Shown here: piece by piece, positions 1 to 35,719 of the stretch
Numbering within the stretch: position 1 is the first letter of the stretch
Layout: the number at the start of each line of letters is the position of its first letter
Assembly: GCA_009692285.1 (NCBI GenBank)
Contig: SHZO01000005.1
Coordinates: forward strand, 1-35,719
Direction: 5' to 3'
Length of the DNA stretch: 35,719 bases
From: Gammaproteobacteria bacterium
Lineage (GTDB): Bacteria; Pseudomonadota; Gammaproteobacteria; Steroidobacterales; Steroidobacteraceae
Translations under genes and position numbers: made by a program
The notes under the pieces: generated by a model
Told to the model about the DNA's origin: nothing
What the model saw: the letters and a program-made list of their open reading frames with translations, nothing else
Database searches by the model: none

Positions 1-678
1 GGCTGCCTTAAGCGTCTAGGTGTTGAGTATATTGATCTTTGGTATCAACATCGTCGCGATCGTAATATCCCAATCGAGGAAACCGTTGGAGTTATGGCTG
101 AACAAGTAAAAGCGGGTAAAGTGCGCTTTTTAGGCTTATCGGAAATGAGCGTGGCTACCATACGTAGAGCACATACCGTACATCCAATTAGCGCACTACA
201 AAGTGAATATTCTTTGTGGGAACGTAATCTCGAGGATGCCAGCTCAGAAGGCGGTCCAAGCATTCTGGCAACATGCCGCGAATTAGGCATAGGCTTAGTG
301 CCCTATAGTCCTTTAGGGCGGGGGTTTTTTGGAGGGAGCCTCACAGATCCTGCATCCCTACCAGAAACAGACTATCGCCGATATGATCCACGCTTTCAAG
401 GTGATCATTTTATAGCTAACCAGAAACTACTTGCTGTAATCACAGCTATAGCACAACGACATGAAATGGCTCCAGCACAAGTTGCGCTTGCTTGGTTGTT
501 ACATCAAGGCTTAGATGTCGTGCCAATTCCAGGGACCAAACGACGAAGTTTTCTCGAGATAAACGCTCAAGCAGCTACACTAAAGCTACTCCCCGGGGAT
601 CTAACTGAGCTCGATACAATAAAAGTATCCAGTGGTGCGCGATACACGGAAAAATCAATGGCGGCCATTGAGCGTTAA
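1..678 (+). CDS. Aldo/keto reductase, 5'-truncated
   Basis: This is the C-terminal 225 residues of an NAD(P)H-dependent aldo/keto reductase. Reading frame 1 is open from the first base, so the true start lies outside the window and the ATG at 94 is internal. The opening residues (YIDLWYQHR, His17 of the fragment) match the conserved strand carrying the active-site His of the family. [19 protein letters not shown], a '[11 protein letters not shown]' segment and the C-terminal '[14 protein letters not shown]' cofactor-binding stretch follow in the usual order. The catalytic Asp, Tyr and Lys would lie upstream. It looks closest to the YakC/AKR13-like group; the substrate cannot be told. Its last 24 bases overlap the 3' end of the convergent ybbP gene. 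Confidence 0.9.
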
Positions 679-3159
679 TAAACTTGCGGGTGGCTGCTGC
701 AGCACAGAGCGAGTGGCCAACCAACCACTCAGCCCCACGAGCACACCTCCACCTACCAAACCAATTAACCAAACCGAAGGATTAAAAGAATATTTAATCT
801 GTAATATTTGTTGAGCAAGCAACCATGCTGCTAGTGAGGCTCCCATCGCCGCAAGCAAGCCCGATAACATACCTAATGTTGCAAACTCAGCCAAAATACC
901 GCGTGACACTACCGAGCGGCTAGCCCCCAAAGTACGAAGCATAGCACTCTCGTAACGCCGCTGATCACCGGTTGATTGAATAGCCGCTAACAACACGACT
1001 AGACCTGCAAATAAGGTGAAAAGAAAAACACTTTGGACTGCAAAGATTGCTTTATCGATCACCGTTCGTACCTGTGCAAGTAACTCGCCTAAATCAAACA
1101 CTGACACACTAGGAAAGCGCCGCACTAAATCTGTAATTACACGACCATTAGCAGGATTAAAATATGCACTAGTCATCCAAGTTCCTGCAGTTTCATCAAG
1201 CAAACCAGGTGCAAATACTAAGAAAAAATTTGGCTGAAAGCTATCCCATTTAATCTTCCGGAAGCTAGAAATTTTAGCTACAAATATCTCACCACCTACA
1301 TCAAAGGACATGCTGTCTCCTAGCTTCAAGTCCATCGCTTCTTGAAACTCGCTTGCAACTGACACAAGAGAAAGCCCTTGATCCTCCTTATCCCACCAAC
1401 GTCCCTCTAGCAACTGATTATCTAAACCAAGATCAGCTTGCCAAGTAATATTTTGTTCTCGACGTGCAAAATTTTCCCCGCGTGGATCTGTAAATTTTAA
1501 GCCTGTAACTTCACGGCCATTAAGCTTTATAAGGCGTGCTCGCAACATAGGCAGTGCACGCGAACTAGTGGCGCCACGATCTTTAAGATAGGTTAAAAAT
1601 TCTTCATGTTCACTAGTAGGGATATTGATAAAAAAATAATTTGGTGTGTTTATGGGTAAACTACGCTGCCAATCAGCTAGAAGATCCCCACGCACAACCC
1701 CAAGTAAAAGCAAAACCATAATACCTAAACCAAATGAAATAATCTGAATGATACTTTCGTTTCGACGCCGACTTAAATTAGCAAGCCCATAACGCCAAGA
1801 TATACCAACAGCACTACGAAAACTACTCACAACGCGGACTAATAAAACTCCTGCTAAGCCCAGTATTATCAAAAAAATACTTAGTCCTATTATAAACCCA
1901 ATGAAAAGTCGGGTATCTTGAGCTATCCAGTACACCAAAAAAATGATGGTAAAAATAGCAGGGCCAAAGGCAAGCCAATTATAAGATGTCCCCTCCCCAA
2001 TATCACGACGTAGTACACGCATTGCCGGTACACGCGCAAGTTGTAATAAATGTGGTAATGCAAATCCAAGCAATACCACCACCGCTGTGATGAATCCCAG
2101 CCAAAAAGGCAGGAAATCTGCAGCAGGTAAATCAGCGCGTAATAAATCTTTAAGGGTGTAGAGCAACCACTGCTGAGTCAAAAAGCCTAGGATTGAGCCA
2201 ATTATGGTAGCAGCAATGCCAACTAAAAATAACTGAGTCATGGATACTGTTAATATAAAAGCACGCGTCGCGCCTAAGGTCTTCATTAGTGCAACAGAAT
2301 CTAAATGACGGATGACATAGCGACGCGCCGACATAGCTACGGCAATCGAAGAAAGCAAAATTGCAACGAGGCTTGCCAGACTTAAAAATTTAGCGGATCG
2401 ATCAATAGCTGACTTTATTTGTGGGCTTGCATCACTCACATCACGAATGCGTTCACTACGTTTACCTTGCGCACTTAACCATTTTTTAAAATTTTTAATA
2501 CGCTTCTGCTCGCCTGCAAAAAGAAAAGCATAACTCGCACGGGATCCAGGTTGAATTAACTGTGTACTCGACAAATCATTAATATTCATTAAAAGTGTCG
2601 GAGCAAGCTCTCCAAACCCACCACCTTGATCTGGACGGGAAATTAAAATACGCGTAATTTTAAAAGTGGTGGCGCCTATTGATAATTGATCGCCTACCTT
2701 TGCCTGCAACGCAGATAATAACTTTGAGTCAGGCCATACTTCCCCTTGAGATGGCACATCATGGACCTTTGTAGGTGCTGCAAAGGCTTCGGTCGCTACA
2801 CCTAAAGTACCACGCAATGGATACCCTGCGCTTACTGCACGAACATTAGTTAGCTGACTAAGATCCTCACGAAATACAACACTAAAAACAGTAGTGGTAG
2901 CTGCACTAACTAAATTGCGTTGCTTTGCTTCCTGTAAATATTTTTCATTTAGTCTATCGGCCGCTTCAATTCGTAAATCAGCTGCTAAAACTTCATTTGC
3001 TTGAAACTTAACTGACTGAGTAATTCGATTAACGAGAAATCCAACCCCAGTCAGTGCACCGACCGCAATAGTCAACGCCATCAACAATACGCCCAACTCG
3101 CCGGATTTCCATTCGCGGCTCAGTAAACGTATCGCAAGGGGTATAGCGTGTCGCAACAT
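655..3159 (-). CDS. ybbP: FtsX-like ABC transporter permease (YbbP family)
   Basis: An 834-residue inner-membrane permease of the MacB/FtsX superfamily, near the length of E. coli YbbP. One N-terminal membrane helix (about residues 22-44) is followed by a large periplasmic domain, then a block of hydrophobic helices (about 255-450), a second periplasmic domain, and final helices ending at 'LNGRH'. The motif '[16 protein letters not shown]', repeated as '[16 protein letters not shown]' near the C-terminus, is the FtsX-domain signature. It begins 2 bp after ybbA and is surely cotranscribed with it. The pair resembles LolCDE-type machines; in other bacteria it is often next to tesA, as here, which suggests a role in exporting lipid-like or hydrophobic molecules (inference). 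The 3' end overlaps the aldo/keto reductase gene. Confidence 0.9.
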
Positions 3160-3161
3160 AC

Positions 3162-3845
3162 TTAGTTCGTCACAACAAGCTGCCCAGCTTCCATAATCAT
3201 TAAGCGCTTACACCGAGCAGCTATTACGTGATCATGACTCACTAAAACAATAGTCGTCTGCGCAGTGGCATTCAAATCAAATAACAAATCAGCAATACGT
3301 TTGCCTGTAACTGAGTCTAGGTTACCAGTAGGCTCATCAGCAAAGAGTACGGCGGGCCGTGAAACAAAAGCACGTGCGATAGCCACGCGTTGCTGTTCCC
3401 CTCCGGATAATTGACTAGGATAATGCGAAGTTCGTGATTGTAATCCGACGCGTTCTAATGCTTCGCGAGCTCCGTTGTGCGCCTCAGTACGCCCTGCCAG
3501 CTCTAGCGGTAGCATTACATTTTCCAAAGCGGTCAGTGCGGGGACTAAATGAAAAGACTGGAATACAAACCCTACACGTTCGGCACGTAAACGGGCGCGG
3601 CCATCTTCATCGAGCTGTGTTAGATCCTCCCCTGCCAAGTACACGCGCCCGCTTGTAGGAATATCAAGGCCAGCCAACAAAGCTAGCAGGGTTGATTTGC
3701 CGGCGCCGGAGGCTCCTACAATAGCAACTGACTCGCCAGCGTACAATTGAAAGCTAACCTCATGGACAATGGTCAAGATCCCTTCGGGACTGCTAACCTG
3801 TTTACTTAAATTAACGGCTTCGAGGACGATATCTTTGTTATTCAC
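3162..3845 (-). CDS. ybbA: ABC transporter ATP-binding protein (YbbA/LolD-like)
   Basis: ATPase partner of YbbP. From the GTG at 3845 the protein has 227 residues, almost the same as E. coli YbbA. It shows Walker A GASGAGKST (Lys50), the Q-loop in 'GFVFQSFHLVP', the signature LSGGEQQRVAIARA, Walker B 'AVLFADEPTGNLDS' and the switch His in 'LVSHDH'. The reading frame stays open to 3950, adding 35 residues, but those are antisense to the tesA signal peptide and do not look like the family N-terminus. An AGGA (complement of 3856-3859) sits 10 bases before the GTG, so I prefer this start. The start overlaps that of tesA on the other strand by 11 bp. Confidence 0.88.
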   Translation of the reverse strand: MNNKDIVLEAVNLSKQVSSPEGILTIVHEVSFQLYAGESVAIVGASGAGKSTLLALLAGLDIPTSGRVYLAGEDLTQLDEDGRARLRAERVGFVFQSFHLVPALTALENVMLPLELAGRTEAHNGAREALERVGLQSRTSHYPSQLSGGEQQRVAIARAFVSRPAVLFADEPTGNLDSVTGKRIADLLFDLNATAQTTIVLVSHDHVIAARCKRLMIMEAGQLVVTN

Positions 3846-4482
3846 TGCAAAACTATCCTGGACAAAATTGATTGTAGCTATAGCTGTGCTGCTGATGAAT
3901 ACACCCATGGCATTTGCCGCGCCTGTTGTGCTCATCTTAGGCGATAGCATCAGCGCGGGCTACGGACTTGAAAGGAATGAAGGCTGGGTGGCCCTACTAC
4001 GAGCACGCCTCGAAGCTCAAGGGTACGGATATCGTGTGATCAACGCCAGCTTTAGTGGTGAAACAACCACAGGTGGGCTAGCACGTCTACCCCGCGCATT
4101 GAAGCAACACAATCCAAAAATAGTTATTTTAGAGCTCGGCGGCAATGATGGTTTGCGAGGATTGCCGTTAAAAACCTCCCGCGATAATCTCATTAAGCTC
4201 GTGGAACTTACACAAGAAAAGGGCGCAAAGGTACTGTTGCTAGGAATGAAAATTCCACCCAACTACGGCAAGCGCTACGCCCAAGGATTTGAGGATACAT
4301 ACCGCACTTTGGCGCGCCAATATAAACTCGCTTGGGTGCCTTTTTTCCTACAAGAAGTAATTTTAAATAAAGACTTAATGCAAGATGATGGCTTACACCC
4401 AACAGCTGCTGCACAACCCATAATGCTCAAGCAGCTATGGCCCATGCTAGAGCCATTACTCAGAACAGCAGAAAAAAATTGA
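3835..4482 (+). CDS. tesA: Periplasmic SGNH esterase / thioesterase I (TesA)
   Basis: A multifunctional lysophospholipase, esterase and acyl-CoA thioesterase of the SGNH (GDSL) hydrolase family. The four blocks are visible: GDSISAGYGL with the nucleophile Ser, the Gly of 'SFSGETTTGG', 'LELGGNDGLRG' with the oxyanion Asn, and 'DGLHPT' with the catalytic Asp and His. A TTG at 3835, preceded 9 bases earlier by GAGG (3822-3825), gives 215 residues with a signal peptide: a lysine-containing n-region, the hydrophobic stretch LIVAIAVLLM, and a cleavage site after 'MAFA'. An upstream ATG at 3769 is in frame but codes only antisense ybbA sequence, and internal ATGs at 3895 and 3907 would destroy the signal. 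Periplasmic location is inferred from the signal peptide. Confidence 0.88.
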   Translation: MLFTAKLSWTKLIVAIAVLLMNTPMAFAAPVVLILGDSISAGYGLERNEGWVALLRARLEAQGYGYRVINASFSGETTTGGLARLPRALKQHNPKIVILELGGNDGLRGLPLKTSRDNLIKLVELTQEKGAKVLLLGMKIPPNYGKRYAQGFEDTYRTLARQYKLAWVPFFLQEVILNKDLMQDDGLHPTAAAQPIMLKQLWPMLEPLLRTAEKN

Positions 4483-4514
4483 TTAAGTTACCACTTAAAG
4501 CATAGAGTTAGTCT

Positions 4515-6188
4515 ATGTTAAAACCTTGGTTAAAATCTTATCCAGCTGATGTTCCTGCAGAAATTGATATCCACCGGCACAGCTCTCTATCACAGCTAGC
4601 TGATGAAAGTTTCTCCAACTATGCGAAACAGACTGCTTTTGTACAGATGGGCCGGAAACTGCGATATGCAGAGCTAGACAGAAAATCACAACATTTTGCA
4701 GCTTGGCTACAACAGCATGCTGGTCTAAAAAAAGGCGATCGTGTAGCCATCATGCTTCCTAACGTATTGCAGTACCCTATCGCTCTTTTTGGAATATTAA
4801 GAGCTGGTGGCGTCGTGGTGAATACCAACCCACTCTATACGAGTCGTGAGCTTGAGCACCAACTCAATGATTCAGGGGCAGAAATTATTCTAGTACTGGA
4901 AAACTTTGCGCATGTCTTACAGACAGTTATTGCACGAACGTCTGTTCGTTGTGTATTAGTGACTAGTATCGGTGATTTAATGGGCTTTACAAAAGGCAGA
5001 TTGATCGATTTTGTCATACGTCATATACGTAAAGCAGTGCCTTCTTGGCATTTACCTAACGCTCGCTACTTTAGTACCGTACTGCGTGAATCGGCTAACT
5101 TGAGACTTATGCCGGTCAATATAACCCATACAGATCTCGCTTTTTTACAATATACCGGTGGCACAACCGGTATCTCGAAAGGAGCTATGCTGAGTCACGG
5201 AAATATGGTCGCTAATGTGCTGCAATCTGCCGCATGGATCGAGCCGGTCTTTCCGAAAGGCACTCTTGGTATCGCAATCACGGCATTGCCTCTTTATCAT
5301 ATCTTTGCTTTAACAGCTAATTGTATTCTTTTTCTTAAGCTGGGTTGGAGTAATATTTTAATTACTAATCCTAGAGATTTCCCTGGTTTTGTCAAAGAAT
5401 TAAAACGTCAATCTTTTTCTTATATTTCTGGGGTCAATACTTTATTCAATGCACTACTACACACTCCCGGTTTTTCAGCGGTAGATTTCAGTGAACTTCG
5501 TTGCACACTAGGTGGAGGTATGGCCGTACAACGCACAGTGGCCGAGCGCTGGAAAGAAGTCACAGGTACAGTATTAACACAAGCTTGGGGTCTAACTGAA
5601 ACCTCACCCGCAGCTTGCATTAATCTACCAAGCGAAGATTTTAATGACTCCATAGGTTTACCTATCTCATCTACAGAAATTGGCATTGCCGATGATGCAG
5701 GTCAAATGTTATCGATTGGTTCTGTTGGTGAAATATGTGTCCGTGGGCCTCAAGTAATGGTTGGTTATTACAATCGACCTGATGAAACCGCCAAGGTTAT
5801 GCTCCCTGAGGGCTGGCTGCGCACCGGAGATATTGGTCGCATGGATGACCGAGGTTATGTATACATGGAAGACCGAAAAAAAGACATGATTAATGTCTCT
5901 GGTTTTAATGTATATCCAAATGAAATTGAGAGCGTTGCCGTCACTCATCCTGGGATTTTAGAAGTCGCTGCTGTAGCAAAATTAGACGGTCACTCAGGCG
6001 AGGTAGTCGCGCTCTTTGTTGTACGAAAAGATTTATCTTTGACTGCTGAAGCCATAATTAAACACTGTCAAGCACAGTTGACAGGCTACAAAGTGCCACA
6101 TCACATATTCTTTAAAAATGAACTACCTAAAACTAATGTTGGAAAAATTTTACGCCGTGTTTTACGCGAAGAAGCAGAGGCACTTTAA
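4515..6188 (+). CDS. fadD: Long-chain fatty acid--CoA ligase
   Basis: Activates long-chain fatty acids with ATP through an acyl-adenylate and transfers them to CoA, feeding beta-oxidation or lipid synthesis at the inner face of the membrane. The 557-residue length is typical of FadD. Adenylate-forming motifs are present: YTGGTTGISKGA (from about residue 213), 'QAWGLTETSPA', the 'GWLRTGDIG' loop and 'DRKKDMINVSGFNVYPNEIE', plus a C-terminal lysine in 'PKTNVGKILRR'. The fatty-acyl ligase signature places it with FadD rather than acetyl-CoA synthetases. It lies 32 bp downstream of tesA on the same strand, so a shared transcript for fatty-acid release and activation is likely. It converges with dgt, with 11 bp between stops. 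Confidence 0.93.
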   Translation: MLKPWLKSYPADVPAEIDIHRHSSLSQLADESFSNYAKQTAFVQMGRKLRYAELDRKSQHFAAWLQQHAGLKKGDRVAIMLPNVLQYPIALFGILRAGGVVVNTNPLYTSRELEHQLNDSGAEIILVLENFAHVLQTVIARTSVRCVLVTSIGDLMGFTKGRLIDFVIRHIRKAVPSWHLPNARYFSTVLRESANLRLMPVNITHTDLAFLQYTGGTTGISKGAMLSHGNMVANVLQSAAWIEPVFPKGTLGIAITALPLYHIFALTANCILFLKLGWSNILITNPRDFPGFVKELKRQSFSYISGVNTLFNALLHTPGFSAVDFSELRCTLGGGMAVQRTVAERWKEVTGTVLTQAWGLTETSPAACINLPSEDFNDSIGLPISSTEIGIADDAGQMLSIGSVGEICVRGPQVMVGYYNRPDETAKVMLPEGWLRTGDIGRMDDRGYVYMEDRKKDMINVSGFNVYPNEIESVAVTHPGILEVAAVAKLDGHSGEVVALFVVRKDLSLTAEAIIKHCQAQLTGYKVPHHIFFKNELPKTNVGKILRRVLREEAEAL

Positions 6189-6199
6189 TAAATCTGTAC

Positions 6200-7354
6200 T
6201 TAGAATTGGGCTTCGGGTCTAAATAAACGTTGATGTTCTTGAATAGCATAACGGTCTGTCATACCCGCAATGTAATCAGTAACTACACGGGCACGGGCTC
6301 CAATACCTCCTTTTTCTTGTTCTGAAATTGCTGCAATCCGGTGCTCTGTTGGCAAAAGATCTATGTCATTAAATAATACTTCAAACAGCTCGCGAAGCAT
6401 AATTTTAGATTTACTTGTCATCTGTAATACACGGTAGTGACGATATACATGCGTATTCAAAAAAAATTTCAACTCAAGATGTTCTGCGCGTATTACATCG
6501 CTCATCTGCACTAGTGCTGTAGGGTGTTGTCGTACAGAATCGATCGAGGCGGGCGCTATATCAATTATTCTTTGGCGGCTAGTAATAATAACATCCGAGA
6601 CTAAGCAATTGATCATGCGTCTGATTGTTTCATGAATTTGGCGACGTTGAGTCGTTTCAGGATAACGAGCTTGCACTGCATGATATTGACGAGCAAATAA
6701 TGGAACGGCTATTAACTGCGAAATTTCAATCAAACCTGCGCGTAGTCCATCATCAACATCATGATTATTATAAGCAATTTCGTCAGCTATATTGGACAAC
6801 TGCGCTTCAAGACTTGGTTGTGTGCGGCGTATAAAGCGCGCGCCCAATTCGCCTAAAGTTTGTGCATTACTGACTGAACAATGTTTTAGCACCCCCTCGC
6901 GAGTTTCAAAACTAAGATTTAGTCCAGGGAAGTCAGCGTAGCGCTCTTCAAGTACATCAATGACACGCAAAGATTGCAAATTATGCTCAAAGCCCCCATG
7001 CTCACGCATACATTCATTCAAAGCATCTTGGCCAGCATGCCCAAAAGGTGTATGCCCCAAATCATGAGCAAGACAAATTGCTTCAGTGAGTGTCTCGTTT
7101 AAACCTAAGGCAACTGCAATTGTGCGTCCTATTTGTGCCACTTCTAATGAATGTGTAACACGCGTGCGATATAAATCACCCTCATGATTTACAAAGACTT
7201 GTGTTTTATAGGTCAGTCGCCTAAAGGCATTAGAGTGAATGATTCGGTCACGATCACGCTGAAACTCGCTGCGAAACTCAGGTGACGGCTCAGGATATTG
7301 ACGGCCTCGGCTTTGGTCATCATGCGCAGCATAAACAGCTAAAGGAGGCCTCAT
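6200..7354 (-). CDS. dgt: Deoxyguanosinetriphosphate triphosphohydrolase-like dNTPase
   Basis: An HD-superfamily enzyme of 384 residues that splits dNTPs into deoxynucleoside and triphosphate, tuning the dNTP pool. The metal-binding signature is complete: '[11 protein letters not shown]' (His68), '[17 protein letters not shown]' (His97-Asp98), and the later Asp in '[16 protein letters not shown]'. The shorter length relative to E. coli Dgt (about 505) and the sequence style fit the type-2 dGTPase-like subgroup common in beta- and alphaproteobacteria. Its ATG overlaps the stop of aroB by 4 bp, so it is translationally coupled at the end of the aroK-aroB-dgt operon, an order well known in betaproteobacteria. 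Confidence 0.93.
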
Positions 7355-8445
7355 CCGAGATGTGCCGCCAAAGTCGCTTCAAGTGCAGCAGGAGGATAAT
7401 CTGCTGTTATATAGGCCTCGCCAATACCACGCAGCAAAATAAACCGCTGTTTGCCTGCTTTAACCTTTTTATCTCTGCTCATCGCTTCTTTTGCGGCATT
7501 AGCGGTGACTTCTTCACGTGCATCAGTGCGCAAATCAAAACGTTTCAATAGAGCAGCTAAACGCTCTACGTCGAGAACACTCAAACTACCAACATGTAGG
7601 GACATAGTTGCAGCCATCATCATTCCTGCGCCAACAGCTTCACCGTGCAACCATGTGCTATAGGCAGTAACTGTTTCAATAGCATGTCCAAACGTATGTC
7701 CAAAATTCAAAAGAGCGCGATCACCATGCTCATGTTCATCGCGGGCGACAATACCTGCTTTTATTTGGCAGGAACGGTGAATTGCATGAGCAAGCGTGGC
7801 TGACTCTAGAGCCAACAATTTTTCAACATTTTGCTCGAGCCAGCAGAAAAAACTTATATCACAGATCATTCCGTACTTTATGATTTCAGCCATGCCGGCG
7901 CGAAGTTCGCGTAGCGGCAAACTACGCAGCACACTCGTATCAATGATTACTGCTTTCGGTTGATGAAATGCCCCAATTAAATTTTTTCCGCCAGAGTGAT
8001 TTACGCCAGTCTTTCCCCCAACTGAAGAGTCTACTTGAGAAAGTAAAGTGGTTGGTATTTGAATATAGCCGATGCCGCGTTGAAAACAGGCTGCTACAAA
8101 GCCTGCCATATCACCTACTACACCGCCGCCAAGGGCAACAATCAGATCGTCGCGTCCCATTTGATTTGCAACTAACACATCAATAATATGTGCAATAGTT
8201 TTCAAACTTTTATGTATTTCTCCATCAGGTAACACAATCTCAATGACTTGCACCCCTTTTTGTTTAGCCACTTGTATAACTAAATCGGCATAGAGTGGCG
8301 CTACTATCGTATTTGTAATGAGCGCAATCTTTCGCGCAGAAAGTACGGTGGTAAGTTGCTCTGCATGCGTAAGTAACCCAGCTCCAATAAAAATTGGATA
8401 GCTTCGGTCGCTAAGCTGTACATTTAGTGAAATGGGGGCAGACAT
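7351..8445 (-). CDS. aroB: 3-dehydroquinate synthase
   Basis: Second step of the shikimate pathway: converts DAHP to 3-dehydroquinate using NAD and a divalent metal, in the cytoplasm. The 364 residues carry the family landmarks: 'DGEIHKSL', [14 protein letters not shown] (NAD-binding), '[20 protein letters not shown]', 'NLIGAFHQP', and the metal ligands in '[20 protein letters not shown]'. Its start codon overlaps the aroK stop by one base (TAATG) and its stop overlaps the dgt start by 4 bp, so the three genes form one tight leftward operon. Confidence 0.97.
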
Positions 8446-8981
8446 TAGACTTTAAGTATACGATTTGTCGTTATGAGCTCACGCATGATTTGCTCTGCTA
8501 CAGAACGCACACGACGCCGGTCAGTCTGCACGGTAAGGTGAGCAATCTCGGCATATAAAGGCCCCCTGTGAGCCATTAGTTCAGTTAATCGCTGCATCGG
8601 ATCTCCCCCTGTAAGCAGCGGTCGGCCTTGTCCACTGCGTATGCGGCTCGCTTGTTGAGCAACGGAAGTTTCTAAATAAACCACTACGCCGCGAGCGCTC
8701 AATACCGCGCGGTTCTTGGGTGACAGGATCGCCCCACCCCCAGTAGAGAGAACTACGCCATCTTGCGCGGTAAGATCTGCAATTACCCCACACTCACGCT
8801 CACGAAAGCCAGTTTCGCCTTCTTTTTCGAAAATTAAAGGGATCTCCGCACCGGTGCGGTTCACAATTTCATCATCAGAATCAACGTAAAGCAGACCCGA
8901 CAAGCCTGCCAAGCACTTACCCACAGCGGTTTTCCCCGAGCCCATGGGGCCAATTAGAAAAATGTTACGTAGCGTTTGCAT
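8445..8981 (-). CDS. aroK: Shikimate kinase
   Basis: Phosphorylates shikimate at the 3-hydroxyl with ATP. A 178-residue P-loop kinase: Walker A GPMGSGKTAVG near the N-terminus, the shikimate-binding 'DSDDEI' Asp, 'FREREC' Arg, 'STGGGA' and the lid-region 'GQGRPLL' arginine. The ATG at 8981 is preceded on the minus strand by AGGG five bases away, which supports this start. It is the first gene of the aroK-aroB-dgt operon and is separated by only 23 bp from the divergent PBP1A gene, so the two promoters must lie partly within the neighbouring coding sequence. Confidence 0.96.
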   Translation of the reverse strand: MQTLRNIFLIGPMGSGKTAVGKCLAGLSGLLYVDSDDEIVNRTGAEIPLIFEKEGETGFRERECGVIADLTAQDGVVLSTGGGAILSPKNRAVLSARGVVVYLETSVAQQASRIRSGQGRPLLTGGDPMQRLTELMAHRGPLYAEIAHLTVQTDRRRVRSVAEQIMRELITTNRILKV

Positions 8982-9004
8982 AAGAACCCTATAAGGTTAA
9001 CTCA

Positions 9005-11587
9005 GTGGCCGGTATGATTTGCACTGCCGTGAAACCGTCCCTAACGAAAATCGCCTTCTGGGCTGCCGCGGCACTAGTAAGCCTGTTCCTAATTGGAGCA
9101 TTGGCCATCTCTGGTGCCTATCTATATGTACAGCCTTCGCTACCAAGCGTTGAAGCCATGCGCCAAATTGATCTGCAGGTGCCCCTGAGAATCTACGCAC
9201 GCAACGGACAAATAATCGCTCAAATTGGTACGCAGCGTCGCATCCCTGTGAACTATGAAGAAATCCCCGCATTGGTACGGCAAGCATTTATTGCCGCTGA
9301 AGATGATCGTTTTTTTGAACATTCCGGCTTTGATTATCAAGGAATCGTACGCTCTGCACTAGTAAACCTCATCCCTGGCTCGAGATTGCAGGGCGCCAGT
9401 ACGATTACTATGCAAACGGCGCGTAATTTATTTTTCACCCAAGAGCGTACATGGAAACGAAAAATACAAGAAATATTATTAACTTATCGTATCGAACATG
9501 AATTTTCAAAACAGGAAATCTTAGGTCTATATCTTAATGTTATTAGTTTTGGAAAACGCTCCTATGGTATTGCTGCAGCAGCTGATCTTTATTTTGGTAA
9601 GACTCTTGATACATTAACTCTCGCTGAAGTTGCAACACTAGCGCGTGTGCCTCAGGCCCCTGAACGGTATAATCCTATTAGTAATCCAGAAGCTGCGCAA
9701 CAAAGGCGCAGATATGTACTGCGGCGGATGCGTGAACTTAAATTTATTGATACCGCAACTGCGCAGGCAGCAGCAGCTGAGAATATACAGGCTAAAATTC
9801 ACACTCGAGCTTTTGAGGTCGATGCGCCTTATGTTGCAGAAATGGCGAGACTCGAACTAATTCGGCGCTTTGGTGCTGCTGCACAGAACGAAGGATACCG
9901 AATTTATACAACCATCGACACTCGCTTACAAGCTTCCGCCATTCGCGCAGTTCGCTTGGGCTTACTTGAATACGATAGGCGCCACGGTTGGCGAGGTGCG
10001 CAGACCAGAATAAAAATAAACGGTTATGAAAATGAGACTCTTCTTAATTCATTAATTGATGCTTTTCCTGCAATTGGTTCGCTGACTCCCGCTGTAGTTC
10101 TACAAGTTAAGCAACGCACTGCCCAAATCTACGTACGCGGTTTAGGATTGAGGAACATTGAGTGGGCCGGCATGTCTTGGGCTCGAAGAAAATTAGGTGA
10201 CCACTCTGGTCTTAGTCCCAAAATAGCAGCCGAAATTTTAACGCGCGGCGATATAGTGTATGTAATAGCAGCAGATAACGCAGTGCAATTAGTCCAAATA
10301 CCAGAGTCACAAGCAGCTTTAGTTGCACTATCCCCAGAAGATGGTGGAATTGCTGCGTTGGTAGGTGGTTTTGATTATTTTGATACAAAAAATTCTGGGA
10401 AGTTTAACCGCGCTACTCAAGCACGACGACAGCCAGGCTCTGGATTTAAGCCTTTCTTATATTCTGCAGCTTTAGAGAACAATTTCACGCTGTCATCAAT
10501 CATCATGGATGCGCCGTTTGTAATCGATGACCCCCTACTTGAAGACGTCTGGCGCCCTGAGAATTCGAGTCGTGAATTTAATGGCCCCACACGTTTACGT
10601 GAAGCCCTAGTTTCTTCGCGTAATCTTGTTTCGATTCGTATTTTGCAATCTATTGGCTTGCGCCCGGTTATTGATTATGCGGCTCGCTTTGGCTTTGATC
10701 AGGCAACTTTGCCCAGGAACCTCACGCTGGCCTTAGGCACAATGGTCGCCACACCTTTACAAGTTGCTGCAGGCTATGCTGTTTTTGCTAACGGCGGCTA
10801 CCGTATACAACCTTATTTCATAGATCGTATCGTTGATCCACAAGGGAAAGTAGTGTTTGAATCATTACCGCGTCGAGTAGCGCCAGTATGTGATCCCCCA
10901 CCACCACTACTCCCTGCACTCTCTGCAGAATCGATACCAACTCAACCTGATACTGTAATTGCTAACGAGTCTACCAATACACTTGGAGCAACTGCAGAAG
11001 AAGTATCCAAAGAAAAAATGCCTGCGCGTGATTGCAGGCTACCGCAGAATCGCATTGCACCGCGTGCAATCTCGGCCCAGAACGCATGGCTGATGAACAA
11101 TGTGCTGGCAGAAGTGATTACACGTGGCACCGGCCGTCGAGCTCTGGCACTTGGGCGCAGTGACTTAGCAGGCAAAACTGGCACAACTAATGATGCCAAA
11201 GACACTTGGTTTAGTGGCTTCAATCAAATATTAGTGGCGACGGTATGGGTAGGTTTCGACCAAGAGCGCCCACTAGGTGATGGTGAAGAAGGGAGCCGTA
11301 CTGCGGTCCCTATTTGGGTAGATTTTATGCGCGAAGCATTACGGGCAGTCCCACAAAAAACACGCTCTATGCCCGAAGGTTTAATTCAAGTTCGTATTTC
11401 CCCAATCACCGGAATGATTGCTAGTACAGATGATGTGAATGCGATCTTTGAAACCTTTATGTCAGAGCATTTGCCTACGGGCGGCATCATAGGTGGGGAG
11501 GATGCTATCAACCCAATCACAGGCCAGCCTTATGGAAAAAATCCTGTAGCATTAGAATCAAATTCAGCTTTAGATACAATTTTTTAA
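9005..11587 (+). CDS. mrcA: Penicillin-binding protein 1A (bifunctional transglycosylase/transpeptidase)
   Basis: Class A PBP that polymerises and cross-links peptidoglycan from the inner membrane. The 860 residues hold a short cytoplasmic tail, one membrane anchor (about residues 16-40), a GT51 domain with the catalytic 'EDDRFFEHSGFD' and 'QGASTITMQTARN' motifs, an OB-like insert typical of PBP1A, and a transpeptidase domain with the SxxK (SGFK, Ser about 479), 'SSRN' and 'KTGT' (Lys about 724) motifs. The chosen GTG at 9005 has AAGG eight bases upstream; an ATG at 9014 is the alternative and changes only three residues. In many betaproteobacteria the pilM-Q genes sit between this gene and aroK; here they are absent. 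Confidence 0.95.
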   Translation: MAGMICTAVKPSLTKIAFWAAAALVSLFLIGALAISGAYLYVQPSLPSVEAMRQIDLQVPLRIYARNGQIIAQIGTQRRIPVNYEEIPALVRQAFIAAEDDRFFEHSGFDYQGIVRSALVNLIPGSRLQGASTITMQTARNLFFTQERTWKRKIQEILLTYRIEHEFSKQEILGLYLNVISFGKRSYGIAAAADLYFGKTLDTLTLAEVATLARVPQAPERYNPISNPEAAQQRRRYVLRRMRELKFIDTATAQAAAAENIQAKIHTRAFEVDAPYVAEMARLELIRRFGAAAQNEGYRIYTTIDTRLQASAIRAVRLGLLEYDRRHGWRGAQTRIKINGYENETLLNSLIDAFPAIGSLTPAVVLQVKQRTAQIYVRGLGLRNIEWAGMSWARRKLGDHSGLSPKIAAEILTRGDIVYVIAADNAVQLVQIPESQAALVALSPEDGGIAALVGGFDYFDTKNSGKFNRATQARRQPGSGFKPFLYSAALENNFTLSSIIMDAPFVIDDPLLEDVWRPENSSREFNGPTRLREALVSSRNLVSIRILQSIGLRPVIDYAARFGFDQATLPRNLTLALGTMVATPLQVAAGYAVFANGGYRIQPYFIDRIVDPQGKVVFESLPRRVAPVCDPPPPLLPALSAESIPTQPDTVIANESTNTLGATAEEVSKEKMPARDCRLPQNRIAPRAISAQNAWLMNNVLAEVITRGTGRRALALGRSDLAGKTGTTNDAKDTWFSGFNQILVATVWVGFDQERPLGDGEEGSRTAVPIWVDFMREALRAVPQKTRSMPEGLIQVRISPITGMIASTDDVNAIFETFMSEHLPTGGIIGGEDAINPITGQPYGKNPVALESNSALDTIF

Positions 11588-11602
11588 AGAATAGCACTAT
11601 AA

Positions 11603-12241
11603 ATGCCGAAGCATACTCCTGCGCGGATTGAAAACTTAAGGCGTGCGATAGCGCAAGAAGCAGCGCGTTTTATGGCAGAGCACGGTATTCGAGACTTTTT
11701 TTTTGCAAAACGCAAAGCGGCTGAGCGCTTGAATGTGACCGATTCTTCCTTATTGCCAAGCAATATAGAAATAGAAGGAGCGCTAAAAGAATATCAGCGT
11801 TTATTTGGTGGCGAAAAGCATACAGATTCACTCTATAGACAACGCCAAGTGGCGCTAGACATAATGCGGCGCTTAGAAGAATTTAAACCTCGATTAGTTG
11901 GGCCTGTACTACAAGGCACCGCAACATCGCATGATTATGTTTGCTTACAAGTCTTTGCAGATCGACTGGAGAATATTACCTTTAAATTAATAAATGCGCG
12001 TGTTGCGTATGAGGTTGGCGAGCGTCGAATTCGTGTCAATGTAGAAAAATTTGTAAATCAACCTTTAATACTTATTAAGATTGAGGAGCAGCCTATTGAA
12101 ATTATGGTATTCAGTCCTGAGTGTATTAGACAATCTCCGCTAAGTCCTGTAGATAGCAAACCTTTGCAACGCGCGGATGCCGCACAACTTGAAAAATTAA
12201 TTAATAACACCAAACATAGCGCCGCTTTTGTTAGGCGTTAA
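11603..12241 (+). CDS. Conserved hypothetical protein, function unknown
   Basis: A 212-residue protein, probably cytoplasmic: no signal peptide and no membrane segment. The N-terminal half is helical and charged (rich in Arg, Lys, Glu, with 'FFFAKRKAAERL'). The middle has 'RLVGPVLQGTATSHDYVCLQ', then 'FADRLENI' and a 'GERRIRVNVEKF' strand region. The 'G-x-VL-x-GTAT-x-H' stretch followed by an acidic 'FADRLE' loosely recalls nucleotidyltransferase-fold proteins, but I cannot assign a family with confidence. From memory, similar proteins occur as uncharacterised genes in beta- and gammaproteobacteria. It follows mrcA by 15 bp, so it is probably cotranscribed. Its stop directly abuts that of the convergent gltA, with no bases between. 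Confidence 0.8.
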   Translation: MPKHTPARIENLRRAIAQEAARFMAEHGIRDFFFAKRKAAERLNVTDSSLLPSNIEIEGALKEYQRLFGGEKHTDSLYRQRQVALDIMRRLEEFKPRLVGPVLQGTATSHDYVCLQVFADRLENITFKLINARVAYEVGERRIRVNVEKFVNQPLILIKIEEQPIEIMVFSPECIRQSPLSPVDSKPLQRADAAQLEKLINNTKHSAAFVRR

Positions 12242-13540
12242 TTAATTGCGTTTAACAATCTCTTGATAATCGCGCTTTACAGGTCCAGTGTACAGCTGAC
12301 GAGGACGGCCTATCTTCATGTTCGGGTCAGCAATCATTTCTTGCCAATGAGCCACCCAGCCTGCGGTACGCGCAATCGCAAACATCACGGTGAACATAGA
12401 GCGTGGAATACCAAGGGCGCTATAGATGATGCCTGAATAGAAGTCGACATTTGGATACAGCTTGCGCGAAATAAAGTACTCATCACTGAGAGCAACTTCC
12501 TCAAGGCGCAGAGCCAACTCTAGTAAAGGGTTGTCCCCACGACCCATTTTAGCTAAAACTTTGTGGCACATATCACGAATAATTTTTGCTCTAGGGTCAA
12601 AGTTCTTATATACACGATGCCCAAAACCCATCAGGCGTACATGGCTATTTTTGTCTTTAACCTGTGCCAAAAAATTTGGTATATTATCGACAGTACCTAT
12701 ATCTTCCAGCATCTCCAGAACCGCTTCGTTCGCACCTCCGTGTGCTGGCCCCCACAACGCAGAAACACCAGATGAAATTGCTGCGTAAGGGTTTGCCCCG
12801 GTTGAACCTGCTAAACGCACTGTTGAGGTACTTGCATTCTGTTCATGGTCTGCATGCAAAATTAACAAAAGATCCAGCGCCTCAGCTGCCAGTGGATGAA
12901 TTTCATATGGCTCACAAGGCACAGCGTAAAACATATGTAGTAAATTGCCACAATAACTTAGTTCATTGCGCGGATATATAAACGGCTGCCCTGAAGCGCG
13001 CTTATAAGCAGCTGCGGCAATTGTTGGAATCTTGGCAATGATACGATGCGCAAAGATTTCTCGATGACGTGGATTATTAATATCCATAGAGTCGTGATAG
13101 AACGCTGACATAGAAGCGACGGTAGCGCTAACCATTGCCATGGGGTGTGCGTCGTAATGGAATCCATTAAACATGCGTAATAATGATTCGTTTATCATGG
13201 TATGACGCTGAATATTGTGCTGAAAATCCGCTAATTCCGTGCTTTGCGGCAAATTACCGTTGATCAACAAATACGCCACTTCTAAAAATGAGCTTTTGTC
13301 TGCAAGTTGCTCAATGGGATACCCACGATAGAGAAGTACCCCGGCATCGCCATCGATGTAAGTAATTTTACTCTCTGTACTGGCAGTAGCCATAAAGCCA
13401 GGATCAAAGGTAAACACCCCGTGGTCTTTGTTGAGCACACTGATATCTAAGACATCTGGACCAATGGTCCCAGAACGCACTGGTAATTTGGTTTTCTTAC
13501 CAGAAGCCTCATCGAGTAATTCAAATGTTTTATTAGTCAT
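12242..13540 (-). CDS. gltA: Citrate synthase (type II, hexameric family)
   Basis: Condenses acetyl-CoA and oxaloacetate to citrate, the entry step of the TCA cycle. The protein has 432 residues from the ATG at 13540 and aligns by eye along its length with E. coli GltA: '[10 protein letters not shown]'-like start, '[16 protein letters not shown]', catalytic His in '[12 protein letters not shown]', '[15 protein letters not shown]' with the second catalytic His, the Asp in '[10 protein letters not shown]', and the C-terminal '[10 protein letters not shown]'. A TTG five codons upstream (13555) is an alternative start but has no better ribosome site. A TATAAT-like -10 lies about 90 bp upstream. 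The gene stands alone and meets the unknown gene end to end. Confidence 0.96.
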
Positions 13541-13629
13541 ATTTGCAATCGTCAAGGTGGATTTTTTCGCTTTCTTACTTGAGATAATACAAAATTAACG
13601 GGTGCTTTGGACAAGAATAAAAGTCACTA

Positions 13630-13635
13630 ATTATA
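13630..13635 (-). promoter_or_regulatory. Possible -10 element for gltA
   Basis: Read on the minus strand this hexamer is a perfect TATAAT, about 90 bp before the gltA start and just beyond the rpmE terminator. No good -35 hexamer is found at the usual distance, so the call rests on the -10 and its position. Confidence 0.35.
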
Positions 13636-13667
13636 GTAAATTGCACACAATCCACTTTAACTACATG

Positions 13668-13692
13668 AAAAAGGCGCCATAGAGGCACCTTT
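13668..13692 (-). terminator. Rho-independent terminator of rpmE
   Basis: On the minus strand the sequence forms a 9-bp stem (AAAGGTGCC with GGCGCCTTT, one T-G pair) around a 5-base loop TCTAT, and runs into TTTTT. It starts 26 bp after the rpmE stop and before the gltA promoter region, the expected place to end rpmE transcription and isolate gltA. Confidence 0.8.
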
Positions 13693-13718
13693 CGAGTTTC
13701 ACAGCAAAAACCTAGTGC

Positions 13719-13931
13719 TTACCGCGAGCCGGCTACAGCGTATTTTTTACGGAATTTGTCGACACGACCTGCAGTATCAACCATCTTCTGCTTCCCTGTG
13801 TAGAAGGGATGACAGTTTGAACAAACTTCAACTTGTAGGTTTTGCCCCATCGTCGAGCCAGTCTTAAACGTATTGCCGCAGGAACAGGTAACCGTGATTT
13901 CGGCGTATTCTGGGTGTATTGAGGATTTCAT
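13719..13931 (-). CDS. rpmE: 50S ribosomal protein L31 (zinc-binding type)
   Basis: A 70-residue protein of the large ribosomal subunit at the central protuberance. It has the four zinc-ligand cysteines of the C+ form: Cys16 and Cys18 in 'TCSCGNTF', and Cys37 and Cys40 in '[14 protein letters not shown]'. The reading frame stays open 26 residues upstream, but the family starts at 'MKSSIHPEY', so the ATG at 13931 is chosen. It is a single-gene unit ending in a clear hairpin terminator. C+ L31 usually acts as a zinc store that is replaced by a C- paralogue under zinc starvation; no such paralogue is in this window. Confidence 0.96.
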
Positions 13932-14027
13932 GGTACGGCCTGCCGAGACGGAACTACGCAAAATGGGGGCGCATTTTAGGGTTGTGCCCCCAAAGTTAGC
14001 AAGTGCCAAGCGCTAATGTAAATTTAC

Positions 14028-14048
14028 TGTGGATAACTCTGTGGAAAA
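14028..14048 (+). other. Tandem DnaA-box-like sequences
   Basis: 14028-14036 is TGTGGATAA, the exact complement of the consensus DnaA box TTATCCACA. A second copy, TGTGGAAAA at 14040-14048, has one mismatch and lies 12 bases further on, in the same orientation. They sit at the edge of an AT-rich stretch with no gene. Binding by DnaA is an inference from the motif only. Confidence 0.5.
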
Positions 14049-14229
14049 AACGCTCTTTTACCATACAAATAATAAGGTTATTCTCAGCGTTAATGCATTA
14101 AATCAAAAATATTATAAGGAATAAAATTGTTATATATCAATTGCTTATAAATTTATTATCAATAGACTTTTACAAAAATTGCCTTAGTACATTCATTTTT
14201 AAATGCTTTCTTGTCTGTTGTGCATGCTT
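14049..14229. other. AT-rich non-coding gap between rpmE and hemW
   Basis: The full gap between rpmE and hemW is 298 bp (13932-14229). This part is strongly AT-rich, with several TTATAAAT/TTATATAT-like runs. I see no open reading frame with a ribosome site, no tRNA and no strong hairpin with a T-run. Part of the left end must hold the rpmE promoter. The rest has no assigned role. Confidence 0.6.
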
Positions 14230-15432
14230 TTAACGACTCGGTAAGAATGGCAGCAACAAATCATTAAGAAAAGCAATCCCACGAGCAGTCGGACGCAGAA
14301 TTCCACTTTGTAACGCAGGGATCTCAAGACAACCCCGCTCAGCTAAACTGTTCAACTGCGAACTGATACTCTGCCAAACTACACCAGTCCGCGACTCAAA
14401 TAAATTTCGCTCAACTCCCCCGAGTAAGCGCAGCGCGTTGAGCATAAACTCGAAGGGGCGTTGAATAATCGGGACCTCGAGCACCCGTAGATGAGCGCTA
14501 GGTTTGTGTAAATAACGTCGCGGCTCGCGGATCTGGTTCGTACGACGAATAATTAAGCCACCCCCCTCAGGGTCACGCCAACTTAGCTTTCCATGTGCCC
14601 CAGCGCCCACACCCAAGTAATCGCCAAATTGCCAATAGTTAAGATTGTGAGCACACTGCTTATGTGGCTTCGAATATGCGGAGATTTCGTACCGCTGATA
14701 CCCAGCCTCCGCTAAAGCTTGTTGGCACTGTTCAAGCATCAGTTCAACAGTATCATCCTCAGGCAATTCTTTAGGCGGCTGCGCAGCAAAAACTGTACCC
14801 GGCTCCATAGTTAAGTGATAGTGCGAGATTTGTGCGGGCTGTAATGCAATTGCGCTGCGGACATCATGAAGCGCACCGGCAGCATCTTGTTTTGGCAAAC
14901 CGTACATTAAATCAATATTAAAATTACTTAAGCCTGCTGCATGCAACTGTGCAACTGCTTGATGGGTTTCATACGGTGAATGGATCCGACCTAAAGTTTT
15001 AAGCGCTGCGGTATTAAAAGTTTGAGCTCCTAAAGATATGCGGTTTATGCCTACGGCAGCATATTCAGAAAAACGCCCGCGCTCTATTGTGCCAGGGTTT
15101 GCTTCAAGCGTAATTTCTGCATTTGCCGCAATTGGCAAAAACTCGCTAACCATCTCAAGCACATGGGCAATAGATGCAGGAGTGAATAAACTAGGCGTAC
15201 CACCACCCATAAAAATAGTTTCTATCATTCGTCCCTGCAAAAAATTATTCGGTGCACCAATCAATAGTGGTCCTTTTGAATTTAATTGATTCTCTAAATC
15301 ATAGCGGAGAGCATTTAAATATTGCACCTCCGGCAAATCTTTGCTAAGTCCATGTGAATTAAAATCACAATAAGGGCATTTACTAACACACCATGGAAAG
15401 TGCAGATACAAACTCAAGGGAATAGGGCTCAC
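14230..15432 (-). CDS. hemW: Heme chaperone / radical SAM protein HemW
   Basis: A radical SAM protein of the HemN family. The 400 residues from the GTG at 15432 show the cluster motif CVSKCPYCDF (Cys15, Cys19, Cys22, the CxxxCxYC form plus Phe), 'IFMGGGTPSLF', 'EANPGT', 'RISLGAQTF' and the HemN C-terminal domain with 'NLNYWQFGDYLGVGAGAHGK'. HemW is thought to bind and deliver heme rather than oxidise coproporphyrinogen, and is often misnamed hemN. A GTG at 15492 would extend it by 20 residues but overlap rdgB by 53 bp; the nearer GTG, 7 bp after the rdgB stop, begins just before the conserved 'PLSLYLHFPWC'. It is last in the rph-rdgB-hemW operon. Confidence 0.93.
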   Translation of the reverse strand: MSPIPLSLYLHFPWCVSKCPYCDFNSHGLSKDLPEVQYLNALRYDLENQLNSKGPLLIGAPNNFLQGRMIETIFMGGGTPSLFTPASIAHVLEMVSEFLPIAANAEITLEANPGTIERGRFSEYAAVGINRISLGAQTFNTAALKTLGRIHSPYETHQAVAQLHAAGLSNFNIDLMYGLPKQDAAGALHDVRSAIALQPAQISHYHLTMEPGTVFAAQPPKELPEDDTVELMLEQCQQALAEAGYQRYEISAYSKPHKQCAHNLNYWQFGDYLGVGAGAHGKLSWRDPEGGGLIIRRTNQIREPRRYLHKPSAHLRVLEVPIIQRPFEFMLNALRLLGGVERNLFESRTGVVWQSISSQLNSLAERGCLEIPALQSGILRPTARGIAFLNDLLLPFLPSR

Positions 15433-15439
15433 CGTATAA

Positions 15440-16060
15440 TCACTTTGGCAAGGCAGCCCATTGCTGCAATACAGAACGCAAGGCAACAGCACGATGACTA
15501 TTCAAATTTTTAAAGTTAGCAGGCATTTGCGCAACGCTTGAATATAAATTATTTTTTTGCATATTAGAGGTAACACGTGGAGCAAAAATTGGATCGTACC
15601 CAAATCCCTCACTGCCACATTCAGCCGGTAAAACAAGGCCTTCCCAAACACCAGTACCAATTAAAGGGCGCGCGTCATCTGCTGCTTTAACCCAAACAAT
15701 TACACAATGAAACCGCGCGGTACGTGCTGGGTCGGGGACATCCTTCATTGCCATTAAAAGTTTGGCTCTGTTTTCTATATCACTTGCACCAAAACCAGAA
15801 TATCGGGCTGAATACACCCCAGGCGCCCCACAAAGAGCATCCACCGAGAGTCCAGAATCATCGGCTATTGCAGGCAAGCCACTACAAGCAGAAGCATATC
15901 GAGCTTTAAGCAAAGCATTCTCAATAAACGTGCTCCCCGTTTCTTCAGGAGTTTCTATGCCTAATATAGACTGGGGGATGAGATCAAGCTGCATTGAAGC
16001 AAGCAACTCTCTAAACTCGCGCAATTTTCCGGCATTACCTGTGGCGAGAACAACGCGCAT
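15440..16060 (-). CDS. rdgB: dITP/XTP pyrophosphatase (non-canonical purine NTPase)
   Basis: Hydrolyses dITP, ITP and XTP to monophosphates, keeping deaminated purines out of DNA and RNA. The 206 residues begin with 'VLATGNAGKLREF', carry 'ADDSGLSVDAL' with the metal-binding Asp pair, 'GVYSARYSG', 'EGFGYDPIF' and 'SHRAVAL' near the end, all family markers. It begins 3 bp after the rph stop, in the well-known rph-rdgB-hemW order, and is clearly part of that operon. Confidence 0.96.
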   Translation of the reverse strand: MRVVLATGNAGKLREFRELLASMQLDLIPQSILGIETPEETGSTFIENALLKARYASACSGLPAIADDSGLSVDALCGAPGVYSARYSGFGASDIENRAKLLMAMKDVPDPARTARFHCVIVWVKAADDARPLIGTGVWEGLVLPAECGSEGFGYDPIFAPRVTSNMQKNNLYSSVAQMPANFKNLNSHRAVALRSVLQQWAALPK

Positions 16061-16063
16061 ATT

Positions 16064-16792
16064 CTAGCTGCTTATAGCCAAAGCTTGCCGTTGTAAAGCA
16101 TGTAACTGTGTAATCCCTTGAGTTGCCAACTCTAATAAAGCATCGAGCTCGTTGCGATGAAAAGCATGTCCTTCTGCGGTGCCTTGAATTTCAATAAAAG
16201 CACCACCATCATTCATCACAACGTTCATATCAGTCTCAGCTTGTGAATCTTCTGGATAATCTAAATCTAAAACAGGGGTGCCGCCACAAATTCCAACCGA
16301 TACCGCAGCAATTTGTCCATGTAAGGGCGAGGCTTTCAACAACCCACGTGCAATAAGCGCTTGGCAAGCATCAACTAATGCAACATAACTCCCCGTGATC
16401 GCTGCCGTGCGTGTCCCACCATCGGCTTGTAAAACATCACAATCTAAGGTGATCGTACGCTCGCCTAAGGCCTTCATATCAATCGCAGCGCGCATACTGC
16501 GGCCAATCAATCGTTGTATTTCTTGAGTACGGCCACTTTGCTTGCCCTTTGCAGCCTCCCGCGCAGAACGACTATGCGTAGCACGCGGTAACATGCCGTA
16601 TTCTGCAGTTAGCCACCCCTGCCCGCGACCGCGCAAAAAACCTGGAACCCCCTCTTCAATGCTAGCGGTACACAATACCTTTGTATCTCCAAATACAACT
16701 AAAACAGAACCCTCAGCATGGCAGGTATAACCGCGCTGAAAGCTGACTGTTCGCAATTCGTGCGGCGCACGCGCACTCGGACGTTTAAACAT
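16064..16792 (-). CDS. rph: Ribonuclease PH
   Basis: Phosphorolytic 3'-5' exoribonuclease that trims tRNA 3' ends. The 242 residues from the ATG at 16792 start '[14 protein letters not shown]' and contain '[17 protein letters not shown]', the phosphate-binding '[14 protein letters not shown]', and '[18 protein letters not shown]', with the catalytic region '[18 protein letters not shown]'. A TTG three codons upstream (16801) touches an AAGGA ribosome site that is instead correctly placed (9 bases) for the ATG. It is the first gene of the leftward rph-rdgB-hemW operon and is divergent from yicC across 83 bp, which must hold both promoters. Confidence 0.96.
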
Positions 16793-16875
16793 GTTGATCA
16801 ATCCTTCTAATGGCTGGCTTTGAGATAAACTGCGATGCTTTAAGCACTGCCCTAAGCTGACACATAGTTGAAATT

Positions 16876-17760
16876 ATGACTAGTAGTATGACCGGTTTTG
16901 CGAGTCGCGAAGCACATGGGCCTTATGGCCAACTAACCTGCGAATTACGCAGCGTTAATCATCGCTATCTTGAATCAGGCTTTCGCTTACCTGAAGAATT
17001 GCGTTCACTAGAGATAGAGTTGCGGCAAAGTGTGGCCCGTGAACTAGGCCGCGGTAAAGTTGATTGCTCATTTCACTTGCGTAGTGCGCCGCGCGGCGAC
17101 CGTGAATTATCAATTGATACTCCCGCGCTACTGCGCTTAATGAGCGCTATTAAAAAAATCGTCGTACACCAACCGTTTGCACTTATCAACAACCCATATG
17201 GCCAAATTAATATTTTGGATGTATTGCGTTGGCCTGGGGTCCTTCAAGATACTACTTTAGATACAGACAGCCTCAAGACTGCCTGCCGCACTTTATTTGC
17301 CGAAACTCTTGCGGACTTAGTTGCGAATCGGGCTCGCGAAGGCGCACGATTACAGGAACTTATTGAACAACGCTGTGCAACGCTAACTAAAACTGTTCTC
17401 GCTGTGCGCGAACGCATTCCTGAGCTACGCATACGCTTAGGCCAAAAATTACGCGAACGAGTTGCAGAACTCGCTGTAACTATTGACCCACAACGCTTAG
17501 AACAAGAACTTTTACTGTTAGTACAACGCGCCGATGTCGATGAAGAACTCGATCGCCTCAATGGTCATATTGAAGAAATAAAACACGTAATTAATGGCCA
17601 TCAAGCTGCTGGCCGGAGGCTTGATTTTCTAATGCAAGAGTTAAATCGAGAAGCTAATACTCTCTCTTCAAAGTCTCAGGAACTAGATACAACGCGTCTC
17701 GCAGTGGATATGAAGGTGTTAATTGAACAAATGCGCGAACAAATCCAGAACATCGAATGA
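16876..17760 (+). CDS. yicC: YicC family endoribonuclease
   Basis: A 294-residue cytoplasmic protein of the YicC/YloC family, members of which act as endoribonucleases in RNA turnover. It shows the family N-terminus 'SMTGFASRE', 'ELRSVNHRYLE', 'LRSLEIELRQ', and the highly conserved C-terminal block 'DVDEELDRLNGHIEE', 'GRRLDFLMQELNREANTLSSK' (split by one Lys-rich linker) ending 'VDMKVLIEQMREQIQNIE'. It is followed after 16 bp by gmk, the same pairing as in many bacteria, so it probably heads the yicC-gmk-rpoZ-spoT run. Confidence 0.95.
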   Translation: MTSSMTGFASREAHGPYGQLTCELRSVNHRYLESGFRLPEELRSLEIELRQSVARELGRGKVDCSFHLRSAPRGDRELSIDTPALLRLMSAIKKIVVHQPFALINNPYGQINILDVLRWPGVLQDTTLDTDSLKTACRTLFAETLADLVANRAREGARLQELIEQRCATLTKTVLAVRERIPELRIRLGQKLRERVAELAVTIDPQRLEQELLLLVQRADVDEELDRLNGHIEEIKHVINGHQAAGRRLDFLMQELNREANTLSSKSQELDTTRLAVDMKVLIEQMREQIQNIE

Positions 17761-17776
17761 GTAAGCTGTAAAAGCC

Positions 17777-18391
17777 ATGGCCGGCCGACGCCTTTTTGTG
17801 ATTGCCGCCCCTTCTGGAGCAGGTAAAACGAGTCTCGTACGTGAACTGCTAGTACGTGAACCAAATTTGCGTGTCTGCGTCTCTCATACTACTCGCGCTC
17901 GACGCCCCACTGAAATAGATGGGCGCGATTACCATTTTGTCACTGTGCCGCAATTTGAAGCTTTGCTTGCCGGGCAAGAGTTTCTAGAGCACGCGCTCGT
18001 CTTCAATCACTACTATGGCACCAGTCGCACTGCACTCACTGAGGCTTTTGGCCGTGGGCATGATGTCATTTTGGAAATTGACTGGCAGGGTGCAGCGAAA
18101 GTTCGGCTAAAGATGCCTGATTGCATCCATATATTTATCCTACCCCCGACCCGCAATGCGCTTGCTCAACGACTGCGTGCACGGGGGACCGATACGGGCA
18201 AGGAGATCCAGAAAAGACTGATTGAGGCCGTATCAGACATAACTCACTACAAAGAATTTGACTACGTTCTGATCAACGATGTGTTTACTCAGGCTGTGGC
18301 GGATCTGCAACGTATACTCGAGTGTAATGCTGCCAATTTACGCCCAAATCGACCCGAATTACTGCCCCTGCTGCAGAGCTTGCTAGCGTAA
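17777..18391 (+). CDS. gmk: Guanylate kinase
   Basis: Phosphorylates GMP and dGMP to the diphosphates with ATP. The 204 residues begin with the P-loop 'VIAAPSGAGKTSLV' (Lys17) and have the GMP-binding 'SHTTRARRPTEIDGRDYHFV', 'FNHYYGTSR', 'LEIDWQGAAKV' and the lid arginines in 'LRARGTDTGKEIQKR'. It supplies GDP, which is also the precursor pool for the alarmones handled by the nearby spoT. Confidence 0.97.
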   Translation: MAGRRLFVIAAPSGAGKTSLVRELLVREPNLRVCVSHTTRARRPTEIDGRDYHFVTVPQFEALLAGQEFLEHALVFNHYYGTSRTALTEAFGRGHDVILEIDWQGAAKVRLKMPDCIHIFILPPTRNALAQRLRARGTDTGKEIQKRLIEAVSDITHYKEFDYVLINDVFTQAVADLQRILECNAANLRPNRPELLPLLQSLLA

Positions 18392-18463
18392 GACCCCCAA
18401 GATCGTCTACAATTTGACCTCTTTCCCAAATGTATTTTCGGATTTTCCGAACAAGGCGCACGC

Positions 18464-18754
18464 ATGGCACGCATCACTGTAGAAGACTGTCTCAGTAACG
18501 TTGACAATATTTTCCAACTCGTGATTCTTGCCTCGCAACGCGCGCGCCGGCTTGCCAATGGAGCTGAGAGCACGGTTCCCTGGGAAAATGACAAAGCCAC
18601 TGTGGTTGCCCTACGCGAGATCGCAGCAGGAAACATCACTCGCGATATGCTGCTCGAACCGGTAGCTGAACCAGAACCGGAACCGAGCCTGCTACCCGAT
18701 ATCATGGAACCTGACCCTGGTTTCCGTGCGCCGCAGTTCGGTCTCGGAGACTGA
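18464..18754 (+). CDS. rpoZ: RNA polymerase omega subunit
   Basis: A 96-residue subunit that helps assemble beta-prime into RNA polymerase and forms part of the ppGpp site. It starts '[20 protein letters not shown]' and continues with '[12 protein letters not shown]' and '[15 protein letters not shown]', all conserved. The tail after about residue 60 is Glu/Pro-rich and acidic, variable in this family. AAGG eight bases before the ATG supports the start. It lies between gmk and spoT, the standard order, 15 bp ahead of spoT. A short perfect inverted repeat (TCGGA/TCCGA, 18438-18450) precedes it. Confidence 0.96.
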
Positions 18755-18769
18755 CAGAACAAATTACTT

Positions 18770-20947
18770 GTGGAATATGCGCAGACACTGCTCGGCCTGC
18801 TGCCAGGCGGTTCACGCAGAACCCCCGGCCTTAAGGATCTGCTGAACGCTGCAAGCACATATTTACCTTCTGAACAAGTCGAGCGCATTCGCTTAGCTGC
18901 CGAGTTCGGTGCCCAAGCCCATAAAGGTCAAAAACGTAAAACGGGCGAACCTTATATTACTCACCCTGTCGCTACCGCAGAAATTCTGGTCAGTCTCAGG
19001 GTTGATGCAGACACCATCATCGCAGCGATATTGCACGACATCATCGAAGATACCCCAATCGCCAAAGAAGATTTAGCAACTCAATTTGGTGATGCTGTAG
19101 CTGATCTTGTCGATGGAGTCACAAAGCTCGATCAAATTTACTTTAAGAGCAAGGAAGAAGCTCAGGCTGAATCCTTTCGCAAGATGTTGCTCGCGATGGT
19201 GCGTGATTTACGTGTCATATTAGTAAAGCTCGCTGATCGACTTCACAACATGCGTACTATCGAGGGCGTGTCGTTACCAAGACGGCGTGCGATTTCACGG
19301 GAAACTCTGGACATTTACGCACCACTGGCTGAACGCCTTGGTCTCTACAATCTCAAATTAGAATTAGAGTCTCTAGGTTTTCAAGCCCTCTATCCGCAGC
19401 GGCACCGCGTCTTAGATCGCGCCCTACGTCGCGCGCGTGGCAACCAAAAAGAATTCTTAATAAAAATTGCAGCACAACTTCTCGCATCACTAAACAATGT
19501 AGGAATTAATGCTACAGTAGAGACTCGCGAAAAACATCTCTACAGCATTTATCAAAAAATGCTACGTAAACGTAGCTCACTAGCTGATATTGTTGATGTT
19601 TACGGTTTACGTGTCATGGTTAATGATCCTGATAATTGCTATCGCGCACTTGGGATAGCTCACAGCGTATATCGCCCAATGCCGGCACGATTTAAAGATT
19701 ACATTGCAATTCCACGAGTGAATGGCTATCAATCTCTTCATACCACATTGTTTGGTCCGAATGGCGTGCCTCTTGAAGTCCAAATCAGGACCAAGGATAT
19801 GCACCTTATTGCAGAGTCTGGTATTGCGGCACACTGGAAATATAAATCGGGTGATGTTACAGAGCAAAGTGAACAAACTAGAGCACGTCAGTGGCTAAAC
19901 AGCTTAGTTGCAATGCAAGAAACGGGCAGCTCAGAGGAGTTTCTTGAGAGTATCCGAGTTGATCTCTTTCCAGACAAAGTATATGTATTCACTCCTAAAG
20001 GAAAAATACTTCGATTACCGCGTGGATCAACTATTGTAGATTTTGCATATGCTGTACATACCGATGTCGGAAACCATTGTGTCGCTGCAAAAGTTGATCG
20101 CCACCTCACTCCATTACGAAGCATCTTACGTAATGGACAAACTATTGAAATAGTTACATCAAAAGATGCGATGCCTAACCCTTCCTGGACAACCTTTGTA
20201 GTGAGCGCGAAAGCAAGCGCTGCAATACGGCAATACTTAAAAACCTTGCGTCGATCCGATGCAATTAAACTTGGACAACGCTTAGTAAATAAAGCGTTAT
20301 CAGAATTTAATGTGCTTTTAAAGGACGTGGCCCCTGAAATACTTGAGAATGCAGCACGCGAACTGGGTATGGTGGGTTCTGATGATTTGTTTGCAAAAGT
20401 TGGTTTGGGTGAGCGTCTAGCGCCCCTGATCGCAAGAAAACTATTGCCTAAACCGCAAACGTCTTCGGAAATAGAAAACTCATCCACCCCGCTGGCCATA
20501 GCCGGTACAGAAGGCTTGATGGTCAGTTATGCCCGCTGCTGCTTCGCATTGCCTGGTGATGAAATTTTGGCTCATCTATCGAGTGGACGCGGCATTATTG
20601 TGCATCGTGAAAGTTGCGCTAATGTTGCTGACTACCGTAAGCACCCCGAGAAATGGATAGCTATAACGTGGGCAGATAATATTGTACAGAGCTTTAGTGC
20701 GGAGTTACGTATTGTAGTCGCCAATAAAATGGGCGTTTTAGCTGCGGTAGCTGCTGCCATTGCAGAAACTAAAACTAATATTGATCATGTTGAGCTACAA
20801 GAGCGCGACCCAAAAACTTCTATTTTAGTATTTGAAATTAAGGTTAGCGATAGGCAGCACTTGGCGAAAATTTTACGCGTTATCAGGCATATGCCAACTG
20901 TTCTGAAAATTACGCGCTCCATCGCAACTCGTACACGTGACGAGTAG
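18770..20947 (+). CDS. spoT: Bifunctional (p)ppGpp synthetase/hydrolase
   Basis: Makes and degrades the alarmone (p)ppGpp. The 725 residues hold an HD hydrolase domain with intact His51 and 'HDIIED' (89-94) and 'ADRLHNMRT', a synthetase domain with 'RFKDYIAIPRVNGYQSLHTT' and 'EVQIRT', a TGS domain ('VYVFTPKGKILRLPRGST'), a Cys-containing middle region ('YARCCFALPGDEI') and a C-terminal ACT domain. With the hydrolase residues intact, it should be able to break down ppGpp; synthetase activity is likely. The start is a GTG with a weak ribosome site, so the exact N-terminus is less certain. Confidence 0.95.
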   Translation: MEYAQTLLGLLPGGSRRTPGLKDLLNAASTYLPSEQVERIRLAAEFGAQAHKGQKRKTGEPYITHPVATAEILVSLRVDADTIIAAILHDIIEDTPIAKEDLATQFGDAVADLVDGVTKLDQIYFKSKEEAQAESFRKMLLAMVRDLRVILVKLADRLHNMRTIEGVSLPRRRAISRETLDIYAPLAERLGLYNLKLELESLGFQALYPQRHRVLDRALRRARGNQKEFLIKIAAQLLASLNNVGINATVETREKHLYSIYQKMLRKRSSLADIVDVYGLRVMVNDPDNCYRALGIAHSVYRPMPARFKDYIAIPRVNGYQSLHTTLFGPNGVPLEVQIRTKDMHLIAESGIAAHWKYKSGDVTEQSEQTRARQWLNSLVAMQETGSSEEFLESIRVDLFPDKVYVFTPKGKILRLPRGSTIVDFAYAVHTDVGNHCVAAKVDRHLTPLRSILRNGQTIEIVTSKDAMPNPSWTTFVVSAKASAAIRQYLKTLRRSDAIKLGQRLVNKALSEFNVLLKDVAPEILENAARELGMVGSDDLFAKVGLGERLAPLIARKLLPKPQTSSEIENSSTPLAIAGTEGLMVSYARCCFALPGDEILAHLSSGRGIIVHRESCANVADYRKHPEKWIAITWADNIVQSFSAELRIVVANKMGVLAAVAAAIAETKTNIDHVELQERDPKTSILVFEIKVSDRQHLAKILRVIRHMPTVLKITRSIATRTRDE

Positions 20948-20965
20948 TATTTAAGGAATTAGTAT

Positions 20966-21349
20966 ATGTCCCGTCAAATTATTCAAACTGTGAATGCTCC
21001 CCAAGCCATTGGCACCTACTCGCAAGCGGTACGCGTAGGATCCACTGTATATATCTCAGGACAAATTCCGCTAGATCCACAAACCGGGAAGTTAATCACT
21101 GATGACATTAACCTAGAAATTAGGCGTGTTTTTGACAATCTCGCTGCCATCGCAATGGCTGCAGGAAGCTCCTTAGCACAATCGGTACGAGTAACTATTT
21201 ACCTATTAGATATGACTCACTTTTCTAAAGTTAATGACATCATGGCTGATTATTTTCCTAAGCCTTGGCCAGCCCGTGCCGCAGTAGCAGTAGCTGAACT
21301 ACCACGCGGTGCGCGCATTGAAATTGATTGTATTTTGCATCTTGAATGA
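20966..21349 (+). CDS. ridA: Reactive enamine/imine deaminase (RidA family)
   Basis: Hydrolyses reactive enamine/imine intermediates released by PLP enzymes such as threonine dehydratase, protecting other PLP enzymes. The 127 residues show 'APQAIGTYSQAVRVG', 'VYISGQIPLDPQTG', and 'PARAAVAVAELPRGARIEID' with the catalytic Arg104, which marks a true RidA rather than an inactive paralogue. AAGGA nine bases before the ATG supports the start. It sits between spoT and recG. Confidence 0.96.
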   Translation: MSRQIIQTVNAPQAIGTYSQAVRVGSTVYISGQIPLDPQTGKLITDDINLEIRRVFDNLAAIAMAAGSSLAQSVRVTIYLLDMTHFSKVNDIMADYFPKPWPARAAVAVAELPRGARIEIDCILHLE

Positions 21350-23444
21350 TTCTGAATATAAAGCTGCTCTTGTCCGTGAACAACGGCCTATCACCGCATT
21401 GCGGGGTGTTGGCGTTGCTTTAGCAGAACGTTTGGCGGTACTCGGCGTGAAGCAAATTCAAGACCTATTATTTGTTTTGCCGACAAGATACGAAGACAGA
21501 ACACAAGTACATCCAATCGGTGCAGTAGTACCAGGTGTTCGGATAGCTATAGAAGGAGAAATTCAACTCAGCGAAATAGTATTCCGACGACGTCGGCAGT
21601 TACTTTGTCGCATCTCTGATGGTACTGGCTCATTAACCTTACGGTTTTTTTATTTTTCTACGCAACAACAGCAAGGTTTAGCACGCGGTGCGCGCATTCA
21701 TTGTTTTGGAGAAGTGCGTCGCGGGCCACTTGGCCTTGAAATAGTACATCCTGAATATCGTCGCATCTTCGAATCTAATGTACAACTCGAAAGTACCTTA
21801 ACACCAGTCTATCCAATAACAGAAGGTATCACACAAGCTAGGTTGAGAGGTCTTATTAGTCAAGCACTCAAAGAATTAGACACAGCTGGGATTCGCGAGT
21901 GGCTACCTAATGAAATTTTAAATCCGATGAATTTACCATCATTATGTGATGCTCTGAGCTATGTCCATCGTCCCCCTTTAGATGCCCAACTTGACATATT
22001 AGAATCAGGCCGTCATCCAGTACAACAAAGATTAGCTTTTGAAGAACTGCTAACGCACCAAATAGTTATGCGCCGTCTCCGCGAGAGCGCGCAACGTGAC
22101 TCTGCATGGTCTCTCATAGATCAAACAGAACTCGTATCACGCTTTATTAACGGCCTACCTTATTCTCTCACCTCTGCTCAAAATCGAGTCTTGCTAGAAA
22201 TCATTAATGATTTAAAACAGCAACACCCTATGGCACGCTTAGTACAGGGTGATGTGGGGTGCGGCAAAACAATAGTAGCTGCAGCGGCGGCAGCACACGC
22301 GGTAGGTGGTGGGCGACAAGTGGCTTTAATGGCTCCTACTGCTTTATTAGCTGAACAACATCTGTACAACTTTGACCAGTGGTTTAGGCCACTCGGTATT
22401 ACCGTTGCTTTAGTCGCCGGCTCACAAGCAACTAAAACGCGTCGTAGTATTTTAACCGCTGTGGCCAGTGGCGAGGTGAATATTATTGTTGGTACTCATG
22501 CATTATTCCAAGAAGAGATAAAATTTAAGGACTTAAGTTTAGTTATAGTCGATGAACAACACCGTTTTGGAGTTCAGCAACGTTTACGCCTAGCTGAAAA
22601 AGGCCTTGCTGAAGGAAAACATCCTCATCAGCTAATTATGACAGCTACCCCCATTCCAAGAACGTTGGCTATGACTGCATATGCTGATCTAGACGTTTCA
22701 ATTATTGATAGCTTGCCCCCTGGACGCACGCCAGTTCAAACCGTAGTAGCGCCTGAATCACGCCGTCATGAAGTCGTCGCACGTGTTGCCATTGCATGCG
22801 CACAAGGACGACAAGCCTATTGGGTCTGCCCACTCATTGAAGAATCTGAAGAGTTGCGATATCAGGCGGCGGAAGAAACAGCTGCAGCACTAGCTGAAGC
22901 GTTACCGCAACTCAAAGTCGGTTTAGTACATGGCCGAATGAGTGCACGCAAAAAAGAAGAAGGGATGTTAGCTTTTAAAACAGGCCAGATTCAGCTATTG
23001 GTAGCCACTACTGTTATTGAGGTCGGGGTTGATGTCCCTAATGCTACTCTTATGGTTATTGAAAATGCTGAGCGTATGGGTTTAGCACAACTACATCAAT
23101 TACGTGGTCGAGTGGGTCGTGGAACGCGGCAAAGTAGTTGTGTCTTACTGTATCGCGCTCCCTTAGGGCAACTCTCACGCGAAAGATTGCACGCAATTCG
23201 CGATAGCAATGATGGGTTTGAAATTGCTCAACGCGATCTAGAATTGCGAGGTCCCGGAGAGATGTTAGGCACACGTCAAACTGGTCTGGCCCAAATGCGG
23301 GTTGCGGATCTTTCCAGGGATATTGGTCTTCTCCCACTTATCCAGAACGCTGCAGAGATATTATTGACCCGATATGCAGATAGAATTGGCCCCCTGACTA
23401 CACGCTGGATTGGAAGTGACGCGAAATATGGCCGCATCGGGTAA
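21342..23444 (+). CDS. recG: ATP-dependent DNA helicase RecG
   Basis: Remodels stalled replication forks and Holliday junctions. It has about 700 residues: an N-terminal wedge/OB domain ('GVGVALAERLAVLGV', 'LPTRYEDRT', 'RFFYFS'), then helicase motifs Walker A 'GDVGCGKTIVA', 'APTALLAEQH', 'VDEQHRFG', 'TATPIPRTLAM', 'VHGRMS', 'ATTVIEVGVDVPNAT' and 'QLRGRVGRG'. The start is not clear. The frame is open back to a GTG at 21309 inside ridA; a TTG at 21342, overlapping the ridA stop, gives an N-terminus of typical length and is preferred. Neither has a good ribosome site, so coupling to ridA translation is likely. Confidence 0.94.
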   Translation: MNDSEYKAALVREQRPITALRGVGVALAERLAVLGVKQIQDLLFVLPTRYEDRTQVHPIGAVVPGVRIAIEGEIQLSEIVFRRRRQLLCRISDGTGSLTLRFFYFSTQQQQGLARGARIHCFGEVRRGPLGLEIVHPEYRRIFESNVQLESTLTPVYPITEGITQARLRGLISQALKELDTAGIREWLPNEILNPMNLPSLCDALSYVHRPPLDAQLDILESGRHPVQQRLAFEELLTHQIVMRRLRESAQRDSAWSLIDQTELVSRFINGLPYSLTSAQNRVLLEIINDLKQQHPMARLVQGDVGCGKTIVAAAAAAHAVGGGRQVALMAPTALLAEQHLYNFDQWFRPLGITVALVAGSQATKTRRSILTAVASGEVNIIVGTHALFQEEIKFKDLSLVIVDEQHRFGVQQRLRLAEKGLAEGKHPHQLIMTATPIPRTLAMTAYADLDVSIIDSLPPGRTPVQTVVAPESRRHEVVARVAIACAQGRQAYWVCPLIEESEELRYQAAEETAAALAEALPQLKVGLVHGRMSARKKEEGMLAFKTGQIQLLVATTVIEVGVDVPNATLMVIENAERMGLAQLHQLRGRVGRGTRQSSCVLLYRAPLGQLSRERLHAIRDSNDGFEIAQRDLELRGPGEMLGTRQTGLAQMRVADLSRDIGLLPLIQNAAEILLTRYADRIGPLTTRWIGSDAKYGRIG

Positions 23445-23958
23445 TCCCATATCGGAAGCGTCCACTACCAGCACGCTCTGGTTACCCGGTTCCGCATTGC
23501 ATTGCTACGAAAGCAGCCTGCGGCTACGCGATTGGCTATTAACGCCAGGCTTACTGACTGAGCGCATTCGCAGTGCCGCCGGGGATCGATTCAGCATGCG
23601 TGTGCTCTGCGAAAATGCCCATGGCGATGAACACCTGCGTGAAATAGTCATGTGCTGTGAGCTACGTATCTGGCTCTTCGCTCAAACACGCATTCCCTCA
23701 AACACATTACTTTTGCATCCTTGGCTAGGGCATATCGGGAACAATACCCTTGGCGCGGCACTCGCTAAACACAGTGATACTACAAGATCAGATTTTTCTT
23801 ATTCGCGCTTATTACCTGATACTCAAATAATCGCTGATGCACTGCGACACTCTGCACTACCTTCACAAGCATTGTGGGTACGGCGTTCTGAATTTAGCGT
23901 GGCGCGGGCTCCTTTTTCTCTATATGAAGTTTTCATACCTACTATAGGAGAATGCTAA
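23428..23958 (+). CDS. ubiC: Chorismate--pyruvate lyase
   Basis: Splits chorismate into 4-hydroxybenzoate and pyruvate, the first committed step of ubiquinone synthesis. The protein has 176 residues from the ATG at 23428, with 'SLRLRDWLLTPGLLTERI', 'FSMRVLCE', and a C-terminal 'LWVRRSEFSVARAPFSLYEVFIP' (split here by the family's variable stretch) in which the Arg and Glu correspond to the ligand-binding residues of UbiC. The family is divergent, so the call leans partly on its place directly before ubiA. A TTG at 23410 would add six residues. The start overlaps the end of recG by 17 bp. Confidence 0.88.
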   Translation: MAASGNPISEASTTSTLWLPGSALHCYESSLRLRDWLLTPGLLTERIRSAAGDRFSMRVLCENAHGDEHLREIVMCCELRIWLFAQTRIPSNTLLLHPWLGHIGNNTLGAALAKHSDTTRSDFSYSRLLPDTQIIADALRHSALPSQALWVRRSEFSVARAPFSLYEVFIPTIGEC

Positions 23959-24827
23959 TGTCTCCAAAATTTAATCGGGCTTTTTATGAATATTTAAGCC
24001 TTACACGATTAAATAAACCTATTGGTATTACATTGTTACTGTGGCCTACTCTTTGGGCGCTTTGGCTATCTGCTCAAGGGATACCTAGCTTAAAATTACT
24101 ATTAATTTTTGTGATAGGCACTGTGCTAACGCGTTCTGCTGGTTGCATTATTAATGATTTTGCCGATCGCGACTTTGACCCGCATGTGCAAAGAACTCGT
24201 GAACGGCCCTTAGCAGCACGACATTTGTCTCCCTACAATGCATTAGTGCTTTTTTTTATTTTAATGCTGATGGCATTTTTAATGGCACTACAACTAGATA
24301 AAAAAACCTTGTTTCTTTCTGTATTTGCAGCCTTGATTATGATTATTTATCCGTACTGCAAACGTTTTTTCCCTGCGCCCCAGCTTTTTTTAGGTATTGC
24401 ATTCGGCTGGGCTGTGCCCATGGTCTTTATGGCGAGTGTTCGCGAGGTGCCACGTTTAGGCTGGTTATTGTTTGTAATCACAATAATATGGACTATGATC
24501 TATGATACCCTATACGCCATGGTAGATATCAAAGATGATCGGCGCATAGGTCTACGATCTACCGCAATACTCTTCGGAGATAGGGATTTGTTCGCGATCG
24601 GCGTGCTGCAAACAATCATGATCTTAGGTTTGTGGCTCGCAGGCAAACTAGCGGGGCTTTCTCATGCCTACCATATTGGACTCGCAATGGCTGCTGCGCT
24701 ATTTGTATATCAGCAATGGTTAGCTCGAGCACGTATCCCAGCGCTATGTTTTAAAGCTTTTTTAAATAACAATTTTGTGGGCTTAAGTATTTTCTTTGGC
24801 ATTGCTGCAGATTATGTAGGTCGCTAG
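23958..24827 (+). CDS. ubiA: 4-hydroxybenzoate polyprenyltransferase
   Basis: Inner-membrane prenyltransferase that attaches the polyprenyl tail to 4-hydroxybenzoate. It has 289 residues with about eight hydrophobic helices and both Asp-rich motifs: 'NDFADRDFD' (66-74) and 'YDTLYAMVDIKDD' (182-194). The ATG at 23958 overlaps the ubiC stop by one base, and AGGAG lies seven bases upstream. An ATG two codons earlier (23952) is one base from that AGGAG and is therefore rejected. UbiC makes its substrate, so the overlap couples two consecutive steps. Confidence 0.95.
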   Translation: MSPKFNRAFYEYLSLTRLNKPIGITLLLWPTLWALWLSAQGIPSLKLLLIFVIGTVLTRSAGCIINDFADRDFDPHVQRTRERPLAARHLSPYNALVLFFILMLMAFLMALQLDKKTLFLSVFAALIMIIYPYCKRFFPAPQLFLGIAFGWAVPMVFMASVREVPRLGWLLFVITIIWTMIYDTLYAMVDIKDDRRIGLRSTAILFGDRDLFAIGVLQTIMILGLWLAGKLAGLSHAYHIGLAMAAALFVYQQWLARARIPALCFKAFLNNNFVGLSIFFGIAADYVGR

Positions 24828-24882
24828 TTTTTTAAACATCACTGCACATCTAAAGCTAAGCTTCAAGTGAGCTGCTGCTTTA

Positions 24883-24895
24883 CCCTAGCCTAGGG
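24883..24895. promoter_or_regulatory. Palindrome upstream of phoX, possible operator
   Basis: CCCTAG and CTAGGG flank a single C, with TTT and AAA two bases further out, giving a nearly perfect dyad in the 178-bp gap between ubiA and phoX. No T-run follows, so it is not a terminator. It does not resemble the direct-repeat PHO box. The role as a repressor or activator site is a guess. Confidence 0.3.
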
Positions 24896-25005
24896 CAAAA
24901 TGTAAGATGCTTCCCTTGTAAAATTTGGGTGGTATCGCATCTAGATAGCTCAGTTGTAACAAAAACTTCATTTTCTTATGTCGCAGAAGGATATAATCAT
25001 TAATA

Positions 25006-27033
25006 ATGGAAGAACCAAGAAAAAAACACCCCCATTACTTTGGCGTCTTGCTCGAGGAACGCCTGTCGCGACGAGATTTTGTTGCCTCTAGCGGTGCAGC
25101 AGTCGCAGTGATTGGCTCACTACCGACAATTGGTGCAGTCACGACAAATACACGCAAGAGCTTTGCGCGTGCATTCAAGGCAATCCAGCCCTCGCGCGAC
25201 GACGCAATTCGCTTGTCGCCAGATTTACATCATAAAATTCTCATTGGATATGGCGATCCTCTTTTCGCTAACGATGCGGGTCTATCAGCCAAAGATATCC
25301 GATCACTCGAGTGGCTCGATGCGAATGCGGCAGCGCGACAGGAGCGCAGGTTTGGAACCAATAACGATGCAATTGCATTTTTTGCCTCGTCAACTAGCAA
25401 GCTTTTGGGGGTACTGTGCGTAAACCACGAATACACAGATGCTGAGTTATCATTGGCAGGAGTACCTATAAATACATCTGAATGGGCTCAGAATCGCAAT
25501 GCATGGGTTAAGGCGCATCCGCAAGTCGTACCTTGGATGCAGGCTGCCCACGGTGTAAGCGTGCTGAATCTGCAGCGCAGCTTGCGCGGCTGGAGTGTAG
25601 TGAAAGACGGGGCCTCAACTCGGCGCATTACAGCCAATTCACCGATGAAAATCATGGGTCCAGCAAGGGGCAATTCACTGCTGCGTACTCAGGCAGACCC
25701 AACGGGCACTACTGTCCTTGGCACCTTTGCTAACTGCGCAGGCGGCAAGACGCCATGGGGCACTTATCTCACGGCTGAAGAAAACATTCAGGACTATTTC
25801 GGTGGTGCGCGTTCCTGGGAAAAAGTCTCAACAGACGAAGCGACGAAGCTCGCGCACCAGCGTTGGCCACTGCGCGAGAGGTCAGCCTATGGCTGGGAAG
25901 TTATTGATCCACGCTTCGATATGCGCAGCGAACCCAAGGAGCCACTCCGCCACGGCTGGATTGTCGAGATTGACCCGCAGGATCCATTATCCCAACCTAA
26001 GAAACGTACTGCACTCGGACGATTTTGCCACGAAGGCGCAAACACGATACTAACTAAAGATGGACGAGTTGCTGTCTACATGGGCGATGACACCAAGTTT
26101 GAATATATCTACAAGTTTGTCACGTCCGGTTCTTTCAATCTTAAAAATCGCGCTGCGAATTATGACCTGCTTGATGAAGGCATTCTGTACGTGGCGCGTT
26201 TCAATCCAGATGGCAGTGGCATATGGCTGCCACTCGTACATAACGAGAATGGTTTGCTTAGCAGCCACAATGGCTTCCCTAGCCAGGCTGAGGTAGTAAT
26301 CAAGTGCCGTGCTGCTGCTGACCTACTTGGTGCGACGCCCATGGACCGTCCAGAGGATATTGAGCCAAACCCGCTCGATGGTCGTGTGTATATTGCACTA
26401 ACCAAGAACGGAGGTCGTATTGGGGGTCGCGAGGAATTCTCAGGTCGTGCAATCGATCTTGGCCCAAATCATGCCAACCCACGTGTACGGAACGACTTTG
26501 GTCATATCGTCGAGTTGATCGAGAATGGCGACGACCACTCTAGTATGTCTTTCTCATGGAACGTTTTCCTTCTAGCCGGTGATCCTCGCAACGAGGCAGT
26601 GCGTTTTTTGACACGCGCGGAGGATATTGCTCCAAGTCGCCTCACACGCGAAGATACATATTATGCTGGTTACAAGTACCGTTCGCAGGTTAGCCCTATC
26701 GCCTGCCCCGACAACCTTGGGTTTGATCCCTCTGGCCGTCTGTGGATCGTAACGGATGCAGATAACGAACTTATTGGAAACAATGGCTGCTACATCGTCC
26801 CAACTAGCGGGCCAGATCGAGGATTATTAAAACAGGTGATGAGCGCACCCATTGGCGCCGAAGTCTGTGGCTGCGAATTCACGCCGGACGGCACCGCCTT
26901 GTTCCTAAGCATTCAGCATCCCGGCAGAGGCGGGAGCATTGATGCTCCGGTCAGCAATTGGCCCGATGGCAACGGACTACCGGCAAGGTCCGCCATCATC
27001 GTAGTGAGTCGTGTCGATGGTTCGCCACTATAA
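25006..27033 (+). CDS. phoX: PhoX-family alkaline phosphatase (DUF839), Tat-exported
   Basis: Probably a periplasmic or secreted phosphatase releasing phosphate from organic esters. The 675 residues begin with a twin-arginine signal: SRRDF at 21-25 followed by a hydrophobic stretch 'VASSGAAVAVIGSLP'. Family motifs are 'FANCAGGKTPWGTYLTAEEN' with its conserved Cys, 'GRFCHEGAN', 'VYMGDDTKFEYIYKFV', 'PMDRPEDIEPNP', 'CPDNLGFDPSGRLWI' and 'EVCGCEFTPDGTALFLSIQHPG'. Characterised PhoX enzymes use Fe/Ca cofactors, consistent with folding before Tat export. The gene stands alone between ubiA and the biotin operon with sizeable gaps on both sides. AAGGA lies 14 bases before the only usable ATG, an unusually long distance. 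No PHO box was recognised. Confidence 0.88.
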   Translation: MEEPRKKHPHYFGVLLEERLSRRDFVASSGAAVAVIGSLPTIGAVTTNTRKSFARAFKAIQPSRDDAIRLSPDLHHKILIGYGDPLFANDAGLSAKDIRSLEWLDANAAARQERRFGTNNDAIAFFASSTSKLLGVLCVNHEYTDAELSLAGVPINTSEWAQNRNAWVKAHPQVVPWMQAAHGVSVLNLQRSLRGWSVVKDGASTRRITANSPMKIMGPARGNSLLRTQADPTGTTVLGTFANCAGGKTPWGTYLTAEENIQDYFGGARSWEKVSTDEATKLAHQRWPLRERSAYGWEVIDPRFDMRSEPKEPLRHGWIVEIDPQDPLSQPKKRTALGRFCHEGANTILTKDGRVAVYMGDDTKFEYIYKFVTSGSFNLKNRAANYDLLDEGILYVARFNPDGSGIWLPLVHNENGLLSSHNGFPSQAEVVIKCRAAADLLGATPMDRPEDIEPNPLDGRVYIALTKNGGRIGGREEFSGRAIDLGPNHANPRVRNDFGHIVELIENGDDHSSMSFSWNVFLLAGDPRNEAVRFLTRAEDIAPSRLTREDTYYAGYKYRSQVSPIACPDNLGFDPSGRLWIVTDADNELIGNNGCYIVPTSGPDRGLLKQVMSAPIGAEVCGCEFTPDGTALFLSIQHPGRGGSIDAPVSNWPDGNGLPARSAIIVVSRVDGSPL

Positions 27034-27117
27034 GTGGCTGCAACGCCCCCCAACAGTAATCTAGAGCACATGGAAATAACAAATTTTATTTTGATCAAGA
27101 TCGTATTTGAATATTAA

Positions 27118-27150
27118 TTGTCAACTAAAAAATAATTTTTAGGTTGACGT
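27118..27150. promoter_or_regulatory. Probable BirA operator upstream of bioB
   Basis: An inverted repeat with the layout TTGTCAACT - 15 bp - GGTTGACGT. The half-sites share GTCAAC in inverted orientation, and the 15-bp A/T-only spacer is itself nearly symmetric. The known proteobacterial BirA site is TTGTAAACC, 14-16 bp, GGTTTACAA, so spacing and half-site shape match while the central base differs. It lies about 100 bp before bioB, where biotin-bound BirA would repress the operon. Binding is inferred from the pattern. Confidence 0.65.
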
Positions 27151-27193
27151 GTCTCCTTATTAAGCCTGAAAATAGGGGGGAAGAATATTTTTA

Positions 27194-27216
27194 AGTAGCG
27201 CATTTAATAGGCTACT
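27194..27216 (+). other. Small inverted repeat in the bioB leader
   Basis: AGTAGC and GCTACT form a perfect 6-bp stem with an 11-base loop, 37 bp before the bioB start and downstream of the BirA-like site. No T-run follows, so it is not a classical terminator. It might shape the leader RNA, or be chance in AT-rich sequence. Confidence 0.25.
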
Positions 27217-27253
27217 AATCTTGCTTTAAATACACCTTGCTCGGATTTAACTT

Positions 27254-28228
27254 ATGCATACTTCTATTCGCCACGACTGGCACACCGAAGAGGTAGAAGC
27301 GCTCTTCGCGTTACCTTTTCAGGAACTAATTTTTCAGGCTCAAAGCGTACATCGCGAATATCAAACCCCCAATACCATCCAAATGAGCACACTGCTTTCG
27401 GTTAAAACTGGCGCCTGCCCTGAGGACTGCGCTTATTGCCCACAAAGCATTCGCTACGACACAGGCTTAAATAACGAAGCGCTCATGGCTGTTGAAGATG
27501 TCCGAGCACGTGCGCAGGCAGCGCGTGAAGCTGGTGCTACTCGCTTTTGTATGGGTGCTGCTTGGCGCTCCCCTAAGAAACGCGATATGGAAGTGATGGT
27601 TGCGATGATTAGTGAGGTCCGCATACTAGGTATGGAGACTTGCGCAACGTTGGGAATGCTCACCCGCGAGCAAGCTCAACAGCTAAGAGCCGCGGGTCTG
27701 GATTACTACAACCACAACATCGACACTTCTCCTGAATTTTACGAAGACATTATAAGTACACGCAACTTCCAAGATCGTCTTGATACCCTAGATGCAGTGC
27801 GCGAAGCGGGTATGAATGTATGCTGTGGAGGTATTGTGGGTATGGGGGAAACTGTGCGCGATCGTGCACGTATGCTTCAAGTCTTAGCAAATCTCGCACA
27901 ACATCCGGAAAGTGTTCCGATTAATCAATTGGTGCCTGTCCCTGGCACTCCTTTAGCAAATCGTGCGGCCATTGATCCTTTTGATTTTATTCGCACGATA
28001 GCGGTTGCGCGTTTAATAATGCCACTTGCCGCTGTGCGCCTATCCGCGGGGCGTGAACAAATGTCCGATGAACTACAGGCTCTTGCATTTCTTGCTGGTG
28101 CTAATTCTATTTTTTATGGTGAAAAACTGCTCACTACAGGCAATCCTGATGTTCAACATGATCGCCAATTGTTTTCTAGGCTAGGCATCCATACTGCTGC
28201 CGGAGGGGTCGGTGCGCTGCACACCTGA
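27254..28228 (+). CDS. bioB: Biotin synthase
   Basis: Radical SAM enzyme that inserts sulfur into dethiobiotin to form biotin, the last step. The 324 residues hold the cluster motif '[10 protein letters not shown]' (Cys55, Cys59, Cys62), '[13 protein letters not shown]', 'CATLGML', '[13 protein letters not shown]' and '[12 protein letters not shown]', with Cys ligands and Arg ('[10 protein letters not shown]') for the [2Fe-2S] sulfur donor. It leads the bioB-F-H-C-D operon, with a probable BirA site upstream. The ATG is nine bases after a modest GGA. Confidence 0.97.
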
Positions 28229-29360
28229 GGCGGTACAAACGGCTCTACAAAAAATAGATGCCCGTCACTTAAGACGTCAGCGCGAGCCTGCTTTAGATCA
28301 CTGTGTAAATTTTTGCAGCAACGACTATTTAAATCTTTCAACACACCCACAGATTGGGGCCGCAATGGCCGAATGTGCGCTGCTAACGGGCGTAGGTGCT
28401 GGCGCCTCACATCTAGTCAGTGGTCACGGTATTGAGCACGAAGCGCTCGAGTGTGAACTAGCCATCTTTACTAAACGCGAACGTACATTGGTATTCTCAA
28501 GTGGCTATATGGCCAACTTAGGAGTCATAGGCGCCTTAGCTCAACGCAACGATTTAATCTTAGAAGATCGTCTTAATCATGCTTCTTTAATTGATGCAGG
28601 CTTACTGGCTCGTACTCGAAATTTTGAAAGATATCCTCATGGAGATCATGCAGTCGCTGGCGCAAAGCTTTCTACACATTTACTTGCACACCCTGCATCA
28701 AGTGCTCTCTTAATAACTGATGCCGTATTTAGTATGGATGGTGATATTGCGCCGTTGGCTGCTTTGGCTACACACGCTCTTGCCCATCAAGCATGGCTAA
28801 TTGTTGATGATGCACATGGATTTGGAGTGCTGGGAAAAAATGGAGGTGGGTGCTGTGAGCTTTTAGGACTCAATTCACGCGAGGTACCAGTATTAATTGG
28901 TACATTAGGCAAAGCCTTTGGAACCTTTGGGGCTTTTGTTGCTGGTGATGCTGATTTAATTGAGCTCCTAATGCAGCGCGCACGTAGCTACATTTATACA
29001 ACTGCGCTACCTCCACCGGTAGCAGCTGCCACTCGTGTCGCACTACGATTGATTCAAGAAGAGCCTCAGCGACGCTTTCATTTACACGATCTAATCGATA
29101 CATTTAAAATAGGCGCAGCTCGGCGTGGTCTTCCGCTCATGGAATCTAATACAGCAATTCAGCCTATCATTTTAGGATCATCACAAAAAGCAGTACAAGC
29201 CAGCGCACGCTTACGTGATGCAGGTTATAGAGTTGCCGCTATACGCCCACCTACAGTCCCTCAAGATAGCGCACGACTACGCGTCACGCTTAGCGCAGGG
29301 CACACTCACAAACAAGTAGAGGGTCTATTAAATGCGCTTGTAGTAACGCTTGGCATGTAA
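28212..29360 (+). CDS. bioF: 8-amino-7-oxononanoate synthase
   Basis: PLP enzyme that joins pimeloyl-ACP (or -CoA) with alanine. The 382 residues show '[14 protein letters not shown]', '[19 protein letters not shown]', '[14 protein letters not shown]', '[12 protein letters not shown]' with the cofactor-binding Asp and His (200, 202), and the Schiff-base Lys234 in '[11 protein letters not shown]'. The GTG start at 28212 overlaps the end of bioB by 17 bp and has GGAGG five bases upstream, inside bioB, so the start is well supported. Confidence 0.96.
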
Positions 29361-29410
29361 TAGCAATAAACTTTATTAAAATTACTTCTCACAAAAAACC
29401 TGCTCTAGTC

Positions 29411-30139
29411 TTGCTACATGGTTGGGGACTAAACCTTAAAGTTTTCGATACTTTATGCGAGCACCTAGATGATTTTAATATCACGTGCTTAGATTTGCCA
29501 GGACATGGTCGCGCTGCGGTGCCTAGTATATTGGAACAAAAAAATTGGAATATCTCTACCGTAGCTAAGATTTTACTTGACCAAATGCCACCTAAAGCAA
29601 TTGTACTTGGCTGGTCTTTGGGCGCTACAATTGCTTTAGAAATTGCTAAAAACGCGGCGCATAGAGTAAATTCTCTAGTTTTAGTAAGTGCAACACCACG
29701 CTTTACTATAGACGATGATTGGCCGTATGGAACTACAGAATCGTTGTTAAATGTTTTTGCACATAATCTAATGAAAAACCACCTCCATAGCATCAATAAG
29801 TTTTTAGAGCTTCAAGTACGAGGTAGTATTAGAGCCGCTGAGAATTTACTGCAATTAAAACTCGCGCTACAAGCGCAAGGAGCGTGCTCCCCGACTGTTC
29901 TACGTAATTCTCTGCAATTATTGTACTGCACTGATCTACGCGTACATTTAAAAAATATCAAGACTCCCACTTTAGTTATTGCAGGACAATATGATCGCGT
30001 CACGCATCCAATGGCCTGCGCAAGCTTAGCTAAAATGCTGCCAAATGCTCGTTATCTTGAAATTCGTAGGGGTGGGCACGTCCCATTTCTTTCTCACCCT
30101 GTTGAATTTTGTACTGCACTAAAAGAGTTTACCTTATGA
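29411..30139 (+). CDS. bioH: Pimeloyl-ACP methyl ester esterase (start uncertain)
   Basis: Alpha/beta hydrolase that removes the methyl group from pimeloyl-ACP methyl ester after chain building. It shows the oxyanion strand 'LLHGWGLN', the nucleophile elbow 'LGWSLGATIAL', the catalytic Asp in 'GQYDRVTHP' and the His in 'RGGHVPF'. From the first standard start, TTG at 29411, it has 242 residues but lacks the first beta strand. That strand is encoded just upstream in frame (INFIKITSHKKPALV from 29366) with no ATG, GTG or TTG before it back to the stop at 29291. True translation may begin at the ATA at 29366 or the ATT at 29375, or a sequence error may be present. It ends overlapping bioC by 4 bp. 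Confidence 0.85.
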   Translation: MLHGWGLNLKVFDTLCEHLDDFNITCLDLPGHGRAAVPSILEQKNWNISTVAKILLDQMPPKAIVLGWSLGATIALEIAKNAAHRVNSLVLVSATPRFTIDDDWPYGTTESLLNVFAHNLMKNHLHSINKFLELQVRGSIRAAENLLQLKLALQAQGACSPTVLRNSLQLLYCTDLRVHLKNIKTPTLVIAGQYDRVTHPMACASLAKMLPNARYLEIRRGGHVPFLSHPVEFCTALKEFTL

Positions 30140-31035
30140 GAAATCTTTTTGATCATCGTGCAATCGCGCGTTCTTTTGGTCGTGCAAGTAAAAGCTATGA
30201 TGCCGCTGCTGAAATACAAAGAATAGCGCGCACAGAGTTGCTTGAAAGATTAAATAATTTTAAATTAAAACCCGAGAAGATTTTAGATTTAGGTGCAGGT
30301 ACTGGCGCAGCCAGTATGGCGCTGAAGCGTAGATATCCAAATGCTAATGTGATTGCACTTGATTTTGCGCCGGCCATGTTAGTAACTTCAGGGCAGCATT
30401 TAAATTGGCGCGCTCGTTTGCTCAGTGGGCGCTTCAGTCCGTCTTTCCTCCGCGTCGCTGGAACCGCCCATAAACTTCCACTTAAAGAGTCTTGTGTGGA
30501 TTTAATTTTTAGCAACTTAATGCTGCAATGGTGCGATAATTTAGATGACGTGCTAATTGAAATAAGGCGCGTTTTAGCCCCAGGCGGAGTTTTTATATTT
30601 AGTACTTTTGGACCTTCTACTCTTAAAGAATTGCGCATTGCTTTTGCCCTAGTCGATACCCACCCTCACGTTAATACATTTGTTGATATGCATGATTTGG
30701 GCGGCGCGCTTGGTCGTGCGGGATTTCAAGAGCCGGTATTAGATATTGATCGACACCTGCAGAAGTACCCTGATGTAATGACCTTATTGCGTGAACTTAA
30801 AGCTATCGGGGCCGGTAACGCTATGCAGGGTCGATCTCGTGGTCTTACTGGCCGTGTCCGATTTGCCCAAATGCAAAATGAGTACACTGCGTTGTCAGAC
30901 TCCCCTTTAAGTATTCCAGTAACTTGGGATATTATTTATGCGAGTAGCTTCTCTCCGCAGAGCCCTAAATTTGTCGCTGCTACAGGGGCAACAGAGATTA
31001 AGGTCCCTTTGAACCAAATAGGGTGGCGCAGGTGA
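30136..31035 (+). CDS. bioC: Malonyl-ACP O-methyltransferase
   Basis: SAM-dependent methyltransferase that caps the malonyl carboxyl so fatty-acid enzymes can build the pimeloyl chain. The 299 residues begin 'MRNLFDHRAIARSFGRAS', the usual BioC N-terminus, followed by motif I 'ILDLGAGTGAAS' (Asp51-Gly57), 'VIALDFAPAML', 'DLIFSNLMLQWCDN' and 'LAPGGVFIFSTFGPSTLKEL'. The ATG at 30136 overlaps the bioH stop as ATGA; the frame is open nine codons earlier (30109), but that lies inside bioH and lacks family likeness. Together with bioH it makes the E. coli-type BioC/BioH route to pimelate. Confidence 0.95.
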   Translation: MRNLFDHRAIARSFGRASKSYDAAAEIQRIARTELLERLNNFKLKPEKILDLGAGTGAASMALKRRYPNANVIALDFAPAMLVTSGQHLNWRARLLSGRFSPSFLRVAGTAHKLPLKESCVDLIFSNLMLQWCDNLDDVLIEIRRVLAPGGVFIFSTFGPSTLKELRIAFALVDTHPHVNTFVDMHDLGGALGRAGFQEPVLDIDRHLQKYPDVMTLLRELKAIGAGNAMQGRSRGLTGRVRFAQMQNEYTALSDSPLSIPVTWDIIYASSFSPQSPKFVAATGATEIKVPLNQIGWRR

Positions 31036-31724
31036 GAGGGGTCTTCATAGCAGGCACGGACACAAACGTGGGCAAAACTTGGGTTGCCTGCCAGCTATTA
31101 GTCAACGCCCGCACCGTCGGGATAAATGTGGCGGCGATGAAACCCATAGCTAGTGGTAGTTTTGGTTTTAAAAATGATGATGCAGTAGCACTCATAAACG
31201 CCGCCGAAAGCGAAGAGCCGTACGAACTTATTAACCCCTACAACTTCACACTCCCTATTTCACCTCATTTAGCAGCGCAAGAAGCGGGCCAGACCATTGA
31301 CCTCCAAGTCATTTGCAGCGCAGCTACCAAACTAGAAAAAAACGGTGCCTGGCTGGTTGTAGAAGGAGCGGGTGGTTGGCTGACCCCCATTAGCCTCCAT
31401 CACACCATGGCTGATGTTGCACGAATCCTGAATCTGCCTGTGATCCTAGTAGTAGGGATGCGGTTAGGCTGTTTAAGTCATGCCTTACTAAGTGCCGCAG
31501 CTATTACCACATCCGGCTTACGCCTTGCCGGCTGGGTGGCCAATTCATTACCACGAAATCAAACTAATAAAATGTTGAAAGAATCTGAAAATATAGCCAC
31601 TTTAAGTACTCTCTTAGCGGAACCGCCGTTAGCTTACTTTGCACAGGATGATTCGAGCGCTACTACTCAGCATCAAGCCGCTACGGCCATCGCTCGCCTA
31701 CTGGGTAATAATAAAAATAGGTAG
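31032..31724 (+). CDS. bioD: Dethiobiotin synthetase
   Basis: ATP-dependent closure of the ureido ring to make dethiobiotin. It has 230 residues with the P-loop 'GTDTNVGKTWVA' (Lys15), 'MKPIASG' with the conserved Lys, 'VVEGAGGWLTPI', and 'GMRLGCLSHALLSAAAI', and a nucleotide-specificity motif near 'WVANSLP'. The GTG at 31032 overlaps the bioC stop as GTGA and has AGGG eight bases upstream; the GTG at 31023 is too close to that site. It closes the bioBFHCD operon. bioA, needed between bioF and bioD steps, is not in the window. Confidence 0.94.
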   Translation: MRGVFIAGTDTNVGKTWVACQLLVNARTVGINVAAMKPIASGSFGFKNDDAVALINAAESEEPYELINPYNFTLPISPHLAAQEAGQTIDLQVICSAATKLEKNGAWLVVEGAGGWLTPISLHHTMADVARILNLPVILVVGMRLGCLSHALLSAAAITTSGLRLAGWVANSLPRNQTNKMLKESENIATLSTLLAEPPLAYFAQDDSSATTQHQAATAIARLLGNNKNR

Positions 31725-31796
31725 CGTTTCATGTTCCCGCTGACCTGAGCAGCAGTTAGAATTCGCGCCAAATTAGTTAATAGCCCCGAGTACAAC

Positions 31797-32633
31797 ATGC
31801 CCAGACACGCTCCTTCTTCTCTTAGCGCCTACATCGCTCTAGCTTTAGGTGCTCTGGCTCCCTTGAGTGCCCAAGCCGGTTGGGGCGATCTCAATATGAC
31901 GCCTGGGGTAACAGCACTATCCAAAGAAATCTATTCTTTACACATGATGGTCTTTTTCTGGTGTGTTGCCATAGGCATCTTTGTCTTTGGATGGATGATT
32001 TGGTCATTGATAGCGTTTCGTAAATCAGCAGGCGCCATCCCTGATGTCACTTTGCTTCACAGCACTAAAGTCGAAATTATTTGGACTATAATTCCAATCA
32101 TTATCCTAATCCTTATGGCTATACCAGCCGCACGAACTTTAATCTCTATCGAAGATGCCCGTAATACAGAGTTAACCATTAAAGCCACTGGTTATCAATG
32201 GCGGTGGCAATACACTTACCTTGACGATGACATCAGCTTTTTCTCCTCGTTAGATCGCAAAAGCAATGTGGCACGCCAGCTGCAATCGGGCATTGACCCC
32301 AATACAGTTCCTAATTATTTACGTGATGTTGATAAGCCACTCGTAGTTCCAGAAGACACTAAAGTTCGTATGCTATTAACAGCACAAGATGTTATTCATG
32401 CTTGGTGGGTCCCTGAGTTTGGTCTGAAAAAAGACGCTATCCCTGGCAACATCAATGAGCTCTGGTTCAAAGTTGAAGCTGGAAAAACCGGTATCTATCG
32501 AGGTCAATGCGTTGAGCTTTGCGGTCGTGACCATGGCTTTATGCCCATCGTAGTAAAAGTTGTCAGTAAAGCAGACTATAAGATTTGGGTTGCGCAGCAA
32601 AAAGCTGCGCGCCTCGCGGCTAATATTCTTTAA
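31797..32633 (+). CDS. coxB: Cytochrome c oxidase subunit II
   Basis: Carries the CuA centre that takes electrons from cytochrome c. The 278 residues have a signal peptide (cleavage near 'LSAQA-GWG'), two membrane helices (about 48-73 and 93-114), and a periplasmic cupredoxin domain with 'GYQWRWQYTY' and all CuA ligands: His201, Cys238, Glu240, Cys242, His246 and Met249 in 'CVELCGRDHGFM'. Unlike many beta-/gammaproteobacterial relatives it has no fused C-terminal cytochrome c domain. It opens the cox cluster, 72 bp after bioD; no clear promoter was recognised. Confidence 0.97.
   Translation: MPRHAPSSLSAYIALALGALAPLSAQAGWGDLNMTPGVTALSKEIYSLHMMVFFWCVAIGIFVFGWMIWSLIAFRKSAGAIPDVTLLHSTKVEIIWTIIPIIILILMAIPAARTLISIEDARNTELTIKATGYQWRWQYTYLDDDISFFSSLDRKSNVARQLQSGIDPNTVPNYLRDVDKPLVVPEDTKVRMLLTAQDVIHAWWVPEFGLKKDAIPGNINELWFKVEAGKTGIYRGQCVELCGRDHGFMPIVVKVVSKADYKIWVAQQKAARLAANIL
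32592..32610 (+). other. Perfect hairpin in the 3' end of coxB
   Basis: GCGCAGC and GCTGCGC form a perfect 7-bp stem with an AAAAA loop, about 20 bases before the coxB stop. It has no T-run. It could protect or set processing of the coxB-coxA transcript; it could also reflect the repeated Ala/Gln/Lys codons. Confidence 0.4.
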
Positions 32634-32683
32634 TTAACATGGCTTTATAATAATTTATATTACAGATCAAGAGTACGCAGAAA

Positions 32684-34291
32684 ATGTCTAATGTTACACA
32701 CGCTGATCATGCCCTAGATCATGACGATCACAAGCCGCAAGGAATCAAACGCTGGCTGTTCGCGACCAACCACAAAGATATCGGCACTATGTATCTGGTG
32801 TTTTCTTGCCTGATGTTCTTCGCTGGTGGCACTATGGCTCTGATAATCCGCGCAGAACTTTTTCAGCCTGGTTTGCAATTTGTAGACCCTGGGTTTTACA
32901 ACTCTATGACCACAATGCACGCACTATTGATGATCTTTGGTGCGGTGATGCCTGCTTGGACTGGTTTGGCTAACTGGATGATCCCTCTGCAAGTAGGAGC
33001 CCCAGATATGGCGTTACCTCGTTTGAATAATTTTAGCTTCTGGTTGCTGCCCTTTGCATTCACTTTGCTGCTCCTCACTTTGTTTGTCCCTGGTGGTGCT
33101 CCGGCTGGAGGTTGGACTTTATATCCACCGCTTTCTTTACAAGCTGGTGATAGCTTTCCACTGACAATCTTTGCGATACATCTCATGGGAGCTTCTTCAA
33201 TTCTTGGCGCTATCAATGTCATCGTGACCATCATGAATATGCGTGCGCCGGGTGTTAGCCTGCTGCGTATGCCTCTGTTTTGTTGGACTTGGTTGATTAC
33301 TGCTTACTTACTTATAGCAGTAATGCCGGTTCTTGCTGGTGCAGTAACCATGTTGCTCACCGATCATTTTTTTGGCACAACTTTCTTCACTGCGGCTGGT
33401 GGTGGTGACCCAGTCATGTTTCAACACATTTTCTGGTTCTTCGGTCATCCTGAAGTTTATATCCTTATTCTTCCAGCCTTCGGCATAGTCTCTGAAATTA
33501 TTCCCACGTTCTCACGCAAACCTTTGTTCGGTTTTGAAGCGATGGTATACGCCTCAGCATCTATCGCCTTCTTGTCATTCATTGTTTGGGCACATCACAT
33601 GTTCACCGTAGGCATGCCACTGGCAGGGCAGTTATTCTTTATGCTCTCAACCATGTTGATAGCTATCCCTACAGGCGTGAAGGTCTTTAATTGGTGCGCC
33701 ACTATGTGGAAGGGGTCCATCAGTTTTGAAACGCCTATGCTCTTTGCTTTAGCATTTTTATTCTTATTCACGATCGGTGGCTTCTCAGGTTTGATGCTCG
33801 CTATTGTGCCTGCAGACTTTCAATACCAAGACACCTACTTTGTTGTTGCACACTTCCACTATGTGTTAGTGCCTGGCTCGATCTTCTCGATCATGGCAGG
33901 CGTTTACTACTGGCTACCTAAATGGACTGGTCGCATGTATAACGAAACTGTAGGCAAGATTCATTTCTGGCTCTCCGCAATTGGTGTCAATATACTGTTT
34001 TTTCCACAGCATTTTTTAGGACTGGCTGGCATGCCGCGCCGCATTCCTGATTATGCAACCCAGTTTGCGGACTGGAATATGGTGTCCTCCATCGGGGCCT
34101 TTATCTTTGGTTTTTCACAGTTGCTATTTGTTTACGTCATCGTAAATACGGTACGTTCTGGTAAAAAAGCAACTCAGCGTCCTTGGGATGGCGGTCGCGG
34201 TCTTGAATGGGAATTACCTTCACCGGCGCCTTATCACAGTTGGAGCACTCCACCCTCTGAAGAAATAATCAACCGCAGTAGCGCAAACTGA
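32684..34291 (+). CDS. coxA: Cytochrome c oxidase subunit I (aa3 type)
   Basis: Catalytic core that reduces oxygen and pumps protons. It has 535 residues and about twelve membrane helices. The heme ligands are His79 ('TMHALLM') and His390/His392 ('VAHFHYVL'); CuB ligands are His255, with the cross-linking Tyr259, in 'GHPEVY', and His304-His305 ('WAHHMF'). The D-path Asp108 ('GAPDMALPRLNN'), Glu257 of PEVY as the K-path-adjacent residue in this numbering, and Lys333 ('PTGVKVFNW') point to an A-family oxidase. It lies 50 bp after coxB, and its stop overlaps the next small gene as ATGA. Confidence 0.97.
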   Translation: MSNVTHADHALDHDDHKPQGIKRWLFATNHKDIGTMYLVFSCLMFFAGGTMALIIRAELFQPGLQFVDPGFYNSMTTMHALLMIFGAVMPAWTGLANWMIPLQVGAPDMALPRLNNFSFWLLPFAFTLLLLTLFVPGGAPAGGWTLYPPLSLQAGDSFPLTIFAIHLMGASSILGAINVIVTIMNMRAPGVSLLRMPLFCWTWLITAYLLIAVMPVLAGAVTMLLTDHFFGTTFFTAAGGGDPVMFQHIFWFFGHPEVYILILPAFGIVSEIIPTFSRKPLFGFEAMVYASASIAFLSFIVWAHHMFTVGMPLAGQLFFMLSTMLIAIPTGVKVFNWCATMWKGSISFETPMLFALAFLFLFTIGGFSGLMLAIVPADFQYQDTYFVVAHFHYVLVPGSIFSIMAGVYYWLPKWTGRMYNETVGKIHFWLSAIGVNILFFPQHFLGLAGMPRRIPDYATQFADWNMVSSIGAFIFGFSQLLFVYVIVNTVRSGKKATQRPWDGGRGLEWELPSPAPYHSWSTPPSEEIINRSSAN

Positions 34292-34401
34292 TGAAAGCCG
34301 ATCAAAAGCGTACCATTCGTCTTAATGCATTATTACTAGGCGGTGTTGCCTTAAGTTTTTACCTTGGCTTCATCTTAATGGCTGTACTAGGAGTCCAATA
34401 G
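34291..34401 (+). CDS. Cytochrome oxidase small assembly protein (36 aa)
   Basis: A 36-codon gene. It starts with the ATG that overlaps the coxA stop (ATGA) and ends 3 bp before cox11. The protein is a short basic head (MKADQKRTIRLN) followed by one membrane helix (about residues 13-34, rich in Leu, Gly, Val, Phe). Its size, position between coxA and cox11, and layout match the small membrane protein annotated at this spot in betaproteobacteria as a cytochrome oxidase small assembly protein. Tight coupling to coxA supports translation. Confidence 0.85.
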   Translation: MKADQKRTIRLNALLLGGVALSFYLGFILMAVLGVQ

Positions 34402-34404
34402 GCC

Positions 34405-34968
34405 ATGGAGTCTTTGCAACACAAAAACCGCCAACTCACGTTGCGTCTACTAGGCTTTGCCTGTGGTGCATTTTTATTTGTTTTTGCTTTGGTTCCGCTA
34501 TATGACGTGCTGTGCGACATCATAGGCGTAGGTAACCAAAAAAACCTATTGCAACGCTCTTCTGCGCCCTTGACTGCGCTGCAATCGGCAGTCGCAAATG
34601 ATTCACGCAGGGTCACAGTAGAATTTATTGCTGTATTACCCGATATTGGGATTTGGGAATTTCATCCCCTCGTTAAGAGCCTGCAAGTACAGACAGGCCG
34701 CCTTTATGAAGCAAACTTTATTGCACACAATCTCTCTGGGCGCCCCCAAATTGCTCAAGCAATTCCAAATATTGCGCCAAGTAAAGCAACTGCATACTTT
34801 CGGAAAACAGAATGCTTTTGTTTTACACCACAAAGATTTGCAATAAATGAAAAGAAAACTATGCCAATACGTTTTGTAATTGATCCGGCACTACCTAGCT
34901 ATCTAGACCGCGTCACACTTTCTTATTCTTTTTATGACAACTCGATGCGCACTGCTGCGCTGAACTAG
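34405..34968 (+). CDS. ctaG: Cytochrome c oxidase assembly protein Cox11/CtaG
   Basis: Copper chaperone for the CuB site of subunit I. The 187 residues have an N-terminal membrane anchor (about 12-31), 'VPLYDVLCDIIGVGNQ' with a conserved Cys37, then a periplasmic immunoglobulin-like domain with the copper-binding 'ECFCF' (Cys137, Cys139), and 'MPIRFVIDPALP' before the end. The usual 'NKxxCFCFxxQ' pattern appears as 'FRKTECFCFTPQ'. It sits 3 bp after the small gene and 9 bp before coxIII. Confidence 0.96.
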   Translation: MESLQHKNRQLTLRLLGFACGAFLFVFALVPLYDVLCDIIGVGNQKNLLQRSSAPLTALQSAVANDSRRVTVEFIAVLPDIGIWEFHPLVKSLQVQTGRLYEANFIAHNLSGRPQIAQAIPNIAPSKATAYFRKTECFCFTPQRFAINEKKTMPIRFVIDPALPSYLDRVTLSYSFYDNSMRTAALN

Positions 34969-34977
34969 GAAAACATC

Positions 34978-35719
34978 ATGGCTACTACTGCCCACGCAAC
35001 CTCACCCAGTGCTGATAAATACTATATTCCTCATTCGAGTGGTTGGCCAATATATGGCTCCGTGACTCTATTCACTCTGATGTTAGGTGCCTGTGGTTGG
35101 CTAAACGAATGGTATGGGCCAGGACTGCTAGCATTAGGATTTGTATTATTGGCAGGTCTATTTATAGGCTGGTTTAATGTTGTGATTGGCGAGAGCCAAA
35201 GCGGCATGTATAACCAACAAGTTGATGTTTCATTTCGTATGGGCATGATGTGGTTTATTTTCTCGGAAGTAATGTTCTTTGCTGCTTTCTTTGGCGCTTT
35301 GTTTTATGCGCGACAATTCTCCGTGCCTTGGTTAGGTGGCGAGGGGGTGAGAATTTTTAATAAAATATTACTTTGGCAAAACTTCGATAATTCTTGGCCA
35401 AGTAATGGGCCTTCAAAAGTTAGCCCGCGCGAAGATGGTAGTTTTGAGGTCATTCCCGCTTTCGGTCTACCGGCAATTAACACTGCGATCTTGCTGCTCT
35501 CGGGTATAACGATCACCATTGCACATCACGCCCTAAAAGCAGGGCAGCGCAATATTTTAAAGATTTTTCTAGCAGCTACTTTCTTACTTGGATTTTTGTT
35601 TGTTTATCTTCAAGCCATAGAATATATGCATGCTTATCATGAGCTGGGCCTTAAACTCTCAACTGGTATTTACGGCTCAACTTTTTTTATGCTCACAGGG
35701 TTTCACGGCTTCCATGTCA
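34978..35719 (+). CDS. coxC: Cytochrome c oxidase subunit III, 3'-truncated
   Basis: The reading frame from the ATG at 34978 runs off the end of the window after 247 codons. It begins 'MATTAHATSPSADKYYIPHS' and shows 'SGWPIYGS', 'MGMMWFIFSEVMFFAAFFGA' and 'GSTFFMLTGFHGFHV', the conserved subunit III helices with the Glu of 'SEVMFF' and the His cluster of the last motif. An insert between helices III and IV ('FNKILLWQNFDNSWP') is typical of betaproteobacterial forms. Only the last one or two helices are missing. GGAAA lies a few bases before the ATG. Confidence 0.96.
   Translation, partial: MATTAHATSPSADKYYIPHSSGWPIYGSVTLFTLMLGACGWLNEWYGPGLLALGFVLLAGLFIGWFNVVIGESQSGMYNQQVDVSFRMGMMWFIFSEVMFFAAFFGALFYARQFSVPWLGGEGVRIFNKILLWQNFDNSWPSNGPSKVSPREDGSFEVIPAFGLPAINTAILLLSGITITIAHHALKAGQRNILKIFLAATFLLGFLFVYLQAIEYMHAYHELGLKLSTGIYGSTFFMLTGFHGFHV

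Follow-up and report, generated by a model that had tools for sequence, protein, structure and literature searches.

Described bacterial starts comparable to the one reported here include the AUA codons of infC, ccpN and citZ in S. aureus, where, according to excerpts of PMC13009471, the tested AUA and AUU starts reached about 10% of the level of AUG and that of ccpN up to 30% in rich medium. In E. coli infC begins with ATT, in Streptomyces with ATC (PMC5472188), and the same source, in the sections drawn on here, describes near-cognate starts as repressed by IF3 and puts the number of experimentally characterised noncanonical starts at very few. In E. coli flgA, a change of AUG to AUA was predicted to lower translation more than 100-fold, the strains being non-motile (PMC10044804). 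Concerning the gene of interest, little BioH is required, an E. coli cell having 158 molecules, and where the operon encodes bioH its coupling to bioF has been proposed (PMC5438404). The gene can be replaced by bioG or bioK (PMC3494674), and BioH also by other hydrolases (PMC5438404), while some esterases of the BioH step, such as BioG, proved toxic on production in E. coli and cleaved short intermediates (PMC3494674). Among the titles and abstract openings of the literature matches listed, there was no paper about a bioH start.

The window, i.e. the whole stretch of 35,719 nucleotides analysed, carries a biotin operon of the order bioB-bioF-bioH-bioC-bioD on the forward strand, consisting of the biotin synthase gene bioB (27254..28228; TIGR00433, 404.6 bits against a cut-off of 225), bioF (28212..29360; TIGR00858, 429 bits against 426.45), which ends in the TAA at 29358-29360 behind an in-frame ATG at 29355, then bioH, bioC (30136..31035; TIGR02072, 213.2 bits against 184.95) and bioD (31032..31724; TIGR00347, 170.8 bits against 83.3). 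Judged by its family score and conserved residues, the third gene is BioH, a member of the pimeloyl-ACP methyl ester esterase family. Counted from the ATA at 29366, its reading frame (29366..30139, forward strand) encodes 257 amino acids up to the TGA at 30137-30139 and matches TIGR01738 with 213.3 bits, the curated cut-off being 206.95. In the alignment of 55 sequences including that of the window, Ser84, Asp210, His238, G19 and W20 are invariant and H18 is nearly so. The residues S84, D210 and H238 are those which we take to be the Ser-Asp-His catalytic triad of BioH. Apart from its beginning, the gene is thus intact, with 257 codons free of stops, the catalytic residues present and a family score above the cut-off. 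It should be mentioned that the G+C content of bioH (29366-30139), 40.1%, is the lowest of the five bio genes, the values for bioB, bioF, bioC and bioD being 45-50%.

The beginning of bioH is unusual. Between the in-frame TAG at 29291..29293 and the first canonical start of the frame, the TTG at 29411..29413, there are 39 codons with no ATG, GTG, TTG or CTG among them, as the preliminary description of this DNA had stated. This in itself is not rare, as 9% of the random open stretches of the source genome likewise lack all four codons over such a length; what is noteworthy is that the conserved part of BioH starts four codons upstream of the first usable start, and that all 55 relatives have a usable start further upstream. 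The PALV codons (29399..29410), the first of which is aligned with position 1 of the PF00561 profile, precede the TTG, which itself lies only two codons before the conserved motif HGW, so that the frame contains no ATG, GTG or TTG before conserved coding sequence. Upstream of the TTG, the frame runs from GTA (29357) through ATA (29360), GCA, ATA (29366), AAC, TTT, ATT (29375), AAA and ATT (29381) to ACT, TCT, CAC, AAA, AAA, CCT, GCT, CTA and GTC. Four of these codons are candidate starts: the ATA at 29360..29362, sharing one base with the bioF stop (TAATA) and located 19 codons before HGW; the ATA at 29366..29368, 17 codons before it; and, as weaker candidates, the ATT at 29375..29377 (14 codons, a distance used by one of the 55 relatives) and the ATT at 29381..29383 (12 codons). 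The first and the last of them are additional to those proposed previously. The coding potential of the 16 codons before the TTG gave a log-odds value of 0.6, too weak to decide.

The relatives used for comparison were gathered from three sources—40 whole genomes (39 relatives besides the one containing the window), a search for bioF in the same genus (24 genomes including that of the window) and a named genome collection, from which the best 80 of 594 bioF matches were taken. A BioH match at E<=1e-20 was obtained at 56 loci and the start region was readable in 55 of them, the remaining one (L019), cut by a contig end, being excluded. These 55 comprise 12 loci from the whole-genome set, ten of them from the same genus, and 43 from the best 80 of the 594 bioF loci. 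One of them, a Cellvibrionales record (L060:1907-3472, forward strand), was counted but left outside the alignment; its BioH-like frame has about 522 codons and may represent a fusion with another gene. In 55/55 relatives a canonical start lies six or more codons before HGW, at 6-27 codons in 54 and at 44 codons in one (L017), where it overlaps the bioF stop; none of the 55 thus shares the situation seen in the window, where the sole canonical start lies two codons before HGW. With the start of each relative chosen by a rule (within 5-27 codons, ATG was preferred and, after that, the greatest distance), so that the distances are guesses, the commonest one is 17 codons (14/55), corresponding to the ATA at 29366, and 19 codons, corresponding to the ATA at 29360, is found in four. 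This comparison, which the preliminary description had recommended, supports its proposal of the ATA at 29366, or of a neighbouring codon, as a candidate start. Among the ten BioH genes of the same genus, six start 9 codons before HGW and the others 8, 7, 24 and 44 codons before it; as this N-terminus is mostly short, the ATT at 29381, the nearest to it, stays a candidate.

Concerning how far BioH-like sequence reaches upstream, a position profile was derived from 32 relatives and scored against 20,000 random translations of the same genome. The residues PALVLL before HGW, four of which lie upstream of the TTG, scored 15.4 (leave-one-out median 14.3), a value reached by 0/20,000 random translations. 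The preceding residues NFIKITSHKK scored -7.0, the leave-one-out median being 12.0 and the minimum -15.9 (P = 0.16 against random translations, 0.22 against shuffles). Since some true relatives also score low over these ten positions, the low score does not exclude their translation. The earlier view of INFIKITSHKKPALV as the normal N-terminal strand of BioH is thus supported for PALVLL, but not for the ten residues before it, which match no better than chance; six of the ten same-genus BioH genes start only 9 codons before HGW. An AlphaFold model of the protein read from the ATA at 29366 (mean pLDDT 95.7, pTM 0.93) has strands at residues 4-6 and 13-17, its first ten residues being the least sure (mean pLDDT 73).

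The junction with bioF differs from those of the relatives as well. It reads ATG TAA TAG CA ATA AAC, the ATG being in the bioF frame; the ATA at 29360 overlaps the bioF TAA by one base and that at 29366 starts five bases behind it. Of 20 bioF loci of the same genus that were read, including that of the window, the next start overlaps the bioF stop in 19/19 others (ATGA or GTGA, read by eye), the window alone having no such overlap. The restart after bioF therefore looks inherited. Within the window the four-base overlap is kept at the junctions bioH-bioC (ATGA, 30136-30139) and bioC-bioD (GTGA, 31032-31035), and between predicted neighbours in 340 kb sampled from the genome, TAATG was found 6 times and ATGA 23 times. 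The TAATA at 29358-29362 could derive from a TAATG, but the ATA at 29366 could just as well have been the original start, and a single sequence does not tell which. A search for the bioF-bioH junction in viral contigs gave 0 matches.

With regard to ribosome binding, the sequence preceding each ATA pairs with the anti-Shine-Dalgarno sequence at -1.5 kcal/mol, random internal sites having a median of -1.6. The medians are -3.0 kcal/mol for 169 ATG genes of this genome, each represented by its first canonical ATG as predicted, possibly not the true start, and -4.25 kcal/mol for bioH of 54 relatives. By pairing energy there is thus no clear Shine-Dalgarno site at either ATA, let alone one as strong as that of infC. 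It should be noted, however, that one in four ATG genes pairs no better than -0.9, and the missing site is therefore no proof against initiation. The infC gene for IF3, which has in common with bioH that no ATG, GTG or TTG occurs at its apparent start, offers the comparison: in 18/18 genomes of the same genus with a match over the family cut-off (L169-L186), its frame begins with ATC (17) or ATT (1) behind GGAGG, one codon past an in-frame stop. These are the features of a near-cognate start that is apparently maintained; bioH, having neither GGAGG nor a start conserved in the genus, is unlike it. In the genome under study infC was not found, but rplT is also missing, so that the infC cluster probably belongs to the unassembled part; a lowered start fidelity due to loss of IF3 was considered and dropped, as nothing follows from the missing gene.

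Based on the above results, our tentative reading, to which we assign a probability of about 0.43, is that bioH has lost its ATG and is translated by weak, bioF-coupled initiation. Of the isoleucine codons just after bioF that could serve as a near-cognate start, the ATA at 29366 would be the likeliest and the ATA at 29360 the next. The lineage would have lost the bioH ATG together with the stop/start overlap seen in its relatives, and ribosomes that have just finished bioF would restart at a near-cognate codon, the ATA at 29366 being preferred to that at 29360 and both to the ATT at 29375 or 29381. The output of BioH would be reduced, and a low yield would presumably suffice because the cell needs very little biotin. 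We infer here both that the base sequence is correct and that initiation takes place at such a codon. The reading is favoured by the lack of a canonical start before the TTG at 29411, by the upstream canonical start of 55/55 relatives and the stop/start overlap after bioF in 19/19 other same-genus loci, by the position of the ATA at 29366 at the commonest distance of the relatives and by the otherwise intact gene, as well as by the existence of AUA starts elsewhere (PMC13009471) and the small amount of BioH required (PMC5438404), as reported in the portions of these sources cited. It is weakened by the lack of clear Shine-Dalgarno pairing at either ATA, by the absence of the ATA from all relatives examined, by the ten residues after the ATA at 29366, which are unlike BioH (P = 0.16) and modelled with moderate confidence only (mean pLDDT 73), and by the AUA of E. 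coli flgA, predicted to be more than 100-fold weaker (PMC10044804).

The best surviving alternative, doubtful but serious, is that the contig contains an error of sequencing or assembly, or an allele rare in the assembled population, the living cells carrying an ordinary bioH start absent from the contig. Each of the two ATA codons is one base away from ATG, and the source genome, that of an uncultured bacterium, is a draft of 96 contigs, 83.35% complete. The frequency of missing starts was estimated from the window and 20 stretches of the same genome, together 340,182 bases with 266 predicted genes, 256 of them non-edge. In 66/256 non-edge genes, the first ATG, GTG or TTG comes after 8 or more codons that are none of these. 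All of these 66 were compared with Pfam, any lead of more than 40 codons being trimmed to 40, and three had no match. When the best Pfam stretch was compared by eye with the first canonical start, it began upstream of that start only in bioH. A further case, spotted by eye, is an EamA-type transporter gene on contig 70 of the genome (L162:12915-13820, forward strand) with no in-frame ATG, GTG or TTG before its first membrane segment, whereas a canonical start is present in 20/20 same-genus relatives readable there, one further match being a fragment. A CTG in its lead overlaps the end of the gene upstream, and an ATG is present in another frame; the frame may have been shifted, either genuinely or through the assembly, or the gene may be another one with a rare start. 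A second gene lacking its start in the same draft speaks for error, but with its CTG this gene, too, could have a rare start instead. Start defects are thus rare in this genome, about 2 in 256 sampled genes with bioH being one of them, and not unique to bioH. Their rarity argues against error, as do the other four bio genes, which all exceed their family cut-offs.

The second serious alternative, unlikely in our judgement, accepts the loss of the start and of the Shine-Dalgarno site as true and regards bioH as being on its way out, with too little BioH made and either another esterase taking over or biotin being taken up. Leaving the window aside, bioF is followed by bioH in 10 of the 19 same-genus loci and by another gene in 9, so that, with a non-bioH gene at this place in 9/20 loci, bioH is often absent from the operon in the genus, which agrees with such a loss. 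By eye, the nine other genes (within L119-L138) are bioC-like or photolyase-like. Replacement of bioH by bioG or bioK (PMC3494674) or by other hydrolases (PMC5438404), known from the parts of these articles referred to above, points in the same direction, as do the lack of a clear Shine-Dalgarno site and the low G+C of bioH (40.1% against 45-50% in the remaining bio genes). On the other side, no second BioH-like protein was found at E<=1e-8 in this incomplete genome, and the 257 codons without a stop together with the catalytic residues mean that any loss would be very recent.

A deliberate restriction of bioH, by which an ATA start restrained by IF3 and read only by ribosomes finishing bioF would prevent early cleavage of intermediates, seems very improbable. 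Under this reading the organism may accept such starts at other genes as well, the EamA gene also having only a near-cognate codon in its lead. The idea that a rare start limits the BioH level had been put forward in the preliminary description together with the remark that excess BioH can cleave intermediates early, for which the toxicity and cleavage described for BioG, in the excerpt cited of PMC3494674, are the nearest support met. The present results do not show such a limitation: a clear Shine-Dalgarno site is lacking, an assembly error is possible and the ATA is shared by no relative examined, so that there is no sign of selection for it.

Translation from the TTG at 29411, BioH being simply shorter, is very improbable. 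The TTG is the first canonical start in frame, and the shortest relatives start 6-7 codons before HGW. Such a start would, as had been anticipated, shorten the protein; in the model, it would drop the first strand and three of the five residues of strand 13-17, which leads into HGW. The loss of the conserved PALV and the start further upstream in 55/55 relatives make it unlikely; moreover, the TTG lies 50 bases behind the bioF stop, and its upstream duplex energy of +2.2 provides no Shine-Dalgarno site. Finally, a BioF-BioH fusion by -1 frameshifting in the overlap 29294-29360, through which bioH stays open in the -1 frame relative to bioF, was rejected as extremely improbable, the bioF frame containing no X XXY YYZ heptamer in this overlap and there being separate genes with overlapping stop and start, none of them fused, in all 19 other same-genus loci read.

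Taken together, weak initiation at an ATA near the bioF stop is most likely, with assembly error and recent silencing as serious rivals, and the case may be graded as ordinary to mildly interesting. Its significance comes from the reliance of start prediction on ATG, GTG and TTG. If real, it would be a near-cognate start in a vitamin pathway, dependent on restart after the upstream gene and having no clear Shine-Dalgarno site; should it prove to be an error, it would show the need to check reads before rare starts are named in draft genomes.

In comparison with known systems, the gene shares the TIGR01738 family score, the catalytic triad and the gene order of the operon with known operon-encoded BioH, and differs from the operon-encoded bioH of the relatives examined in having neither a canonical start in the usual range nor a stop/start overlap with bioF. 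It resembles flgA of the heat-evolved E. coli BM28 in that AUA replaces AUG in one lineage, although there, as far as the cited part of the report goes, the change probably means loss of function, the strains being non-motile (PMC10044804). The genes citZ (in the lineage of S. aureus NCTC 8325) and ccpN are metabolic or regulatory genes with AUA, and that of citZ is conserved in strains of one lineage (PMC13009471). The S. aureus starts were tested with reporters, and an extended Shine-Dalgarno sequence was predicted for infC, cvfC1 and ccpN in the section of that report used here (PMC13009471). If real, the start of bioH adds to the near-cognate starts already known in a few other genes and represents no new kind of system.
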